From: Collinsella ihumii
GTDB taxonomy: Bacteria; Actinomycetota; Coriobacteriia; Coriobacteriales; Coriobacteriaceae
Assembly (NCBI RefSeq): GCF_900046475.1
Contig: NZ_FCOU01000002.1
Coordinates: forward strand, 62,001 to 126,000
Length of the DNA: 64,000 bases
Direction: 5' to 3'
Shown here: in pieces, positions 1 to 64,000 of the stretch
How the letters are laid out: every line of letters begins with the position of its first letter
Numbering within the stretch: position 1 is the stretch's first letter
Notes under the pieces: model-generated
Databases searched by the model: none
What the model was told of the DNA's origin: nothing
The model's input: only the letters and a program-made list of their open reading frames with translations
Translations under genes and position numbers: made by a program

Positions 1-1646
1 TCCTCGAACTCCGCGGCGACGCCCAAGAATTCCTGGATGTTCTCCGCCCGGCTCTCGGCTTCCATGGTCCCCTCGGCGCGGAAGGCCTGCACCAGGCCGG
101 CACGGTCGACGATCGCCTCGACGACGTCCTTGAGCTCGCCGCTCATGCGACGGCCCTCGCGCACGATGCCCACGAACGACGCGAGTCCGTTGCGGACCTT
201 CGCGGAGAACATCCCCGTCTCCGCCGTCGCCAGCTCGCACGCCTGGAAGAACGAGCAGCGGTTCTGCTGGGCCAGCTGGTCGATCTTGGCGATGGACGTC
301 GACCCGATGCCGCGGCGCGGCGTGTTGATCACGCGCTTGACGCTCATCTCGTCGGCGGGGTTCACGATCATCTTGAGATACGCCATGACGTCGCGGATCT
401 CGGCGCGGTCGAAGAAGCGCGTGCCGCCCACGATGCGGTAGGGCACGCCGGCGCGCAGGAACATGTCTTCGAGGATGCGGGACTGGGCGTTCGTGCGGTA
501 GAACACCGCGATGTCGTCGTAGCTCGTCCCCGCATCGTGCAGCTTGTCGATCTCCGCGGCGATCCAGCGGCCCTCGTCGCGCTCGTCGCTCGCCTGGTAC
601 GCCTGGATCTTCTCCCCGTCGCCCGCGTCGGTGAACAGGCGCTTGTCCTTGCGCTGCGAGTTGTGGCGCACCACGGCGTTCGCCGCGGCGAGGATGTGGC
701 CGGTCGAGCGGTAGTTCTGCTCGAGCTTGACCACCTTGGCGTCGGGGAAATCCTTCTCGAAATCGAGGATGTTCGAGATGTCGGCGCCGCGCCAGGAATA
801 GATCGACTGGTCGTCGTCGCCCACGACCATGAGGTTGTGGTACTTGGCGGCGAGCAGGTTCGCGATCTCGTACTGCACGTGGTTGGTGTCCTGGTACTCG
901 TCCACGCTGATGTAACGGAAGCGGTCCTGGTACTTCTCGAGCACCTCGGGACGCGTGCGCAGCAGCTCCAGCGCGCGCACGAGCAGGTCGTCGAAGTCCA
1001 TGGCGTTCGCGGCGCGCAGGCGGCGCTCGAGCTCCGCGTAGACGCGTGCGGCCTTCTCGGTCCTGGGGTCGTCGGCGCGGCTCGCCATCTCGTCCGGACC
1101 GATCATGGCGTTTTTGGCCGTGGAGATCTTGGAGCGAATCATGTTGATGGGGTACTGCTTCTGGTCGATCTCCATCGCGGCCATGATGTCGCGCACCAGG
1201 CGGCGCGAGTCATCGTCGTCGTAGATGGTGAACTGGCCGGTGTAGCCGAGCAGGTCCGCGTCCTCGCGCAGCATGCGCACGCACATGGCGTGGAACGTGC
1301 ACACCCACATGCCGCGTGTGCCGTCCGGAAGCAGGGCCTGCAGGCGCTCGCGCATCTCGGCCGCGGCCTTGTTGGTGAAGGTGATGGCGAGAATCTGCCA
1401 CGGGCGAACACCCAGGTCGGCAATCATGTGCGCGATGCGGAACGTCAGCACGCGCGTCTTGCCCGAGCCCGCGCCCGCAAGGACGAGCAAGGGGCCCTCG
1501 GTCGTGAGAACCGCTTCTTTCTGCGCGGGATTCAAGCCGTCGATGTCGACGACGGGACGAGCCGGCGCAGACGGCGCGGGCGCATCGTAGACATCGAGCG
1601 GGACCTGCTCGTATGCGGGCTCCTCGGCCGCACGGGCGGCCTGCAT
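1..1646 (-). CDS. pcrA: UvrD/PcrA-type DNA helicase, 3' end missing
   Basis: ATP-dependent 3'-5' superfamily 1 helicase used in nucleotide excision repair and in removing stalled complexes from DNA. About 548 codons are present and the C-terminal part lies beyond the left edge; full proteins of the family are usually 700-850 aa. The N-terminus has a short acidic/proline leader, then NPAQKEAV, the Walker A loop AGAGSGKTRVL, TFTNKAAAEMRERL (motif Ia), DEYQDTNHVQYEI (motif II), VGDDDQSIYSWRGAD (motif III) and EQNYRST (motif IV). The ATG at 1646 is the first in frame and has GGGAGAG just upstream. It is divergent from ppk2, with a 175-bp shared promoter region. pcrA and uvrD cannot be told apart from this fragment. 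Confidence 0.95.
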   Translation of the reverse strand, partial: MQAARAAEEPAYEQVPLDVYDAPAPSAPARPVVDIDGLNPAQKEAVLTTEGPLLVLAGAGSGKTRVLTFRIAHMIADLGVRPWQILAITFTNKAAAEMRERLQALLPDGTRGMWVCTFHAMCVRMLREDADLLGYTGQFTIYDDDDSRRLVRDIMAAMEIDQKQYPINMIRSKISTAKNAMIGPDEMASRADDPRTEKAARVYAELERRLRAANAMDFDDLLVRALELLRTRPEVLEKYQDRFRYISVDEYQDTNHVQYEIANLLAAKYHNLMVVGDDDQSIYSWRGADISNILDFEKDFPDAKVVKLEQNYRSTGHILAAANAVVRHNSQRKDKRLFTDAGDGEKIQAYQASDERDEGRWIAAEIDKLHDAGTSYDDIAVFYRTNAQSRILEDMFLRAGVPYRIVGGTRFFDRAEIRDVMAYLKMIVNPADEMSVKRVINTPRRGIGSTSIAKIDQLAQQNRCSFFQACELATAETGMFSAKVRNGLASFVGIVREGRRMSGELKDVVEAIVDRAGLVQAFRAEGTMEAESRAENIQEFLGVAAEFE

Positions 1647-1821
1647 GTTTCTCTCCCACGGTAGTTGTTGCGGCAACGGCATGCGCGTACTCCAGACGAT
1701 CGGCGGCCCGCTGCGGCGGGCCTGAGTTTGAGCCAAACCAGTATACCCGCACGCGTGGACAGCCCTCCTGCTCGGCCGGCACTTTTTGGGGAACAAGAAC
1801 GAATGACGGACGGAGGAATCT

Positions 1822-2724
1822 ATGAAGGTCGAAAAGGCTCTGAGCAACCTGACCATTACGAGCGGCAAGGGCTTCAAGCTCGAACGCGTGCCCTGCTCGT
1901 TCAAGGTCGACAAGCAGGAGCGCCCCGCCTGCGAGCAGCTGCTCGCCGAGAACAAGGCACGCATCGAGGAGCTGCAGGGGGCGCTGTACGCCGATGCGCG
2001 CGAGGGCGTCATCATCATCCTGCAGGCCATGGATGCCGCCGGCAAGGATTCGATGATCCGCCACGTCCTGGGAGGTATCAACCCCATCGGCATCGACGTC
2101 CGCAACTTCAAGCAGCCGTCGAACCTCGCCCTCACCCACGGCTTTCTCTGGCGCTCCTTCTCCGCCCTCCCCGCTCGCGGCAAGATCGCCGTGTTCAACC
2201 GCTCGTATTACGAGGAGTGCCTCGTGGTGCGCGTGCGCGGCATCTGGCGCACGTACCGCATGCCCGCGCGCTGCCTCGATATGGACGAAGACCAGTATTT
2301 CTCGGAGCGGTTCGAGGACATCCGCTGCTTCGAGCGCTACCTGACGCGCATGGGCCACCGCGTCGTCAAGCTGTTCCTCAACGTCAGCGCCGCCAAGCAG
2401 CGCGAGCGGTTCCTCGAGCGCATCGACGACGTGTCCAAGAACTGGAAGTTCTCGGAAAGCGACCTGTCCGAGCGCCTGCTGTGGAGCGACTACCAGCGCG
2501 CGTACGAGGAGATGATCGCCGGCACCGCCACCAAGCGGGCGCCCTGGTACGTCATCCCCGCGGACCAGAAGTGGGTCGCCCGCGCGTTGGTGTCCCAGAT
2601 CATCCTCGACACACTCGAGGACATCGACCCGCACTACCCCGCGCTCACCAAAGAGCAGCGAGGGCGCCTCGCCGCATGTCGAGACGCCCTCGTGACCGGT
2701 CCCGCCGCCGACGTGGACCGGTAG
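1822..2724 (+). CDS. ppk2: Polyphosphate kinase 2 family protein
   Basis: Polyphosphate:nucleotide phosphotransferase of 300 aa, the normal size of a one-domain PPK2. It moves phosphate between polyphosphate and nucleoside mono- or diphosphates in the cytosol. Seen: GVIIILQAMDAAGKDS (the Walker A-like loop), GGINPIGIDVRNFKQPS, the lid sequence FLWRSFSALPARGKIAVF and the Walker B-like FNRSYYEECLVVRV. This pattern fits class II/III PPK2 (AMP- or ADP-directed), but the preferred nucleotide cannot be read from the sequence. GGAGG at about 1813 precedes the ATG. It is monocistronic, and no ppk1 or ppx is in the window. Confidence 0.93.
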   Translation: MKVEKALSNLTITSGKGFKLERVPCSFKVDKQERPACEQLLAENKARIEELQGALYADAREGVIIILQAMDAAGKDSMIRHVLGGINPIGIDVRNFKQPSNLALTHGFLWRSFSALPARGKIAVFNRSYYEECLVVRVRGIWRTYRMPARCLDMDEDQYFSERFEDIRCFERYLTRMGHRVVKLFLNVSAAKQRERFLERIDDVSKNWKFSESDLSERLLWSDYQRAYEEMIAGTATKRAPWYVIPADQKWVARALVSQIILDTLEDIDPHYPALTKEQRGRLAACRDALVTGPAADVDR

Positions 2725-2732
2725 GGATAGTA

Positions 2733-2754
2733 CCGAAAAACAATGACAAACTCG
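2733..2754. repeat. Solitary copy of a 22-bp intergenic arm
   Basis: The 22 bases here are identical to the right arm of the inverted-repeat element at 53856-53993 (it begins CCGAAAAACAATGAC and ends CAAACTCG). It lies 8 bp after the ppk2 stop. Read on the minus strand it ends in a T-run downstream of uppP, so it could also serve as a terminator tail. No matching second arm was found nearby. Confidence 0.7.
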
Positions 2755-2817
2755 TATTCATGCCTTCCCGGCGCGGCCGGGGCCGCCGTGCGCCCCGTGA
2801 GGAGCGCCGACCGACCG

Positions 2818-3834
2818 TTACAGGCCCAAGGCGGGAGCGATCGCGAAGAAGTACGCGAGCACCAGCACGCCGAGCACGATGCGGTACACGCCGAAGCCCT
2901 TGAAGTCGTGACGGCGCACGAAGCCCATGAGCCAGCGGATGGCGATGAGCGACACCACGAACGCGGTGAGGCAGCCCACGCCCATGATGGCCAGCCCGTT
3001 CGTGCCGAACGTGCCGCCGTCCACCACGAGGTACTTCACGAGCTTGAGCGCGCTCGCGCCGAACATGACGGGCACGGCGAGGAAGAAGGTGAACTTGGAC
3101 GCGACGGTGCGCGTGCAGCCGAGCAGCAAGCCGCCGATGATGGTCGAACCGGAGCGCGACGTGCCGGGGATCAGCGACAGCACCTGGAAGCACCCGATGC
3201 CGAGCGCCGTCTTCCACGACAGGTCCTCAAGCGTGGTGATGGATCCGAAGTCCGTATCGCCCTCGTCCTCGGCAGGCGCCGCCGGGGTGGAAAAATGCGC
3301 GCCCGCGGGCCTGCCGACCACGAGCTCGCCGCTCTCGATCATGCGGCGGCGCTTGGCCGCGCGCCAGTTCTCGATCACGATGAACGCGATGCCGTAGACG
3401 ATGAGGGCCGCTGCGACCACGGTCGAGTTGTAGAGATGCGCCTCCATGAAGTCGTCGAGCGGGATGCCGATTGCCGCGGCGGGGATGCAGCCGAGCACGA
3501 TCTTGCCCCACAGCCTCCAGGTATCCTTGCGGCCCTGCTTGCCCTTCGAGGGCGAAAACGGATTGAGGTCGTGGAAGAACAGCACGCAGACGGCGAGGAT
3601 CGCGCCCAGCTGGATGACCACCTGGAACATGTTCCAGAACTCTTCGGTGACGTTGAGCTTCACGAACTCGTCGACGAGGATCAAATGGCCCGTGGAGGAG
3701 ATGGGCAGCCATTCGGTGATGCCCTCCACGACGCCGAGAAAAGCTGATTTCACAAGCTCGATGATATCCACAAGCACGCCTTTCACACGCTGAACAGGTC
3801 TTTCCGCCGCCGGAGCGGGGCGTTGACCTCTCAT
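2818..3834 (-). CDS. uppP: Undecaprenyl-diphosphatase UppP/BacA
   Basis: Integral membrane phosphatase that recycles undecaprenyl pyrophosphate to the monophosphate for peptidoglycan and other envelope polymers; loss of it causes bacitracin sensitivity. Seen: [20 protein letters not shown] (the E-rich signature) and [17 protein letters not shown] (second signature with the active-site Ser/Arg), several hydrophobic helices, and a 40-aa acidic cytosolic insertion (around [14 protein letters not shown] to EDEGDTDFG) between the two halves that makes it longer than the usual 270-290 aa. The start is uncertain: ATG at 3834 gives 338 aa, but the conserved part begins near [14 protein letters not shown] and a GTG at 3786 preceded by GGAAAG would give 322 aa. 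It is divergent from the universal stress gene. Confidence 0.93.
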
Positions 3835-3887
3835 TATCGCCCGCCGTCCGTACCTGCGCAAAAAAAGCTGCGCGTTCACAGAATTAT

Positions 3888-3917
3888 TTACCAACATGGA
3901 GAAGGTGCGGGTATAAC
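3888..3917 (+). promoter_or_regulatory. Putative promoter of the universal stress gene
   Basis: TTACCA at 3888-3893 and TATAAC at 3912-3917 with 18 bp between them, in a locally AT-rich stretch 60 bp before the stress gene start. Visual match only. Confidence 0.4.
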
Positions 3918-3978
3918 GAGAGCAAGGCACGAAGGCCGAGTGGCGCGCCGTGCGCGCCATACGTTTAAGGAGGTACTC

Positions 3979-4416
3979 ATGAACGAGGGCTATTCCAAGG
4001 TATTCGTTTCGCTCGACGGCACCGAACAGCAGGATTTCGTGCTGGCGCGCGCCATCAAGGTCGCAGCCAACAACGGCGCGAAACTCTACATCGGCCATGT
4101 CATCGACTCGACCGCGCTTGAATCGGCCGGATCATACCCGGTCGATCTGGTGAACGGGCTCGAGGAGGCCTTCCGCAACTCCATCGCCGAACAGGTCCAG
4201 GAAGCCGAGGAGAACCCCGATATCGCCGGCGTGGAGATCATCATCAAGGCAGGACGCATCCGCGAGACGCTGAAGGACGAGATGCTCGATGTGATCCAGC
4301 CCGACCTGGTGATGTGCGGCGCCCGCGGCCTCTCGTCGATCAAGTACGCCCTGCTCGGCTCCATCTCGACCTTCCTGCTCCGCAGCACGGAATGCGACAT
4401 CCTGGTCGTGAAGTAG
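3979..4416 (+). CDS. Universal stress protein, UspA family
   Basis: Small cytosolic nucleotide-binding stress protein of 145 aa, one Usp domain. Seen: N-terminal [21 protein letters not shown] (beta strand 1 and first helix), [26 protein letters not shown] (the G-2x-G-9x-G(S/T) ATP-binding pattern typical of the MJ0577 type) and the C-terminal strand CDILVVK. A strong AAGGAGGT at 3967-3974 fixes the start at 3979; in-frame ATGs further upstream have no such site. Monocistronic, followed at once by a hairpin. The stress signal it answers to cannot be inferred from the locus. Confidence 0.93.
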
Positions 4417-4440
4417 CTTCCGAGCAACAACAACGCGCAG

Positions 4441-4464
4441 AAACGGCACCTTCGGGTGCCGTTT
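4441..4464 (+). terminator. Hairpin terminator after the stress gene
   Basis: A 10-bp perfect stem with a TTCG tetraloop (AAACGGCACC / GGTGCCGTTT). It lies between convergent genes; the T-run is short. Confidence 0.8.
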
Positions 4465-4507
4465 CCATGATGGTGCCTATTGGGACGGGGTCATGCGCCC
4501 CACCCTG

Positions 4508-5575
4508 CTAATGCTCGAAATAGTGCATCTTGTTGGCCGGGAAGACGAGCGTGATCGCAAAGCCCTCCCCTTCCGTCGAATCCGCCCGCACGGAGATGCC
4601 CATCTTGTCGCACAGGCGGGAGACCAGGTACAGCCCGATGCCGGTCGAGCGCTTGCCGCTCCTGCCGTTCTCGCCGGTAAAGCCGCGGTCGAACACGCGC
4701 GGCAGGTCGGCCTCCGGCACGCCGCAGCCGTTGTCGCGCACGGTGAGCTCGATGCGCTCGTCCGCCTGCCCGCTTTGCAGCACGCGCCCGGAGAACTCGA
4801 TGACGGCGCCCTCGGGACGCGCGTATTTCACGCTGTTTTGGATCAGCTGCCCTAGGATGAACTCCATCCACTTCTCGTCGGTGAAGACCTCGATATCGAG
4901 GTCCTTGCGCATCGGCGCCACGCGCGCGGCGATCATCGCCCGGGCGTTCGCCTTGATCGCGGCGGTCACGAGCACCTTTAAGGAGTAGCTGCGAATGAGG
5001 TAGTCGCGGTCGAGCGTCTCGGAGCGCGCAAAGAACAGCGCCTGCTCGATATAGCCCTCCACGCGGTCGAGCTCCTCCTCGAGGGCGTCGGCCTTGCGCA
5101 GCACCGCTTCGGCGTCGTCGTCGGCGGGCACCGCGTCGACAAGGTTCTCGAGCGTGAGGTGGGCGGCGGCCAAGGGCGACTTCGCCTCGTGCACCCAGGT
5201 CTCGACGTACTCGCGGTAGTCGGTCGTCTGGCGCCGGTACTCCGCCACGTCGTCGTTGGCCGCCTTTGAGATCGCGCGCAGCGCATCGTAGACGATCTCG
5301 CCCTCGATGAAATCCGGACGATGGATCATCTCGGTGATCCAAAGCGGGTGCTCGACATCGGCGGCGCCCGCACTCAGATCGCGGTAGAACGAACGGCGCT
5401 GCAGATACGACGTGACGCTCTCCAAGATGCCCGCGAACACGATCAGGGCCGCCACGAGCAGGGCGATCGCCAGGCCGGTCCCCGCCACCACCAGCATGAA
5501 GCAGCAAAGCATCGCCGTCGCCGCCACGATGAACACGTTGAGGTAGGACGACTTGAGATACGACCAGTACGACAT
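4508..5575 (-). CDS. Sensor histidine kinase, BceS-like
   Basis: Membrane histidine kinase of 355 aa. Two closely spaced hydrophobic helices (about residues 13-31 and 34-52) with almost no external loop are followed by a cytosolic DHp/HATPase module: WVHEAKSPLAAAHL with phospho-acceptor His129, then the N box QLIQNSVKYA, DNGCGVPEADLPRVFDRGF (G1) and GKRSTGIGLYLVSRL (G2). The missing sensor domain and the WVHE.KSP form of the H box are typical of intramembrane-sensing kinases (BceS/GraS) that work with antimicrobial-peptide ABC transporters. The start MSYWSYL at 5575 sits 8 bp after the regulator gene, so the pair is one operon. No BceAB-type transporter lies next to it, which is unusual for the family. 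Confidence 0.92.
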   Translation of the reverse strand: MSYWSYLKSSYLNVFIVAATAMLCCFMLVVAGTGLAIALLVAALIVFAGILESVTSYLQRRSFYRDLSAGAADVEHPLWITEMIHRPDFIEGEIVYDALRAISKAANDDVAEYRRQTTDYREYVETWVHEAKSPLAAAHLTLENLVDAVPADDDAEAVLRKADALEEELDRVEGYIEQALFFARSETLDRDYLIRSYSLKVLVTAAIKANARAMIAARVAPMRKDLDIEVFTDEKWMEFILGQLIQNSVKYARPEGAVIEFSGRVLQSGQADERIELTVRDNGCGVPEADLPRVFDRGFTGENGRSGKRSTGIGLYLVSRLCDKMGISVRADSTEGEGFAITLVFPANKMHYFEH

Positions 5576-5583
5576 GCGGCCCC

Positions 5584-6249
5584 CTACACCGAGTAGCCGC
5601 GTCCGCGATGCGTGGCGAGGTACCCCGTGACGCCGATCTTCTCGAGCGTGTTGCGCAGGCGGTTGATGTTGACCGTGAGCGTGTTGTCGTCCACAAAGGC
5701 GTCGGAATCCCACAGGTCGCGCATGATGGCCTCGCGCGACACGATCGTGCCGGCGTGCTTGATGAGCAGCGACAGGATGCGCATCTCGTTTTTGGTGAGC
5801 TCCACCTGCTTTCCGTTCGCGCTGGCGACGGAGCGCGCCAGGTCGAGCTCGACGCCGTTGTGGGAGATGACGTTGCGCTCGGGTGCCGCGGACACGCGCC
5901 GCAGCAAGGCCTGGATGCGGGCGACGAGGACGCGCGAGCTGTAGGGCTTGGACACGAAGTCGTCGGCGCCCATCGTCATGCTCATGACCTCGTCGATCTC
6001 GGTCACGCGCGAGGTCAGGACGATGATGGGGACCTCAGAATGCTCGCGCAGCTCGCGGCAGACGAACTGCCCGTCGGTACCCGGCAGGGTCAAATCGAGC
6101 AGCACGAGGTCGGGAGCCGCGGCGACGATGTCGTCCACGACATGGTCGAACGTCTCGCACGCCGCCGTGCGGTACCCGTTGCGCGCGAGCACCTGCGCCA
6201 GCTCGTGCCGAATCGGCTCGTCATCCTCGACGATATAGATCAACGCCAT
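5584..6249 (-). CDS. OmpR-family response regulator
   Basis: DNA-binding response regulator of 221 aa, partner of the kinase 8 bp downstream. Receiver domain: IYIVEDDEPIRHE with acidic residues, phospho-acceptor Asp52 in LVLLDLTLPGTDG, the conserved Thr/Ser in IIVLTSR, and Lys in FVSKPY. C-terminal winged helix: ELTKNEMRILSLLIKHAGTIVSREAIMRDLW and VNINRLRNTLEKIG, ending THRGRGYSV. GGAGGGG lies before the ATG at 6249. With its kinase it most resembles BceR/GraR systems that answer to cell-wall-active peptides. Its target operon is not adjacent. Confidence 0.94.
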   Translation of the reverse strand: MALIYIVEDDEPIRHELAQVLARNGYRTAACETFDHVVDDIVAAAPDLVLLDLTLPGTDGQFVCRELREHSEVPIIVLTSRVTEIDEVMSMTMGADDFVSKPYSSRVLVARIQALLRRVSAAPERNVISHNGVELDLARSVASANGKQVELTKNEMRILSLLIKHAGTIVSREAIMRDLWDSDAFVDDNTLTVNINRLRNTLEKIGVTGYLATHRGRGYSV

Positions 6250-6305
6250 GCGGCCCCTCCTGTCGTGTTGTCGTCTGCCTCCATTATGCCGCGCGCGACG
6301 CTTTT

Positions 6306-6352
6306 TGGGACGGGGCCGACCGGTGCGAAAGCAATTGGCCAGCGCGTCCCTA
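6306..6352 (-). repeat. TAGGGAA-family inverted-repeat element
   Basis: Read on the minus strand it starts TAGGGACGCGCTGGCCAATT followed by GCTTTCGCACCGGTCGG, closely matching the element at 39828. The opposite end, GGGACGGGGCCGACCGG, is an imperfect inverted copy. Its first three bases are the TAG stop of the gene at 6350-7045. Confidence 0.65.
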
Positions 6353-7045
6353 AGCGAAGAGCTTGGCCACGCCGTCTGCCAGGAGCTTGGCGAAGGCGGC
6401 GTCAGCGTCCGAGGCGGACGCATCGCTTGCGGGCACCACGCCGTGCTCGTCGGAGACGAGCAGGACGGTACCGGCCGGCAGAGACCCCTCGGCATGCACG
6501 ACGTTATGCCCGCAGGTTTCCGCCAGCTGCTCGACGAGCGTCATGGCGCCGCAGAGGGGCTCATCGGGCGCCGCGTCGACGATGAGCGAGCCGTCCGCCA
6601 CCGCGCAGAGCACCTCGGGCGCCACGCCGGTCTCATCGCGCTCGGCGCGCGCGAGGGACGCCCGCGATACCAGCGCGGCAGCGGACGTATCCTCCAGCGG
6701 CTCGTACGCGCCGACCGTCATCGCGGCGTTGCCGTTCACGTCGACGACCATCATGAGCACGCCGCACGGGTCGTCGTACTCGCCTTCCGCCAGCGACCAT
6801 TCCACATGCTGCTTGGCCCATGAGAGCATGTTGCGGGCGAGCGGCGCACCGTTGACCGTGCGCTGCGACAGCGCGCGGATATGGCGGTTGAGCAGCGGCA
6901 CGCGGCGATGGGCCATGCGCCAGCGGCACACAAGCGCCGGCTGGTCGAGCGAGAACGTCTGCTCGCGCTCCTGCTGCTCGCAGAACTCCTCGTATTCCCG
7001 CTGCTCTTGCGGCGTGGAGAATATCTCGCTATCGAACTCGCTCAT
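6350..7045 (-). CDS. Conserved hypothetical protein, 231 aa
   Basis: I do not recognise this family. It is a soluble, acidic protein without signal peptide or membrane segment. It starts MSEFDSEIFSTPQEQREYEEF, a charged Glu/Gln-rich helix, and contains LLNRHIRALSQRTVNGAPLARNMLSWAKQHVEWSL, a run GVLMMVVDVNGNAAMTVGAY that looks like beta strands, and a late LPAGTVLLVSDEHGVVPASD. The C-terminal part looks faintly like the lid region of branched-chain aminotransferase/aminodeoxychorismate lyase proteins, but no PLP lysine motif is evident, so I do not assign that. The ATG at 7045 follows GAGAAAGTGAG and is preferred to an upstream ATG. It lies after the purH terminator in the same direction. Its TAG stop is the end of a repeat element. 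Confidence 0.75.
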   Translation of the reverse strand: MSEFDSEIFSTPQEQREYEEFCEQQEREQTFSLDQPALVCRWRMAHRRVPLLNRHIRALSQRTVNGAPLARNMLSWAKQHVEWSLAEGEYDDPCGVLMMVVDVNGNAAMTVGAYEPLEDTSAAALVSRASLARAERDETGVAPEVLCAVADGSLIVDAAPDEPLCGAMTLVEQLAETCGHNVVHAEGSLPAGTVLLVSDEHGVVPASDASASDADAAFAKLLADGVAKLFA

Positions 7046-7068
7046 CGAACTCACTTTCTCGTAGGGAA

Positions 7069-7101
7069 CAAAAACGGGGTGCGACCGCAGCCGCACCCCG
7101 T
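7069..7101 (-). terminator. Rho-independent terminator of purH
   Basis: A 10-bp GC stem (ACGGGGTGCG / CGCACCCCGT) followed on the minus strand by TTTTTG, between purH and the next gene. Confidence 0.85.
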
Positions 7102-7125
7102 TAGGTCAGCTCGCGCCGGCCGCAG

Positions 7126-8742
7126 TTAGTGGCGGAAGTGGCGGGCGCCGGTGAACACCATCGCGATCCCGTGCTCGTTGCACGCCTCGATGGACTCATC
7201 GTCGCGCTTGGAGCCGCCGGGCTGGATGATGCAGGTCACGCCATGGGCCGCGAGCACGTCGACGTTGTCGCGGAACGGGAAGAAGGCGTCGGACGCGCAG
7301 GCGAAGCCGCCCTTCTCCCAGCCCATGCGCTCGCACGCGTCCTCGGCGCGCTCGCAAGCGAGCAGCGCGGAGTCGACGCGGTTCGGCTGGCCGGGGCCCA
7401 TGCCGATGCCGGCGTTGTTCTTGGAGATGAGGATGGCGTTGGACTTCACGCCCTTGCAGACACGCCACGCGAACATGAGCTCGGCCATCTCGGCGTCGGT
7501 CGGCTTGCGATCGGTCGGGCAGGTGAAGGTCGCCGGGTCCTCGGCCACGGTGTCCACGCACTGCACGAGCACGCCGCCGTCGACGGAGCGAAGCTCGAGG
7601 GCGGCATGGCCCACGGCGCCACCCGTGGCGAGCACGCGCAGGTTCGGGCGCTTGGCCATGCGCTCAAGCGCCTCGGGCGTGTAGCTCGGGGCGATGATGA
7701 CCTCGACGAACTGCTTGTTCTCGTCGGCGAAGTGCTCGACGAGCTCGAAGGGGACCTCGCGGTTGCACGCGATGATGCCGCCGAAGGCGCTCTTGGGGTC
7801 GCAGGCGAAGGCCATGTCGTAGGCGGTCGTGATGTCGTCCGCCGTGGCGGAGCCGCACGGATTCTGATGCTTCAGGATCACGCAGGCGGGACCGTCGAAC
7901 TCGCGCACGAGGTTCCAGGCGGCGTCGGCGTCCAGGTAGTTGTTGTACGACAGCGGCTTGCCCTGGATCTGCTCGGCCCCAACCAGCGGGTTCGCCGAGG
8001 AGCCCTTCTGCGCGAAGCCGTCGGCAAAGCGGTAGATCGCGGCGGTCTGCTGCGGGTTCTCGCCATAGCGCAGGTCGTCGACCTTCTCCAGGCGCAGGTC
8101 GAAGGACGCGGGCGGCTCCGCCTGCTCAGACGCCTCGGACGCCTGGGCGGCGAGCCACGTGGAGATCGCGGTGTCGTAGGCGGCCGTGGTCTGGTAGACC
8201 TTCAGCTGCAGGCGACGGCGGGTCTCGAGCGTCGTGGCGCCATCGTGGGCGGCCATCTCGGTCAGGATGCCGGCGTAGTCGGACGGGTCGGACACAACGG
8301 TCACCGAGTCGGCGTTCTTCGCGGCGGAGCGCAGCATCGAAGGACCGCCGATGTCGATGTGCTCGATGGCGTCGGCGAAGGTGACGTCGGGGTTGGCCAC
8401 GGTCTTCTCGAACTCGTACAGGTTCACGACGACCATGTCGATCATGCCGATGCCGTGCTCAGCGGCCTCCGCCATGTGCTTGGGGTCGTCGCGACGGGCC
8501 AGAAGGCCGCCGTGCACCTTGGGATGCAGGGTCTTCACGCGGCCGTCCATCATCTCGGGGAACCCGGTGTACTCCTCGATAGGGATGACGGTGACGCCGC
8601 CCTCTTCCAGTGCGCGAGCCGTGCCGCCCGTCGAGATGATCTCCACCCCGTAGACGGTCTGCAGCTCGCGAGCGAACTCGACGACCCACGTCTTGTCGGT
8701 CACCGAGATCAAGGCGCGCTTGATCTTCACGTCTGTTGCCAT
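7126..8742 (-). CDS. purH: Bifunctional AICAR transformylase/IMP cyclohydrolase
   Basis: Catalyses the last two steps of de novo IMP synthesis: formylation of AICAR with 10-formyl-THF and ring closure to IMP. 538 aa, full family length. N-terminal cyclohydrolase (about 1-200): RALISVTDKT, EIISTGGTARAL, FPEMMDGRVKTLHPKVHGGLL. C-terminal transformylase: LRYGENPQQTAA, GKPLSYNNYLDADAAWNL, VILKHQNPCGSA with the catalytic Lys-His, SAFGGIIACNREV, SNAILISKNN.GIGMGPGQPNRVDS, SDAFFPFRDNVD and a C-terminal MVFTGARHFRH. The ATG at 8742 is preceded by AAGGAGGGG. It stands apart from other pur genes here. Confidence 0.98.
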   Translation of the reverse strand: MATDVKIKRALISVTDKTWVVEFARELQTVYGVEIISTGGTARALEEGGVTVIPIEEYTGFPEMMDGRVKTLHPKVHGGLLARRDDPKHMAEAAEHGIGMIDMVVVNLYEFEKTVANPDVTFADAIEHIDIGGPSMLRSAAKNADSVTVVSDPSDYAGILTEMAAHDGATTLETRRRLQLKVYQTTAAYDTAISTWLAAQASEASEQAEPPASFDLRLEKVDDLRYGENPQQTAAIYRFADGFAQKGSSANPLVGAEQIQGKPLSYNNYLDADAAWNLVREFDGPACVILKHQNPCGSATADDITTAYDMAFACDPKSAFGGIIACNREVPFELVEHFADENKQFVEVIIAPSYTPEALERMAKRPNLRVLATGGAVGHAALELRSVDGGVLVQCVDTVAEDPATFTCPTDRKPTDAEMAELMFAWRVCKGVKSNAILISKNNAGIGMGPGQPNRVDSALLACERAEDACERMGWEKGGFACASDAFFPFRDNVDVLAAHGVTCIIQPGGSKRDDESIEACNEHGIAMVFTGARHFRH

Positions 8743-8992
8743 GCAACCCCTCCTTCTTGTTGGCGCCCGCGGCGGTCGTACCTTCAACGGGCGAACTACC
8801 TTTCTAATGTAGCGCAACGCCTGCAGGCCGACCGGAACGCGCGAGACATTTTGAAGAAAATGCCAAGATGCCGTGGCGCTCATGAGGAAAAGCGCCTCCG
8901 AACGGAGGTAAACACGAAGACGTCATATCTCGGAGGGCATCTGGTGATAGAACCGACATGTAACGATACGCATCGACCGCACGGGAGCCGGC

Positions 8993-9628
8993 ATGGTGTC
9001 AAAGGTCTCGTACCGCCCTTTCGATGAAACCGATTTCGACGAGCTCGCAGCCATCATGCAGCTCCATTGGCATGCGAGGAGCGCCAACGACGCCTACAAC
9101 TACCTCGAGGCGTGCGACGATCTTGCCTACTGCCTCTCCACCTCGACGTTTTCCCAGGTCGCACGTATCGACGATACGCCATGCGGCATCGTGCTGGCAC
9201 GCGCCGGCGCCGTCGACGGCAACTGGGAGAGGCGCTGGCTCGACGCCTCGAGCGACTTCATGGAACAGATGCGCGCAATCGACCCGGACGCCCAGCGGCG
9301 CTATCGCGACTTCATCGAGGCGTCCGTGCGCGTCAACGAGGACATGATCGGCCGCGCGGGCATCAACACCGATAGCGAGATCACGCTGCTCGCCGTGGCT
9401 TCGACGGCGCAGCATCTGGGCATCGGCTCCGTGCTGCTCGATGCCGCCTCCTCCTACGTGGCATCATGCGGGTTCACGGAGACGTACCTGTGCACCGACA
9501 CGGACTGCACCTGGAAGTTCTACGAGCAGCGCGGGCTCAAGCGCATCGCGACGCACCGCGCGACACGCGAGGAGCGCCACCTGCTCCCGCGCGAGATGTA
9601 CCTCTACAGCCTGGACCTCTCGAGCTGA
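8993..9628 (+). CDS. GNAT-family N-acetyltransferase
   Basis: Cytosolic acetyl-CoA-dependent acyltransferase of 211 aa with unknown substrate. The GNAT fold is recognisable from the N-terminal YRPFDETDFDELAAIMQLHWH, the beta-4 strand SEITLLAVASTAQHLGIGSVLLDAA (motif A, with QHLGIG in place of the usual Q/RxxGxG/A) and the late TYLCTDTDCTWKFYEQRGLKRIATH (motif B, F/YYE.G form). An insertion of about 50 aa (GNWERRWLDASSDFMEQM to EASVRVNEDM) lies between the second strand and motif A. It stands alone between the divergent purH and a convergent DUF2207 gene. Confidence 0.85.
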   Translation: MVSKVSYRPFDETDFDELAAIMQLHWHARSANDAYNYLEACDDLAYCLSTSTFSQVARIDDTPCGIVLARAGAVDGNWERRWLDASSDFMEQMRAIDPDAQRRYRDFIEASVRVNEDMIGRAGINTDSEITLLAVASTAQHLGIGSVLLDAASSYVASCGFTETYLCTDTDCTWKFYEQRGLKRIATHRATREERHLLPREMYLYSLDLSS

Positions 9629-9636
9629 GCAGCGAC

Positions 9637-9674
9637 GCGCCGGGCGCCCCATAGCGAATAGGGGCACCCGGCGC
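9637..9674. terminator. Bidirectional terminator hairpin
   Basis: A 14-bp stem with one mismatch (GCGCCGGGCGCCCC / GGGGCACCCGGCGC), loop ATAGCGAATA, between the convergent GNAT and DUF2207 genes. It merges into the repeat element next to it. Confidence 0.7.
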
Positions 9675-9700
9675 AAAAGCAGGCGATCGGCGCTTTCCTA
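9661..9700 (-). repeat. TAGGGAA-family element (short)
   Basis: On the minus strand it reads TAGGAAAGCGCCGATCGCCT then GCTTTTGCGCCGGG, the same layout as the other members. The initial TAG is the stop codon of the DUF2207 gene. Confidence 0.55.
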
Positions 9701-11611
9701 AAACGTGCCGCCTCCGCCACCGCCGACACCGCCGCCTCCGCCGACGGAGAAGCCGCCTCCCGTGCCCGCCCCCGAGCTGTCGAGACTCGTCGCGACCTCT
9801 GCCATGGATGCCGTCTGGACCTCGTTCATCTCGTGCGTCGGCGCATGCAGGCGGCCGTGGGGATAGCACCACCAGTAGATCGGGTAATAGTAGCCGCCGT
9901 ATGCGTCCTCGCGCAGGTCGCGCGGAACGGCATCGGCGAGCTGGCGCAGCACCTCGTCGGACACGCCCAGGGCGACCGCCATGACCAGCAACTTGTTCCA
10001 CAGCACCAGATCGCCCGGAACCGCCTCGTTCAGGCGCGTGAAGTCCTCGAGCCACCGCTTGAGGGCCTCGCAGCGCTCGCGCAGCTCAACGCCCTCCTGC
10101 GAGTACACGCGATACGTCATGGCGACGACGACGGCCACCACGAGCAGGGCCGTCGAGATGATGAAGGCCGGAAGATTCGCGAGGTCGGTCGCAAAGAAGA
10201 AGACGAGCGACGCGATGAACAGCGCGGCGGCGATACCCACGGCGACCGCCTTGAACGAACCGCCGTCGGTGCGGACGAGCATCCTCATCTCCAGGGCCGC
10301 CCGGATCTCCGCCTTCATGTTCTCGACGCGGTCGTTGTAGCCCTCGACGTCATCGGCCGCGGCATCTTTCATCTGGTCGAAGCGTATCTCCGTGACCCCG
10401 TCCGCAGCATCGCCGAAATACAGGTCGAGCGCCGCGCGGTCGATGGGAGCGGTCGCGGCATCGCGGTCGACCAGATGCAGTCGGTACTCGTCGCGCTGCT
10501 TCGTGCCGAACAGCCCGTCCTCCTCGATGGTCTGCACGTCGAGGGAGATGACGCGGTCGTCGGTCAGCTTCATGAGCGTCGCCACGAACGCGCGGTTCGG
10601 CACGTCCCCGTCGTCCATGAACGTCGCGATGACCGCGGGGTGATCGGCAGACGGCACATCGCGGAAATAAGTCTCCTGGAACACCGGCTTGGGGCTGCGC
10701 CCGCGCGTGTACTTGAGGTAGCCGATGATCGCGAGAAACAGCGCGGGCAGGCCGACCTGCGCGACGCTTCCCGCGGCGAGGACGGTGCGCGCCTGCTCGC
10801 GGCGCGCGTTCGCCTCCTCCGCCCATGCCTGCTCCTCGTCGAGGATCTTGTCGAGGCGGATCTCGGCAGAAGCCTGCAGGGTCGGCACCCACGATACCGG
10901 GAACGCGGCGCGAACCTCGGAGAACTCCCCCTCATGAACGCGCGGCACCGCGCAGCGAACGGCATGCGCGGCCTCGTCGATGGCGACCGTGCCGTCGAGC
11001 GGGCCGTGCGCCCACGCGTGCAGGCTCGATCCGTCCGATGCCGAAGATGCCAAGGCGCCAGCGAAATCAACGGTCAGCTCGACGTCGCAGGAGTCCTCTT
11101 CCCAATCCGGGCCGACGAACTGCCAGTACAGCTCCGCGGTGTCGACCCAGGCCATCACGGCGCCCGTCATGCGATAGGAGACCGTGACCTGCGCGGTGTC
11201 GCCGTCTTCCTGGGGCGTGAAGACCTTGAGCTCCAGCCCGTCCTCGGACGTCGACACGGTATACACGCCGCTCTCGCCTGCCTCGGCGCTCTGCGCGGGA
11301 GCAAACGGGATCGTGGCGCCGTCCTCGGCAACGGAGACGTCGGAGATCTGGACGGAAGATTCCACGCCCTGCTCGTTTTGGGAGGTGGGGATCGTCCAAT
11401 ACACGCCGTTGATGTCATCGTCGAACTCGAACGTGCGCGTCTCGGTCACCGCAAGCGTGCCGTCGGGCTGGACCGTCGCGTGGATACCGACGGCGGGCAT
11501 CTCGAAGGAGTCGGCATAGGCCGCAGCGGGAACCAACATGCACAGGGCGCACGCCACCACCGCGAGCACATGACGGGCGCGCAGACCAACGTGGCCGGAA
11601 ACGATGCTCAT
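9698..11611 (-). CDS. DUF2207 domain-containing membrane protein
   Basis: Surface-exposed membrane protein of 637 aa, function unknown. It begins with a signal peptide (LAVVACALCMLVPAAAYA, cleavage near residue 30) and continues with the DUF2207 beta domain: IHATVQPDGTLAVTETRTFEFDDDINGVYWTIP, VSYRMTGAVMAWVDTAELYW and SWVPTL. A membrane helix (VGLPALFLAIIGYLKYT) is followed by a cytosolic stretch, then a second hydrophobic pair (FKAVAVGIAAALFIASLVFFF; NLPAFIISTALLVVAVVVAMTY), a conserved region WLEDFTRLNEAVPGDLVLWNKLLVMAVALGV and a glycine-rich tail GGGFSVGGGGGVGGGGGGTF, all typical of the family. The ATG at 11611 is chosen because the signal peptide begins there. Confidence 0.9.
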   Translation of the reverse strand: MSIVSGHVGLRARHVLAVVACALCMLVPAAAYADSFEMPAVGIHATVQPDGTLAVTETRTFEFDDDINGVYWTIPTSQNEQGVESSVQISDVSVAEDGATIPFAPAQSAEAGESGVYTVSTSEDGLELKVFTPQEDGDTAQVTVSYRMTGAVMAWVDTAELYWQFVGPDWEEDSCDVELTVDFAGALASSASDGSSLHAWAHGPLDGTVAIDEAAHAVRCAVPRVHEGEFSEVRAAFPVSWVPTLQASAEIRLDKILDEEQAWAEEANARREQARTVLAAGSVAQVGLPALFLAIIGYLKYTRGRSPKPVFQETYFRDVPSADHPAVIATFMDDGDVPNRAFVATLMKLTDDRVISLDVQTIEEDGLFGTKQRDEYRLHLVDRDAATAPIDRAALDLYFGDAADGVTEIRFDQMKDAAADDVEGYNDRVENMKAEIRAALEMRMLVRTDGGSFKAVAVGIAAALFIASLVFFFATDLANLPAFIISTALLVVAVVVAMTYRVYSQEGVELRERCEALKRWLEDFTRLNEAVPGDLVLWNKLLVMAVALGVSDEVLRQLADAVPRDLREDAYGGYYYPIYWWCYPHGRLHAPTHEMNEVQTASMAEVATSLDSSGAGTGGGFSVGGGGGVGGGGGGTF

Positions 11612-11776
11612 AAGCAGGCCTTTCAAGTAAGGAACGCTCTCGTTTGAGCATATTGTACCTAGAGTGCGCAGCGCCGCGAAGGGCATTCATGTCCGTGCGA
11701 GAGGGTATACTTTGTTCGACAGCGCGAACATGACGATTCGCGCCCCGACTGCGACGTTGATAAGGAGACAATGCAC

Positions 11777-12295
11777 ATGGCAATCAATGAGAAGGTCGCC
11801 GAGGTTCTCGAGGACCAGATCAACAAGGAGCTCTATTCCTCCTACCTGTACCTCACCTTTGCCGATTACTACGAGGATCGTGGCCTCAAGGGCTTTGCCA
11901 ACTGGTACGAGATCCAGGCCAAGGAAGAGATGGACCACGCCATGGCGCTGCGTCGTTACCTGCTCGACAACGACTTCAAGCCCACGATGAAGGCCATCGC
12001 CCAGCCCGACAAGACCTTCGACAACGACCTCGCTCCGCTCGAGGCCGGTCTTGAGCACGAGGAGTACGTGACGAGCCTCATCCACCACTGCTACGAGGTC
12101 GCCCACGAGGCCCACGACATCCGCGCCATGCAGATGCTCGACTGGTTCGTGAAGGAGCAGGGCGAGGAAGAGGCCAACGCCCGCGACATGATCACGAACA
12201 TGAAGCTGTTCGGCTGCGACCCCAAGGGCCTGTACGACCTCGACCGCGAGTACCAGACCCGCGTCTACACCCAGATGACCGCGCTGCCGCTGTAA
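11777..12295 (+). CDS. ftnA: Non-heme ferritin
   Basis: Iron-storage ferritin subunit of 172 aa (24-mer cage family) that oxidises and stores iron in the cytosol. Ferroxidase residues are visible: Glu in INKELYSSYLYL, Glu/His in YEIQAKEEMDHAMAL, Glu in LEAGLEHEEYVTSLI and Gln/Glu in WFVKEQGEEEANARDM, with the usual C-terminal helix. No heme-ligand Met as in bacterioferritin was recognised. GGAG at 11764-11767 is 9 bases from the ATG at 11777 but only 3 from the one at 11771, so MAINEKV is preferred. TATACT at 11706-11711 may be its -10 box. Confidence 0.93.
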   Translation: MAINEKVAEVLEDQINKELYSSYLYLTFADYYEDRGLKGFANWYEIQAKEEMDHAMALRRYLLDNDFKPTMKAIAQPDKTFDNDLAPLEAGLEHEEYVTSLIHHCYEVAHEAHDIRAMQMLDWFVKEQGEEEANARDMITNMKLFGCDPKGLYDLDREYQTRVYTQMTALPL

Positions 12296-12327
12296 ACCAC
12301 GGCAATCTGGCGATTCTCGGACCGAAT

Positions 12328-12362
12328 GCCCCTGCAACGGATGCCGCTGCAGGGGCTTTTTC
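12328..12362 (+). terminator. Terminator of the ferritin gene
   Basis: Stem GCCCCTGCA / TGCAGGGGC followed by TTTTTC. Confidence 0.9.
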
Positions 12363-12510
12363 GGTTCTGCGCGGCTTGGGGCGACCGGGGCGCGGCTCAG
12401 CCCTGTACCCACGCCACCGCGCAGCGAGCGCGATGTGAACCCGGCACCGCCCGGTGGGGAAACCTCACCGCAAAAGCGCAGGAAAACGGGGGTTATTATA
12501 TTTTCAGAAT

Positions 12511-12668
12511 GAATTTGGTATCAACTCAGCAAGTATGGATGGGAAACGGCCATATCTGACAAGCCTTTGACCTGCGGTTTCTTCGTTCGGCCGGTTCCAG
12601 TGGCCCCGGGAAGGGCCTCGGATTCGCCCTGAAGCGGCCCTTTTAGCCCGTGAGTTGATACCAAATTC
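12511..12668. repeat. Perfect 18-bp inverted arms around 122 bp
   Basis: GAATTTGGTATCAACTCA at 12511-12528 and its exact reverse complement at 12651-12668. The 122-bp interior has no ORF of note. The layout (perfect AT-rich arms, 80-150 bp interior) recalls the element at 53856-53993, but the arm sequence differs. Confidence 0.8.
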
Positions 12669-12819
12669 AAAACGAGACATCCGCGTACGTTGGTAAAAGG
12701 TTTTAGCAAGGTGCGGTTTTGCACCCGGGCGGATACAACGTCCTCCCCGCGCGTTCCGGACCGCCCCCACGGCAGATTCGCAGCGACAGAATCGTCCGGC
12801 ACCTCATTGATCCCGCTCA

Positions 12820-12900
12820 TTCATGAATGAACGGAGGCATTATCAGCGTTTGCCCAGGATTCCATTGTTTGACACCTCAACTATTTCATGAATGAACGGA
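12820..12900. repeat. TTCATGAATGAA / CAGGA-core element
   Basis: TTCATGAATGAACGGA occurs at both ends (12820-12835 and 12885-12900). The interior has the core GTTTGCCCAGGATTCC, matching the CATTTCCnCAGGA core of elements at 20093, 53856 and 59312. Confidence 0.75.
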
Positions 12901-13112
12901 TCGGTGTCGTCGCTGGGCGAAAATGTCACCTCTTCGCCTCGCCGCCTCGTCCCATCCCCCAAGCAGTCCCGAAGCCTCAAGACAGAACGGACTCCGAAAC
13001 AAAGCGTTCAAACCAGGAAGGCAAGCAGGGTTAATAAGCCACTGCGGCTCAGCGGCCTTCCTGCACGGCTGTTACAATGCTCGCAGAAAAGAATTCACGG
13101 GTAAGGAGCAGC

Positions 13113-14123
13113 ATGTTTTGCCAGCATTGCGGAGCACGTGTTCCAGACGACGCCAAATTCTGCACCAAGTGCGGCACGCCGCTTCGAAGCGCCGCACCGC
13201 AACCGGCCCCGCAGCCGGTCGTCACCGCCTCTGAAAAAGTGCCGGTCAACCCCGTCAACTCCTATTCCGACCAAACGCACACGGCGCCGAAATCCAAGGC
13301 GCCCATGGCCGCTCTGGTGACGACAGCCGCCGCCGTGTTCATCATCGGCATCGCAGGACTGGTGACAGGGGGCTTCGGTCTGTTCGATAGCACCCAGGTA
13401 ACGACGGTGGAGGACCAGCCCGCCGATACCGCATCCGAGACGGCAACCCCCGTCGAGCCCGAGACGCCCGTGACCCCCAGCTCCATTACGATCGACCTGA
13501 ACCGCACGTCCGACTACCAGGAACTCAACGTCTTCATCACGAGTTTCTGTGAGCTCGCCTCGGGATTCAACGTGCAGGACCACTTCAACCGCGACGAGGA
13601 GCTCAGCGTGCCACAGCAACAGGATCTGATTCTGTTCATGCAGCGCCACATGTCCTACAACGCCAATCCGTATCTCGAAGACGTGGACGCAAGCGATCCC
13701 ATGGCGGAGCTCGGGTACACCAAACGCGTCGACGTCAACTACTTCAACAGCCTCATGAGCCGCTACGTGGGCCTCACCTTTACTGACCAGCAGCTCACCA
13801 CCGGCGGCAGCGAGGTGCGCGACGGCTGGTACTACTACATCGACAACGAGGGGACAACCTACCCCATCCAAAACGTAGCGGTCGTAACATCGGTGACCGA
13901 CCAGGGGAACAACCGCTACGAGGTCGCCTTTAATATGTACAAGTCGACGACATCGCGCATTCCGGCAGAGATCTCTCAAGACACGCTGGGCCTGCCGCTG
14001 ACCGACATGCTGGACGCGCTCGGCGCCAGCTCAAACGTTGTCTACAGCAGCACCGCCATCGTCGACGCACGCTACGATGACGACGGCAACCTGGCGTTCA
14101 CGCTCTATCAGATGGGGGCGTAA
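13113..14123 (+). CDS. Zinc-ribbon membrane-anchored protein
   Basis: Predicted single-pass membrane protein of 336 aa. An N-terminal zinc ribbon MFCQHCGARVPDDAKFCTKCG (two CxxC pairs) is in the cytosol, followed by a Pro/Gln linker, one membrane helix (MAALVTTAAAVFIIGIAGLVTGG, about 68-90), an acidic Thr/Pro/Glu linker, and an external domain from LNRTSDYQELNVFITSF to the end (YDDDGNLAFTLYQMGA). The external domain is not recognised. Its make-up (cytosolic tail, helix, low-complexity linker, exposed alpha/beta domain) is similar to the protein at 28154-29152. The start is fixed by TAAGGAGCAGC before ATG 13113. It ends at a long hairpin shared with the convergent SLH gene. Confidence 0.85.
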   Translation: MFCQHCGARVPDDAKFCTKCGTPLRSAAPQPAPQPVVTASEKVPVNPVNSYSDQTHTAPKSKAPMAALVTTAAAVFIIGIAGLVTGGFGLFDSTQVTTVEDQPADTASETATPVEPETPVTPSSITIDLNRTSDYQELNVFITSFCELASGFNVQDHFNRDEELSVPQQQDLILFMQRHMSYNANPYLEDVDASDPMAELGYTKRVDVNYFNSLMSRYVGLTFTDQQLTTGGSEVRDGWYYYIDNEGTTYPIQNVAVVTSVTDQGNNRYEVAFNMYKSTTSRIPAEISQDTLGLPLTDMLDALGASSNVVYSSTAIVDARYDDDGNLAFTLYQMGA

Positions 14124-14160
14124 CGTCTGGCCCCGCCGTTGAGAACGGTTGCAGATGACA

Positions 14161-14197
14161 GATGCCCGGGGCGGAAATCATTTCCGCCCCGGGCATC
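14161..14197. terminator. Perfect bidirectional hairpin
   Basis: Two 17-18-bp arms (GATGCCCGGGGCGGAAAT and its complement) around one base, between convergent genes. No long T-run. Confidence 0.8.
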
Positions 14198-14219
14198 GAT
14201 GATTAGGTGACAGTTGTCT

Positions 14220-17200
14220 TTACGCGGTCGTGAGCACCCCCGCGTCCACGGCGTTCTTCATCATCGCGGCCATCTCGGCGCGGGTGATGTCGCGCGCGCC
14301 CTGGAGGCTGCGGGTGCCGTCGGGGTTCTCGACGCCGTTGACGACGCCGGCCTCGACGGCCCAGGCGACAGCGCTCCTGGCCCAGCCCGAGACCGAGTCG
14401 GCGTCGGAGAACCCGTCGAGCACCGAGGCGTCGACGCCCTCCAGGTCGGCGCCCATGGCCTTGGCGACCACGGAGCAGAACTGCTCGCGGGTAAGCGCGT
14501 CGCCCACGCCGAAGGCGCCAGCGCCCTCGTAGCCGGTCATGATGCCGTTCTCCACGGCCCAGTTAACCGCATCCGTGTACCAGTCGTCGGACACGTCGCC
14601 GAGGCCGGAATCGGGGGCGCCGGGCTCGCCGCCCAGGTAGTTGTAGAGCACGGCTGCCGCCTGCTCGCGGGTGAGGACGTCGTCGGGGCCGAAGGTGCCG
14701 TCATCGTAGCCGTGGAAGACGCCGGCCCCGATCGCCCAGTCGACGGAGTCGTGGTACCACTCGTCCTGGTCGATGTCGGGGAACGCGTGCGTGCCGCACA
14801 GCTCGCCGCCGTCGCAGCCGAAGACGACCTCGACCGTCGCGCCGCCCTCGGGCATCTCGAACGTGACGTTGCCGTCCTCGTCGGTCGTCGTCTCGACGCG
14901 GTTGCCCTCGGAGTCGGTCACGACAACCTCTCGCACCTCCTGCCCGGGCTCGGGCTCGCACACCACGGTCGCCGTCTCGCCGGCGGGGACCGGCTCGACC
15001 TCGACCGAGCCGCCCTCGGTCTCGGGGACGGTCACGTCCTCGTCGGAATCCGGCGTAGGCACGGGAGTCGGGTCGGGGTCGGGCGTGGGCTCGGGATCCG
15101 GATCGGGTTCAGGCTCGGGTTCCGGTTCCGGCTCGGGATCGGGGTCGGGCGCATCGGAATCGACAACGTTGACATACATGTACGCAGTATCCCCATCTGC
15201 GAACATCGCAGATTCCGTCTCGTCGAGCTGCAGCCCTCCCTCCAAGAGGTAAGACCCGGGTTTGCTCAAATCCAAGCCATCGACGTCCCAAACAACACTC
15301 GATGCGTACGAACTGCCGTCGGACAAGACGGCCGTGACCTCGGAGTGACCGAATGCCACATCGTTCACATCGACGCTCGATCCGACCTCGATGTACGCAT
15401 ATTCGGGCTCGATAAAGCTGCACATCAGCTTGATCTCGGAAGAAGCGACCGTCACCTTGGCGACGACCTCCCCGCCGGTTGCCGCCAGCGCGATCTGCGC
15501 TTCCTCCGGGAGCGACTCTGCGTTCTGGACCGTTCCATGAACGTCGACCGTGGTGCCGGGCTCACTGAACCGGTCTGCGGAAAGCTCCTCCCACTCGACC
15601 TCCGCCGGCACGACGCTACCATTCTCGAGCTCCACGGGGAACATCTGGGGGAGCTCCGGAACGGTACCCTGCTTGCATGTAAGCGTGAGCAGGCTGTCTG
15701 CCGCGGCGTCATCCGCGACCACCCCAGCGGCATCGGCGACATGCACCGTTATTGTTCGGTCGATGATCATGCCGTAGCGGTACGCCCCGAACGTGTTCTC
15801 GCACATCTGCACGTCGACCGTAAACGTGTTGCCCGGCGTGCTGTACAGCTCCTCCGGTACCGAAGAATAGAGGTTTGTGAACGTATACTCGCGTCCATCG
15901 GACGACTCTACCGTCATCTGCCTCGGGATCTCGGGGGCGACGCCGGGCATGGTCGTGATCTCGGGCACGAACTCCTGCGCCAGGTCGGCGACGTACACCG
16001 TGCACTCGACTTCGATACCGGGCAGAACGATCGGCTCCTCGTCTGCAAAGCGAGCGGGGGTCGATATCTTCCCCTTGACCGTGAAGGACGTGTTCAGCCG
16101 GTCCTCGGCGTACAGGGCGGGATTGACCTCGTCCCAGATGATATCGAACTCCTCGGAATCGTAGATGTCCGACCCGTTGCCGGCAGGGTTTGCGGCCCAG
16201 ATATACGCCGGAAGAAGAGGTGCCTCACCAGGTTCGGTCCACACGCTCATAGCTCTCTTTCCGGAATCCGAGAACATGAAATCGGAGAACTCATCCGGCA
16301 TCTCGTACACCATGACCGTAGACGAGATCGGATAGGACGTATCTCCGCAGACCAAGCTTCCAGTAATCTCATATTCCCCCGGCGTATCATAGTCAACCTG
16401 CGCGTCGTCCCATTCCGTCCACGCACCGGGCGACAGCGAAACCTCCTCTGTGCCGCTTGGACCCTCAGCAAGCACGAAGACTTCTGGCATATCGTATATA
16501 TCTGGATAGCCTGCAAATGTCCACGTATCCGATACCGAACCAGCCCCGAGGGGCTTATAGACGTTATACGTCACGTACACGGGGATATCCGTGCCCTTAA
16601 TCTTCCCGTTTTGTACCACGGTTCCCGGTTGCTCAAAATCCGACATGTCGACGGGATCCCACTCAACCGCCAGATCCAAGCTCCTGCCATCGTAGAGTGT
16701 GCACCACATTGTCGGATAAAGATCTGTCCAGCCCCCATCATCAGTCGTGAAGTACGTGTAGGGCCCTGGATTCCAGTTCGCCGCAGCCACCTGATCGGCT
16801 TCGACGATGTTGACGGTCACCTCGAGGGCTTGGCCAGAAAATTCCTCCTCATCGCTCACGGTCGTCCCGACAGCCGTATACGTTCCCGCCGGAAGATCAG
16901 CGAGCTCCCCATCATATCCGGATACAGTCCACGTTGTTTCGCACTCCGTGCCGTAAGCGTTCTGAACGATCCAGTCCCCTTCTCCGGTCGGATTGCCCTG
17001 CTCGTCAGCCCACTGGTGCCATTCGTATTTGAATACCCGTAAAGTGGGAAACTCGAGATATCCCTCCACGGCGTTGACGGAATAGTGGGTAACCCCGTCC
17101 TCGTCGGCAACCGCTTCATATATCATTGACGGCTGAGTTTGGTAAACGATATCCCCCGGGTCAGCATGATCGGGCAAGCCAGGAATACTAGAGCTCCGCG

Positions 17201-17375
17201 ATATGGAATCCTGAGCCTCCGTCGCCATCGCGGACGCGTTGTAGCCGGCACTCTCACCAGTCGTCTCTTCGACAGTGCTCGGCACGGTCTCTTTCGCGAA
17301 TGCGGGCGCCGCGCCCAGAGACAACGCGGCCATCAGACCGGCGGTGACGGCAACATGCAGATGCTTCCTATTCAT
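14220..17375 (-). CDS. Surface protein with Ig-like repeats and C-terminal SLH domains
   Basis: Exported 1051-aa protein. Signal peptide MNRKHLHVAVTAGLMAALS with cleavage after AFA (about residue 27). The body has about six degenerate Ig-like (Big_4-type) units, each with the pattern W(D/E)xVD..x..PGTxxVxGxV (for example VEWDPVDMSDFEQPGTVV, VEWEELSADRFSEPGTTV, VVWDVDGLDLSKPGSYLL). A PDPEPEPEP low-complexity spacer follows (about 738-778), then a short bacterial-repeat domain (VVTDSEGNRVETTTDEDGNV) and three SLH units (about 860-1046: FPDIDQDEWYHDSVDWAIGAG, LGDVSDDWYTDAVNWAVENG, FSDADSVSGWARSAVAWAVE). SLH domains bind pyruvylated secondary wall polymers, so the protein is probably wall-anchored by its C-terminus. 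GGGGG precedes ATG 17375. The N-terminal half is noticeably less GC-rich than its surroundings. Confidence 0.92.
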   Translation of the reverse strand: MNRKHLHVAVTAGLMAALSLGAAPAFAKETVPSTVEETTGESAGYNASAMATEAQDSISRSSSIPGLPDHADPGDIVYQTQPSMIYEAVADEDGVTHYSVNAVEGYLEFPTLRVFKYEWHQWADEQGNPTGEGDWIVQNAYGTECETTWTVSGYDGELADLPAGTYTAVGTTVSDEEEFSGQALEVTVNIVEADQVAAANWNPGPYTYFTTDDGGWTDLYPTMWCTLYDGRSLDLAVEWDPVDMSDFEQPGTVVQNGKIKGTDIPVYVTYNVYKPLGAGSVSDTWTFAGYPDIYDMPEVFVLAEGPSGTEEVSLSPGAWTEWDDAQVDYDTPGEYEITGSLVCGDTSYPISSTVMVYEMPDEFSDFMFSDSGKRAMSVWTEPGEAPLLPAYIWAANPAGNGSDIYDSEEFDIIWDEVNPALYAEDRLNTSFTVKGKISTPARFADEEPIVLPGIEVECTVYVADLAQEFVPEITTMPGVAPEIPRQMTVESSDGREYTFTNLYSSVPEELYSTPGNTFTVDVQMCENTFGAYRYGMIIDRTITVHVADAAGVVADDAAADSLLTLTCKQGTVPELPQMFPVELENGSVVPAEVEWEELSADRFSEPGTTVDVHGTVQNAESLPEEAQIALAATGGEVVAKVTVASSEIKLMCSFIEPEYAYIEVGSSVDVNDVAFGHSEVTAVLSDGSSYASSVVWDVDGLDLSKPGSYLLEGGLQLDETESAMFADGDTAYMYVNVVDSDAPDPDPEPEPEPEPEPDPDPEPTPDPDPTPVPTPDSDEDVTVPETEGGSVEVEPVPAGETATVVCEPEPGQEVREVVVTDSEGNRVETTTDEDGNVTFEMPEGGATVEVVFGCDGGELCGTHAFPDIDQDEWYHDSVDWAIGAGVFHGYDDGTFGPDDVLTREQAAAVLYNYLGGEPGAPDSGLGDVSDDWYTDAVNWAVENGIMTGYEGAGAFGVGDALTREQFCSVVAKAMGADLEGVDASVLDGFSDADSVSGWARSAVAWAVEAGVVNGVENPDGTRSLQGARDITRAEMAAMMKNAVDAGVLTTA

Positions 17376-17704
17376 GTTGTAACCCCCTATCAAGAACCTC
17401 TTCCCGAGGAACTGCAGCAACACAACAGCGACGCGCAATGCGCGAAACGGCAGTTGCGCGGATTGTAGAATCCCGATTAAGGGGGTTGCATTATCAATAG
17501 CTAAAAGGGAGCTTGTTTTTCTCCGGACGGTCGGATAAATCGGTCGCGCATCCCTCAATTATTATCAAAATATAACTGGAAAATACCATCGTTGATTATT
17601 GTTAACAACCAGCCTCGAGCGCACCATAGCGCATGACCACATAAAAGAAAACGCCCCCACTTCGTAGAGGCGTCAAACAATCAATGCTGCAGCCCAGCCA
17701 GCCG
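17376..17704. other. AT-rich upstream region of the SLH gene
   Basis: About 330 bp without a gene. On the minus strand it holds the leader and presumed promoter of the SLH gene, with AT-rich blocks near 17556-17610. A weak hairpin ACGCC..GGCGT with a minus-strand TTTTCTTTT (17640-17672) probably ends the Crp/Fnr gene. I found no clear operator. Confidence 0.45.
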
Positions 17705-18310
17705 TCAGTCCTCCTCGGCGCGCAATGCCGAACGCAGCCTCGAGAGGGTCACCGGGGTCATGCCCAAAAACGTTGCGATATGACGTCCGGGAACGATGTC
17801 GACCACACCGGGGAACTCCTTCAGGAACCACAGGTAGCGGTCCTTGGCCTTGCATTGGCTGACCACGCGCTTGATCGCCCAGTGATAATCCCACGAGCGC
17901 AGTAGCAGGAGATTGTAGAGCCTGTTCAGGCCGAGACTCGTTTCAAGCAGATCGATGATGCACTTCATGTCGATCATGAGGACGTCGATGGCGCTCACCG
18001 CTTCGAAAAACACGGGCGAGGGGGTCTGGAGACCCGCCGCGGGGGTAAGCACCTCGCCGGGGCGCCATGCGATGCAGTCCGTGGCGTCCTTGCCCGCAGC
18101 ATCGATGTAGTACCCGCGCGCCACGCCAGATATCAGAAGCGTCACCGCCGTCGGAACCTCGCCGACCGAAACGAGCTGATCGCCCTTCCCAAAATGCTGA
18201 ATGCGCGAAGCAGCGGCCAGGGCAGCGACGTCCTCGTCGCTCAAAAGGCCGGACCCAATCGCCCGAATAGCCTTCTCTATGCTCTCCCGACCAGTTGTCG
18301 ACTCACTCAC
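17705..18310 (-). CDS. Crp/Fnr-family transcriptional regulator
   Basis: Cyclic-nucleotide-binding-fold regulator of 201 aa. The effector domain (about 10-130) shows IQHFGKGDQLVSVGEVPTAVTLLISGVARGYYI and DVLMIDMKCIIDLLE. The C-terminal HTH is VPGRHIATFLGMTPVTLSRLRSAL, with the recognition helix TPVTLSRLR. No Fe-S cysteine cluster (Cys at the N-terminus as in FNR) and no canonical cAMP-binding RS pair is seen, so the effector is unknown; it resembles the small Crp-like regulators with a .HIA.FLGM.PVTLSRLR HTH. The start is a GTG at 18310 with GGGAGG upstream. It is divergent from gluQ and co-directional with the SLH gene 330 bp downstream. Confidence 0.88.
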   Translation of the reverse strand: MSESTTGRESIEKAIRAIGSGLLSDEDVAALAAASRIQHFGKGDQLVSVGEVPTAVTLLISGVARGYYIDAAGKDATDCIAWRPGEVLTPAAGLQTPSPVFFEAVSAIDVLMIDMKCIIDLLETSLGLNRLYNLLLLRSWDYHWAIKRVVSQCKAKDRYLWFLKEFPGVVDIVPGRHIATFLGMTPVTLSRLRSALRAEED

Positions 18311-18406
18311 GCTCTAACCTCCCAACCCGATGTGGGTATCATTGTGCCGTATCGCACTTCCCGACGCATTAGCAAACGACAATACGACCCAGCGAAAGTA
18401 CACGCA

Positions 18407-19387
18407 ATGGAACTTGTACCATCTAACAACACGTTAACGTATCACACGCCTGTCGGACGCTTCGCCCCCTCCCCCTCGGGCCGCATGCATCTGGGTAATA
18501 TCTTCTCGGCGCTGGTAGCCTGGCTTTCCGTGCGTTCCCAAAACGGTCGTATGGTCCTGCGCATCGAAGACCTCGATCCTCGATGCTGCGACCCCAAACG
18601 TGCACAGCAGATTATAGACGACCTCCGATGGCTCGGGCTCGATTGGGACGAGGGCCCCATCTACCAGCATGATCGCCTCGACCTGTACCGAGAGGTGACC
18701 GCCGAGCTTCACGCGGACGGCCTCACCTACCCCTGCTTCTGCACGCGCGCCGAGCTCCACGCCGCCAGCGCACCGCACGCAAGCGACGGCACACCCGTGT
18801 ATGCAGGCACGTGCCGCAACCTGACCGCGCAGCAGATCGAAGAGCGGCAGCAGGTCCGCCCGGCGGCGCTGCGCCTGCGCGTACCCGATGCGGACGACCC
18901 TGCAGGAACCATCTCGTTTGTCGATCGCGTCTACGGTAGCCAAACGGAAACGCTCGCCCGTGACTGCGGCGACTTTCTCATCCAGCGCAGCGATGGCGTG
19001 TACGCCTACCAGCTGGTCGTCGTGGTAGACGATGCGGAGATGGGCGTTACCGAGGTCGTGCGCGGTCGCGATCTGCTCTCGTCCGTGCCGCGTCAGATGT
19101 ACCTGCAGCGACTACTTGGCTTCGCACAGCCTGCCTACGCCCATGTGCCCATGTTGATCGCCCCCGACGGGCGCAGGCTCTCCAAGCGCGAGCACGACTG
19201 CGATATGGGCGAGCTCAAGCGCGCATTCGATACGCCGGAGCGTCTGCTGGGACAACTCGCCGGCGCCGCGGGCATCGCCCCCGACTCGACCCCGCGCTCG
19301 GCTGAGCAGCTTATCGACCTGTTTTCATGGGACGCCGTCGCCGCTCATCATACAGACATCGTCATCGACGGCACGTTCTTCGAGTAA
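18407..19387 (+). CDS. gluQ: Glutamyl-Q tRNA(Asp) synthetase
   Basis: GluRS paralogue of 326 aa lacking the anticodon-binding domain. It activates glutamate and attaches it to queuosine in tRNA-Asp. Seen: the N-terminal GRFAPSPSGRMHLGNIFSALVAW (HIGH-type motif MHLGN), RIEDLDPRCC, the zinc site CFCTRAELHAA...YAGTC (C-x-C and Tyr/Cys), YAYQLVVVVDDAEMGVTEVVRGRDLL and the KMSKS-like RRLSKREHD. Length and missing C-terminal domain distinguish it from gltX. ATG 18407 is the likely start, since the conserved part begins 15 residues later, but no strong ribosome site is visible. tRNA-Ser follows. Confidence 0.95.
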   Translation: MELVPSNNTLTYHTPVGRFAPSPSGRMHLGNIFSALVAWLSVRSQNGRMVLRIEDLDPRCCDPKRAQQIIDDLRWLGLDWDEGPIYQHDRLDLYREVTAELHADGLTYPCFCTRAELHAASAPHASDGTPVYAGTCRNLTAQQIEERQQVRPAALRLRVPDADDPAGTISFVDRVYGSQTETLARDCGDFLIQRSDGVYAYQLVVVVDDAEMGVTEVVRGRDLLSSVPRQMYLQRLLGFAQPAYAHVPMLIAPDGRRLSKREHDCDMGELKRAFDTPERLLGQLAGAAGIAPDSTPRSAEQLIDLFSWDAVAAHHTDIVIDGTFFE

Positions 19388-19464
19388 TCGCAGAAGCGCG
19401 CCGGGACTTGGACGGTCGGGAAGGCGGGCATGTTGTGCAGGCTCGACGCGTGTGCAAATTCTTC

Positions 19465-19494
19465 TTGCATAGGTACGCATCTGTGCGCTAATAT
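19465..19494 (+). promoter_or_regulatory. Promoter of tRNA-Ser
   Basis: TTGCAT at 19465-19470, an 18-bp spacer, TAATAT at 19489-19494. The tRNA begins 15 bp further on. Confidence 0.6.
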
Positions 19495-19509
19495 TAGCGT
19501 CACTGTTCC

Positions 19510-19600
19510 GGAGAGCTGACCGAGAGGCCGAAGGTGCTCGCCTGCTAAGCGAGTATTCCCCACAAGGGAATCTGGGGTTCGAATCCCCAGCTCTCCGCCA
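19510..19600 (+). tRNA. tRNA-Ser (anticodon GCT)
   Basis: 91 nt including an encoded CCA. Acceptor GGAGAGC pairs with GCTCTCC; the anticodon stem CTCGC/GCGAG carries the loop with GCT; a long variable arm (TATTCCCC..GGGAATCT) is typical of serine tRNAs; the T arm is CTGGGGTTCGAATCCCCAG. Reads codons AGC/AGT. Confidence 0.95.
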
Positions 19601-19989
19601 GTTGAATGCGCAAGCCCGTCACCCTCGCGGTGGCGGGCTTTTTGCTGTCGAGGGCGCTGGGGGTTCGAACCCGGGAGGGCCCCATGGTGAGCAAAGCGCG
19701 AAAGCGCCTTTGCCAGCATGGGTCGCAAGGAGGCCCGCAGGGCCTCCGCAGCGGAGGGCCGCAGCGAAGCGGCGGCCGAATCCCCAGCTCTCCGCCAGTT
19801 GAATGCGCAAGCCCGTCACCCTCGCGGTGGCGGGCTTTTTGCTGTCGAGGGCGCTGGGGGTTCGAACCCGGGAGGGCCCCATGGTGAGCAAAGCGCGAAA
19901 GCGCCTTTGCCAGCATGGGTCGCAAGGAGGCCCGCAGGGCCTCCGCAGCGGAGGGCCGCAGCGAAGCGGCGGCCCGGATCCCCAGCTCT
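19585..19989 (+). repeat. Tandem 197-bp repeats carrying the tRNA-Ser 3' end
   Basis: The segment from CCCCAGCTCTCCGCCAGTTG in the tRNA 3' end is repeated at 19782 (offset 197) and in part at 19980 (offset 198). Each unit holds the last ~15 bases of the tRNA plus CCA, a terminator (19611-19641 in unit 1: GCCCGTCACC/GGTGGCGGGC with TTTTT), a second T-arm-like GGGGGTTCGAACCCGGG, and small hairpins. The two full units are almost identical. The direct repeats of a tRNA 3' end look like attachment-site duplications, but no integrase is present. Confidence 0.85.
19611..19641 (+). terminator. Terminator after tRNA-Ser
   Basis: AGCCCGTCACC / GGTGGCGGGC stem with TTTTT; duplicated at 19808-19838 within the tandem repeat. 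Confidence 0.85.
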
Positions 19990-20092
19990 TCCAGCCAGAG
20001 CCGCGGGCTCGCCGCCGCGAGGACGACGGACGTTTTCGCCCAAACGCGCACAGAAGCCTTCATCCCCAACGTGCCCCCAAAGAGGCTCGGCA

Positions 20093-20166
20093 ATTCATGA
20101 AAAACCTAACCCGGCTTCGACATTTCCCCAGGAAAGAACTGATTGCCCTCCTACTTTTTCATGAAT
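20093..20166. repeat. TTCATGAA / CAGGA-core element
   Basis: Inverted arms ATTCATGAAAAA (20093-20104) and TTTTTCATGAAT (20155-20166) around the core CGACATTTCCCCAGGAAAGA then ACTGATTGCCC, matching the element at 59312. It lies in a gene-free stretch (19990-20231) between the tRNA repeats and the 805-aa gene. Confidence 0.75.
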
Positions 20167-20231
20167 CTGCAGGGCCAACGGACGTGCGGCAGGAATCCTG
20201 GAGCGCCGAAGCAAGCATCCAGCGCGTGACG

Positions 20232-22649
20232 CTAATCAAAGAGCAGCGACCTACTGATCACACCGAGCTCATCTTTGCCGTACATCCGCCACATCGCGTA
20301 GACGCAACGCGCGGCGAGGTACAGAAAGCCGGCATCCATCAGCAGAACCGCCGCATCTGCCACCTGGTTGTACAGCTCATCGGTCGGCGGAATCGGCACG
20401 CCCGCCGCCTTGGCGATCGTCACCGCCTCCGCGAACCCGAGGGGCTCGGCCAGCCCCATCCGGTTCATGAGCTCGCGCGCCTCCTCTTGCGCCACCGCGG
20501 CGATCTGCTCCCCCGCAGGCACCAGTCGATAGCACGCGAGCGCCGTTAGCTTGTCGCCCTCGTTCCAATAGGCAAAGGCCAGCCGATAGAACAGATACGC
20601 TATGGCGTCGCGGTCGTACGCAGCCCGCAGCCCGTGCTTGGCGACATCGATGACCTCGTCGAACATCTTCTGGCGCGCCAGCGCGCTGATGAGCGTGAAA
20701 TGCGCCTGCATCGACGTCGTCGCCATGTCCAGCAGCCGCCGGGCCTCGAGAATCGCCTGCTCGACCGCCCCGCAATTGAGGTATATCGAACAGAGCTCGT
20801 ACTGCGCGAAGAAGAGCGCGTCGGGCGCGCGCAGCACGCGAACCGACGGATCGTCGATGAACAGGGGCAAAAGGATGCGCCCCAGATGGTTTTCGCAGAA
20901 CTGCGTTCGAACCGGCCGGTCCTCTTCCAGCTCCGAGACGGCGCACGCCGTCTGCATCTCATCGATAAAGGCTCCGAGCTTTGCCTCCGCCTGCGCCGGA
21001 TCGAGAGGGCCCTCCCCTTGGAGCTGCGCGAAGCGCAGAACGAACTCATCGTCCTTGTCCTCAACGACCTCGAGCTCTCGCGCAAAATCCGCGTGCAGAA
21101 GATCGCGAAGCGCCTCGGGCAGCCCACGCGCATCATCACGGGGCGCGGCGGTCCGCTCCGGCGCGGCGATGCGGCGAAAGCGCTCAGAGGTCTCCGAGGC
21201 GCGAAGCGCGCTCGCAGCACCTCCCGTCGCCAGCGGAACGCCCACCAGCTCGAGCGCCTTGGGCAGCAGATCGACCATAAAGGCAGTCCTATTGAACGCA
21301 AACGACCTATAGGTCTGCCCAATAGGATCATGCTCCTCCACCAAGCAGTTCGAGATCGTGGGGCTCGCCGCAAAGGCCGCAGCGGCAAGCACCATCACGA
21401 TGCGGCATCCATACTCAGTGGCCGCACGCTCCCTCGCCCCATCATCGACATCGGTCCACGAGGAGGATGCCTCGTCGTACAGCGAGCTCGGCATCGACGT
21501 CGCGGAGATCTTGGTGAACTGCAGGGCGATACGGTGGGACTCCTCGCAGTAGTCAAAGCGGTACTCCAGGCGCACCAGCAGGTTGAGCCCCTCGCAGAGC
21601 TCCGCCACATGCATCCTGACGTCCCATTCGCCGCCTGGCTGGCACGCGACCGTGCCGGGCGCGTTCCAGGAACAGCGCGGCGCGTGGTCGCCCTCTCGGA
21701 TCAGCCGCCCGACGTGGGAAGTCACTTCTTCGAACCCCATGCGGTCGAGCAGCGAGCACGCTTCCTCGGAAGGCGAGGTGCTGGCAGGCGACAGTCCCAC
21801 GCCGATTCTCTTGAGCACCGCCAGCACGCGGTTGAGCCGAGACTCGACCCCGTAGAGGAACACCACGTCTTCGGGCGACATCGCCTCACGGTTGAGGTTG
21901 ATGTAGAACCCGTCCATGTTCTCGATATGGGCGAGGCTCACCTCGCCCACCGTCACCAGCGTGCGCAGACGGGCAAGGTCGATTTCCGAGAACAGGCTGT
22001 GGGCGAACTTCTCGATTCCCGAGGGATGCTCGTTGCGCTCGATACGAAACAGGAGCGCTGAGATCGCGTCGGCGAGAAGCGCCTCGCGAAAGCCCTTGAA
22101 GATCTCGACCGGTGCCACCAGCTGCTCGGCTCGCAGAACCATTGCCTCACCCGCATCATCCGTTGCGGACACGTGGACCGCCGGTGCGTGGAAGACGCAA
22201 TGGCGCAGGAACATCGTTGCCATGAACTCGCGATAGACCAGGCTGTGCTCGGTATTCCACGTCGCCTCTTCCGCGACCTCGCGCATGGTGCCCGCCGTGG
22301 ACCCCCGAAACGCGCTCGTATGAACCAGGCGCCCATCGTCGGACTTGACGTAGACGTCGCCGACACGGTTTCCCCGCTCGCGCACCAATATAAGGCACGC
22401 GTCTTCGTCGGCGGGAACATCGTCGGAGGGCGCAAGCGCCCGGTACACGCGCCCGTCGCCGCTCACCAGGCCCATGATCTTGGCGCGGGAGCGCTCGATG
22501 AATTGAACGATGTAGCACACAAAGCCCTGAGGGATAGGGCATGCATCCCACACGATGCCGAACACCGTGCCCGACGGCTGCTCGGGAAGCACGGGAAGGC
22601 GCTTGCGACGCGCCAAGAACGAAAGCCTGATCGTTGTCCCCGTCTCCAT
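20232..22649 (-). CDS. Unrecognised 805-aa protein with TPR-like C-terminus
   Basis: Large soluble protein without signal peptide; family not recognised. N-terminal part (1-130): TTIRLSFLARRKRLPVLPEQ, FGIVWDACPIPQGFVCYIVQ, GDVYVKSDDGRLVHTSAFRG, mostly beta-like. Middle (about 230-520): LVTVGEVSLAHIENMDGFYINLNREAMSPEDVVFLYGVESRLNRVL and CRIVMVLAAAAFAASPTISNCLVEEHDPIG. C-terminal third (about 620-805): helical pairs YELCSIYLNCGAVEQAILEARRLL, AHFTLISALARQKMFDEVIDVAKHGL and AYWNEGDKLTALACYRLVPAGEQIAA that look like TPR units, so a scaffold or partner-binding role is plausible. ATG 22649 with AGAGG upstream is preferred to a GTG at 22667. No operon partners. Confidence 0.75.
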   Translation of the reverse strand: METGTTIRLSFLARRKRLPVLPEQPSGTVFGIVWDACPIPQGFVCYIVQFIERSRAKIMGLVSGDGRVYRALAPSDDVPADEDACLILVRERGNRVGDVYVKSDDGRLVHTSAFRGSTAGTMREVAEEATWNTEHSLVYREFMATMFLRHCVFHAPAVHVSATDDAGEAMVLRAEQLVAPVEIFKGFREALLADAISALLFRIERNEHPSGIEKFAHSLFSEIDLARLRTLVTVGEVSLAHIENMDGFYINLNREAMSPEDVVFLYGVESRLNRVLAVLKRIGVGLSPASTSPSEEACSLLDRMGFEEVTSHVGRLIREGDHAPRCSWNAPGTVACQPGGEWDVRMHVAELCEGLNLLVRLEYRFDYCEESHRIALQFTKISATSMPSSLYDEASSSWTDVDDGARERAATEYGCRIVMVLAAAAFAASPTISNCLVEEHDPIGQTYRSFAFNRTAFMVDLLPKALELVGVPLATGGAASALRASETSERFRRIAAPERTAAPRDDARGLPEALRDLLHADFARELEVVEDKDDEFVLRFAQLQGEGPLDPAQAEAKLGAFIDEMQTACAVSELEEDRPVRTQFCENHLGRILLPLFIDDPSVRVLRAPDALFFAQYELCSIYLNCGAVEQAILEARRLLDMATTSMQAHFTLISALARQKMFDEVIDVAKHGLRAAYDRDAIAYLFYRLAFAYWNEGDKLTALACYRLVPAGEQIAAVAQEEARELMNRMGLAEPLGFAEAVTIAKAAGVPIPPTDELYNQVADAAVLLMDAGFLYLAARCVYAMWRMYGKDELGVISRSLLFD

Positions 22650-22867
22650 AGCCACAGCCTCTTCCACGCTTCTCGCACACGCCCGTTTAACGCCTTGTAT
22701 CCCATTGTGAGCGCATTTTTACACGCTGCATCGACCTTTTCGGCGACAGGCGAGGCATGAGGGCCCCGCAAGCGCAAGATGTCCCGTCTGGCGAAAGATC
22801 TCGATGGGAGTCACGCGACTCTTTATACCCGCAGCTCCGAACTCGGGTTTCGCAAGGCATACATAAC

Positions 22868-22894
22868 AAAAAAGGTGCTCCGAAGAGCACCTTT
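22868..22894 (-). terminator. Terminator of tRNA-Arg
   Basis: AAGGTGCTC TTCG GAGCACCTT followed by a minus-strand T-run, 10 bp after the tRNA 3' end. Confidence 0.9.
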
Positions 22895-22904
22895 CGATCT
22901 CAAC

Positions 22905-22981
22905 TGGTGCGGCGTACAGGATTCGAACCTGTGACGTTCTGATTCGTAGTCAGACCCTCTATCCAGCTGAGGTAACGCCGC
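22905..22981 (-). tRNA. tRNA-Arg (anticodon ACG)
   Basis: 77 nt with an encoded CCA. Acceptor GCGGCGT/ACGCCGC, D arm TCAGCTGGATAGA, anticodon stem TCTGA/TCAGA with the loop containing ACG, T arm CAGGTTCGAATCCTG. TATATA about 10 bp upstream may be the -10 box. A34 is expected to become inosine. Confidence 0.96.
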
Positions 22982-23124
22982 AACGCGAGGTATATAATGC
23001 TCTCAGAGGGCCCATGAGTCAAGCGCGAATCCCACTTTTCTGAAAATATTTTTTGCCATGCTCAACTACCTGCGAAAACAAGATACATCTCGTCTGTGGC
23101 GTTCTTCACAATTGCGTCAAACTC

Positions 23125-23200
23125 TAGGGAAGCACCGATTGATTGCTTCCGCGCACCGCGATCCCGAGACGCACGAAAGCGCGTATCCGGCACCTCCCTA
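23125..23200. repeat. TAGGGAA-family element with both ends
   Basis: The left end reads TAGGGAAGCACCGATTGATT then GCTTCCGCGC. The right end, on the minus strand, reads TAGGGAGGTGCCGGATACGC then GCTTTCGTGC. 76 bp in all. The right-end TAG is the stop codon of the gene at 23198-23548. Confidence 0.75.
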
Positions 23201-23548
23201 TCGGACGATCCGCGATTCGCTCACGGCATAGGGCACTCCGCCCTCCTTCAGGCACTCCCGCAGCCGCATCGCCCCGTCGTAGCCGGCAAACCGAATCTGA
23301 AGCGCAGCGGGAAGTTGCTCCGCGGCGTCAAGCTCCAGCAGCGCTGCGAGCGCCCGAGCCCCTTTGGCATCGATGCTCATCTCCACATCATGGGGCGTCT
23401 CCTCAAAGCACCACCGCGTAAGCGGTCCGGCACTCGTCTGCCGCACGCGCAGCGACCCCGCATGATCGATGATGCCCTCGATGCGCAGCCGCTCCTCATC
23501 CGGACCGCTTTCATAGAGCAGAACCCTCGTCTCGTGCCGTTCGTCCAT
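23198..23548 (-). CDS. Small conserved hypothetical protein, 116 aa
   Basis: Soluble acidic protein beginning MDERHETRVLLYESG, with alternating strands (LRIEGIIDHAGSLRVRQTSAG, TRWCFEETPHDVEMSIDAKGARALAALLEL) and the C-terminal QIRFAGYDGAMRLRECLKEGGVPYAV. I do not recognise the family. AGAGGAGGAG directly before ATG 23548 is a strong ribosome site. The stop codon is the TAG of a repeat element, so the native C-terminus may have been changed by the insertion. Divergent from the dipeptidase gene, with about 150 bp between them. Confidence 0.75.
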   Translation of the reverse strand: MDERHETRVLLYESGPDEERLRIEGIIDHAGSLRVRQTSAGPLTRWCFEETPHDVEMSIDAKGARALAALLELDAAEQLPAALQIRFAGYDGAMRLRECLKEGGVPYAVSESRIVR

Positions 23549-23695
23549 CGCTCCTCCTCTATCGAACATGTGTACGCTATTACTGTACCATAGAATAAGA
23601 ACATGTGTTCGTGTTTTTGAAAGATTGCAATCTTTCTCAGCGCAGAGGTGCTAGGATGCTTTGGGCACCCGTACCCTAGACGATTGGAAGCTTTC

Positions 23696-24706
23696 ATGGC
23701 ATTTCCCGTGTTAGATATGCACTGCGACACCGCCGACCGCATCGCCTGGCCCTCACTCGACCCGCTGTTTTACCAGCGTGTGGGCCATGCGCAGTTCAAT
23801 CCCGATGACCCTGCCGCCGCCGAGGACACCGCGCTCGACGATAACGGCTGCCACCTCTCGCTCAACAAGATGGGGGATATCCCGTGGGCGCAGTGCTTCG
23901 CCTGCTTTATCTACGACGAGTTCTCCCCCGAAGAGTCGATCGCGTTCTACCGCCACGTCATGGGCCATCTCGACGATGAGATCCGTGCGCACGCCGACCG
24001 CATCGCGCAGGCGCGCACCGCGGCGGACATCCGCCCGCGCCTGGAATCGGGCGGGCACGTGGCCGTGCGCACCATCGAGAACGCGCGCCTGTTCGCCGCC
24101 GATCCGGACCTCGTCGGCGCGCTTGCAGACGAAGGCGTGCTCATGGCCTCCTTGAGCTGGAATGCGCGCGGTCCGCTCGCAAGCGGCAACGACGCGCCCG
24201 AGGCGGGCGTCACCGAGCTGGGAGCCGAGATCATCCGCCGCATGGAAGACGCGCGCATGGTTCTCGACGTGTCGCACCTCAACGACACCTGCTTTGCAGA
24301 CGTGCTGCGCCTGACGACGCGCCCCTTCGTCGCCAGCCATTCGAACAGCCGCGCCGTCTGCGGGCATCCGCGCAACCTCACCGACGCCCAGTTCGCTGAG
24401 ATCCGCGACCGCGGCGGCGTGGTGGGCCTCAACTACTGTCCCGACTTCCTGCGCGACGACGCCTCGTCCGTCGAGCCCACGTTCGACGACCTGTGCCGTC
24501 ACGTTGAGCACTGGCTCGATCTGGACGGAGAGAACTCGGTCGCCCTCGGCAGCGACTTCGACGGGACGGACCTGCCGTCCTGCATCTCGTCTGCCGCCAA
24601 GACGCCCGAGCTCCAAGCGGTCTTTGCCGAGCGCTTCGGCGAGGAGATCACGCGCAAGCTGTGCTACGAGAACGCCCTGTCGTTCTTCGAGCGCTGGGGA
24701 CGGTAG
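23696..24706 (+). CDS. Membrane dipeptidase, peptidase M19 family
   Basis: Zinc-dependent dipeptidase of the renal-dipeptidase type, 336 aa. Metal and active-site motifs: LDMHCDTADRI (HxD), HLSLNKMGDIPWAQCFACF, VLDVSHLNDTCF, FVASHSNSRAVCGHPRNL (His ligands) and VALGSDFDGTDL. It hydrolyses dipeptides, sometimes including D-residues or cysteinyl-glycine. No signal peptide, so cytosolic. Start MAFPVLD at 23696 because conserved sequence begins at once; the upstream ribosome site is weak (TTGGAAGC). Monocistronic with a hairpin after it. Confidence 0.93.
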   Translation: MAFPVLDMHCDTADRIAWPSLDPLFYQRVGHAQFNPDDPAAAEDTALDDNGCHLSLNKMGDIPWAQCFACFIYDEFSPEESIAFYRHVMGHLDDEIRAHADRIAQARTAADIRPRLESGGHVAVRTIENARLFAADPDLVGALADEGVLMASLSWNARGPLASGNDAPEAGVTELGAEIIRRMEDARMVLDVSHLNDTCFADVLRLTTRPFVASHSNSRAVCGHPRNLTDAQFAEIRDRGGVVGLNYCPDFLRDDASSVEPTFDDLCRHVEHWLDLDGENSVALGSDFDGTDLPSCISSAAKTPELQAVFAERFGEEITRKLCYENALSFFERWGR

Positions 24707-24717
24707 CAGAAGCCCGA

Positions 24718-24756
24718 TAACCCCGCGGCGCCCCCGCCATCGGGAGCGCCGCGGGG
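24718..24756 (+). terminator. Hairpin after the dipeptidase gene
   Basis: CCCCGCGGCGC / GCGCCGCGGGG stem followed by CTCTTCC. Confidence 0.75.
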
Positions 24757-24767
24757 CTCTTCCACAA

Positions 24768-24805
24768 AAAACGGCGACGAACCCCATCGGTTCGTCGCCG
24801 TTTTG
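24768..24805 (-). terminator. Terminator of serS
   Basis: AAACGGCGACGAACC / GGTTCGTCGCCGTTT with a 4-base loop; T-runs on both strands, placed for serS on the minus strand. Confidence 0.9.
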
Positions 24806-24828
24806 CTTGCGTATGGTACTCGCCTCAC

Positions 24829-26121
24829 CTACGCGCGCGGCTCGATGCGCTCGCGGCCTCCCATATAGGGGCGCAGGACCTCAGGAATCGTGATGGATCC
24901 GTCGGGGTTCTGGTAGTTCTCCATGATGGCGGCCATGGTGCGGCCCGTGGGCAGACCGGAACCGTTCAGCGTGTGCACGAAGCGCGTGCCCTTGAAGTGC
25001 TCGGGATCGCGGTACTTGATGTTGGCGCGGCGAGCCTGGAAGTCACCGCAGTTCGAGCAGGAGGAGATCTCCTTGTAGCTGTTGTAGCTCGGCAGCCACA
25101 CCTCGATGTCGTAGGTCTGGCGCGCGGAGAAGCCCAGGTCGCCGGTGCACAGGCTGATCACGCGATAGGGCAGCTCGAGCAGCTGCAGGATGTGCTCGGC
25201 CTCGGCGACCATGGACTCAAGCTCGTCGTCCGACGTCTCGGGCGTGGCGAACTTGACCATCTCGACCTTGGTGAACTGGTGCTGGCGGATGATGCCGCGC
25301 GTATCGCGGCCGGCGGAACCAGCCTCCTCGCGGAAGCACGGGGTGCCCGCGGTGTACCACAGCGGCAGGTCGGCGGCGTCGAGCACCTCGCCGGCGTGCA
25401 GGTTGGTGAGCACAACCTCGGCGGTGGGGATCAGGAACTGGTCGTCGCCCACGTGGTAGGCGTCGTCCTCGAACTTGGGCAGCTGGCCCGTGCCGTACAT
25501 GATCTCGCGGTTGACGACCACCGGCGGGATGAACTCGCGGAAGCCGGCAGCCAGGTGCGTGTTCAAGAAGAAGCTCTCGAGAGCGCGGTCGAGCGTGGCG
25601 CCGTCGCCGGACAGCACCGTGAAGCGACCGCCGGAAAGCTTGGCGCCGCGCTCAAAGTCGAGGATGCCGAGATCCGTGCCCAGATCCCAGTGCGGCTTGG
25701 CCTCGAAGCCCTCGGCAGCGAAGTCGCGCGGCGTGCCCCAACGACGGCGCTCGGGGTTCTCGGTCTCGTCCTTGCCCACCGGGGTCGCCTCATACGGCAG
25801 GTTGGGCAGGTGCGCCATGAAATCGGTGAGCTGCGCCTCGAGCTCGGAGCGGCGGGCGGCAAGGCCCTCGATCTTCTCGTTGACCTCGCGCACGGCCTCC
25901 TTGGCCGCCTCGGCCTCGTCGCGCTTGCCCTCGCGCATGAGCACGCCGATCTTCTTGGACTCAGCGTTGCGCGTGGCCTGCAGCTCCTCCACCTCGGCGA
26001 TCACCGAGCGGCGCTCGTCGTCGAGCTCGAAAAACTTCTCACGGTCCCACGAGGTCTGGCGATGCGCCATGGCGGTATCGATCGCGTCAGGGTTCTCGCG
26101 GACATATTTGATGTCAAGCAT
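24829..26121 (-). CDS. serS: Seryl-tRNA synthetase
   Basis: Class II synthetase of 430 aa charging tRNA-Ser. The N-terminal long coiled-coil arm (about 30-100: [23 protein letters not shown] to [17 protein letters not shown]) binds the long variable arm of tRNA-Ser. Catalytic core: motif 2 [70 protein letters not shown], and motif 3 [26 protein letters not shown] precedes ATG 26121. No T-box leader is visible in the short 130-bp region shared with the divergent small gene. Confidence 0.98.
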
Positions 26122-26253
26122 GATGCCTCCAGTTGGAACGCGCCCGCCCGAATACTGCACCGATGTGCAATTCAGGTTGGCGTCATGACTGTGCACAGGC
26201 AAGTATATACTTGTGTGAGTTTTTTCCGAAGTAAGAAGGCGAGAAGGCATCAG

Positions 26254-26424
26254 ATGGACGCGTTTTTTTCCTTTTTGTTCGGCACGCGCGAAGGCGTAGC
26301 CGTGCTGTTCGTGGCAGGTATCCTCATTTTCGGCATCGTGGCCTTCGTGCTCGAGAAGCGCACGCATAAGCTCTATGTCGACCGCGGGCCCAAAGAAGAC
26401 GGCGACGACGATTTCTGGGGATAG
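26254..26424 (+). CDS. Small single-pass membrane protein, 56 aa
   Basis: [14 protein letters not shown] is followed by one membrane helix ([20 protein letters not shown], about 15-34) and a charged acidic tail ending EDGDDDFWG. Ribosome site GAGAAGG before ATG 26254. TATACT-like sequence near 26205 lies in the shared region with serS. No function assigned; gene-like because of the ribosome site, clear topology and a following terminator. Confidence 0.7.
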
Positions 26425-26456
26425 GGAACCGCCCGAACGAAAACGATGGGTAACGA

Positions 26457-26512
26457 GGCAGCGCCCTCGCGCCGACAGCACCGGCGCGAGGGCGCTGTCT
26501 CGTCGTTTTTCA
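26457..26512. terminator. Long bidirectional terminator
   Basis: CAGCGCCCTCGCGCCG / CGGCGCGAGGGCGCTG stem with CGTTTTTC on the plus side, between the small membrane gene and convergent glyA. Confidence 0.85.
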
Positions 26513-26525
26513 ACCCGCTACTTGC

Positions 26526-27776
26526 CTACAGCCCAGGGTACAGCGCATGCGCGGCGAGCAGCTCGTCCACGCGGGCACGGACGGCGCGAACGACCTCGTC
26601 GTCTTGCGCATGGAACACCGTGCGCGCAATCAGAGCGCCGATCTCGTGGAACTCCGCCTCGGTGAAACCGCGCGTCGTGGCTGCCGCGGACCCCACGCGG
26701 ATGCCGCTGGTCACGAACGGAGAGCGCGGCTCCCCGGGGATTGCATTCTTGTTGACCGTCAGCCCCGCCCGTTCCAGCACGCGCTCCGCGTCTTTTCCCG
26801 TCACGTCCGCCGGCGTCAGGTCCACCAGGCACAGATGGTTGTCGGTGCCGCCGGACACCAGGCGCAGCCCGCCCTCGGTGAGCCCCTCTCCCATGGCGGC
26901 GCAGTTGGCGACCACGCGGTCGATGTAGACGGCGAACTCCGGACGTAGCGCCTCCCCGAACGCCACGGCCTTGCCCGCAACCACGTGCATGAGCGGTCCG
27001 CCCTGCGTGCCGGGGAACACCGCCTTATCGATGGCGCGCGCAAGCTCCTCGTCATTCGTGAGGATAAACCCTCCGCGCGGCCCGCGCAGCGTCTTGTGGC
27101 TCGTCGAGGTCACGACATCCGCGTACGGCACCGGCGACGGATGCGCGCCGGTCGCGACGAGGCCGGCGATGTGCGCCATGTCGATCATGAGGCGCGCGCC
27201 GACGCTCTTCGCGATCGCGGCCATGCGCTCGAAGTCGATCGTGCGCGGATAGGCACTCGCCCCGCCGACGATCAGCGCAGGGCGCTCGGCATGCGCTAGG
27301 CGCTCGAGCTCGTCGTAATCGATCGTCTCCGTCTCGAGGTTGAGCCCGTAGGGGACGAACCGATACAGGCTGCCCGAGAAGTTGACCGGGCTTCCATGGG
27401 TGAGGTGGCCGCCCTGATCGAGGCTCATGCCGAGCACGGTGTCGCCCGGCTTGATGAGCGCCGTGTACGCCGCCATGTTGGCGTTCGCGCCCGAATGCGG
27501 CTGGACGTTGGCAAAGCGGCAGCCGAACAGCTCGCATGCCCGCGAGCGCGCGAGGTCCTCCACGCGATCGACCTGCTCGCAGCCGCCGTAATACCGGCGC
27601 CCCGGATAACCCTCCGCGTACTTGTTGGTCAGCACGCTGCCGACCGCCTCCATGACGGCAGGGCTGCAGAAGTTCTCCGATGCGATGAGCTCGATGGAGG
27701 TGCGCTGCCGTCCGAGCTCGGCGTCCATCAGGGCTGCGAGCTCGGGATCGGTTGCCTTCAGATGCTCGAGTGCCAT
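26526..27776 (-). CDS. glyA: Serine hydroxymethyltransferase
   Basis: PLP enzyme of 416 aa interconverting serine plus THF with glycine plus 5,10-methylene-THF, feeding one-carbon units to purine and thymidylate synthesis. Seen: [78 protein letters not shown], the PLP lysine in [16 protein letters not shown], and [22 protein letters not shown] precedes ATG 27776. Monocistronic. Confidence 0.98.
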
Positions 27777-28153
27777 GCGTACCTCCTTGTGCCGTCGCGT
27801 CAGGGGACGCGGGATGCAGAGCAATGTTTTCACCCTACGCCGAGGGGCGTCTATGCGCCAGAGCCAATCGATGGGCGCACCCGAACACTCCGTGCGCGGG
27901 ACGGCGTTCTCGAAAACCTCTGTTAGACCACCGTGGATACGGGGCGCTTCCGTTCCGGCTCGCAGGGGCCGCAGGTGCCGCCGGATGGGTTAAAACGAAC
28001 CCGTCCCCAAGCAGCTCACCGCGATGGGTTGGAACGAACCCATCCCCAAGCAATCCACCCGCCATTCGCACTGACCAAGCGCTTACCATGCTCGCGCGCG
28101 CAGCCGGTATATACTTGCATCAGCATCGAACCCAACGGGAAAGCGAGGCGCCC
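27777..28153. other. 377-bp gene-free stretch upstream of glyA
   Basis: Contains the presumed glyA promoter region, a pair of GGGTT..AACCC hairpins (27984-28050) and, near 28110, TATACTTGC, which may be the -10 region of the next gene. No coding sequence seen. Confidence 0.5.
27984..28050 (+). repeat. Two copies of a GGGTT-AACGAACCC hairpin repeat
   Basis: GATGGGTTAAAACGAACCCG then TCCCCAAGCAG at 27984, and GATGGGTTGGAACGAACCCA then TCCCCAAGCAA at 28023. Each unit forms a hairpin. Related copies: 41632-41655 and, inverted, 46808-46835; a partial copy follows the palindrome at 39665. Confidence 0.75.
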
Positions 28154-29152
28154 ATGAGCCGTCATGATTCCCATATCGACCCATTTAACGCTGGCGAGCC
28201 CGAACTCCCGTGGGAGGCACCCGATGAGGTGCCCGCAGACCAGCTCGACACGGGTCCGCAGAGCGTGGACGGATATCAGAGCCCCGTTAAGCAGCCCGAT
28301 GCCTACGATGCACCCGATAAATCCGAATCATCCGCAAAAACCCGAACCAGACCTGCCAAGAGGCGTCCACAGAAGCCGTGGACCAACCAGAGCCCGCGTC
28401 CCGAGGAGCCCCGATCCCCTCGCAAGAAGCGCGGATGCGGATGCGGCACCGTCATCCTCATCTTCCTCATCATCGACCTTGTCTTTTTCGGCATCGGCTC
28501 CATCCCCATGTGCACCAGCGGGGCCCTGTCGGAGCTGATGGGCGATGATGCGCCGGTGGCATGGGATTCCGAGTTCCTGTCCACCGATGCCGCAGATCCC
28601 GATGATCCCACCGATGACGAAGTCGCCGTCGAGGAGCAGGCGCGCGCCCTGCTCGAGACCATCGCCGCCCCGGACAGCCGCGCCCGCACGCTCATCATGG
28701 AGGACTTCGCCCAGATGTTCCAGCAAACCCTGGGCTACACTCCCTATGACTTCGGCATCGATCCCGGCAGCTATGCCGACTGGGCTCTCACCGACTTCAG
28801 CTATACGATCACGGACGTCTACGCTTTCGATGACAGCGGCGATGAAGCGGACGGCTCGGTGTTCTTTGACGCCACGACGCGCGACACGCGCGGCTTTACC
28901 GACGAGTTCTATATGCGCGTATTCGACTACCTGCAAGAACAGGGCCTGACCGACAGCACGGTTGTCATGCCCAACGACCAGCAGCGCGCCGAGGTCCAAC
29001 GGTTATTCAACGAAACGCTCGCCAGCCACGAGCAGGGGCGCACCGAGACAGAGGTCGCCATGCTCGAGTTCACGCGCGAAGGCGATACATGGCAGGTGAC
29101 CGACGAGAGCTACACGGATACCGCAAGATACCTGTTCTACCTGTATTCGTAA
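28154..29152 (+). CDS. Single-pass membrane protein with exposed C-terminal domain
   Basis: 332 aa. A long hydrophilic, Pro/Asp/Lys-rich cytosolic N-terminus (1-95, ending RSPRKKRGCGCG), one membrane helix (TVILIFLIIDLVFFGIGSI, about 97-115), an acidic linker (DAADPDDPTDDEVAVEE) and an external domain with ARTLIMEDFAQMFQQTLGYTPYDFGIDPGSYADWALTDFSYTI, DEFYMRVFDYLQEQ and a closing WQVTDESYTDTARYLFYLYS. The family is not recognised; the design resembles the zinc-ribbon protein at 13113. Start at ATG 28154; the upstream ribosome site is weak (GCGAGG). Monocistronic. Confidence 0.78.
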   Translation: MSRHDSHIDPFNAGEPELPWEAPDEVPADQLDTGPQSVDGYQSPVKQPDAYDAPDKSESSAKTRTRPAKRRPQKPWTNQSPRPEEPRSPRKKRGCGCGTVILIFLIIDLVFFGIGSIPMCTSGALSELMGDDAPVAWDSEFLSTDAADPDDPTDDEVAVEEQARALLETIAAPDSRARTLIMEDFAQMFQQTLGYTPYDFGIDPGSYADWALTDFSYTITDVYAFDDSGDEADGSVFFDATTRDTRGFTDEFYMRVFDYLQEQGLTDSTVVMPNDQQRAEVQRLFNETLASHEQGRTETEVAMLEFTREGDTWQVTDESYTDTARYLFYLYS

Positions 29153-29368
29153 CGCTTAACGACGCGCTGCGCGAGGGAATCCGCATATCAGGAACGTGTA
29201 AGGGTTGCGCCATCTCCGGGCTGCAGGCCTGGATTCCATATACCGTGAAAGCATCAGATCCGTCGCGATGAAGCCGCCCGTCGATGCTATGGCGCAGCTC
29301 GTCATCGGCCCAACGACGACGGCATCCTTGAGCATCGAGCGGGCACTCGTGCCAAAAAGGAGGATTGT

Positions 29369-29908
29369 ATGCGCGCGCTTGTTGTGTACTGCTCTCAAAC
29401 AGGTTCGGCACAGACCTACGCCGATTGGCTCGCCGAGGATCTTGGCTGCCCGTGCGTGCAGCTCGACCGGCTTGACCGTGACGGAGCCGATGCCGACCTG
29501 ATCGTGCTGTGCACCTGGTTCCACGCCGCCTCGATGAAGGGCTCCAAGCAGTTCAAGGCGTATATGGCCGCCCATCCCGAAAAGCGCTACGGCGTGGTGG
29601 GCGTGGGTGCCACGCCCATGCCGTGCGACGAATGGCCCGAAAGCGAGATCGAGGAGGCGTTCCGCCGCTCCTTCCCCGCCGCGGAATACCCTGATCTCCC
29701 TTGGTGCTACTGCCAGGGCAATTTTCACTTTGAAAAGCTCGGCGCACTCGACAAGATCGCCATGCGCATCTACTTCCGCATGCTCGAAAGCCAGATCAAA
29801 CAGGGCGAGACGCGGCAGGTCACCGCGCTGCAGAGCATGCGCGAGGGTTTCGACGGGTGCGATCGGCGCTATCTAAAGCCGTTCGTCGAACGCCTGAAGA
29901 AGCTCTAA
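29369..29908 (+). CDS. Flavodoxin-family protein
   Basis: FMN-binding flavodoxin-like protein of 179 aa, probably an electron carrier or small reductase in the cytosol. Phosphate-loop sequence MRALVVYCSQTGSAQTYADWLAEDL, the second-strand region DADLIVLCTWFHAASMKGSKQFKAYM and the GVVGVGATPMPCDEWPE strand/loop fit the fold; the C-terminal helix carries EKLGALDKIAMRIYFRMLESQI. The P-loop (SQTGSAQTYA) has the T/S-x-T-G-x-T-x pattern in modified form. AAAAAGGAGGA precedes ATG 29369. The 216-bp upstream gap shows nothing else. A palindromic repeat starts 3 bp after the stop. Confidence 0.85.
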   Translation: MRALVVYCSQTGSAQTYADWLAEDLGCPCVQLDRLDRDGADADLIVLCTWFHAASMKGSKQFKAYMAAHPEKRYGVVGVGATPMPCDEWPESEIEEAFRRSFPAAEYPDLPWCYCQGNFHFEKLGALDKIAMRIYFRMLESQIKQGETRQVTALQSMREGFDGCDRRYLKPFVERLKKL

Positions 29909-29911
29909 CCG

Positions 29912-30012
29912 ATGCAAATGGGGGACGTACCTTCCGCATGCACTTCTGCACGCCGAAGGTACGTCCCCCATTTGCATAAGTGCAAGCCGAAGGTACGTCC
30001 CCCAATTTGCAT
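29912..30012. repeat. GGGGACGTACCTTCCGC palindromic repeats (three units)
   Basis: One forward unit (TGCAAATGGGGGACGTACCT then TCCGCATGCAC) and two inverted units (GCCGAAGGTACGTCCCCCA). It fills the space between the convergent flavodoxin and antiterminator genes and can fold into strong hairpins. Same family at 43966-44288, 46634-46673, 54021-54053 and 54225-54323. Confidence 0.85.
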
Positions 30013-30033
30013 CCGTGGGGATGAGGGCAAGCG

Positions 30034-30894
30034 TTACCTGTGTGAGGCGGCCCGCGACTCCTCGCCGGCGACGCGGGCGATGTGCATGGCGAGATAGCCC
30101 ACCTCGAGCTCGCTCACCGGCGTGCCCATGAGCCGCTCCATCTCGGCGCACACGGCCTCTGCGGCCCGATAGCTGCTGGGCGCGCTCAGCTTGATGGTCT
30201 CGTTCACGTCGATGCTCAGCCGCTCCCCGCGGATGATGCGCGTGACCATGTACTTCACATGCGTCATGAGGCGGTTGTAGTCGTAAGACGACACGTCGAT
30301 GGCGCTGCCGGTGAGCCGTTCCACCGCGCCGATGCACGCGCGCGTGAGCTGTGCGACCTGTATAGCCTGGTCCACATGGCCGTCATCGAGCGACGAGTGC
30401 ACGTGCAGGGCGATAAGCCCCACCTCGTCGTCACCCAGCTCCACGCCCATCCGGTCTGCCAGCTCGGCCACGCCTCGCCGCGCCACCTCGAACTCGCGCG
30501 GGAACAGCGCGCGGATATCCTCGGTGAGCGGGTTGCTGAGCCCTCCGCCCTCGCGAACGCGCGCCACGGCGAAGGCAAGGTGGTCGGCAAGCGGCAGCAG
30601 CATCTTGGGATCCGCCTTGCCGAAGGTGTCGCGCACGTCCTCGTAGATTCCCTCGGCCACGTCGAGCACGACCGGGTCTATCCGGGCGAGCAGGTCGTGC
30701 GCGTCGCCGCGACCGCCGGCAGCCTGCGACAGCAGGTAGCGCTGCGGCTCCACGGCCCCTCCGAAATCCTCCACGCGCTCGCCCGGCTTGCGTCCGAAGC
30801 CGACGCCGCGTCCGACCACCAGGTACTCGCGCGCATCGTCCATATTGAACGCGAGCAATGCGTTGTGGTTGAGCGGTTTGGTGATGCGGTACAT
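30034..30894 (-). CDS. PTS-linked transcription antiterminator, BglG/GlcT family
   Basis: RNA-binding antiterminator of 286 aa. The N-terminal CAT RNA-binding domain (about 1-55: YRITKPLNHNALLAFNMDDAREYLVVGRGVGFGRKPGE) is followed by PRD1 (about 65-170, with LLPLADHLAFAVAR) and PRD2 (about 175-280, with ALHVHSSLDD, SYDYNRLMTHVKYMVTRI and VGYLAMHIAR). PRD histidines are phosphorylated by HPr or an EII, coupling RNA binding to sugar uptake. It lies just downstream of the IICBA permease, whose leader has a matching RAT site at 33373-33401, so that permease is the obvious target. The two genes are 130 bp apart with a hairpin between them, so they may also be transcribed separately. Confidence 0.93.
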   Translation of the reverse strand: MYRITKPLNHNALLAFNMDDAREYLVVGRGVGFGRKPGERVEDFGGAVEPQRYLLSQAAGGRGDAHDLLARIDPVVLDVAEGIYEDVRDTFGKADPKMLLPLADHLAFAVARVREGGGLSNPLTEDIRALFPREFEVARRGVAELADRMGVELGDDEVGLIALHVHSSLDDGHVDQAIQVAQLTRACIGAVERLTGSAIDVSSYDYNRLMTHVKYMVTRIIRGERLSIDVNETIKLSAPSSYRAAEAVCAEMERLMGTPVSELEVGYLAMHIARVAGEESRAASHR

Positions 30895-30907
30895 ACGGCC
30901 GTCTCCT

Positions 30908-30957
30908 TAGGCGAAGCGCTGGTCAATTCGTTGTCGCGCGCGATGCGCCGACCCCGC
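30908..30957 (+). repeat. TAGGGAA-family element (one end)
   Basis: TAGGCGAAGCGCTGGTCAAT then TCGTTGTCGCGCG, matching the consensus. It sits between the antiterminator gene and the permease. Its TAG is not a gene stop. The opposite end is not clear. Confidence 0.5.
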
Positions 30958-30974
30958 CGTCATCCTCAGGCGGC

Positions 30975-31006
30975 GGCATCCCGGCCGCACGGCGCACCGG
31001 GATGCC
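30975..31006 (-). terminator. Hairpin between permease and antiterminator genes
   Basis: GGCATCCCGG / CCGGGATGCC stem 19 bp after the permease stop. No T-run, so possibly a processing or partial termination site. Confidence 0.45.
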
Positions 31007-31024
31007 GAAGGGCCACGCCCCCTG

Positions 31025-33175
<2,151 letters not shown>

Positions 33176-33314
33176 GTGCGCCTCCTTGAGGTCGTGCGCC
33201 CTTGCGGGCGCGGGCTTTTCCGGGCGGGCGCCCGGAAGGTTCATCGCCGGCTCAGGGAGTGCGCGGATGCTGCGGCGTGTCGCGGGCGCGATGCCCGGCT
33301 GGTTCTCGGCATGA

Positions 33315-33381
33315 AAAAAGCACCGACCTGCGACATATCCGCAACGACGCCATGCGCCGCCCATGAGCCGAAGGTTAGTGC
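33315..33381 (-). terminator. Conditional terminator in the permease leader
   Basis: On the minus strand GCACTAACCT (33381-33372) pairs with AGGTCGGTGC (33330-33321), 9 of 10 positions, followed by TTTTTT. The 5' arm lies within the 3' half of the RAT, so RAT folding and terminator folding exclude each other. Confidence 0.8.
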
Positions 33382-33401
33382 CTGCTTGCCAGTTACACGC
33401 C
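33373..33401 (-). promoter_or_regulatory. RAT ribonucleic antiterminator site
   Basis: The 29 nt on the minus strand read GGCGTGTAACTGGCAAGCAG then GCACTAACC. They fit the BglG/LicT/SacT RAT pattern GGxxTGTxACTGxxAAxGCAGGCAxxACC almost throughout. Binding of the antiterminator encoded downstream should stabilise this hairpin and prevent the terminator. Confidence 0.88.
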
Positions 33402-33420
33402 TCGTTATGCGATTCGATGT

Positions 33421-33449
33421 CATTGTGCCGTGCGGACGCGGACTGCCAA
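33421..33449 (-). promoter_or_regulatory. Putative permease promoter
   Basis: TTGGCA (33449-33444), a 17-bp spacer and ACAATG (33426-33421) on the minus strand, placing the transcript start about a dozen bases before the RAT, as is usual for such leaders. Confidence 0.5.
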
Positions 33450-33525
33450 GGCCGTCGCCGGCGAGCGGTCGGTTTTTACGGACGAACGGCATGGGCTTTA
33501 TGAGGGACCTGACGGCGATCTCAGT

Positions 33526-33582
33526 TTTTGCAAAGTCTGCTTGTCTTTTTTTGCAAAGTAGACTATGCTTTTCTTGCAAAGC
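33526..33582 (+). promoter_or_regulatory. Three operator-like direct repeats
   Basis: TTTTGCAAAGT at 33526-33536, TTTTGCAAAGT at 33549-33559 and TCTTGCAAAGC at 33572-33582, each 23 bp apart (about two helical turns) and ending 27 bp before the small ORF. Probably binding sites for the XRE regulator of the cassette. Confidence 0.75.
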
Positions 33583-33608
33583 AAACTTGACATTTGAAAG
33601 AGGTCGCC

Positions 33609-33716
33609 ATGGATATGAACACCGTCGCCGCACTCGCAGCCATCTTCCTGTGCACATGCGGGGCGCTCGCCCGAATCCGAGACGGGCGCCGTCGTGCCTC
33701 CGGCACCCGACGCTAG
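33609..33716 (+). CDS. Small hydrophobic peptide, 35 aa
   Basis: MDMNTVAALAAIFLCTCGALARIRDG: one hydrophobic helix (about 4-21) with two Cys, then a basic Arg-rich tail ending SGTRR. GAAAGAGGT upstream is a good ribosome site. The TAG stop at 33714-33716 is one base from the ATG of the XRE gene, so translation is probably coupled. It may be a small membrane protein or a leader peptide. Confidence 0.6.
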   Translation: MDMNTVAALAAIFLCTCGALARIRDGRRRASGTRR

Positions 33717-33717
33717 C

Positions 33718-33927
33718 ATGCGCACGCGCATCAAGGAGCTGCGCCGCGCAGCCAAGCTCAGCCAGGCGGAACTCGCCGACGCGGTCGGGACTACGCGCCA
33801 GACGATCACATCCATCGAGGTCGGAAAGTACACCGCCTCGCTTCCCCTGGCGTACAAGATCGCCCGGCATTTCGGCCTTTCCATCGAAGAGGTCTTCGAT
33901 TTCTCCGAGATCGACGAGGAACTGTAA
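33718..33927 (+). CDS. XRE-family HTH regulator, 69 aa
   Basis: Compact Cro/CI-type DNA-binding protein consisting of little more than the HTH: MRTRIKELRRAAKLSQAELADAVGTTRQTITSIEVGKYTASLPLAYKIARHFGLSIEEVFDF. It resembles the YozG/PbsX-type short regulators often paired with a membrane protein. ATG 33718 is preferred because it is coupled to the preceding peptide stop and begins the conserved fold. It is followed after 12 bp by a membrane protein gene, so the three form an operon under the repeat operators at 33526-33582; autoregulation is inferred. Confidence 0.9.
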   Translation: MRTRIKELRRAAKLSQAELADAVGTTRQTITSIEVGKYTASLPLAYKIARHFGLSIEEVFDFSEIDEEL

Positions 33928-33939
33928 GGAGCAGCACCC

Positions 33940-34503
33940 ATGAATCCGTTCGAAACGCTTCGCCGAAGTCTATCGTTGTTCGATGAACCGGAAGGGGTAC
34001 CCATGAAACGCACTCTCGAGACCGTGCGCGCCGATGTCCGCCGCCGTCTGCGCCGCGAGACCGCCTCCGCAGCCGTCATCTGCGGCTCCCTGATCGCCCT
34101 CGGCGTGCTCAGCGCCAGCGACAGCCTCCCCGCCCTGCACGACGACATGCGCATCTCGGGGTTCCTCGCCGGCTTTCTGACGGGCCTGTTCGCCGTGGCC
34201 GGCGTCATCACCATCCGTCGGATCGTCGACATGCGCCGCGCGCTGCGCGACGATGCCGCGCTGCGCCGGCTCCATGCCAAGGAGCATGATGAGCTGCAAG
34301 CGCACATGGAGCGGGAGATCGCCCGGACGTTCATCCAGATCATGCCCGCCCTGGCCGTGGTCGCCATCTTCGCCGGCGCGCTCGTGGGCCTCGAGGCCAT
34401 GGCCGCCGTCGCCGCGACGCTCGTGTTCCTCTCGCTCGCCCTGCTCGCGGTGAAGCTGTACGTCAAAGTGGGCTACCGCCACGAGGTCGCCGAGGACGCC
34501 TAG
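33940..34503 (+). CDS. Membrane protein of the XRE cassette, 187 aa
   Basis: Predicted four-helix membrane protein in two hairpins: AAVICGSLIALGVLSASDS and SGFLAGFLTGLFAVAGVITI, then after a charged cytosolic stretch (RRIVDMRRALRDDAALRRLHAKEHDELQAHMERE) IMPALAVVAIFAGALVGLEAM and VAATLVFLSLALLAVKLYV. The RLHAKEHDELQ.HME segment between the hairpins resembles DUF2178-like proteins that accompany short XRE regulators. TAAGGAGCAGC before ATG 33940; a second start at ATG 34003 with GGAAGGGG is possible. Function unknown. Confidence 0.8.
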   Translation: MNPFETLRRSLSLFDEPEGVPMKRTLETVRADVRRRLRRETASAAVICGSLIALGVLSASDSLPALHDDMRISGFLAGFLTGLFAVAGVITIRRIVDMRRALRDDAALRRLHAKEHDELQAHMEREIARTFIQIMPALAVVAIFAGALVGLEAMAAVAATLVFLSLALLAVKLYVKVGYRHEVAEDA

Positions 34504-34548
34504 CGTGCCGTCCGGCTTTGCGATCGAGGCGCCAGGGCGGTGCGCGGC

Positions 34549-35136
34549 CTACACGCCATTTTCAACAAAGCGCACCGTCGAATTATCCCAGTACCCACGG
34601 TAGACCCTGCTCTCAACCCCATCGAGGTTGAGCTGGTACATCCTGAACACGACGGGGATGTCTTTCGGCTGCCATTGCTCCTCATAGGAATATCGGTACC
34701 TCATCCCCACGTTGCGCATGACCCCGCCGCTTCTGGGATTGTTCCTATCATGCGTCGCCGTCACAAACGGCATGCCGTCTCGTTTCACCCGCTCGATGAC
34801 GGCCCGCGCGGCCTCCGTCGCAATCCCCCGATGCCAGAACTCCTTGCGGAGCCCGTAGCCAAGATCATGGTGCTCCTCCATGGAGGCGTTTATATAACCG
34901 ATGGGGCACCCGTCTTCCTTCAGGCATATTGCATAGGCATACGCCTGCGGCAGCGCATACAAGGGGGCGTATCGACCCTCATAGAACGCCTTCGTTTCCT
35001 CGAGGCTCTCAACGGGGTACCACGGCAAGAACCGGTTTGCCTCCTTATCCCGAAGGATCAGGAACAATGCATCGAGATCCCGTTCCGTAAATGCACGCAA
35101 TACCAGACGCCTGGTCTCCAAGGCGGGCGTATTCAT
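34549..35136 (-). CDS. GNAT acetyltransferase, RimJ/RimL type
   Basis: 195 aa. The RimJ/L pattern is clear: LETRRLVLRAFTERDLDALFLIL at the N-terminus, then LKEDGCPIGYINAS, the acetyl-CoA-binding strand and helix DLGYGLRKEFWHRGIATEAARAVIERV, and FVTATHDRNNPRSGGVMRNVGMRYRY with the N..S..V..K/R.G motif. It acetylates protein N-termini or small amines; substrate unknown. GGGAG lies 6 bases before ATG 35136, which is preferred to the ATG at 35142. Stands alone. Confidence 0.92.
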   Translation of the reverse strand: MNTPALETRRLVLRAFTERDLDALFLILRDKEANRFLPWYPVESLEETKAFYEGRYAPLYALPQAYAYAICLKEDGCPIGYINASMEEHHDLGYGLRKEFWHRGIATEAARAVIERVKRDGMPFVTATHDRNNPRSGGVMRNVGMRYRYSYEEQWQPKDIPVVFRMYQLNLDGVESRVYRGYWDNSTVRFVENGV

Positions 35137-35307
35137 CCACATCTCCCTTAGCCGACACATGCACGCTCATGCCCTTTCTCCCATCATAGCGCCGGACCGT
35201 TTCGCGCTCTCAGCTTTGGCGAGCCTCTCGCCATGCCCGTCCCCGCCGCAAGGGGCAGCTTGGGGCGCATGGGGACGCGCTCAAAGTCCTCAACAAAACA
35301 CCAGCTC

Positions 35308-35341
35308 AGAACCCCTGACAAGAACTCTTGTCAGGGGTTCT
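35308..35341. repeat. Perfect 15-bp palindrome with 4-base loop
   Basis: AGAACCCCTGACAAG, AACT, CTTGTCAGGGGTTCT. No T-run. It lies in the 309-bp gene-free stretch (35137-35445) between the divergent acetyltransferase and the next XRE gene; the rest of that stretch shows nothing clear. Confidence 0.75.
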
Positions 35342-35445
35342 GCCGTCAGCCGGGCGCCTGTCGGGAACCTTTGATGGTAAAGTGGGACGCGCCGTGCCAC
35401 CCTGCGAGGTGAAGGACGGGCACGCGAGGACCCGAAAGGAGGGAC

Positions 35446-36087
35446 ATGATGGACACGATGCAGATCGGGGCGCAGATCAAGCGACACCGCGGCGAGCTCG
35501 GCCTGTCGCAAGACGGCCTTGCTGCCAAGGTCTACGTCTCGCGCCAGACGATCTCGTCATGGGAGACGGGCAAGACCTATCCCGATGTGCAAAGCCTCCT
35601 CATGCTCTCCGAGCTCTTCGGCGTGACCGTCGACGACCTCGTGAAGGGAGACCTGGAAACCATGAACAAGGCTATCGACTCCGACATCATCTTGATGAAG
35701 CGCTTGAGTATCGCCGTCCTCGGCTTCTTGCTGCTGATGCTCGCATGCCTCATTTGGCTGAGCGTGCAGATGATCGCGTGGGACTGGACCTTTGCGCAGA
35801 CGATGCCCACCGCCCTGCTCGCACTTTCCATGTGGGGCATCGCTATGTTCTTCGCCGTCTGGACGGAGCGGATCAAGAAGGACCGAGACCTGATCACCTA
35901 TCGGGAGATCAAAGACTTCCTGGCGGGCCGCACGGTCGACCGCAGCACGGAGCGCGGCCGGCGCGAGCGCATGATCCCGGGCTGGATGAAGATCGTCCGC
36001 ACCGTGGGCCTCACGCTGCTCGCAGCCGCTATCGGAGCGTTCTTTGGATACGGCGGCGCGGCGCTTGTGGACCACCTGATGGGATAG
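35446..36087 (+). CDS. XRE-family HTH protein with membrane domain
   Basis: 213 aa. N-terminal HTH (about 5-62): GAQIKRHRGELGLSQDGLAAKVYVSRQTISSWETGKTYPDVQSLLMLSELFGVTVDDLVKGD. C-terminal three membrane helices: SIAVLGFLLLMLACLIWLSVQM, ALLALSMWGIAMFFAVWTE and VGLTLLAAAIGAFFGYGGAAL. Such HTH-membrane fusions are common in Firmicutes and Coriobacteria and may tether the regulator to the membrane or sense envelope state. AAAGGAGGG precedes the ATGs at 35446/35449. No obvious target gene; the next gene is another of the same design. Confidence 0.9.
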   Translation: MMDTMQIGAQIKRHRGELGLSQDGLAAKVYVSRQTISSWETGKTYPDVQSLLMLSELFGVTVDDLVKGDLETMNKAIDSDIILMKRLSIAVLGFLLLMLACLIWLSVQMIAWDWTFAQTMPTALLALSMWGIAMFFAVWTERIKKDRDLITYREIKDFLAGRTVDRSTERGRRERMIPGWMKIVRTVGLTLLAAAIGAFFGYGGAALVDHLMG

Positions 36088-36257
36088 GGCGCCGCGACGG
36101 ATCTTTCGCCTTCCGGCAGGCCAGAGCTCGAACCCATCCGCCTTATGCCTGCGCCACGCTGGGCGCAACCACCGGTTGACACCTCTTGAGGGCCGAGCCG
36201 GCCGAAACTCGCTGCAGCCCGGTACAATCGGGATGACCCCGGCCAAGGGAGGCACCT

Positions 36258-36998
36258 ATGAAGGCAGACACGCGCAACGATCGCACGCCGTCCATCGCCT
36301 GCGGGCTGGCCGAGCGCTTGGGCGCACGCAGGCGCGAGCGCGGACTCACCCAGGGCCAGGTCGCCGTCCGCCTCGGGATAAGCAGGCAGGCGGTCTCCAA
36401 GTGGGAGCACGGGCAGTCCGCCCCTGACCTGGACAACCTTGCCCGCCTGGCCGACCTGTTCGGCTGCACCGTCGATGAGCTGCTGGGGGGCACCGTTTCC
36501 GGCGATGAGCCCGACGAGCGCCACCCGGCGCGCCCGCAGGCCCCCGCCATGCAGACGCCCGCCGAGTCCGAGCGCATCGCATCCGACCGCCGCTTCATCG
36601 CGGGCGCCACCCTGGGGCGCGGAGCGCTCATAGGGCTCGGTCTCGCCCTCATGCAGCTCGCCCACGACCCCTCACCGCAACAGGACACGGGACCGCTCGC
36701 ATGCGCCTACCTCGTCTTCATCCTGCTCTGCGCCATCGGGCTGTTCGCCTGCAACCTTCGCTACACGAAGCGCGGCGGCCCGAAACGAATCATCCTGTTC
36801 GACCTCGTCGCCATCCTGATGGCCTCCATCGTGCCGCATGCGCTCGGGGGAGCTCCGGCGGTACTCGCCGTCTGCGGCGTCATCGCCCTGGCGCTCACGG
36901 TCTGTTCGACCAGCATATACCGCTGGTGGCTGCTCTATCAGCGCGTATGGAACCCCGTCGAGGATCTCCGCGATCCCTGGGGACGATCTGCGCACTAG
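36258..36998 (+). CDS. XRE-family HTH protein with membrane domain
   Basis: 246 aa. HTH at about 16-80: LAERLGARRRERGLTQGQVAVRLGISRQAVSKWEHGQSAPDLDNLARLADLFGCTVDELLGG. After a Pro-rich linker, four hydrophobic segments: AGATLGRGALIGLGLALMQLA, LACAYLVFILLCAIGLFAC, IILFDLVAILMASIVPHAL and AVLAVCGVIALALTVCS. The same layout as the gene 170 bp upstream but different in sequence, so not a recent duplicate. GGGAGGCACCT precedes ATG 36258. The TAG stop coincides with the first bases of a repeat element. Confidence 0.9.
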   Translation: MKADTRNDRTPSIACGLAERLGARRRERGLTQGQVAVRLGISRQAVSKWEHGQSAPDLDNLARLADLFGCTVDELLGGTVSGDEPDERHPARPQAPAMQTPAESERIASDRRFIAGATLGRGALIGLGLALMQLAHDPSPQQDTGPLACAYLVFILLCAIGLFACNLRYTKRGGPKRIILFDLVAILMASIVPHALGGAPAVLAVCGVIALALTVCSTSIYRWWLLYQRVWNPVEDLRDPWGRSAH

Positions 36999-37040
36999 GG
37001 AAACAATGATTGAAGGGCTTCGAGCGCCGCGGACGGGCGA
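36996..37040 (+). repeat. TAGGGAA-family element (one end)
   Basis: TAGGGAAACAATGATTGAAG then GGCTTCGAGCGCCGCGG. The TAG is the stop of the preceding HTH-membrane gene. A clear opposite end is not seen; a different palindrome follows. Confidence 0.55.
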
Positions 37041-37043
37041 AAC

Positions 37044-37121
37044 GGTACGCTATAGGCACGCCGCCCCGTCGAAAGTACGCTATGGGCACGTTTTTTGCCC
37101 GAAAGCGTGCCCATAGCGTAC
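37044..37121. repeat. GTACGCTATGGGCACG palindrome
   Basis: A 16-bp perfect stem (GTACGCTATGGGCACG at 37075-37090 and its complement at 37106-37121) with a 15-bp loop, plus one more direct copy with one change at 37045-37060. It lies in the region before the GrpB-GNAT gene. Confidence 0.75.
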
Positions 37122-37282
37122 CGTGGATGGGTCGACGTGCAATATGCGTACCGTCGATCCGGACGGGCCCCGGGATGCGCGGCACGGAGCGATCGGGGGC
37201 AGGGCGCTTCGACCGGCGTTTGCCCCATGCGGTTTGCGGCGGGATAATCGTATCGACCACACCCGCTATCCAAAGGAGCCCC

Positions 37283-38281
37283 GTGCACGTTCGCGTCGAA
37301 CCATACTCCCCCGCCTGGGCAGCGCAGTTCAAGGCCGAGGCGGCCCGCGTCGCCCGTGCGCTGGGCGATGCCCTCCTCGAGGTCCATCACATCGGCAGCA
37401 CCTCGGTGCCGGGGCTTGCCGCCAAACCCGTCATCGACATGATGCCCGTCGTGCGCGACCTCGCCTCGGCTGACGCGCGGCGCGAAAGCCTGGAGGCCCT
37501 CGGCTACGAGTGGTGCGGGGAGTTCGGCATCCCCGGCAGGCGCTACCTGCGCAGGTCATCCCCCTCCGACCCAGACCTCCGCCTGTTCCAACTGCACGTC
37601 TTCTCGCAAGACAGCGTCGACGACATCCGACGCCATCTGGCGGTGCGCGACTACCTGCGCACCCATGCGGACGCCGCCCGCGCGTACGGTGAGCTCAAGG
37701 AGCGGCTCGCACGGCGCTTCCCCGAGGACATCGACGCCTACTGTGACGGGAAGGACGACTTCGTGCAGCATCTGCAGCATGACGCCGTTGCCTGGATGGC
37801 CGGGCGCGCCCGGTCGCTCCCCGTCATCGCGCTGCGCGATCGGCCGGACCTGATCGAGTGCGCCGCCGAGTGGTTCTCATCGATATGGGGCGTCGCGACA
37901 GAGGATTACCGCGCGAGCATGCGCGCATGCGTGCAGGGACGGACCGCGATTCCCCAGTGGTACATCGTGTGCGACAACGGACGGATCGCGGCGGGCGCGG
38001 GCGTGATCGACAACGACTTCCACGAACGCCGCGACCTCGCCCCCAACGTCTGCGCGGTCTACGTGCAGCCCGAATATCGCCGTCTGGGCGTGGCAAGGCG
38101 GCTGCTCGATGCCGTCTGCCATGACATGGCGCACCAAGGCGTGCCGCACCTGTACCTGCTCACCGACCACGATGGCTTCTACGAGCGCCTGGATTGGCAG
38201 TTCGTAGGCATGGTGCGCGACGATGACGGAGAGCTCGGACGCATGTACGCGCACCGGATGCCCGACGGGTGCGCGGAATAG
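37283..38281 (+). CDS. GrpB domain-GNAT acetyltransferase fusion
   Basis: 332 aa with two domains. The N-terminal GrpB/UPF0157 nucleotidyltransferase-like domain (about 1-175): VRVEPYSPAWAAQFKAEAARVARALG, EVHHIGSTSVPGLAAKPVIDMMPVV, RLFQLHVFSQDSVDDIRRHLAVRDYLRTH, YGELKERLARRF..DIDAYCDGKDDFV. The C-terminal GNAT domain (about 180-332): RDRPDLIECAAEWFSSIWGV, CAVYVQPEYRRLGVARRLLDAV (acetyl-CoA loop) and HLYLLTDHDGFYERLDWQFVG. Start is a GTG at 37283 because AAAGGAG (37272-37278) lies just before it and the GrpB domain begins there. GrpB is related to CoaE and kinase-linked modules but has no settled function. It is followed after 41 bp by a DUF5655 gene. Confidence 0.88.
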   Translation: MHVRVEPYSPAWAAQFKAEAARVARALGDALLEVHHIGSTSVPGLAAKPVIDMMPVVRDLASADARRESLEALGYEWCGEFGIPGRRYLRRSSPSDPDLRLFQLHVFSQDSVDDIRRHLAVRDYLRTHADAARAYGELKERLARRFPEDIDAYCDGKDDFVQHLQHDAVAWMAGRARSLPVIALRDRPDLIECAAEWFSSIWGVATEDYRASMRACVQGRTAIPQWYIVCDNGRIAAGAGVIDNDFHERRDLAPNVCAVYVQPEYRRLGVARRLLDAVCHDMAHQGVPHLYLLTDHDGFYERLDWQFVGMVRDDDGELGRMYAHRMPDGCAE

Positions 38282-38322
38282 CCGCTTTTGCGAACCGAGA
38301 GACGACGTAAGAAGGAGGAGCC

Positions 38323-38733
38323 ATGGAGCACCGTGACGACGAGCTGGAACGCTTCTTTGCGCGCGACCCGCTCATGCTGCCGATCTACCGCGTCCTCGAG
38401 GACCGCATTTTGGCAGAGATCGGCGCCGACGTGCTCGTACGCGTGCAGAAGACGCAGATCACCTTCTCGGACCGTCGCGTCTTCGGCTGCGCATCGCTTC
38501 CCATCCGGCGCAAGCGCGACTGGCCCCGCCACTGCCTCATGGTGACCTTCGGGCTCGCGCACCGCGTGGACGCGCCGCGCATCGCGGTGGCGACAGAACC
38601 CTACCCCCACCGGTGGACGCACCATGTGCTCGTGGAGCGCCCGGACGAGATCGACGACGAGCTCATGGCCTGGATGCGGGAAGCGCACGCCTTCGCGCTG
38701 AGCAAGGGAGGCGCCGGCAGACCATCCGCGTGA
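38323..38733 (+). CDS. DUF5655 domain-containing protein
   Basis: 136-aa soluble protein. The domain signature is visible in VRVQKTQITFSDRRVFGCASLPIRRKRDWPRHCLMVTFGLAHR and PYPHRWTHHVLVERPDEIDDELMAWMREAHAFA. Proteins of this family are small, single-domain and of unknown function. AAGGAGGAGCC precedes ATG 38323. Co-directional with and 41 bp after the GrpB-GNAT gene, and 58 bp before the broken kinase gene, so these may be one transcript. Confidence 0.85.
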   Translation: MEHRDDELERFFARDPLMLPIYRVLEDRILAEIGADVLVRVQKTQITFSDRRVFGCASLPIRRKRDWPRHCLMVTFGLAHRVDAPRIAVATEPYPHRWTHHVLVERPDEIDDELMAWMREAHAFALSKGGAGRPSA

Positions 38734-38791
38734 TCAGCGCCGAGAGGCCACGCTTGCCCCAAACCCCACCACGACCTTTCCTGGAGGGAAC

Positions 38792-39645
38792 ATGCCGACA
38801 TTCACAGAGGACACCGTGATCAAAACCGGAACGGAGACCAGCGACGAGCTGCTGTGCGAGGCTGCCGGGCTGCGCTGGCTCGCCGAGGCCGAGGCGGACG
38901 GCGGCATTCGGTGCGCCCGCGTCCTCTCGGCATCGCGCCGTCAGCTGGTGGAGGAGCGCATCCGCACCGGCGCGCCCTCGCGCGCGGCCGCCCGGAGCAT
39001 CGGCGAGGGCGGGCCGCGCCCGCTGCAGACTCGTGCCGGGTGTCGGGTGTGCGTCGGATACCTGTTCGGACGGGCGCATGGGTGTGTGGGAGGCGGGCCG
39101 GAAGCTGTCGCTTATGCACATCTAGGTGTGTAGAAGAGACAGCGGAAGCCCCCTCGTCATGGGGCGCGTTTTTCGCAACCTATCGCATACGCTACTACGT
39201 GCGCCTGCTGCGCGACGACGGCTCATTCGGCCCGCGTGAGGTGGATCTGCTCGAACGTGTGGCGTCCCGCGTGGAGCGCGGTGTTTTCGATGCCGAACAG
39301 CCCGAACTCGTGCGGGAGTCGGGTGCGGTCTGCGCGCGGCTGCACGGGGACCTGTGGGCGGGCAACGTCTTGTACCTGGCAGATCAGACCGAGCCGAGCG
39401 GCGGCGCGCTGATCGACCCCATGGCATACGGGGGACACGCAGAGACCGACCTGGCGATGCTCCAGCTGTTCGGCTATCCCTTCCTTGACGATGTAATCGC
39501 CGGGTATAACGAGGTATCGCCTTTGGCCGACGGCTGGCGCGAGCGCGTGGGCCTGCATCAGCTCGCACCCTTGCTGCTGCACTGCGTGCTGTTCGGAGGC
39601 GGATACATCGGAGAGACCATCGCCGTCGCCCGCCGCTACGCGTAA
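38792..39645 (+). pseudogene. Fructosamine-kinase-like gene, corrupted in the middle
   Basis: The N-terminal part (from ATG 38792, after GGAGGGAAC) reads TFTEDTVIKTGTETSDELLCEAAGLRWLAEAEADGGIRCARVLS, typical of fructosamine/ketosamine-3-kinases. The C-terminal part in another frame (to 39645) has FATYRIRYYVRLLRDDGSFGP, the catalytic CARLHGDLWAGNVLY and IDPMAYGGHAETDLAMLQLFG. Between 39000 and 39142 the frame changes more than once, about 25 residues of the family (the GRAL..H..G..FG...GW stretch) are missing or garbled, and a 38-bp double mosaic-end sequence sits at the joint. The kinase phosphorylates glycated amines for deglycation. The break is more likely an assembly error than a real pseudogene. 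Confidence 0.8.
39105..39142. other. Back-to-back Tn5/Nextera mosaic ends (artefact)
   Basis: CTGTCGCTTATGCACATCT (39105-39123) and AGGTGTGTAGAAGAGACAG (39124-39142) each match the 19-bp Tn5 mosaic end (CTGTCTCTTATACACATCT and its complement) at 17 of 19 positions, head to head with no bases between. This is library-adaptor sequence, not genome. Confidence 0.85.
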
Positions 39646-39664
39646 GGCGGCAAGATAGAGCAGC

Positions 39665-39724
39665 TTTTCATCGACACCGTGTCGATGAAAAGGAACCCGT
39701 CCCCAAATCGTCGACACCGTGTCG
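39665..39724 (+). promoter_or_regulatory. Paired CGACACCGTGTCG palindromes before a -10 box
   Basis: TTTTCATCGACACCGTGTCG continuing ATGAAAA is a perfect 27-bp palindrome (39665-39691). The core CGACACCGTGTCG recurs at 39712-39724, five bases before TATACT. Spacing of 39 bp between copies. It looks like a two-site operator for the gene remnant that follows. Confidence 0.5.
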
Positions 39725-39757
39725 TTTGCTATACTCTGACCGTCAGCCGAGTGAAAC

Positions 39758-39841
39758 ATGGGGTTTTGCAGTGCGTGTGGCGGCGCCATCGGCTCGACAG
39801 GAAGAAGGCTGAACATTGCGGATTCGCTAGGGAAACGCTGA
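39758..39841 (+). pseudogene. Possible remnant of a zinc-ribbon gene
   Basis: ATG 39758 opens MGFCSACGGAIGSTGRRLN, which looks like the start of a zinc-ribbon protein (compare MFCQHCG at 13113) behind a promoter-like TATACT. The frame runs into the TAGGGAA element at 39828 and stops at 39841 after 27 codons. It may be a gene truncated by the element, or a chance ORF. Confidence 0.35.
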
Positions 39842-40050
39842 TTAATTGCTTTCGCGGCGGTCGGTTCCGTGGCGAGGCGGATGCGGGCGAAGGCGAGGAA
39901 GGCGCAGTTGCGCTGCGCCGACGCAGCCTGAGCGCGCAGGCGCCCGGCACGCTTATACCCAGCGAGATGTGTATAAGGGACGCAGCCTGAGCGCGCAGGC
40001 GCCCGGCACGGGGCCGACCGGCGCGGAATGAATTGATCAGTGGTTCCCGA
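39828..40050. repeat. Largest TAGGGAA-family inverted-repeat element
   Basis: The left end reads TAGGGAAACGCTGATTAATT then GCTTTCGCGGCGGTCGG. The right end on the minus strand reads TCGGGAACCACTGATCAATT then CATTCCGCGCCGGTCGG. About 28 of the first 37 positions agree, a MITE-like terminal inverted repeat. A 32-bp internal segment is duplicated (39920-39951 and 39979-40010) around adaptor-like sequence, so the true length is probably about 164 bp. Confidence 0.8.
39952..39978. other. Second adaptor-like mosaic-end insertion (artefact)
   Basis: CTTATACCCAGCGAGATGTG then TATAAGG. The right half, AGATGTGTATAAG, is an exact part of the Tn5 mosaic end; the left half CTTATAC is the start of the inverted copy. 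It is flanked by an exact 32-bp direct repeat of element sequence. Confidence 0.75.
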
Positions 40051-40102
40051 GACACACTCATCTGAACGCACGCGTATCGTCGCTCATCCAAGGAGTATGT
40101 CT

Positions 40103-41584
40103 ATGCAGCTTTCGCTCACCGACGTCACCTTCGCCTACCCTTCCGCCCAAGAACCCATTTTCAACAACGTCACCGTCGCGTTCCCTGTCGGCTGGACCGG
40201 CCTTCTCGGCGACAACGGGTGCGGTAAATCCACCCTCGCGCGCATCGCCTGCGGACAGCTGCAGCCCGATGCGGGATCGGTCACGCGCGGCCTGGTCAGC
40301 ATCATGTGCGCTCAGGAAGTCGACGAGGCGCCCGAGGGGCTGTACGACTTCGCGGCGGACTACGGTCGCGATGCGCGCGAGCTGCGCCGCATCTTCCGCA
40401 TCGAGGACGACATGCCCTGGCGCTTCGACGAACTCTCTTTCGGCGAGCGCAAGAAGCTCCAGATCGCCGTCGCCTTGTGGCAGCGCCCCGACGTGCTCGT
40501 CGCCGACGAGCCCACCAACCATCTGGACGCAGACGCCCGCTCCCAGCTCGCCGACGCGCTTCGGCGCTTCCGCGGCATCGGAATCCTTGTTTCGCACGAC
40601 CGCGACCTGCTGGACGACCTGGTGGACCGCTGCGTATCGTTCGAGGCGGGCGGTGCGCTCGTCGTGCGGCCGGGCGGATACACGGCGGCACACGGCCAAG
40701 CCGAGCTGGAGCGAACCTCCGCCCTGCACGAGCGCGCCGCCGCCAAGGAGCACCTGGCGAGGCTCACCGCCGAGCAGGAGCGTCGCGCGCACGAGGCAGC
40801 GCGCGCCGACGCGCGCCGCAGCAAGCGCAGGATCGACCCCAAGGACAAGGCCGCAAAGGCAAAAATCGATCTCGCCATCTACACCGGTCAGGACGGGGCG
40901 GCGGGAAAATCGGCCGTGCAGATGAACGCGCAGGTCGAAGCCGCCCGCAAGCGGGTCGCAGCCGCGTTCGTGCACAAGCGCTACGACGGCGACCTGTGGG
41001 TTGACGCGCAGCCGAGCCGCCGCAAGACGGTGCTGCACGTACCGGCATCTTGCATCCCCTGCGGAGCAGGAGAGCTCGTCATCCCCGAGCTGTTCGTGGG
41101 GAACACCGACCACGTGGGCATCGTCGGGCCAAACGGCGCCGGCAAGTCAACGCTGCTCGCGCACGTACGCGGCCTGGTGGCATCCGATCTACCTGTGCTC
41201 GACATCCCGCAGGAAGTCGAACCGAGCGAGCGGGAGCGCCTCGTTGCGCGCATCGTCTCGCTCTCCCCCGCCGAGCGCGGGCAGGTGCTCTCGACCGTCG
41301 CGCAGCTCAATTCCGATCCCGACCGCATCCTGGAGGGCGGTCGCACGAGCCCGGGAGAGCTGCGCAAGCTCATGCTCGCCGAGGGGCTGCTGCGCCATCC
41401 GGTCCTCATCATCATGGACGAGCCCACCAACCACCTGGACCTGCATTCCACCGAGGCGCTGGAGCGGGCGCTTGCCGGATATCCGGGAGCGCTGCTGCTG
41501 GTGAGCCATGACCGCACGTTCTTGCGAGCCTGCACCTCGAGCGTCTGGGACGTCCGTGACGGACGGGTCTCGCCCCATGCATAA
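40103..41584 (+). CDS. ABC-F family ATPase
   Basis: 493-aa soluble protein with two ATPase cassettes and no membrane domain. Cassette 1: GLLGDNGCGKSTL (Walker A), LSFGERKKLQIAVAL (signature), VLVADEPTNHLD (Walker B). The charged helical linker (about 215-300: ERTSALHERAAAKEHLARLTAEQERRAHE, DPKDKAAKAKIDLA) carries the P-site tRNA interaction motif in ABC-F proteins. Cassette 2: GIVGPNGAGKSTLL, the degenerate signature TSPGELRKLMLAEGLL and LIIMDEPTNHLD. These bind the ribosome and act in translation or antibiotic protection; the subtype cannot be given. ATG 40103 is preferred since AAGGAG is one base from the ATG at 40097. Confidence 0.92.
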   Translation: MQLSLTDVTFAYPSAQEPIFNNVTVAFPVGWTGLLGDNGCGKSTLARIACGQLQPDAGSVTRGLVSIMCAQEVDEAPEGLYDFAADYGRDARELRRIFRIEDDMPWRFDELSFGERKKLQIAVALWQRPDVLVADEPTNHLDADARSQLADALRRFRGIGILVSHDRDLLDDLVDRCVSFEAGGALVVRPGGYTAAHGQAELERTSALHERAAAKEHLARLTAEQERRAHEAARADARRSKRRIDPKDKAAKAKIDLAIYTGQDGAAGKSAVQMNAQVEAARKRVAAAFVHKRYDGDLWVDAQPSRRKTVLHVPASCIPCGAGELVIPELFVGNTDHVGIVGPNGAGKSTLLAHVRGLVASDLPVLDIPQEVEPSERERLVARIVSLSPAERGQVLSTVAQLNSDPDRILEGGRTSPGELRKLMLAEGLLRHPVLIIMDEPTNHLDLHSTEALERALAGYPGALLLVSHDRTFLRACTSSVWDVRDGRVSPHA

Positions 41585-41586
41585 GC

Positions 41587-41614
41587 GTGCCCGGGCACCG
41601 ATCTGCCCGGGCAT
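41587..41614 (+). terminator. Hairpin after the ABC-F gene
   Basis: TGCCCGGGCA, CCGATC, TGCCCGGGCA directly after the stop codon; each arm is itself palindromic. No T-run. Confidence 0.6.
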
Positions 41615-41631
41615 CCGTCTCTCACGCGCGC

Positions 41632-41655
41632 ACGGGTTGTAACGAGCCCGTCCTG
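41632..41655 (+). repeat. GGGTT-AACGAGCCC hairpin repeat
   Basis: CGGGTTGTAACGAGCCCGTC, a member of the same family as 27984-28050, between convergent genes. Confidence 0.55.
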
Positions 41656-41666
41656 AAACGCGCCCT

Positions 41667-43019
41667 CTAGAGGGAGCGCAGCCAGCGCACCTCGAACGGG
41701 GCGAGCTTGAGCGACCCGTCCAGCTCAACCGGCGCGGCCCCGCGATCGAGCAGGTCGGCAAACGACCCGCGCAGCTCATCGGCCTGCAGGGTAAAGGGCT
41801 CGTCCACAGCGTTCACCGCCACCAGCACGCGCTCGGCAGGATGCTCGCCATCCATATCCGCCGCGCGCTCGAACAGCAGCTGCTTGTTGGTGATGACCAC
41901 GTTGCGGTAGGACCCGTAATTGAGGGCGCGGCTGTCGGCGCGCGCGGCTATGAGCCCCTTCAGGTACTCTGTCAACTCGTTCGGCTCGGGCTCGACGAAC
42001 TCGGGACGCAGATCGTAGTCGTCGTGCGCGCCCTTCACGCCGGCCTGTCCCCATTCGCTGCCGTAGTACAGGCACGGGATGCCCGGCATGCCGAACAGCA
42101 CGCCATAGGCCGGACGGATGGCGCGCGGCTCGGTCAGGATGCTCGCCAGGCGCGTGACGTCGTGGTTGTCGGCGAACGAGAGCAGGTGCAGCCCGCGATA
42201 GATGCACCACGGGTCACCGCCGAACTGGCGATGCAGCGAGTGGGCGATCTCGAACATGTTCTGGGAGTTGAAGCTCGAGTACAGCCCCTTGTAGCACTCG
42301 TAGTTCGTGCACGAATGCAGCATCCCGTCGTTGACGATCTGGCTGTAATCGCCGTGGAGCGTCTCGCCGATGAGGACGAAGTCGCGCCCCGGCTCGCTCG
42401 CCGCGGTGATGTCGTTTGCGACCTGGCGCAACCGGCGGATGAAATCATGGTCGAGCGAATAGGCGACATCCAGGCGCAGGCCGTCGATATCGAACTCGTA
42501 GCGCCAGGCGCGCACGATGTCGAGCAGGTACTCGACGACCGCCGGATTGCGCAGGTTGAGCTTCACCAGGTCGAAGCACCCTTCCCAGCCCTCGTACCAA
42601 AAGCCGTCGCCGAACGCCGAATCGCCCTCGAAATTGATGAAGAACCAGTCGCGGTAGGGTGAGTCCCAGCGCTTCTCTCGCACATCCTGGAACGCCCAGA
42701 ACTCGCGTCCGACATGGTTGAACACCGCGTCGAGCACCACGCGGATACCGTGGTCGTGGAGCTCGCGGACGACCTCGACAAAATCATCGTTGGTGCCCAG
42801 GCGGCAATCGATCTTGGTGAAGTCGCGCGTGTCGTAGCCGTGCGCGCTCGACTCGAACACGGGGTTGAGCAGCACGGCGCCGACGCCCAGCTCCTCCAGG
42901 TAGTCCGCCCACTCCGCCACGCGCTTGATGCGATGCTCCTGGATGCCGTCGTTATGGAGTGGCGCACCGCAGAACCCGATGGGATAAATCTGATAGAACG
43001 TGCTCTCGAATGCCCACAT
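41667..43019 (-). CDS. GH13 alpha-amylase-family glycosidase
   Basis: 450-aa cytosolic glycoside hydrolase of the alpha-amylase superfamily, probably a maltodextrin-degrading enzyme (cyclomaltodextrinase/maltogenic-like). (beta/alpha)8 motifs: region I LDAVFNHVG, region II GLRLDVAY with nucleophile Asp184, region III VLIGETLHG with acid/base Glu219, region IV LLSFADNHDVTR with Asp287. The protein begins directly with the barrel (MWAFESTFYQIYPIGFCGAP), without the N-terminal domain of neopullulanases, and ends in a short beta domain (PFEVRWLRSL). GGAGGAG precedes ATG 43019. No signal peptide, so it works on imported oligosaccharides. No sugar transporter adjoins it. Confidence 0.92.
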   Translation of the reverse strand: MWAFESTFYQIYPIGFCGAPLHNDGIQEHRIKRVAEWADYLEELGVGAVLLNPVFESSAHGYDTRDFTKIDCRLGTNDDFVEVVRELHDHGIRVVLDAVFNHVGREFWAFQDVREKRWDSPYRDWFFINFEGDSAFGDGFWYEGWEGCFDLVKLNLRNPAVVEYLLDIVRAWRYEFDIDGLRLDVAYSLDHDFIRRLRQVANDITAASEPGRDFVLIGETLHGDYSQIVNDGMLHSCTNYECYKGLYSSFNSQNMFEIAHSLHRQFGGDPWCIYRGLHLLSFADNHDVTRLASILTEPRAIRPAYGVLFGMPGIPCLYYGSEWGQAGVKGAHDDYDLRPEFVEPEPNELTEYLKGLIAARADSRALNYGSYRNVVITNKQLLFERAADMDGEHPAERVLVAVNAVDEPFTLQADELRGSFADLLDRGAAPVELDGSLKLAPFEVRWLRSL

Positions 43020-43142
43020 GACAGCTCCTCCTTTGCCGCCTGATGCCCACAAGCAAGTAGTATACCCGTCGCGGCGCAGGCGAACCGTCCGCGGGGGATG
43101 CGGAGGCGGCCGTAGCGGATGCGGCAGCGGTCGCGGCGAGAA

Positions 43143-43838
43143 TCAGCCCATCAAAGAACCGTTGAAATGGATGATGCCTCCCAGCATCACGACAAGGCCG
43201 ACACCGCACAGCACAAGTGCTGCCACCAGCAGGATCTTGACGATACGGGGCATCGGTCGACGCGTGCAGCACATGGCCAGCCCGATGGAGGACGCCAGGC
43301 CGACACCGAACACGATGGTGCCGGCACCGACCCATGCGGCAAGCGCCGGGAGATCATCGGGATCGACGTTGACGAGATGGTACCCGTGCAGCATCGACGG
43401 GTCGCCGGATGCGATCATGAGCACACCCGGCACCACGGTCGCGGCGCACACGACGACCGCGGCTAGAGCGCCGAGGCCGATCATGAGGGCACGCGATGTC
43501 CCCCGCGTGCTACCTCCCATCGTGACCAGAGAGCCGTTGAAGTGCACGATGGCACCCAGTGAGATCCCGATGCCGGCGATGAGCAGCGCGATCCCTATGA
43601 CGCTCATCCAGTCGGGCATGTCGGCGGGCGGCATCAGCAGGGCGCACCCGACGCCCGCGACAAGCAGCCCCGCGCCCGACCAGCGCGCCAGCGGAACCAT
43701 CTTGGAAGGCGGCACCGACGCGTAATGGTAGCCGTGCAAGATGCGCGGATTGCCGGAAACCAGCATGTAGACGCCCGTTGCGCCCACGATAAGACCGCAG
43801 AGCATGCAGGTGATGAAGCCACCCATCTGTTCGTCCAT
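43143..43838 (-). CDS. Membrane protein with internal duplication, DUF3784-like
   Basis: 231-aa membrane protein made of two repeats of about 110 aa. Each repeat has a helix, the pattern (M/V)LMxSG(N/D)PxxLHGYH, a short loop, two more helices and a closing HFNGSL: FITCMLCGLIVGATGVYML...SGNPRILHGYH...AIVHFNGSL and ALMIGLGALAAVVVCAATV...SGDPSMLHGYH...GIIHFNGSL. About six helices in total. The (N)P..LHGY pattern resembles DUF3784 proteins. GAGGAGGCTCGTC precedes ATG 43838. Function unknown; a fused tandem copy of a normally single small membrane protein. Confidence 0.85.
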   Translation of the reverse strand: MDEQMGGFITCMLCGLIVGATGVYMLVSGNPRILHGYHYASVPPSKMVPLARWSGAGLLVAGVGCALLMPPADMPDWMSVIGIALLIAGIGISLGAIVHFNGSLVTMGGSTRGTSRALMIGLGALAAVVVCAATVVPGVLMIASGDPSMLHGYHLVNVDPDDLPALAAWVGAGTIVFGVGLASSIGLAMCCTRRPMPRIVKILLVAALVLCGVGLVVMLGGIIHFNGSLMG

Positions 43839-43965
43839 GACGAGCCTCCTCAAGGCCGCACATCCCATCGATCCGAAAGGATTGAGCAATCATAGCGCTC
43901 GGCGGCAACAGTGCAAGGTGCCCACTCGCACGTCGGCAAGCGGGGCCTTCAGAAGGATGAGCGGA

Positions 43966-44288
43966 TGCAAATCGGGGGACGTACCTGCCGCGTGCATTCT
44001 TAGGGTGCCTATGGATAGCGGAGACATACATTTTACATATATTTATATGTATATTGCATATCGAAGGCGTACCAGCCGCACCAAAAGTGCAAATCGGGGA
44101 CGTACCTTCCGCTTGCATACTTAGGGTGCCCATGAATATCGGGGATGTAGCGTTTGTGTATTTTTTTATACATATCACATATCGTAGGCGTACCCGCTGC
44201 ACCAAAAGAATGCACGCGGAAGGTACGTCCCCCGATTTGCATAAGTGCACGCGGAAGGTACGTCCCCCTATTTGCGTCCCCCGATTTG
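43966..44288. repeat. Array of GGGGACGTACC repeats with two tandem 122-bp units
   Basis: Unit 1 (43966-44087) and unit 2 (44088-44210) start with TGCAAATCGGGG(G)ACGTACC and end in CCGCACCAAAAG or CTGCACCAAAAGAA. Both share TTAGGGTGCC and an AT-rich centre (TTTACATATATTTATATG in unit 1). Short inverted copies GGAAGGTACGTCCCCC follow to 44288. It fills the 456-bp gap between two minus-strand membrane protein genes. Confidence 0.85.
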
Positions 44289-44294
44289 CACCGA

Positions 44295-44954
44295 TCAGCG
44301 GTCCTTCAGGATTGCGCGGATGGGCGCCGCGGTCTTGGGCAGCCAGAACTGGACCAGGGGGCCGGTGAGCAGCACGGCGACGATCGTCCCCGCGCCCACC
44401 GTGCCGCCGAGCGCAAAGCCAGCGGCCACGAAGAACAGGTCGCAGGCGACGCGGACCCAGCGGAACTCGATATTCGGAAGCTTGTCGGACAAGATGATTG
44501 CCACCAGGTCGTTCGGACCGGTTCCGGCGTTGCTGTTGATGACGATCGACATGCCAAGCGACAGCACCACGCACCCGACGAGCATGCTTGCGACGCGCAG
44601 CGCCATAGGAGACATCTCGTTGATGGCACCCTGGAGCAGCCAGGTGAACGCGTCGATGATGGGGCCGCCGCAAAACGCGCAGACCACCGTTCCGGGTTTG
44701 ACGTAACCTTTCGTGGTGAGCAGCATGACCGCCATCAAGATGCACAAGACGATCACGTGGACCGTACCGACCGTCAGCCCGAACACGCGCGAGAGGCCCT
44801 GGATGAACACGGTGAACGTATCGGTCCCGAGCGACGACTGCAAAAACAGCGTGACGCCAAGATGCGCCACCGTGAGCCCGATAAGCAAGATGACCAGGGC
44901 CTTTGCCCAATCCTGTGCGCTCCTGGCAGACGTATCCGATGCGAACTGCGCCAT
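44295..44954 (-). CDS. YczE/YitT-like membrane protein
   Basis: 219-aa integral membrane protein with five to six helices. The family is recognised from LVILLIGLTVAHLGVTLFLQSSLGTDTFTVFIQGLS (first helix and GTDPF-like loop), VKPGTVVCAFCGGPIIDAF and VINSNAGTGPNDLVAIILSDKL...WVRVACDLFFVAAGFALGGTVGAGTIVAVLLTGPLVQFW. YczE proteins are of unknown transport or accessory function. Start ATG 44954; the ribosome site is weak (AAAGTGGGG). It stands alone between the repeat array and the macrodomain gene. Confidence 0.88.
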   Translation of the reverse strand: MAQFASDTSARSAQDWAKALVILLIGLTVAHLGVTLFLQSSLGTDTFTVFIQGLSRVFGLTVGTVHVIVLCILMAVMLLTTKGYVKPGTVVCAFCGGPIIDAFTWLLQGAINEMSPMALRVASMLVGCVVLSLGMSIVINSNAGTGPNDLVAIILSDKLPNIEFRWVRVACDLFFVAAGFALGGTVGAGTIVAVLLTGPLVQFWLPKTAAPIRAILKDR

Positions 44955-45033
44955 ATGGCCCCACTTTCCGACGAGAACCGATCGGCCGCATTATCTCACG
45001 TCGGCCCCGAAACCCGCGCGACGAACGGAGCGG

Positions 45034-45852
45034 CTAGCCGAGCAGGCGCCGGTAGATGGCGAGATCCTCGTCGAGAAAGACGTCGAACACGACGCGAAGA
45101 CCGGCATCGGGATTCGCGTCGAGCCACGCGCGAACGGCTTCGACCGCGATCTGCGCGGCCTCGGCTTGAGGAAAGCCGAACACGCCGGTGCTGATGCAGC
45201 AAAACGCGACGCTTGCGAGGCTCTCCGCCGCCGCGGCGTCCCAGGCACGCCGCATAGCACCGCGCGAGCTCGCGCCGATGCCGCGCGGTGGGCGCCCCCT
45301 GCGCGATCGGCCCGACGGTATGGATGATGCAGCGGCAGGGCAGGTTGTACACACCCGTGACCTTCGCCTGCGCGGTGGGCTCGGGGTGACCCTGCGCCGC
45401 CATGATGCGCGCGCACTCAAGACGCAGCTGCACGCCGGCAAAGGTGTGGATGGCATTGTCGATGCACGAATGGAGCGGCTGCCAGCATCCCGTCATGGCG
45501 GAGTTGGCGGCGTTCACGATCGCGTCCGCGGCGATCGTGGTGATGTCTCCGCGCCACAGCCCCATGCGCGTATCGGCCGGGCAAGGTGCCACGTCCTCCA
45601 CGCGCGTAATCCCTGCCTCGGCGATCGGCCCTTGCAGCAGCTCATCTTGCACCGCCAGGAACTCAGGCGCCGCAGGGGCCGGCTCGCGCGTGTTGACCAG
45701 GGCCCGAAACGCGCTCCAGAGCTCTTCGAACGAAGACCCGGGGCCTATATCATCTCCGCGGGAAGCATCCAGCCGCCCGTCTCCTCGCGTTCGCGCACCA
45801 ACCACTCCACGGTCCTGCGCGCCAACGCGTAGCGACGCCTGTCGTCCACCAT
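45034..45852 (-). pseudogene. Zinc-dependent macrodomain hydrolase, two frameshifts
   Basis: Encodes a protein-ADP-ribose hydrolase of the zinc-macrodomain (SauMacro/SpyMacro) type. From ATG 45852 (GAGGTGAGGAG upstream) the first frame gives MVDDRRRYALARRTVEWLVR to GGWMLPA. The main part is in a second frame: SSFEELWSAFRALVNTREP, LAVQDELLQ, MGLWRGDITTIAADAIVNAANSAMTGCWQPLHSCIDNAIHTFAGVQLRLECARIM (zinc ligands in GCWQPLHSC) and CIIHTVGPIAQG. The end, in a third step, is SVAFCCISTGVFGFPQAEAAQIAVEAV to IYRRLLG. One missing G near 45756 and one extra G near 45250 would restore one frame. Either sequencing errors or a dying gene. No SirTM or lipoyl-carrier partner adjoins it. Confidence 0.85.
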
Positions 45853-46119
45853 CGCTCCTCACCTCTTGCTCGGGAAACACCGAGTGATGCATGTTCTTAC
45901 CCGGTGTTCGCATCTGCCACAGGACGGGCGCGCTTGGCAAATGCGGGCACCGGATCCGCCCATCGTCCCACGAGTTTAGCCCTCTGCACCTCACATGAGT
46001 TGTAATGTCTGCTGTTACACCATAGCGGGCGACTTCTCCACACTTCCTCCATGGTGTACTATAAACACGTACACCTCATGTCATGACACCGCTATTCACA
46101 CGGAAGAAAGGGAAGCCCC
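45853..46119. other. Intergenic stretch with a possible degenerate repeat
   Basis: About 265 bp. TCGGGAAACACCGAGTGATG at 45870 resembles the right end of the 39828 element and may be a decayed member. The Rrf2 promoter and operator lie at its other end. No coding sequence seen. Confidence 0.35.
46053..46075 (+). promoter_or_regulatory. Operator-like palindrome before the Rrf2 gene
   Basis: GGTGTAC (46053-46059) and GTACACC (46069-46075) are perfect inverted arms 9 bp apart, with TATAAA between them that could be a -10 box. It lies 45 bp before the regulator start, as expected for autoregulation. Confidence 0.6.
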
Positions 46120-46557
46120 ATGCAGATCTCGACGCGCTTCACCATGGCCGTGCACATCCTGCTCGCCATCGGCGAGTTCTCCCCCGCCACGCGCACCACG
46201 TCGACGTTCCTTTCAAAGAGCGTCAACGCCAACCCGGTCGTCATCCGGCGCGCGTTGGGCCAGCTCAAAGACGCCGGCATCATCACCGTGGAGATGGGAC
46301 CGGGCGGCGCCGCGTTCGCGCGCCCCGCAGAGCAGATCACGCTGCTCGACGTGTACCGCGCCGTGGAAAGCACCGAGGACCATCTGTTCAACTTCCACGA
46401 GAATCCGAACGCCGAGTGCCCGGTCGGCCGCAACATCCATGCCGTGCTCGACAGCGAGCTCGATGACGCCCAGAAGGCGCTCGAGGACCGTCTGGCGCAG
46501 ACGTCCATCGCGGATCTGCTCGCCCGCATCGACACCCTGGTCGCCGAGCAGCAGTAA
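46120..46557 (+). CDS. Rrf2-family transcriptional regulator
   Basis: 145 aa. N-terminal winged helix: MQISTRFTMAVHILLAIGEF, TSTFLSKSVNANPVVIRRALGQLKDAGIITVEMGPGGAAFARP (recognition helix NPVVIRRALGQL), then the LLDVYRAVE helix and a C-terminal dimerisation helix (LDDAQKALEDRLAQTSIADLLARI). Only one Cys (AECPVGRNI) lies in the region where IscR/NsrR have three Fe-S cysteines, so it is a YwnA-type member without a cluster. The ribosome site is weak (AGAAAGGGAAGCCCC). The nearest possible target is the nitroreductase 385 bp downstream. Confidence 0.92.
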   Translation: MQISTRFTMAVHILLAIGEFSPATRTTSTFLSKSVNANPVVIRRALGQLKDAGIITVEMGPGGAAFARPAEQITLLDVYRAVESTEDHLFNFHENPNAECPVGRNIHAVLDSELDDAQKALEDRLAQTSIADLLARIDTLVAEQQ

Positions 46558-46633
46558 ACGCAGGCAACGGGAGCAGCCGATCTGCCGCTCGCCATCCGGC
46601 CATAAAGCTGCGCGTCAAAGGGGTGTCCCCGAC

Positions 46634-46673
46634 GTGCAAAAGCGCATGCGGAAGGTACGTCCCCGATTTGCAC
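46634..46673 (-). repeat. GGGGACGTACCTTCCGC repeat, single unit
   Basis: GTGCAAAAGCGCATGCGGAA then GGTACGTCCCCGATTTGCAC; one inverted copy of the family at 29912. Confidence 0.8.
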
Positions 46674-46697
46674 TCCTAGATTGAACAAAGGGGCCGA

Positions 46698-46776
46698 TGA
46701 CACAAAGCGGGCGAAATAGCACGCTAAGAGCTTTATTCAACCCCCTTTAGCGTGCCAAACGGCCCGTTTTGTGACA
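46698..46776. repeat. 30-bp imperfect inverted repeat
   Basis: The left arm TGACACAAAGCGGGCGAAAT then AGCACGCTAA and the right arm, whose complement reads TGTCACAAAACGGGCCGTTT then GGCACGCTAA, around a 19-bp centre with TTTATT. GGGGCCGATGACACAAA just before it recurs at 62224 (GGGGCCGATGGCACAAA). Confidence 0.65.
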
Positions 46777-46807
46777 TTTTCGCGCAACGACGACATCTGT
46801 GGGTTGG

Positions 46808-46835
46808 TTGGGGACGGGTTCGTTTCAACCCGTCC
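46808..46835 (-). repeat. GGGTT-AACGAACCC hairpin repeat, inverted copy
   Basis: TTGGGGACGGGTTCGTTTCA then ACCCGTCC: the reverse complement of the unit at 27984. Confidence 0.7.
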
Positions 46836-46942
46836 AGAGATCTGTTCAAAAGCGGGGCAACCCGGAAACGATATGCATCGCTTCCGGGCCGCCCCGAACG
46901 GGTACGAACCACAATGTCAGCCAACATCGCAAGGAGGTATCT

Positions 46943-47464
46943 ATGAACACGCTCGATGCCCTCACCACGCGCCGAAGCGTCCGCAGCTATCGAAGCGATC
47001 CCGTGCCTAAAGACGCACTCGACCGCATCATCGAGGCGGGCACCTACGCCCCCACCGGCATGGGCAGGCAGTCCCCCATCATCATCGCCATCACCGACCA
47101 GAAGGTGCGCAACGAGCTCTCTGCCCTCAACGCGAAGATCATGGGTTCAGACGGCGACCCGTTTTACGGGGCGCCCGCCGTGCTCGTCGTGCTCGCTCGC
47201 AAGGACGTGCCCACGCATGTGTACGACGGCAGCCTGGTTATGGGAAACCTCATGAACGCCGCGCACGAGCTGGGAATCGCGAGCTGCTGGATCCACCGCG
47301 CCAAGGAGGAGTTCGAGCTGCCCGAGGGCCGCGCGCTGCTCCAGGGCCTCGGCATCGACGCGGACGCCTACGAGGGCATCGGCCACTGCATCCTGGGCTA
47401 TGCCGACGGCGCCGAACCAGAGCCGAAGCCGCGCAAGGAGGATTACGTGTATCGCATCGCGTGA
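46943..47464 (+). CDS. Nitroreductase-family oxidoreductase
   Basis: FMN-dependent NAD(P)H oxidoreductase of 173 aa, typical length for the short nitroreductase type. TRRSVRSYRSDPVPKDALDRIIEAGTYAPTGMGRQSPIIIAI contains the FMN-binding RRS(V/I)R and the APTG..Q helix; further on FYGAPAVLVVLA, DGSLVMGNLMNAAHELGIASCWIHRA and a closing CILGYADGAEPEPKPRKEDYVYRI with the GY..G.P..K.R pattern. The substrate is unknown. AAGGAGGT precedes ATG 46943. Convergent with the Dlt-like operon. Confidence 0.94.
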   Translation: MNTLDALTTRRSVRSYRSDPVPKDALDRIIEAGTYAPTGMGRQSPIIIAITDQKVRNELSALNAKIMGSDGDPFYGAPAVLVVLARKDVPTHVYDGSLVMGNLMNAAHELGIASCWIHRAKEEFELPEGRALLQGLGIDADAYEGIGHCILGYADGAEPEPKPRKEDYVYRIA

Positions 47465-47471
47465 TACCGCT

Positions 47472-47557
47472 TGAGGAATCACCGATCGATTCATTCCGCG
47501 GCAGGCGCCCTCGTGGCAAGGCGCCCGACGCGAGAGCAAGTAATCGGCGGCTCCCTA
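47472..47557. repeat. TAGGGAA-family element with both ends
   Basis: Left end TGAGGAATCACCGATCGATT then CATTCCGCGGCAGGCGCC. Right end on the minus strand TAGGGAGCCGCCGATTACTT then GCTCTCGCGTCGGGCGCC. 86 bp. It separates convergent genes; its TAG is the stop of the SGNH gene. Confidence 0.8.
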
Positions 47558-48538
47558 AAGCTCGGAGAGGCGCTTGACGTAGCGTCCGTGCGCCTCGTCC
47601 CAATCGGAGAATGCCTCGTCTCCGCGATGGTCGCCGACCCCATAGCGGCCCGCGAGTATCGAGCCTATGGCGCGGGTGACCTTCTGGGCGCCTCGCAGGT
47701 TGAGGTGGTCGCCGGCATCATAGGTGTCCTGCTGCCAGTCGATCTCCACCTTATCGGACCCGGAGTTGAGGTCGATGTAGTCCACGTCCAGCTCGTCGGC
47801 GACCTGAGCGATGCGGTTGTGCCGCGCCATATTCCAGTTCTTGGTGCTCGGCGTGCTCACGAGCACCAGGCGCGCGCCGGCATTCTTGCACATCTGCGAG
47901 ATCTGCTCGAGGTACGCGCGGTTGAGGTCCGCCATCGGGGTCAGCTCGTCAGTCGGCTCCATATAGCCCTGCGTGTCTGCCGGCTTCGCCTCGAGCGCGC
48001 GGCGCAGGCGGAACCCCTTGAGCTCATCGGCCCAGGTGTAGCGGACCGGGCTCAGGAAGTCCTCTGCGGTGAGGATCTTCCAGCGATCGTGGTACTCGAA
48101 GACGGGGAACACGTCTTTGAGCAGGCGCCGCGCCGCATCGGCCATGGAGAATCGCGCGAAGGTGCAGTTGGTCTCCAGCACCACGACGCGCGGCGTCTGC
48201 CGCTTCAGCGCGCGGGCGAGCAGGGTGCGCGTGTAGCACAGCCGCTGCGCCGCGGTGGCGCTCACGTACGACGTGATGCCCCGATCGCCCCACAGCTGCA
48301 GCGGGGAGAACGAGCTGAACGCCTCGGAATCACCGAGGAACAGTACGTCGACGCTGCCCTCGCGCTCGCCCATCACGCCGTTGGCGCGCGCGTCGATCTG
48401 CCCGAACTCCCGCTGGTTGTTCTTGGGCATCACCACATGCGACAGCACGGCCAGCACCACCAGAAACACCGCCACCGCCGCCACGGTGCGCAAGGCGTAC
48501 CGCAGGGGCAGGGGCAGCCCCTTGTTTCTCTGAATCAT
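47555..48538 (-). CDS. Membrane-anchored SGNH-type protein, DltD-like position
   Basis: 327-aa protein with one N-terminal membrane helix (TVAAVAVFLVVLAVLSHVVM, about 18-37) and an external SGNH hydrolase-like domain: VDVLFLGDSEAFSSFSPLQLWG with nucleophile Ser71, ARLVLVSTPSTKNW, and the Asp/His block YDAGDHLNLRGAQKVT near residue 290. Last gene of the Dlt-like operon, 63 bp after the MBOAT gene, the place of dltD in dltABCD. DltD helps move the acyl group to teichoic acid. Whether this one acts as esterase, transferase or scaffold cannot be read. GGGAG lies 6 bases before ATG 48538. Its stop is the TAG of a repeat element. Confidence 0.87.
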   Translation of the reverse strand: MIQRNKGLPLPLRYALRTVAAVAVFLVVLAVLSHVVMPKNNQREFGQIDARANGVMGEREGSVDVLFLGDSEAFSSFSPLQLWGDRGITSYVSATAAQRLCYTRTLLARALKRQTPRVVVLETNCTFARFSMADAARRLLKDVFPVFEYHDRWKILTAEDFLSPVRYTWADELKGFRLRRALEAKPADTQGYMEPTDELTPMADLNRAYLEQISQMCKNAGARLVLVSTPSTKNWNMARHNRIAQVADELDVDYIDLNSGSDKVEIDWQQDTYDAGDHLNLRGAQKVTRAIGSILAGRYGVGDHRGDEAFSDWDEAHGRYVKRLSEL

Positions 48539-48601
48539 GTCATCTCCCATCCAACGGGCGACGGGCACGGAAGCATCGCATCCGGCACCCGCCGCCCCCT
48601 A

Positions 48602-50167
48602 TCAGAACTGTGCGTACATGGGGTCAACCGGCTGGTAGTTCTCGCCGTACGCCCCGAACACGATGGCGACCAGAAACAGCGTCATGACCACGGCTGCGCG
48701 CCCCGCATAAGGCGCCGGACACAGCCGGGCGAGAGGATGGACGCCGCTCTCCCGCGCGCGCCCCACCGCAGCCAGAACCAGGATCGCCACGGCAACCAGG
48801 GCGAAGTCCGCGGCGTCCATGCCCAAGCCGAGGACGGTGCCGTCCACAGCCGATGCGAACGTGAACCCGCCCACGAGGCGGCCGAGCATGGCCAGCGCGT
48901 CGCCGGCGCTCGAGGCGCGGAAGATGAGCTCGCCCACCACGACCACCGCAAGCGTGCGCACGCGCTGCCACGCGCGCCAGGCGGCACCTGAGCGCGACAC
49001 GCCCATGCGGCCGCAGATCGCGTCTCCCGCCAGGCCCGCGAACCCTCCGAGCCAGATGAGCACGAAGTAGTAGAGTCCGAACAGCAGGTACTGGCTGCCC
49101 GCGCCGTGCCATATCCCGTTGCCGAGCCACACGCAGCCGAGGGCGATGCCGCTCGCGGCAAGCGGCCCCACGCGGTTGCCGAGCACGCGGCGGGCGGCGC
49201 CGGTCACGCGCTTGACGGGAGCGCTCAACGACACCGGGTAGAACACGTAGTCGCGAAACCATGCGCCCAAAGAGATGTGCCAGCGCTGCCAGAACTCCGC
49301 CGCCGTGCGCGACGCGAAGGGCTGACGGAAGTTCTCAGGCATCGTCACGCCGAAGATGCGCCCCGCGCCGACGGCGAAATCCATCGTGCCCGAGAAATCG
49401 CAGTACAGCTGCAGGGTGTAGAGGGTGGCCGCCAGGGCGATGACGCCCCCGTCGTAGGCGGCATGGTCGGAAAACACCGTCTTGACCAGCACGTTCACGC
49501 GATCGGCCACGACCATCTTCTTGACCAGGCCCCACATGATGCGCACCGACCCGCTCCACAGGCCGTCGACCGTGATGGGCCTGCCCGCCGAAAGGCTCGT
49601 GCCCACCTGGCCGTACCGGGAGATCGGACCCTCCATGACCTGCGGGAAAAATGACAGGAACAAGGCGAGCCTCAACGGGTTGCGCTCCGCCTGCACCCCG
49701 CCTCGGTACACGTCGACCACGTACGAGACCGCCTGCAGCGAGTAGAACGAGATGCCCATGGGCACGCCGATACCCGAGATGTCCAGCACTCCGCCTGCGG
49801 GCACGAAATGGGGCAGATAGCGCAGCACCGCCAGCAGACCGATGTTGACCGCCACGCCCACCGTCACGGCGCCGCGACGGTAGCGACGATAGCGACGCTT
49901 CACCGCGCGCCGGGCATCCGAGTCCGCAGCCGCCGCGCGCGCCGCCGCCTGCTGCCGATCCAACGAGGAAAGCGCCAGGCCCACCAACCAGATGGATACG
50001 GCGGAGAGCAGCACGAACGCGATGAGCACCCCGCTGACGCTCGCGTAGAACACGCAGCTCGCGGCCAGCAGCACGTAGGGGCGCACGCGCGGGGGCACCA
50101 GCTGGTAGAGCAGCACGGTGAGAGGCAGGATGACCCCGAGCATCGCCACCGAGAAATACGATTCCAT
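48602..50167 (-). CDS. dltB: MBOAT acyltransferase, DltB-like
   Basis: 521-aa polytopic membrane O-acyltransferase with about eleven helices. MBOAT signatures: PMGISFYSLQAVSYVVDVYRG, LFLSFFPQVMEGPISRYGQ, YCDFSGTMDFAVGAGRIFGV, ENFRQPFASRTAAEFWQRWHISLGAWFRDYVFYP with His297, and GNGIWHGAGSQYLLFGLYY with the catalytic His354. It should take the acyl group from the carrier protein and pass it across the membrane. A long basic loop (AAARAAAADSDARRAVKRRYRRYRRG, 74-99) is in the cytosol. 27 bp after the carrier gene and 63 bp before the SGNH gene. Confidence 0.93.
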   Translation of the reverse strand: MESYFSVAMLGVILPLTVLLYQLVPPRVRPYVLLAASCVFYASVSGVLIAFVLLSAVSIWLVGLALSSLDRQQAAARAAAADSDARRAVKRRYRRYRRGAVTVGVAVNIGLLAVLRYLPHFVPAGGVLDISGIGVPMGISFYSLQAVSYVVDVYRGGVQAERNPLRLALFLSFFPQVMEGPISRYGQVGTSLSAGRPITVDGLWSGSVRIMWGLVKKMVVADRVNVLVKTVFSDHAAYDGGVIALAATLYTLQLYCDFSGTMDFAVGAGRIFGVTMPENFRQPFASRTAAEFWQRWHISLGAWFRDYVFYPVSLSAPVKRVTGAARRVLGNRVGPLAASGIALGCVWLGNGIWHGAGSQYLLFGLYYFVLIWLGGFAGLAGDAICGRMGVSRSGAAWRAWQRVRTLAVVVVGELIFRASSAGDALAMLGRLVGGFTFASAVDGTVLGLGMDAADFALVAVAILVLAAVGRARESGVHPLARLCPAPYAGRAAVVMTLFLVAIVFGAYGENYQPVDPMYAQF

Positions 50168-50194
50168 AGCGATCGTCCCCGAAGCCGACAGGCC

Positions 50195-50428
50195 CTACAG
50201 ATCGGCCGCGCGCAGGCGGCTGACCATATCCCAGATCCCGGAGAGGGTGTTGAAGTTCGCGGGAACGATCTCCACTGCCGGGATGATGATGTCGAAGGCG
50301 TCCTCCAGCTCCGAGACGAGCGCGAGGATCGTGAGCGAATCGAGCACGCGCGCATCCACCAGATCGGTGCGGGTGCGATAGTCCTCGCCGGGTTTGAGGT
50401 CTTCGAGAATGTCGAGAATGGCGTCCAT
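50195..50428 (-). CDS. dltC: Acyl/aminoacyl carrier protein, DltC-like
   Basis: 77-aa carrier protein, four-helix fold. Ser31 in VDARVLDSLTILALVSELEDAFDI is the expected 4'-phosphopantetheine site (DSL motif). The C-terminal half PANFNTLSGIWDMVSRL is typical of DltC. It carries the activated amino acid as a thioester between the adenylating enzyme and the MBOAT. GGAAAGGAC precedes ATG 50428. 27 bp before the MBOAT gene and 186 bp after the decarboxylase-like gene. Confidence 0.93.
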   Translation of the reverse strand: MDAILDILEDLKPGEDYRTRTDLVDARVLDSLTILALVSELEDAFDIIIPAVEIVPANFNTLSGIWDMVSRLRAADL

Positions 50429-50614
50429 GGGTAGTCCTTTCCAATCGATTGATGCGAGACGGCGCGAACGCGCGCCGAGGATGACCGAGGGGCGGGTTGC
50501 ACCCCAGCCGCGGGGGACGGGTGCAGGCGGCAGGCCGCCACTTTGGATTCGGAAGGATGGCGGGTACGGCGGTCTGCCGTCTGCGCCCGTTCCTCGCGGC
50601 TGCCCTTGAGCCGG

Positions 50615-51859
50615 TTAGGGCGTCGGGGAGTTGAGCGGATCGGTGGGAAGCGCGTCGCGCACCAGGCGGGCCTCGCCCGATCGGTCCACGACCAGCACGC
50701 GCGGCAGGTCACGGCTCAAGAACAAGGAGATGCCCTCGGTGGCGCAGTAGGCTCCCGCCGTGCCGAACGCCAGCACGTCTCCGGTCCGCAGGCCCGCAAT
50801 CGGCATCTGCTTGGCGAGCAGGTCGTTCGCCGTGCAGAGCGACCCGCAGATGTTCCAGGCCTCGGATGCCAGGTCCGAACCTGCCGCGGGCGCCTCGTCC
50901 GCAGGCGCGCCGCCGGCTTGCGACAACAGCCGGCACGGGGGCTGGCGCATGGCCATCGACTGCCCGTAGTAGGCCAGATGGTGCATGCCGCCGTCCACGA
51001 TCGCGTAGCGCGCGCCCGCGTTCTCCTTGGCGTCCTCGACGCGCGTCAGATAGGTGCCGCAGCTTGCGACCATGCTTCGGCCCACCTCAAGCGTGACGTG
51101 ACCGCGCCACGCCATGCCCTCGAGCAGGCCGGCGAGCTCGGCGAGAAACGCGGTCTCGTCGAACGCGTCGCCCGCGAAGTACGCGACCGGCAAGCCGGGT
51201 CCGTACTCGAGCTCCGGCGCCTCCCATCCGAGCTCGTCTGCCATCTCGGACAGCAGCCGGTCGACGCGGGAAAGCTCGCGGCCGATGCGCTTCAGCGAGG
51301 TCTTCTGCGTTCCGGAGAAGAACTGCACGCCGCGCAGATCCGCATGCGGGTCGTCGAGCGCCCGACAGGCAAGCTGCTTGAGCTCGCCTGCGTCAACGCC
51401 GAACTGGTTGCCGCTCGTCAGGCGGAGCAGCAACGGAACGCAAGCCCTGTGGGCGCGCGCCCGATCCAGCACCAGGTCCATCTGGGCACGCGACTCCACC
51501 GTCACCGCGGCGGGCATCTCGGGCCACCGGAGCGCCGCGTCCACCGTCTGCGCATCCTTGTGCACGCCGGACACCACGACGGCACCGGCAGGCACTTGCA
51601 TGCGCTCGCAGATGCGCAGCTCGCCCGGCGAGCACGCCTCGATACGGTCCACGAGCGAGACGAGCTCGGGCAGCACGAAGGTGTTCGCCTTCATGGCGAA
51701 GCACAGGCCCACGCCCTCCGGGAGCATCTCACGCAGGTACGCGACGCGATCAGCGAGAACGCGCACGTCGAACACATAGGACGGCGTGCCGAAGTCCCGC
51801 GCAAGCCGAAGCAGGCCCGCGTCGTCCATTCCGAGGCCCGCAGGAACCGTTACGTTCAT
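50615..51859 (-). CDS. Fold-type III PLP decarboxylase inside the Dlt-like operon
   Basis: 414-aa enzyme of the diaminopimelate/ornithine decarboxylase family. N-terminal barrel: PSYVFDVRVLADRVAYLREML, PLP Lys57 in LCFAMKANTF, IEACSPGELRIC, LLLRLTSGNQFGVDAGELKQL, VQFFSGTQKTSLKRI (His of the usual HxGS block replaced), LEYGPGLPVAYF. C-terminal beta domain: VTLEVGRSMVASCGTYLTRV (E-x-GR motif binding PLP phosphate), VDGGMHHL and NICGSLCTANDLLAKQ (the C-x-x-x-D motif that supplies an active-site Cys). The same family includes BtrK, which decarboxylates a carrier-bound glutamate. Encoded between the adenylating enzyme and the carrier. AAAGGAC precedes ATG 51859. The substrate is not known. Confidence 0.9.
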   Translation of the reverse strand: MNVTVPAGLGMDDAGLLRLARDFGTPSYVFDVRVLADRVAYLREMLPEGVGLCFAMKANTFVLPELVSLVDRIEACSPGELRICERMQVPAGAVVVSGVHKDAQTVDAALRWPEMPAAVTVESRAQMDLVLDRARAHRACVPLLLRLTSGNQFGVDAGELKQLACRALDDPHADLRGVQFFSGTQKTSLKRIGRELSRVDRLLSEMADELGWEAPELEYGPGLPVAYFAGDAFDETAFLAELAGLLEGMAWRGHVTLEVGRSMVASCGTYLTRVEDAKENAGARYAIVDGGMHHLAYYGQSMAMRQPPCRLLSQAGGAPADEAPAAGSDLASEAWNICGSLCTANDLLAKQMPIAGLRTGDVLAFGTAGAYCATEGISLFLSRDLPRVLVVDRSGEARLVRDALPTDPLNSPTP

Positions 51860-52024
51860 GGGAAGTCCTTTCGTTTTCCGTTCGTGTCCGGATAAGGCCG
51901 CGGCCGCGGCCGCTTCGATCCGGGCGCGCTTTGGCCGCCTGCTCTCCCGCATGGGAGGAGACGTATGACTGTTGCGATATCGAAGAAGGGAAAGCAGCCG
52001 GCCGAAGCGCGCCCGGCAAGGTGC

Positions 52025-53617
52025 TCAGTTCGGAGACACCGCCCGTCGGTCCGCATGCAGGCGGAGGAGCTCGGCGCGGTCCACCTTGCCGTTCTTGGTG
52101 AGCGGCATGGTCTCCACCGGCACCACCGCCGCCGGCACGAACGGTCCGGGCAGCACCCGAGCCACGGCGTGGCGCAGGGCGCGCACGTCGATGTCCGCCC
52201 CTTCCACGAAGGCGCAGATCCGCTGTCGGCGCGCGTCGTACGCGCATCGGCAGCGCAGCACGCCCGGTTGCCGCTCGAACGCGGCATCGACCTCCTCGAG
52301 CTCGATGCGATGCCCCAGATGCTTGATCTGGTTGTCCGCCCGCCCGCAGAAGAAGAGTTCCCCGCCGTCCCCCAGACGCACCAGGTCGCCGGTGCGGTAC
52401 AGGGTCTCGCGCACGAGCGGCTGCAGTGGATTGCGCACGAAGGCCCGCGCGGTGCGCTCGTCGTCGCCCGCGTACCCCGAGGCGAGCGCCGAGCCGCCCA
52501 CGTACAGCTCGCCCATCTCGCCGGACCCGCGGACCTCATGCCCCGCGCCGTCCAGCACCAAAACGCGCCGGTTGGAAAACGGTTCTCCCAAAGGCATGCC
52601 GTCCCCATACGCCCGTTCGCGATCGACCTCGTGGAACAGGCAGTTGCACGTGACCTCGGTGGGGCCGTACAGGTTCACGAAGCGCGCTTGGGGCAGGCGC
52701 TCCATCCAGAGCCGCAGGTGATGCGGGGGCATGACCTCGCCGCTGAACATGACGAAGCGCACCCGCGGCAGATCCGCCCGCTCCAAGCCGCGCAGGGCGG
52801 ACAGCAGGCACAGCGCGGCCACCGCCCACACCATGACGGTCACGCGATGGGCTCGCAGCGCGTCCATCAGCTCCGAGGGCGCCGAGAACAGGCGACGCGG
52901 CAGGATGACCAGCCGCGCGCCGGCGGCCAAAGACCCGTAGATGTCCTTGACCGAGACATCGAAGTCGAACGGCGCCTGGTTGCCCAAGATGTCGTCCGGA
53001 CGCAGCCCGAACGTCTCGACGAACGTGCCCACGAAGTCGACGATGGCGCGATGGCTCACGACGACCCCTTTCGGCGTCCCCGTCGAGCCCGACGTGAACA
53101 GCACGTACGCGGCGTCGCTGTCCACGATGCCGCGCGCGGTGCGCGCGAGCCCAGCAACGTCTACGGGGCACTCGACCAGCTCCTCGGCAGCCAGCACGTC
53201 CGCCTCGGGAAAGCGCTCGCGCGCGGCCTCCCGGTCAGAGGCGGCGGCGATGACGGCCCTAGCGCCCGACGCCTTCAGCACCGCGCGGGAGCGCTCGACG
53301 GGCGCCGCCATGTCCACGGGCACGTAGCAGCCCCCGGCCGCAAGGACCCCGAACATGGCCGCGAGCATCAGCGAGCTCTTCTCCATGAACAGTACGACGG
53401 GCACGCCCGCATACCCGCCCGCGATCAGCCCGGACCCTGCACGGCGCGCACGGGAAAACAGCTGTCCGTAGGTATGCGACGAGCGCTCGTCCACAACCGC
53501 CACCCTGCCCGGATGACGGGCCGCCCCGCGCTCGAGAAACACAAGTGCGGTATGGCGGTACGCAGAGGCCCCCGCCTCGACGGCGGCGGGAGCGCTCTTA
53601 ACAAGCACCTCGTACAT
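52025..53617 (-). CDS. dltA: Amino-acid adenylating enzyme, DltA-like
   Basis: 530-aa AMP-forming ligase that activates an amino acid and loads it on the carrier protein. Core motifs: YVLFTSGSTGTPKGVVVSH (A3, 171-189), NQAPFDFDVSVKDIYGSL (A4, with the amino-group-binding Asp), VNLYGPTEVTC (A5), GELYVGGSALASGYAGD (A6), LYRTGDLVRLGDGGELFFCGRADNQIKHLGHRIELEEVD (A7-A8) and MPLTKNGKVDRAEL (A10 Lys511). It is DltA-like in length and context, but the pocket stretch VTVMVWAVAALCLLSALRG differs from the WVSTPSF of D-alanine DltA, so D-alanine should not be assumed. GAGAGGAGGT precedes ATG 53617. First gene of the operon. Confidence 0.92.
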   Translation of the reverse strand: MYEVLVKSAPAAVEAGASAYRHTALVFLERGAARHPGRVAVVDERSSHTYGQLFSRARRAGSGLIAGGYAGVPVVLFMEKSSLMLAAMFGVLAAGGCYVPVDMAAPVERSRAVLKASGARAVIAAASDREAARERFPEADVLAAEELVECPVDVAGLARTARGIVDSDAAYVLFTSGSTGTPKGVVVSHRAIVDFVGTFVETFGLRPDDILGNQAPFDFDVSVKDIYGSLAAGARLVILPRRLFSAPSELMDALRAHRVTVMVWAVAALCLLSALRGLERADLPRVRFVMFSGEVMPPHHLRLWMERLPQARFVNLYGPTEVTCNCLFHEVDRERAYGDGMPLGEPFSNRRVLVLDGAGHEVRGSGEMGELYVGGSALASGYAGDDERTARAFVRNPLQPLVRETLYRTGDLVRLGDGGELFFCGRADNQIKHLGHRIELEEVDAAFERQPGVLRCRCAYDARRQRICAFVEGADIDVRALRHAVARVLPGPFVPAAVVPVETMPLTKNGKVDRAELLRLHADRRAVSPN

Positions 53618-53782
53618 CGTGTCGACCTCCTCTCGATTCCCGGCGTCTGCCGGGTCGCTCGATTTCGACTATCAAGCTTACGGAGGCCTCCTTCAGGACC
53701 CCTGAAGGGAACCTAAAGGTTCGCTAAGAGTGAGGCTGTTGGACGGAGCCGATTTGTCCAGATTTTGGTACATACGATAATT

Positions 53783-53807
53783 TGCATAATTCTATGGTTA
53801 TTATGCA
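53783..53807 (-). promoter_or_regulatory. Operator-like inverted repeat upstream of the Dlt-like operon
   Basis: TGCATAAT (53783-53790) and ATTATGCA (53800-53807), perfect 8-bp arms around 9 bp, in the most AT-rich stretch of the leader, about 170 bp before the adenylating enzyme start. A promoter is likely here, but I cannot fix -35/-10 boxes. Confidence 0.5.
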
Positions 53808-53855
53808 GAAATATTGGTAGTTTGCGCATTTCGCGGGAAGGCGGCTTGACCGGGG

Positions 53856-53993
53856 CCGAGTTTGTCATTGTTTTTGGGTCCCGTTTTCCCACCGTCGCGA
53901 TGGCTTCGACATTTCCGCAGGATCCAACTGGGGAAATGTCGAGAGGTGCGGCGCATGTGGAGAATCGGCACCGAAAAACAATGACAAACTCGG
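53856..53993. repeat. Arm-flanked element with CATTTCCGCAGGA core
   Basis: Outer arms CCGAGTTTGTCATTGTTTTT (53856) and CCGAAAAACAATGACAAACT (53971) are inverted copies over 20+ bp. Inside, CGACATTTCC / GGAAATGTCG (53907-53916, 53932-53941) forms a second hairpin over the core GCAGGATCC shared with the elements at 12820, 20093 and 59312. Confidence 0.8.
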
Positions 53994-54020
53994 TATGCAG
54001 GTTTTTTCATCTGGTCGCTG

Positions 54021-54053
54021 TGCAAATTGGGGACGTACCTTCCGCATGCACTT
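54021..54053 (+). repeat. GGGGACGTACCTTCCGC repeat, single unit
   Basis: TGCAAATTGGGGACGTACCT then TCCGCATGCACTT. Confidence 0.8.
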
Positions 54054-54224
54054 CCGAACAGCCGGGAGCGCGACCCGCCCCGCCTCCCGGCTGCGACGAG
54101 CACCGGGGGCTCGCCCAGGACGCGCAGCGCCACAAGGCGCTCGGCAACTCCATAACAGCGCTGGTCATCGCGTGGAGAGGCCGGCGCATCGAGTGAGCTC
54201 TGCCCAGTCTGGCGGAGCCGCGAC

Positions 54225-54323
54225 TGCATATCGGGGACGTACCTTCCGCATGCGCTTGTGCACGCCGAAGGTACGTCCCCAGCGTGCAAAAGTGCATGCG
54301 GAAGGTACGTCCCCGATTTGCAC
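54225..54323. repeat. GGGGACGTACCTTCCGC repeats, three units
   Basis: One forward (TGCATATCGGGGACGTACCT) and two inverted units (CGAAGGTACGTCCCC; GGAAGGTACGTCCCCGATTT), the same forward-inverted-inverted order as at 29912. It ends 25 bp from the kinase stop. Confidence 0.85.
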
Positions 54324-54348
54324 ACGGGCGGGTGCGGGGCGTGTTTTT

Positions 54349-56046
54349 CTAGCGGTCCGCCTCTTCTGCGCAGGGCAGTTGCAGCACGAAGCGGGTCGAC
54401 CATGGAGCGTCAACGGCAGTGTCGAGGTAGGCCATGCCGCCCATGACCTCGGCGGCGCGGCGCACGATCGAAAGCCCCAGGCCCGTCCCGCACCCTGCGG
54501 CGCGGGCCTCATCCGAGGTCGCGAACGGCTCGAAGATCCGCTCGGCTATCGCAGGGTCAACGCCCTTTCCCGTATCGGACACCGAGACCGTCACAAGCCC
54601 CGACCCCTCGTCACGCGAACACGCCACGCGGATTCGGACGCCGGGCTCATTATGAACACAGGCGTTGTCTATCAGATTCAGCACCGAGCGGCACAACAGT
54701 TGCACATCGACCAGGGCGCGCGCCGGACCTTCCGCGCACACCTCGAGCGTGCACCCGGCGCTCTCGACCTGCCCGCGCGCCTCGTCGGCGGCACGGCGCA
54801 CCTCGCACGCCACGTCGATCTCCAGCAGATGAGGCTCGTACGCGGGATGCTCCATCTTGGAGAAGCTGAACAGCAGGTCGATGAGCTCGCCCGCCGCCTG
54901 CGCCCGATCCCGCATGGAGCGCAGGTAGCCGGGCGCCTTGTCGGGGGGAACCACGCCGTCGGCAAGCGCCTGGGCGTACCCGCCGATGACTGTGAGCGGG
55001 GTCTTGAGGTCATGGGAGACGTCGGCGATGAGCTGTTGGCGTTCCAGTCGCGCCGTGCGCAGACGGTCCATGAGGTCGGTAAAGTTGTCATAGGTGGCCA
55101 TGAGCTCGCGAGGGACCTGCTCGGCGGGGGTGACCTCGCCTCCGTTCCGATACGTCTCGATCGCCCGGTCCAGCGGACGCGCCGCACGCCGCATCAGGCG
55201 CGCGAGCCCCCAGGCAGCCACGACCGTGGCGATCAACCCGGCAGGAATCGCCAGCAAGGCGATACGTCCCGCATCGTCCACCACGCGCTGATAGGAGGCA
55301 TCGTTCACCAGCGGGGCGGCCAGCACCAGCGTGCGCAGGTCGCCGTCAGCTGTCTGGTAATCGAGCCGCTCGACGGACATCCGCGCGTCGTACATGCCCT
55401 TGATGAAGTTGAATTCGCGACGGCTGAGCGAGGTCCTGCCCGAGAACAGGTCGCCGTCTAGAACGTTCAGGTCGGCATCGAGCAGCGCCTGAGCGTCGAT
55501 GCGCTTGTAGGCGGCGTCCACGAGCACGTCGGCGCCTCCGTCCGCATCGCCGGCCTCTACGAGCACATCGTACTCGGTGGCCGAGCACATCATGATGCGA
55601 TAGCACGGCTCTCCGTCGACCTGCTCGGAAAACACCTCGTAGAACAGGCCCTCCCGATAATCGTTGATGAGCGGCAGGTAGCTCGCCCTGATCTTTTTGG
55701 CAGCGACGTCGTCGGAGGCGTACAGCCGCGTCCCGTCGCCGTCGAACACCGCGATGCGGCACGAGGAGAGCTCGGGATCCCGCAGCGCGCCGAACCGGTC
55801 GTGCTCGAGATCCCCCTCGTGCGCAAGAACCGTCTCCATGGACGGAAAGGCGGTCGCCAGCAAGAACTCGCCGGCCGCCCCCACCGCGAAGGCGATAGCA
55901 CCCAGCACGAACGCGTAGGCCGCGAGCACGGCCAGGCAGCGGGCGGTCAGGCTGCGAGTCGCGACGCGCAGCGCGCCGGCAAGCGATCTGCTCCTCATCC
56001 CGCGTCGCCCGGATCCACCCCGGACGCGCCCGCTTTCCTTACGCAT
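54349..56046 (-). CDS. Sensor histidine kinase with extracellular sensor domain
   Basis: 565 aa. First membrane helix about 37-67 (CLAVLAAYAFVLGAIAFAVG), an external domain of about 190 aa (SMETVLAHEGDLEHDRFG to PLVNDASYQRVV), second helix about 262-283 (IALLAIPAGLIATVVAAWGLA), HAMP-like segment, DHp with His345 in LIADVSHDLKTPLTVIGGYAQAL, N box SVLNLIDNACVH, DTGKGVDPAIAERIFEPF, GCGTGLGLSIVRRAAEVMGG. A standard Arc-type kinase. Its ATG overlaps the regulator stop by 8 bp (ATGCGTAA). It lies upstream of the Dlt-like operon, reading the same way, but 730 bp of repeats separate them. The signal is unknown. Confidence 0.93.
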   Translation of the reverse strand: MRKESGRVRGGSGRRGMRSRSLAGALRVATRSLTARCLAVLAAYAFVLGAIAFAVGAAGEFLLATAFPSMETVLAHEGDLEHDRFGALRDPELSSCRIAVFDGDGTRLYASDDVAAKKIRASYLPLINDYREGLFYEVFSEQVDGEPCYRIMMCSATEYDVLVEAGDADGGADVLVDAAYKRIDAQALLDADLNVLDGDLFSGRTSLSRREFNFIKGMYDARMSVERLDYQTADGDLRTLVLAAPLVNDASYQRVVDDAGRIALLAIPAGLIATVVAAWGLARLMRRAARPLDRAIETYRNGGEVTPAEQVPRELMATYDNFTDLMDRLRTARLERQQLIADVSHDLKTPLTVIGGYAQALADGVVPPDKAPGYLRSMRDRAQAAGELIDLLFSFSKMEHPAYEPHLLEIDVACEVRRAADEARGQVESAGCTLEVCAEGPARALVDVQLLCRSVLNLIDNACVHNEPGVRIRVACSRDEGSGLVTVSVSDTGKGVDPAIAERIFEPFATSDEARAAGCGTGLGLSIVRRAAEVMGGMAYLDTAVDAPWSTRFVLQLPCAEEADR

Positions 56047-56797
56047 CGAGCCGGTACCCCAAGCCGCGCACGGTCCTGATATAGCGGGGGCGCAGCGGAT
56101 CGTCTTCCAGCTTGGCGCGGATGTTCGAGATATGCACCATGACGCTGCCGGCTCCGCCCACCGCAGGCTCCCCGTTCACGCAGGTGTACAGCTGGTCCTT
56201 GGAGAACACGCGGCCCGGCGAGGCCATGAAGGCGGCCACGATCTTCAGCTCCGCCGCGGTAAGCGGGACGGCGCGGCCCAGGCGGCTGAACACCAGTCGC
56301 TCCGTGTCGAACGAAAGGTCGCCGCAGGTCAAAACCGAAGAAGAGGGAGACGGGGATCTCTGCTCGCCCATCTCGGCACCCGTGCCCGAAGCGGCCTGCG
56401 GGGCGTCGCCGCCCTCGGCGTCGGTCCCCCGCATCGATGCGCGGCGCAGCACCGCGCGAACGTAGGCGGTCACCTCCAACGGGTCGAACGGCTTCGAGAT
56501 GTAACCGTCCGCCCCAGCGTCTAGCCCTACGATCTTGTCGGCGGGCATCGTGCGGGCGGACACGATGATGATCGGCACGTCGCTGAACGCACGCGCTGCG
56601 CGTATGAAGTCGAAGCCGTTCATGCACGGCATCATGATGTCCACAAGCGCCACATCCACCGGATGCTCGCGCACCGTCGCGAGCGCCTGCTCCCCGTCCG
56701 CAGCCGTAAGCACCTGGAACCCAGCCGCCGCAAGATAGAGGCTCAACAGCTCGACGATGTCCGCGTCGTCCTCGGCTATCAGCACGGTCTGCGCCAT
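56039..56797 (-). CDS. OmpR-family response regulator
   Basis: 252 aa, partner of the overlapping kinase gene. Receiver: TVLIAEDDADIVELLSLYLAAAG, Asp53 in VALVDIMMPCMNGFDFI, IIIVSAR, GYISKPFDPLE. An unusually long linker (about 118-160, RRASMRGTDAEGGDAPQAASGTGAEMGEQRSPSP) separates it from the winged helix: PLTAAELKIVAAFMASPGRVFSKDQLYTCV, VMVHISNIRAKLEDDPLRPRYIRTVRGLGYRL. GATCGGAGGTGC precedes ATG 56797. Confidence 0.95.
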   Translation of the reverse strand: MAQTVLIAEDDADIVELLSLYLAAAGFQVLTAADGEQALATVREHPVDVALVDIMMPCMNGFDFIRAARAFSDVPIIIVSARTMPADKIVGLDAGADGYISKPFDPLEVTAYVRAVLRRASMRGTDAEGGDAPQAASGTGAEMGEQRSPSPSSSVLTCGDLSFDTERLVFSRLGRAVPLTAAELKIVAAFMASPGRVFSKDQLYTCVNGEPAVGGAGSVMVHISNIRAKLEDDPLRPRYIRTVRGLGYRLDA

Positions 56798-56946
56798 GAT
56801 GCACCTCCGATCTCGATCATTTGCTGACCATCCTAGCGGGTCGGAGGGCATGCCATGGGCAATTCACAGGTGTCTACAATCTGTCGACGCCCTGGTACGA
56901 GGGTGCGCCCCCATGCTCCGGGAACGAGGCAGACGACAGGGCGCCC

Positions 56947-57024
56947 TGGAAAACGTCGATTGATTATTTTCGCGACGCCGGCATGGGGCCAGCCGCCGCG
57001 GAAGAATCGACCAGCGTTCCCCTA
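56947..57024. repeat. TAGGGAA-family element with both ends
   Basis: Left end TGGAAAACGTCGATTGATTA then TTTTCGCGACGCCGGC. Right end on the minus strand TAGGGGAACGCTGGTCGATT then CTTCCGCGGCGGCTGGC. 78 bp; its TAG is the stop of the aldo/keto reductase gene. Confidence 0.78.
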
Positions 57025-58173
57025 GCAGCCGAACAGCTCGGCGGCCCTGGCCATCTTGTCGGCGATCTTCACGCCGAACGGGCAGCGGCTCTCGCACGCA
57101 CGGCAGGCGACGCAGTCCGCGGCCGTCGCGTCGAGCGCGCGATAGTGCTCGCGCAGAGAGTCGGGCACCTCGTCGTACATGGTGGCGAGGTCGTAGAACT
57201 TGTTGATCGTCGCGATATCGATGCCGCGCGGGCAGGGTGCGCAGTGGCCGCAATACGTGCACTGGCCCACGTACGCATGGCGCGGAGCGCCCGCCAGCAC
57301 GGATGCGTAGTCGCGCTCGGCTTCGGATGCCGTCTCGTAGGCGACCGCCCCGTCCACGTGCTCGGGCGTGGTGAAGCCGACCATCACGCTCGCGACCGCC
57401 GGGCGCGTCAGCGCGTAATGCAGGCACTGGACGGGCGTGAGCGCCACGCCGAACGGCGAGGTCTTGGCGTCGAACAGGCGACCGCCCATATAGCCCTTCA
57501 TGACGGTGATGCCCGTGCCCGTCTGGTCGCACAGCCCGTAGAGCTCGGCGCGCTCCGGCGTCATGCCGTCGGTCGCGCTCTGCTCGCCCGCCTCGCCAAA
57601 CAGGTCGTCGAGGTTCTCGGTCGCGGGCATCATGTCGAACGCCGGGTTCACGGAAAACAGGATCATCTCGATCTCGGGATTCTCGGCAGCACGCTTCGCC
57701 ACCTGCGGATTGTGCGTCGACAGGCCGATATGCCGGATGGTGCCCGCCTCGTGCAGGTCGCGCACGTAGTCCATGAACGGGCCGGCGATGATCTCGTCGT
57801 ACTCGTCGACCTTGTCCACATAGTGGATCATGCCGAGATCCATATAGTCGGTATGGAAGCGCGCGAGCAGGTCCTCGAACGCAGGCCTCACCTGGTCGAG
57901 ATCGCGCGTGCGGACGTACTGCTCGCCCTGCCATGTCGAGCCCAGGTGCCCCTGGATGACCCACTGGTCGCGAATCCCCAGCTTGTGCAGGGCGTCACCA
58001 AGATTGGAGCGACGCATGGGATCGGGCATCCATACGTCCAGGATATTGATGCCGGCCGCATGGGCGCGCGCGACGACCTCGAGCGCCTCCTCCGGGGTGC
58101 CGTCCATCCATTCGCCGCCAAATCCGATCTCGCTGACCTTGAGTCCGGTACGGCCCAGTTCACGATACTGCAT
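57022..58173 (-). CDS. Aldo/keto reductase with C-terminal 4Fe-4S domain
   Basis: 383 aa. The N-terminal AKR barrel (MQYRELGRTGLKVSEIGFGGEWMDG, FEDLLARFHTDYMDLGMIHYVD, IRHIGLSTHNPQVA, LTRPAVASVMVGFTTPEHV) is followed by a ferredoxin-like region with CTYCGHCAPCPRGIDIATINKFYDL and CVACRACESRCPFGVKI, enough for two clusters. In place of the usual FDTA..YG with the catalytic Tyr it has INILDVWMPDPMRRSNLG, so the standard AKR tetrad is not intact and the redox chemistry may be different. Such fusions are common in gut anaerobes; the substrate is unknown. Start ATG 58173 with GGGGAGG upstream. Divergent from sdpR. Confidence 0.92.
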   Translation of the reverse strand: MQYRELGRTGLKVSEIGFGGEWMDGTPEEALEVVARAHAAGINILDVWMPDPMRRSNLGDALHKLGIRDQWVIQGHLGSTWQGEQYVRTRDLDQVRPAFEDLLARFHTDYMDLGMIHYVDKVDEYDEIIAGPFMDYVRDLHEAGTIRHIGLSTHNPQVAKRAAENPEIEMILFSVNPAFDMMPATENLDDLFGEAGEQSATDGMTPERAELYGLCDQTGTGITVMKGYMGGRLFDAKTSPFGVALTPVQCLHYALTRPAVASVMVGFTTPEHVDGAVAYETASEAERDYASVLAGAPRHAYVGQCTYCGHCAPCPRGIDIATINKFYDLATMYDEVPDSLREHYRALDATAADCVACRACESRCPFGVKIADKMARAAELFGC

Positions 58174-58298
58174 GCGTCCTCCCCTGATGTGATGTCTGAT
58201 GGCAACAGCGTAGCAGGTTGCGCGGACACAGAAGAGGGAAGCATCCGAACGGAGGGGGCCATCTGCATCAAAAGGCGCCGTTCGACCGCTCGTATTAA

Positions 58299-58329
58299 TT
58301 TGATATCTATCAAACTGTTGGGGTATACT
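58299..58329 (+). promoter_or_regulatory. sdpRI promoter with overlapping operator
   Basis: TTGATA at 58300-58305, 18-bp spacer, TATACT at 58324-58329. The -35 lies in the palindrome TTTGATA-TC-TATCAAA (58299-58314), a fitting site for the ArsR-type repressor encoded next. Confidence 0.75.
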
Positions 58330-58352
58330 CCGCAGAAAAGGAGGGATGCCCT

Positions 58353-58619
58353 ATGGCAGGAGACGGATTCAAGGCACTCTCCGACCCGACCCGCAGAAAG
58401 ATCCTCGAGCTGCTCGGCGACGGCGACCTCACAGCCGGGGAGATCGGCGCCCACTTCGATATGAGCAAGGCGACGATCTCCCATCACCTCGACGTGCTAA
58501 GGGAAGCGGGGCTCGTCAGCTCAGAGCGCCACGGCAGGCATATCGTCTACAGCCTGGAGACCACCGTGTTCCAGGACATCATCGCATGGTTCTACAACAT
58601 TACCGATAAGGAGCAATAA
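58353..58619 (+). CDS. sdpR: ArsR/SdpR-family repressor
   Basis: 88-aa winged-helix regulator: FKALSDPTRRKILELLGDGDLTAGEIGAHFDMSKATISHHLDVLREAGLVSSERHGRHIVYSLETTVFQDIIAWFYNI. No metal-binding Cys, so it is not a metal sensor. In Bacillus, SdpR represses its own operon and is titrated to the membrane by SdpI; the closing FQDIIAWFYNI helix fits SdpR. AAAGGAGGGATGCCCT precedes ATG 58353. The next gene starts 2 bp after its stop. Confidence 0.92.
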   Translation: MAGDGFKALSDPTRRKILELLGDGDLTAGEIGAHFDMSKATISHHLDVLREAGLVSSERHGRHIVYSLETTVFQDIIAWFYNITDKEQ

Positions 58620-58621
58620 CC

Positions 58622-59299
58622 ATGAAGCGTAGTCTTTCGAAAGGCGAGCTCGCATTCTGGATCGCGCTCGCACTCGCCGCGCTCGCCAACGTCGCCGTCT
58701 TTGTCGCCCTGTTGCCGACCATGCCCGATCAGCTGCCCAGCCACTGGGGCATCGATGGCGTCGACGCCTGGCATGATAAGGAGTCCTCCATCGTGCTGGC
58801 AGCCATGCCGGCAATCCTGCTCGCCGTGCTGTTCATCGTGCCGCGCATCGACCCCAAGCGGCGCAACTTCGAGCGCTTCTATGGCATCTACCAGGCCTTT
58901 TCAGCCATCCTCACCCTGTTCATGATGGCCGTCAGCTGGACGGGCCCCCTCACCGTATGGGGCTACCTCTCCCCCGACGGCGCCGTCCTGAACACGCTGC
59001 TCTTCGGCTTCTTCGGGCTGCTGTTCATCGGACTGGGCAACTACCTGCCCCGTATCAAGCCCAACTACACCTTCGGCATCCGCACACCCTGGACGCTTGC
59101 AAGCGAGGAAGTGTGGCGCCGGACGCACCGCGCCTCGGGGCCCGTGTTCGTCGTCGCCGGCATCGCGACGTTTATCGCCGCGTTCTTCGCATCGATCGCA
59201 CCCGCCATTGCCATCGGCGTGATGCTCGTCACCGTCCTCGGCGCCACCGCGTTCGCCGGCGTGTACTCCTACCTCGCGTGGCGCAAGCTGTCCGCTTAA
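58622..59299 (+). CDS. sdpI: SdpI-family immunity/signal membrane protein
   Basis: 225-aa protein with six membrane helices. The N-terminal DUF1648 region (LPTMPDQLPSHWGIDGVDAWHDK) and the SdpI domain (IGLGNYLPRIKPNYTFGIRTPWTLASEEVWRRTHRASGPVFVVAGI) are clear. In Bacillus, SdpI protects from the SdpC toxin and sequesters SdpR; homologues without toxin genes are widespread. Here no sdpABC lies near, so it probably guards against toxins of neighbours or senses envelope stress. Translationally linked to sdpR. A terminator within a repeat element follows. Confidence 0.93.
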   Translation: MKRSLSKGELAFWIALALAALANVAVFVALLPTMPDQLPSHWGIDGVDAWHDKESSIVLAAMPAILLAVLFIVPRIDPKRRNFERFYGIYQAFSAILTLFMMAVSWTGPLTVWGYLSPDGAVLNTLLFGFFGLLFIGLGNYLPRIKPNYTFGIRTPWTLASEEVWRRTHRASGPVFVVAGIATFIAAFFASIAPAIAIGVMLVTVLGATAFAGVYSYLAWRKLSA

Positions 59300-59311
59300 C
59301 CCCCAGAGGCT

Positions 59312-59396
59312 CTCGTTCATTCATGAATGAACGAGGCTCCTTTCAGCATTTCCGCAGGAAAGATATGATTGGCCCCCGCCCTCGTTCATGAATGAA
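59312..59396. repeat. TTCATGAATGAA / CAGGA-core element
   Basis: CTCGTTCATTCATGAATGAA and CGAG at the left end, CTCGTTCATGAATGAA at the right (59381-59396), with the core CAGCATTTCCGCAGGAAAGA then TATGATTGGCCCCCGCC. It overlaps the terminator that follows sdpI. Confidence 0.8.
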
Positions 59397-59410
59397 GGCG
59401 GGGGCCAATC
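59367..59410. terminator. Hairpin between convergent sdpI and lysO-like genes
   Basis: Perfect 14-bp stem GATTGGCCCCCGCC / GGCGGGGGCCAATC, whose 16-base loop is the TTCATGAATGAA arm. Confidence 0.75.
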
Positions 59411-59458
59411 GTTGCATCAAAGCCCGCATAGGCGCCCAAAGGCGCGGCACGCGAAAAC

Positions 59459-60400
59459 TCAGCCGAAGAACAACGCGAGCAAAAAGGGAACGCACGTCGA
59501 GCAGATGATGCCGTTGACCAGCGAGAACACCACTGTCCGCTCGTCGGTGTAGCGGATCATCATGGGAAGGGTCGTGTCCTCGCTCGTAGCGGCGCCCGCG
59601 GCGATACAGGCGTAGAAGTTGAGATGGCGCGCGATCCACGGGATGCAGAAAAACGAGATGAGCTCGCGCATCAGGCTGCTGAGAAACGCGATCGCCCCGA
59701 GCTGGGCGCCGGCCATCCCCTCGATCGTGACGCCCGCCAGGCTGTACCAGCCCAGACCGCTCGCCACGCCCATGCCCTCGCGCAGGCCGTAGCCGAGCGC
59801 CACCGCGGCGAGCGCTCCTCCGACTATCGAACCCACGACCACGCCGAACGGAATCACCAGCGTCTTGACATGATGCTCGCGGATGCTCGAGATCAGCCCA
59901 CGACGAAGGCCCACGCTGATGCCCACCGAGAACATCAAGAGCCACAGCACGAGCGTGCTGTGATCCGACAGGAGCGCGAACGGCGCAAAGGCGGGCGCGG
60001 CCAGGCCGGCCAAGATACCGAGCGCGAGCGCGATGAAGGCCATGATGGCGAAGCCCTCCTCGTGCACCACGGCACGGATGCGGCGCGCGATGCCGCCCGT
60101 CGCACCAGGATGGGCGCCAGCGGATGGATCGGGCCTCCCGTCTCCCATGAGCCAATTCGTGAGCAGGTAGACGAGGATCACCGAGCAGACGGTCGGCAGC
60201 AGGCAGAACACGAGGCTCTGTGCACCGAAGACGCCGAGGTTCGAGAGAAAGTCGTCTTGCGCCCCAAGCGAGATGCCCATCGCGAAGATCAGCAGCGCCG
60301 TGCAGCAGGTCTGGAACAGCTCGTTGACGCGCTTGACCGACGCGGGAACGAGCAGCCTTCCCACGACCGCGCCCGCGCACATGATGACCAGAATGTCCAC
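59459..60400 (-). CDS. LysO-like (DUF340) amino-acid exporter
   Basis: 313-aa membrane protein with about nine helices: VDILVIMCAGAVVGRLLV, LLIFAMGISLGAQDDFLSNLGVFG, LVLWLLMFSVGISVGLRRGL, TLVIPFGVVVGSIVGGALAAV, and the conserved LGWYSLAGVTIEGMAGAQLGAIAFLSSLMRELISFFCIPWIAR and GAATSEDTTLPMMIRYT. The helix pairs with (A/S)MG(I/V)S.G and the GWYSL...R..EL..F block are those of LysO (YbjE) lysine/thialysine exporters. Start GTG at 60400 after GGGGGAGGCGAC. A loop with GDGRPDPSAGAHPGATGG separates the two halves. Confidence 0.9.
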   Translation of the reverse strand: MDILVIMCAGAVVGRLLVPASVKRVNELFQTCCTALLIFAMGISLGAQDDFLSNLGVFGAQSLVFCLLPTVCSVILVYLLTNWLMGDGRPDPSAGAHPGATGGIARRIRAVVHEEGFAIMAFIALALGILAGLAAPAFAPFALLSDHSTLVLWLLMFSVGISVGLRRGLISSIREHHVKTLVIPFGVVVGSIVGGALAAVALGYGLREGMGVASGLGWYSLAGVTIEGMAGAQLGAIAFLSSLMRELISFFCIPWIARHLNFYACIAAGAATSEDTTLPMMIRYTDERTVVFSLVNGIICSTCVPFLLALFFG

Positions 60401-60617
60401 CGTCGCCTCCCCCTGTCGACACAACCGCCCCATTGTAGCCGCACCGATGCGCGACGCGGGTCGTTTTCATGCGGAACACTTGGCCGATTCGGTCCCCTCC
60501 GGCAGCCGAATGCGGTGCGCATGCTGGTATATCGCACGGCAGAGCGGGTATTTCCCGAGCGACATCCAACCCATGGGCGCCCGCATCGAGCGGTGCCTCA
60601 ACATGAAAGGACCAGAT

Positions 60618-61358
60618 ATGCTGCTTTCTGGAAAGACCGCGTTCATCACCGGAGGCTCGCGCGGCATCGGCCTCGCCATCGTCAAGCGCTTCCTCGAGGA
60701 GGGCGCGAACGTCGCCCTGTGCGGCAGCCGCCAGGAGACCGCCGACAAGGCCGTTGAGGCCATCGTCGCCGAGAACGCGGACGCCCGCGTCATCGGCCTG
60801 TCCCCCGACCTGACCGACGAGGCGGCCGTCGAGCAGGCCATGCGCGAGACCAAGGAGCATTTCGGCAGGCTCGACATCGTCGTGAACAACGCCGGCATCT
60901 CCCAATCGACCGCGCTGGGCGACTACGCGCCCGAGGACTTCGACCGCGTCGTCGACGTCAACATCAAAAGCGTGCTCAACGGCTGCCAGGCCGCATCGCG
61001 CCTGCTGGAGGCCGGCGGCGTCATCCTCAACACGAGCTCCATGGTGAGCAAGAACGGCCAGCCGTCCGGCGTGGGCTATCCCATGTCCAAGTTCGCCGTC
61101 AATGGCATCACCGTCTCGCTCGCGCGCGAGCTCGGCCCGCGCGGCATTCGCGTGAACGCCGTCGCTCCCGGCGTGACCGCCACCGACATGGTCGCCGCCC
61201 TGCCCGAGGAGATGATCAAGCCCATCGCCGACGCCATTCCGCTGAAGCGCGTCGGCCAGCCCGAGGACGTCGCCAACGCGTTCGTCTACCTGGCGAGCGA
61301 TCTGGCCTCCTACGTAACCGGCGACGTGCTGCACGTCGACGGCGGCATGACGGTCTAG
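60618..61358 (+). CDS. Short-chain dehydrogenase/reductase
   Basis: 246-aa NAD(P)-dependent oxidoreductase of the classical SDR (FabG-like) type. TGGSRGIGLAIV (cofactor loop), VVNNAGIS, NTSSMVSKNGQPSGVGYPMSKFAV with the catalytic Ser, Tyr and Lys, RVNAVAPGVTATDM, and the closing YVTGDVLHVDGGMTV. NNAG and the YxxxK spacing are intact. The substrate is unknown; hydroxysteroid or 3-oxoacyl reduction are both possible in such gut bacteria and cannot be separated. Start ATG 60618 with AAAGGAC upstream, preferred to ATG 60603. Confidence 0.95.
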   Translation: MLLSGKTAFITGGSRGIGLAIVKRFLEEGANVALCGSRQETADKAVEAIVAENADARVIGLSPDLTDEAAVEQAMRETKEHFGRLDIVVNNAGISQSTALGDYAPEDFDRVVDVNIKSVLNGCQAASRLLEAGGVILNTSSMVSKNGQPSGVGYPMSKFAVNGITVSLARELGPRGIRVNAVAPGVTATDMVAALPEEMIKPIADAIPLKRVGQPEDVANAFVYLASDLASYVTGDVLHVDGGMTV

Positions 61359-61376
61359 GGAATCGGGCTGCACAGC

Positions 61377-61406
61377 GAGCGGCGGGGCGGTGCCGTCCCG
61401 CCGCTC
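61377..61406 (+). terminator. Terminator after the SDR gene
   Basis: GAGCGGCGGG / CCCGCCGCTC stem with a 10-base loop. Confidence 0.75.
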
Positions 61407-61518
61407 GTCATGTCGATTGTGTTTCCTGCGCAGATGCGAGCCGGTCTGGCAAATCCCATGGGTACAACTCCTGATGGCGCACCGCGCCTCATGCACCCGT
61501 CCAGAAAGGACTACCGTC

Positions 61519-62175
61519 ATGGCTCATCTTGATCTCGACAACATCCGCGTCCTGACCCATAGCTGCATCCGCATCCAGAGCGCCGCGGGAACCGTCATCT
61601 ATTTCGACCCGTATCAGCTGACCGAGGCCCCGCACGACGCCGATTTCGTCCTGGTGACGCACGCGCACTACGATCACTTCTCACCGGAGGATATCGAACG
61701 CGTGGCGAAAGACACCACCGAGCTCGTGGTACCCGCGTCCATGGCCGGCGAGGCGACGCAGGCGAAGGCGGCACGCGTGCACACGATGCAGGCGGGCGAG
61801 CACATCGAGCTGGCCGACATGGTCGTGAACGCCGTGCCCGCCTACAACGTCGAGCCCGAGCGCCTCGGGTTCCATCCGCGCGAGAACGCGTGGATCGGCT
61901 ATATCGTGACGATCGACGGAACGCGCGTCTACGTGGCGGGAGACACCGACCAGAACCCCGATACCCTGCAGGTCAGCTGCGATATCGCCCTCATCCCCAT
62001 CGGCGGCACCTACACCATGGACCCGCATCAGGCCGCGGCCTTCATCAACCGGATCATGCCGCGCATCGTCATCCCGACGCACTACGGTAGCATCGTAGGC
62101 ACCATGGATGACGCCCAGACCTTCGCCGACGAGGTCGATCGACGCGTGGAGGTCGTCCTCAAGCTCGAGCGCTAG
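61519..62175 (+). CDS. Metallo-beta-lactamase-fold hydrolase, UlaG-like
   Basis: 218-aa metal-dependent hydrolase. LTHSCIRIQSAAGTVIYFDPYQL, the metal motif VTHAHYDHFSPEDI (HxHxDH), VYVAGDTDQNPD (Asp ligand), IPIGGTYTMDPHQAAAF and VIPTHYGSIVGT (His ligand) are typical of the UPF0173/UlaG-like group. The substrate is unknown. Cytosolic. AGAAAGGAC precedes ATG 61519. Convergent with nrdJ. Confidence 0.93.
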   Translation: MAHLDLDNIRVLTHSCIRIQSAAGTVIYFDPYQLTEAPHDADFVLVTHAHYDHFSPEDIERVAKDTTELVVPASMAGEATQAKAARVHTMQAGEHIELADMVVNAVPAYNVEPERLGFHPRENAWIGYIVTIDGTRVYVAGDTDQNPDTLQVSCDIALIPIGGTYTMDPHQAAAFINRIMPRIVIPTHYGSIVGTMDDAQTFADEVDRRVEVVLKLER

Positions 62176-62242
62176 GCACGACCCGCCCGGTACGCCCCGA
62201 CGCCCCTCGACAATCCGAAGCAGGGGCCGATGGCACAAACAG

Positions 62243-62291
62243 GCGCCCGCCCGGCATGCAGACTCCGTCTGATGCGCCGGGCGGGCGCTTT
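62243..62291. terminator. Strong bidirectional terminator
   Basis: GCGCCCGCCCGGC / GCCGGGCGGGCGC stem followed by TTTT on the plus strand, between the convergent hydrolase and nrdJ genes. Confidence 0.88.
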
Positions 62292-62296
62292 TCGCA

Positions 62297-64000
62297 TCAG
62301 CTGCAGCCGGTGGTCGTGCCGCAATCCATGCAGACCTTGCACGTGCCGTTTTGCACCATGCGCGAGCTGCCGCAGTTCGGGCAGGTGCTGCCGTCGTACA
62401 GGCGCTCGCCATGGATCGCCGTGTCGTGCACCGCCTCGTTCACGAAGGCCGCGGTATAGCGGTCCTTGCTATCGAACGTCCCCGTCTCCTCGAGCAGCTC
62501 ATCCTGCTTGGCGGCCGTCAGGCGCGTCAGCTCCTCGTCGCTTACCGCCGGCACGTCGTCGAACAGCGGATCCGGCGCGGCGGGCGCTGCCGCCGCGGGC
62601 GCGGGGACGGCGCCTGCCACCTGCGACCAACCCTCCGGCTTGACTTGGACGCGCGTGTAGTCCCCCAGCTCGATGTCGATGACCTTGGAGATCAGATCCG
62701 AGATGGAGTTGACGTACTTGATGTACGGATGGCTCTGGACGAATCCGTACGGCTCGTACATCTGCCCGCGCAGCATCTTGGAGATCCGCTCCGCGGGAAT
62801 GCCGTACTGCAGCATGACCGAGATCGTCTTGGACAGCGAGTTGAGCAGGCCCATGATCGTGGTGCCCTCGCGGTCGGTCGTCACGAACAGCTCCGAGATG
62901 TCACCGTCCTCGTTGCGGTTCACCGTCGTGTAGATCTTGACGCCGTCGATCTGCGCCAGATGCGTGTGGCCGCTGCGGATGCCCATGATGCGCCGACGCT
63001 CGGCGGGCTTGTGCTCGCTCGCGAGCTTGGCCTGCGCGTCGCGCGCATAGTCGAGCAGCGCGGCGTAGCTGAGGTCGCCCAGGTCCTTGACGGCGCCGTC
63101 GTCGGTCAGCTTGGTGTTGAGCGGCTGCGCGTTCTTGGACCCGTCGCGATACAGCGTGATGCCCTTGCAGCCCGTCTTCCATGCGAGCATCACCACGTCC
63201 TTGAAATCCTGGACGGTGGCGGAATTCGGCAGGTTGACGGTCTTGGAAATCGCCCCCGAGATCAGCGGCGTCATCGCGGCGACCATGAGCACATGCCCGC
63301 GCGGATCGATATAGCGCTCTCCCGTGCCGCACGTGTTCGCGGTATCGAAGACGGGCAGGTGCTCGTCGCGCAGATGCGGCGCGCCCTCGATCTTGCCGTC
63401 GACGACCATGCCGTTCTCGTCGGTCGCCTGCACGTAGTCGAGGATGTCGGCGATCTCGTCCTCCGCGTAGCCCAGCCTGCGCAGCGCGTCGCCGATCACC
63501 GGGTTCGCGATGGTCATGAAACCGCCGCCCGACAGCTTCTTGTAGATCATGTGGCTGAAGAACGGCTCGATGGAGGTCGCGGCGCAATCCATGGCGAACG
63601 AGATGGTGCCCGTGGGCGCCATGACGGTCATCTGCGCGTTGCGGTACCCGTGCTCCTCGCCCAGCTCCTCGGCGGCACGCCAGGACGCCACGAGCGCATC
63701 GGCGAGCGGGCGCTCCCCCACCTGCTCGAGCAGGGAAAGGTCGACCGCGGGCGGCTGCACCGTCAGCTGCTCGAACGCGTCGTCGCGCGCGCCTGCCACG
63801 CGGGCGTGGTTGCGGATGACGCGCATCATGTAGCGGCGGTTGAGCTCGAAACAGTCGAACGGGCCGATCTTTGCCGCCATGAGCGCGGAGGCGGCATAGC
63901 TGCGCCCCGTGAGTGTGCCGACGATCGCCGCCGCGAGCGCGCGGGCCTCCGGCGAGTCGTAGGGCACGCCCTTGGCCATGAGCAGGCTCGCGAGGTTGGA
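62297..64000 (-). CDS. nrdJ: Adenosylcobalamin-dependent ribonucleotide reductase, 5' end missing
   Basis: C-terminal 567 codons of a class II ribonucleotide reductase, which reduces ribonucleotides to deoxyribonucleotides with B12 and without oxygen. Seen: MTVMAPTGTISFAMDCAATSIEPFFSHMIYKK, NTCGTGERYI, GAISKTVNLPNSATVQDFKDVVMLAWKTGCKGITLYRDGSK, TVNRNEDGDISELFVTTDREGTTIMGLLNSLSKTISVML, then the C-terminal zinc-finger tail GSTCPNCGSSRMVQNGTCKVCMDCGTTTGCS with the redox cysteines. The start lies beyond the right edge. Confidence 0.97.
   Translation of the reverse strand, partial: SNLASLLMAKGVPYDSPEARALAAAIVGTLTGRSYAASALMAAKIGPFDCFELNRRYMMRVIRNHARVAGARDDAFEQLTVQPPAVDLSLLEQVGERPLADALVASWRAAEELGEEHGYRNAQMTVMAPTGTISFAMDCAATSIEPFFSHMIYKKLSGGGFMTIANPVIGDALRRLGYAEDEIADILDYVQATDENGMVVDGKIEGAPHLRDEHLPVFDTANTCGTGERYIDPRGHVLMVAAMTPLISGAISKTVNLPNSATVQDFKDVVMLAWKTGCKGITLYRDGSKNAQPLNTKLTDDGAVKDLGDLSYAALLDYARDAQAKLASEHKPAERRRIMGIRSGHTHLAQIDGVKIYTTVNRNEDGDISELFVTTDREGTTIMGLLNSLSKTISVMLQYGIPAERISKMLRGQMYEPYGFVQSHPYIKYVNSISDLISKVIDIELGDYTRVQVKPEGWSQVAGAVPAPAAAAPAAPDPLFDDVPAVSDEELTRLTAAKQDELLEETGTFDSKDRYTAAFVNEAVHDTAIHGERLYDGSTCPNCGSSRMVQNGTCKVCMDCGTTTGCS

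Follow-up and report, generated by a model that had tools for sequence, protein, structure and literature searches.

Five adjacent genes in a 64,000-nucleotide stretch of the Collinsella ihumii genome (the window) encode an amino-acid adenylating enzyme (ADE), a PLP decarboxylase (DEC), a carrier protein (ACP), an MBOAT transferase and an SGNH-fold protein. On balance we read this operon as a regulated surface-aminoacylation pathway, in which an acidic amino acid would be loaded by its side chain, decarboxylated on the carrier and moved to an envelope polymer. The group that the operon adds to the cell surface is probably positively charged and different from D-alanine; beta-alanine and GABA are examples. 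Features are listed in Table 1.

Table 1. Features of the operon and of the two-component genes upstream of it, in window positions.
Feature	Position	Strand	Description
ADE	52025..53617	-	Free-standing amino-acid adenylating enzyme of 530 aa; opens the operon; AMP-binding E 3.7e-73 (Pfam)
ADE pocket D220-V221-S222-V223-K224	52946..52960	-	K replaces Met of DltA
DEC	50615..51952	-	Fold-III PLP decarboxylase; PF00278, PF02784; Orn_DAP_Arg_deC E 7.8e-14
DEC motif GSLCTAND	50822..50845	-	Cys and Asp kept; Thr replaces Glu of LysA rows
ACP	50195..50428	-	Carrier protein; PP-binding E 4.2e-5; phosphopantetheine Ser31 (LDSL)
MBOAT transferase	48602..50167	-	521 aa; PF03062 E 3e-12; His motifs RWH, WHG
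MBOAT C-terminal PMYAQF	48605..48622	-	Acyl-shuttle-like xxYxxF end built into MBOAT
SGNH	47555..48568	-	Membrane-anchored SGNH-fold protein; Ser81, Asp284, His288
Sensor histidine kinase	54349..56046	-	HisKA, HATPase_c; 731 bp before ADE
OmpR-type response regulator	56039..56851	-	Response_reg, Trans_reg_C

An earlier note had described five minus-strand genes in the order ADE-DEC-ACP-MBOAT-SGNH; all five ORFs are present with unchanged coordinates, and the Pfam matches and the predicted structure of the SGNH protein agree with that description. Among 80 relative loci, retrieved using DEC as the query, the five genes are contiguous in 66 (59 exactly, seven with extra or split pieces) and DEC adjoins ADE in most, so the arrangement exceeds chance and the operon is kept, in Coriobacteriia and in many Clostridia. 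Partial loci also occur: one reads DEC-ACP-MBOAT-SGNH with no ADE in the 7.9 kb upstream (L091), and two read ADE-DEC-ACP with no MBOAT in more than 7 kb downstream (L087, L094). MBOAT-less ADE-ACP-DEC cassettes are found elsewhere, in Streptomyces (L122), Paracoccus (L123) and, of exosortase type, Sphingomonas (L124). A search of viral contigs (viral_contigs) gave no confirmed relative, and a literature search comparing titles and abstract openings found no description of the operon.

ADE exceeds the cut-off of TIGR01733 (356.7 bits) and misses those of the two DltA models (265.8 and 273.2 bits; cut-offs 559.85 and 476) and of TIGR03098 (193.5 bits; cut-off 592.35); it is the only AMP-binding match across the genome. 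Residues D220 to K224, which we take to be GrsA positions 235–239, align with D-L-S-V-M of DltA, and seven of the ten pocket code positions differ between the two enzymes. The departure from DltA that the earlier note had seen in this region is real: ADE carries VMVWAVAALCLL where B. subtilis DltA has W-T-STPSF, and it lacks the DltA-type D-alanine pocket (STPSF, FCGE, Met at 239). The pocket D, V, S and K are present in all 78 readable rows, in which eight pocket positions are invariant. The ADEs of three other aligned ADE-ACP-DEC cassettes lack the Lys. Some of the NRPS codes for Glu include Lys at 239; our literature search for such a code gave no match.

DEC falls far below the cut-offs of both its best NCBIfam match, TIGR03099 (153.2 bits; cut-off 478.45), and the lysA model TIGR01048 (137–143 bits; cut-off 297.9). 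Its PDB sequence matches are headed by a DAP decarboxylase, with BtrK (7ru7/2j66) in second and third rank. DEC retains the PLP Lys, the Glu of ELGR and CxxxD, and the Thr of GSLCTAND is found in 73 of 81 operon DEC rows; in the alignment, CE stands in 10/10 LysA rows and CT in 5/5 carrier-type rows. In LysA, R-x-x-[LM]-Y and CE-x-x-D hold the distal half of DAP. Both motifs occur in all ten LysA rows and are absent from DEC; DEC has CT-x-x-D and no R-x-x-[LM]-Y, the motif pattern of carrier-dependent PLP decarboxylases of the BtrK type. Identity is 23.6–31.0% to carrier-type rows and 20.3–25.0% to LysA rows, and an unrooted tree with long branches, which took 21 of the 81 operon DEC rows, gave three groups (operon DECs, carrier-type enzymes and LysA) and so does not put DEC closer to BtrK than to LysA. 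Two entries labelled LysA in that tree, L118 and L119, belong to variant operons and are DECs of the operon type; the variants read ADE-DEC-ACP (L126) and MBOAT-SGNH-ADE-DEC-ACP (L127). We dropped GTQ as a carrier-type mark, since only some carrier-type rows share it (the exosortase row reads GSQ, those of Streptomyces GTR). A racemase identity was likewise set aside, as the PF00278 match and the retention of Cys and Asp favour a decarboxylase.

The possibility raised earlier that DEC is the genome's only DAP decarboxylase does not hold here, since another protein scores better against the LysA model (267 bits versus 137 for DEC, both under the cut-off). A LysA search covering 18 of the 80 loci found a match besides the operon DEC in 15 genomes and none in three, so a lysine role of DEC is possible in those three.

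ACP has DltC as its best NCBIfam match and misses its cut-off (33.2 bits; cut-off 68), and its phosphopantetheine Ser is present in 80/80 rows. The MBOAT protein, the only MBOAT match across the genome, likewise matches DltB best (TIGR04091) at 154.9 bits, short of the cut-off of 375. Both of its motif His residues are kept in 77/77 rows and the xxYxxF end in 76, the exception (L029) being cut by a contig end; conserved His residues and a C-terminal shuttle motif together mark MBOAT proteins of MBOAT-SGNH envelope acylation. A Pro or other residue stands for the first Phe of FXYXXF, the motif that DltX carries according to the part of PMC12148441 that treats it. The SGNH protein matches Pfam at E 9.8e-4, under the Pfam cut-off, and its predicted structure (pLDDT 94.6) has an N-terminal helix at residues 20–46. 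A Foldseek search of the PDB gave SGNH hydrolases as the best matches, DltD (6o93/6pfx/3bma) among them, at E 4e-6 to 7e-4, with TM scores by query length of 0.33–0.39 that indicate a shared core and no close match. The catalytic Ser is found in 72 of 73 rows and the Asp and His in all 73, with DxxxH spacing, so the MBOAT is paired with a protein of SGNH fold that keeps the catalytic Ser and His, albeit with low TM scores to known structures.

Two features are new: the YxxF acyl-shuttle-like end on the MBOAT and the two-component system upstream of the operon. Of the 64 relatives that could be tested, 29 have the kinase and regulator upstream; for the downstream side the figure is 1 of 49. It is possible that the two regulate the operon. 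The commonest flank clusters, read by eye, are kinase, regulator and ABC-transporter-like ORFs.

We propose that ADE would activate an acidic amino acid by the side-chain carboxyl and load it onto ACP; L-aspartate and L-glutamate are the likeliest candidates, and the pocket Lys perhaps holds the free alpha-carboxylate. In an alpha-aminoacyl thioester of the ordinary kind the alpha-carboxyl is not free, so decarboxylation on the carrier requires attachment through the side chain. DEC would then strip the alpha-carboxyl to give beta-alanyl-ACP or 4-aminobutyryl-ACP. The motifs of DEC suggest this step, as do its location between ADE and ACP and the finding that it depends on ADE but not the reverse. 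Across the class samples (246 genomes; thresholds E<=1e-60 for DEC and 616 bits or more for ADE), all 32 DEC-positive genomes also hold an operon-type ADE, and DEC occurs in 0/208 genomes without one. Because the YxxF motif is conserved and PatA and DltX provide a precedent, we suggest that the MBOAT moves the acyl group from ACP to the Tyr of its own C-terminal end; the SGNH protein would receive it on its Ser and esterify an extracellular polymer, either of the wall or anchored to a lipid. The cell would then bear a cationic surface substituent that does the same job as D-alanylation.

The earlier proposal that the aminoacyl-carrier is decarboxylated before MBOAT export thus survives in part. 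The non-DltA pocket, the lost LysA motifs and the conserved operon favour it; an amino acid linked by its alpha-carboxyl could not, however, be decarboxylated in this way, and 5/38 class genomes with the ADE family lack an operon-type DEC, which counts against a strict need for it. Seven operons (L161-L167) have the same gene kinds and the K pocket with no adjacent DEC; in G265 and G229, an operon-type DEC is located elsewhere in the genome. DEC is therefore dispensable. The partial loci, the tree and the three aligned cassettes whose ADEs lack the Lys also speak against our reading, whereas the MBOAT-less cassettes of other bacteria speak for it.

These DEC-less operons have nearly the same ADE pocket, as would be expected if DEC came first, with aspartate, glutamate or some other dicarboxylic amino acid as its free substrate, and ADE activated the product, with the DEC-less operons taking beta-alanine or GABA from elsewhere. 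Gut GABA or PanD-made beta-alanine could supply them. We nevertheless consider this order unlikely, since the invariant pocket Lys would have no obvious partner if there were no second carboxylate, DEC has lost the LysA motifs for a free substrate, and DEC never occurs without ADE in the class samples.

It is quite unlikely that ADE uses the alpha-carboxyl to load an acidic amino acid, like NRPS Glu and Asp domains, or loads meso-DAP, with DEC acting at a distal centre or serving another product. The Glu-activating codes with Lys at 239 speak for such loading; alpha-linked Glu or Asp would, however, leave DEC no carrier-bound substrate, and DEC lacks the two LysA substrate motifs. A placement of BtrK and its kin in one clade with DAP decarboxylases, described in part of PMC7857480, also favours this reading.

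As for the acceptor, inspection by eye of the 30 commonest flank clusters turned up no polymer-synthesis gene, and the Paracoccus ADE-ACP-DEC cassette sits among glycosyltransferase 61 genes, both of which would suit a glycolipid, exopolysaccharide, protein or small molecule as the extracellular target in place of a wall polymer. We regard such a target as decidedly improbable, as envelope polymer acylation is given as the known role of MBOAT-SGNH pairs in the relevant part of PMC12148441, and DltA exceeds its cut-off in 0/18 searched genomes carrying the operon, as if the operon stood in for dlt. An ordinary D-alanylation operon with a decarboxylase present by chance is barely credible and was rejected on the ADE pocket and model scores: although the layout resembles dltABCD and DltB and DltC are the best models for MBOAT and ACP, the Dlt cut-offs are missed by far, the pocket is unlike that of DltA, the decarboxylase holds its place across relatives, and one of the 18 genomes (L153) has a DltA-like enzyme (STPSF, FCGE, Tyr at 239) in addition to the operon.

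Returning to decarboxylation on the carrier, we tentatively extend it to many gut Clostridia and Coriobacteriia, which may replace wall D-alanylation by loading an acidic amino acid backwards, converting it to beta-alanine or GABA on the carrier and exporting it through a self-shuttling MBOAT; DEC loss in some lineages may switch the substituent from cationic to zwitterionic. Envelope charge control affects resistance to cationic antimicrobial peptides and host sensing of Gram-positive gut bacteria. Should this hold, a wide range of gut bacteria would bear a surface group that arises by carrier-bound decarboxylation and for which our literature search found no description; carrier-protein decarboxylation is described, in parts of PMC11284099 and PMC7857480, for antibiotic biosynthesis. 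Operons with and without DEC provide a ready natural comparison.

Among known systems, the Dlt pathway (DltA, DltC, DltB-DltX, DltD) likewise combines in a single operon an adenylating enzyme, a carrier protein, an MBOAT and an SGNH protein, whereas the operon described here has another pocket, an added decarboxylase and scores below the equivalog cut-offs, and its shuttle-like motif lies at the MBOAT end, where Dlt has it on DltX. The exosortase A-associated trio (TIGR03098/TIGR03099/ACP) also groups its ligase, decarboxylase and ACP at a single locus (L124), but the operon scores far under its cut-offs, and L124 has no MBOAT-SGNH pair and a ligase without the Lys pocket. In butirosin biosynthesis, the loading enzyme BtrI is of another type than ADE. 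BtrK shares CT-x-x-D and the loss of the LysA motifs with DEC (23.6% identity; sequence PDB 2j66) and acts on a glutamyl-carrier, as the relevant part of PMC7857480 has it, but its product is an antibiotic side chain. The macrolactam systems VinN-VinL-VinO and FlvN, likened here by description and not by sequence, combine an adenylating enzyme, a stand-alone ACP and a PLP decarboxylase acting on an Asp-type substrate on the carrier; as set out in part of PMC11284099, FlvN takes Asp, decarboxylation by VinN/VinL/VinO comes only after thioester formation, and the product goes to a polyketide synthase, whereas that of the operon would go to the surface. Finally, PatA-PatB and other MBOAT-SGNH pairs share the C-terminal acyl-shuttle-like MBOAT motif and the SGNH partner but, in the account of them in PMC12148441, use acyl-CoA and no carrier protein, whereas the operon encodes one.

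The adenylating enzyme (ADE), PLP decarboxylase (DEC), carrier protein (ACP), MBOAT and SGNH genes that an earlier note had read on the minus strand are all present as open reading frames, and profile searches bear out the families it assigned, though the SGNH protein is weak by sequence alone (E 9.8e-4; a Lipase_GDSL_2 match in 4 of 32 family members). We nevertheless retain that call because its confident predicted structure (pLDDT 94.6) finds SGNH hydrolases, DltD included, as best PDB matches, at TM scores by query length of just 0.33–0.39. The genome, 98.38% complete, has one MBOAT match and one AMP-binding match, both within the operon.

Features of the operon and its surroundings
Feature	Window position	Strand
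ADE	52025-53617	minus
DEC	50615-51952	minus
ACP	50195-50428	minus
MBOAT	48602-50167	minus
SGNH	47555-48568	minus
37-base inverted repeat	53856-53892 / 53957-53993	
Histidine kinase and response regulator (upstream of operon)	54349-56851	
LysO-type lysine exporter	59459-60433	
CGGAAGGTACGTCCC repeat sites	24563-24577, 29922-30001, 43976-44266, 46649-46663, 54030-54313	

The operon is real and widespread, a form of MBOAT-SGNH surface acylation to which a decarboxylase has been added, and we found no published description of it in the portions of the literature that our search reached. Among 80 loci fetched with DEC (the best 80 of 126; their record titles name Coriobacteriia, many Clostridia and a few others), the five genes do stay together, contiguous and in the same order in 66, exactly so in 59 and with an extra or split gene in 7. 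The 14 exceptions include three loci reaching contig ends (L029, L066, L085) and one, L074, on a short contig that truncates the ADE side and shows no MBOAT over its remaining 1.8 kb. In L064 the ACP lies farther along on the opposite strand, while SGNH was not detected in L078 and L092, MBOAT was not detected in L087 and L094, and ADE was not found within 7.9 kb in L091. Four loci (L072, L088, L089, L095) read ADE-DEC-MBOAT-SGNH-ACP-MBOAT-SGNH, with two MBOAT-SGNH pairs per single ADE-DEC-ACP set, as if the loaded carrier served two acceptors. DEC occurs in 32 of 246 genomes of the class sample (E≤1e-60), and its distribution is patchy, since 14 of 65 family genomes but 2 of 43 genus genomes have it.

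A kinase-regulator pair lies at most 4.2 kb upstream in 29 of the 64 named relatives for which 3.5 kb or more of upstream sequence was available (21 on the same strand, 8 divergent) and on the downstream side in 1 of 49; we infer that this pair controls the operon. The 37-base inverted repeat lies in the gap that separates the kinase from the start of the operon; its arms are 86% complementary and 64 nt apart. The dispersed repeat around CGGAAGGTACGTCCC has 13 sites with at most 2 mismatches, versus 0.12 expected. Several of these copies are arranged as inverted repeats, and some of them lie in the stretch from the kinase to ADE. The LysO-type exporter (PF03956, 196.7 bits) lies further upstream.

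The ADE pocket departs from that of D-alanine DltA, as previously claimed. In what we take to be GrsA numbering, its code is D235 V236 K239 V278 M299 S301 L322 C330 N331 K517, plus W279; B. subtilis DltA, 28% identical overall, agrees at 3 of 10 code positions (235, 299, 517) and has L, M, S, C, V and A at 236, 239, 279, 301, 330 and 331. D235, V236, K239, W279, S301, C330, N331 and C332 are invariant in all 78 readable rows of 79. The ADE model (pLDDT 90.2) lies closest to NRPS A domains and DltA. No DltA exceeded the cut-off (559.85 bits) in the 18 operon-bearing genomes searched; one (L153) has a DltA-like enzyme besides the operon, at 457.6 bits and 39.5% identity to DltA, with STPSF and FCGE kept and Tyr at 239.

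DEC conserves the PLP Lys, the ELGR Glu and the Cys and Asp of CxxxD in 81/81 rows. The R-x-x-[LM]-Y and CE-x-x-D motifs, present in 10/10 LysA rows, are lost; 73 of 81 operon rows have Thr where CE-x-x-D has Glu, as do all five carrier-type rows (BtrK, exosortase-linked, Paracoccus, two Streptomyces). Identity is 23.6–31.0% to carrier-type rows and 20.3–25.0% to LysA rows. In a 38-row tree including 21 of the 81 operon rows, operon DECs form one clade (100/97), sister to two DECs from variant operons; because the tree is unrooted and its branches long, its three groups (operon, carrier-type, LysA) do not tell the nearest kin. DEC is not the genome's best LysA match: against the LysA model a second protein scores 267 bits, itself under the cut-off, versus 137 for DEC, and 15 of 18 relatives have such a better match (≥258 bits), none being found in G269, G272 and G275. 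This LysA-like protein of the genus (L116; own genome, C12) is divergent at 267 bits, without HIGSQ, and keeps RPAMY and CENND. Other decarboxylases adjoin ACP genes on plasmids (L121-L124), amid glycosyltransferase 61 genes in Paracoccus (L123) and inside an exosortase A locus in Sphingomonas (L124).

A PLP alpha-decarboxylase requires a free alpha-amino and a free alpha-carboxyl group. An amino acid bound through its alpha-carboxyl lacks the latter, so decarboxylation on the carrier, as the earlier note proposed, implies side-chain carboxyl loading; the lost LysA motifs and the carrier-type Thr favor that proposal. K239 of ADE would hold the substrate's alpha-carboxylate, and the product of decarboxylation would be a beta-alanyl or 4-aminobutyryl group. 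Alternatively, decarboxylation may precede activation by ADE. The side-chain loading proposed for on-carrier decarboxylation has its likeness in VinN/VinO and FlvN, as described in PMC11284099, and in BtrK, where it follows from the product being GABA (PMC7857480).

We searched for ADE in a class sample of 246 genomes, taken as identical to the DEC sample (same size, same handles). ADE scored 616 bits or more in 38, including all 32 DEC genomes; of the remaining six, G265 carries an operon-type DEC that is incomplete where its contig stops, and five genomes have MBOAT, SGNH, ADE and ACP without a detectable operon-type DEC, with only weak matches of 93–101 bits in G224, G202, G266 and G261 and none at E≤0.001 in G214. 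DEC therefore depends on ADE, and not vice versa, which speaks against a strict need for DEC. In seven loci read (L161-L167: these five, G265, whose genes are divergently arranged, and G229, whose DEC operon is at another site), all ADEs keep K239, W279 and C330-N331-C332, with V236 altered in 4/7 and S301 in 1/7. In more distant operons with ADE, ACP, MBOAT and SGNH (L169-L172), the Asp at 235 that binds the amino group is replaced by Ser or Thr (Ser in L170-L172) and no decarboxylase adjoins, which makes other exported acyl groups likely. We read the whole as a single machine whose front end can be swapped, in which DEC alters product charge.

On the export side, both MBOAT His motifs are invariant in 77 rows, and 76 end in xxYxxF (mostly DP[IM]YAxF), the 77th being cut by a contig end. 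According to PMC12148441, the FXYXXF acyl shuttle of the Dlt pathway sits on DltX, and a similar motif occurs at the MBOAT C-terminus in acyl-CoA-using pathways without a carrier protein. The operon thus shares a carrier protein with Dlt but has the shuttle-like motif on its MBOAT rather than on DltX, and it shares the motif at the MBOAT end with the acyl-CoA pathways, unlike which it has a carrier protein. It combines both designs, a carrier protein with a shuttle-like motif built into the MBOAT.
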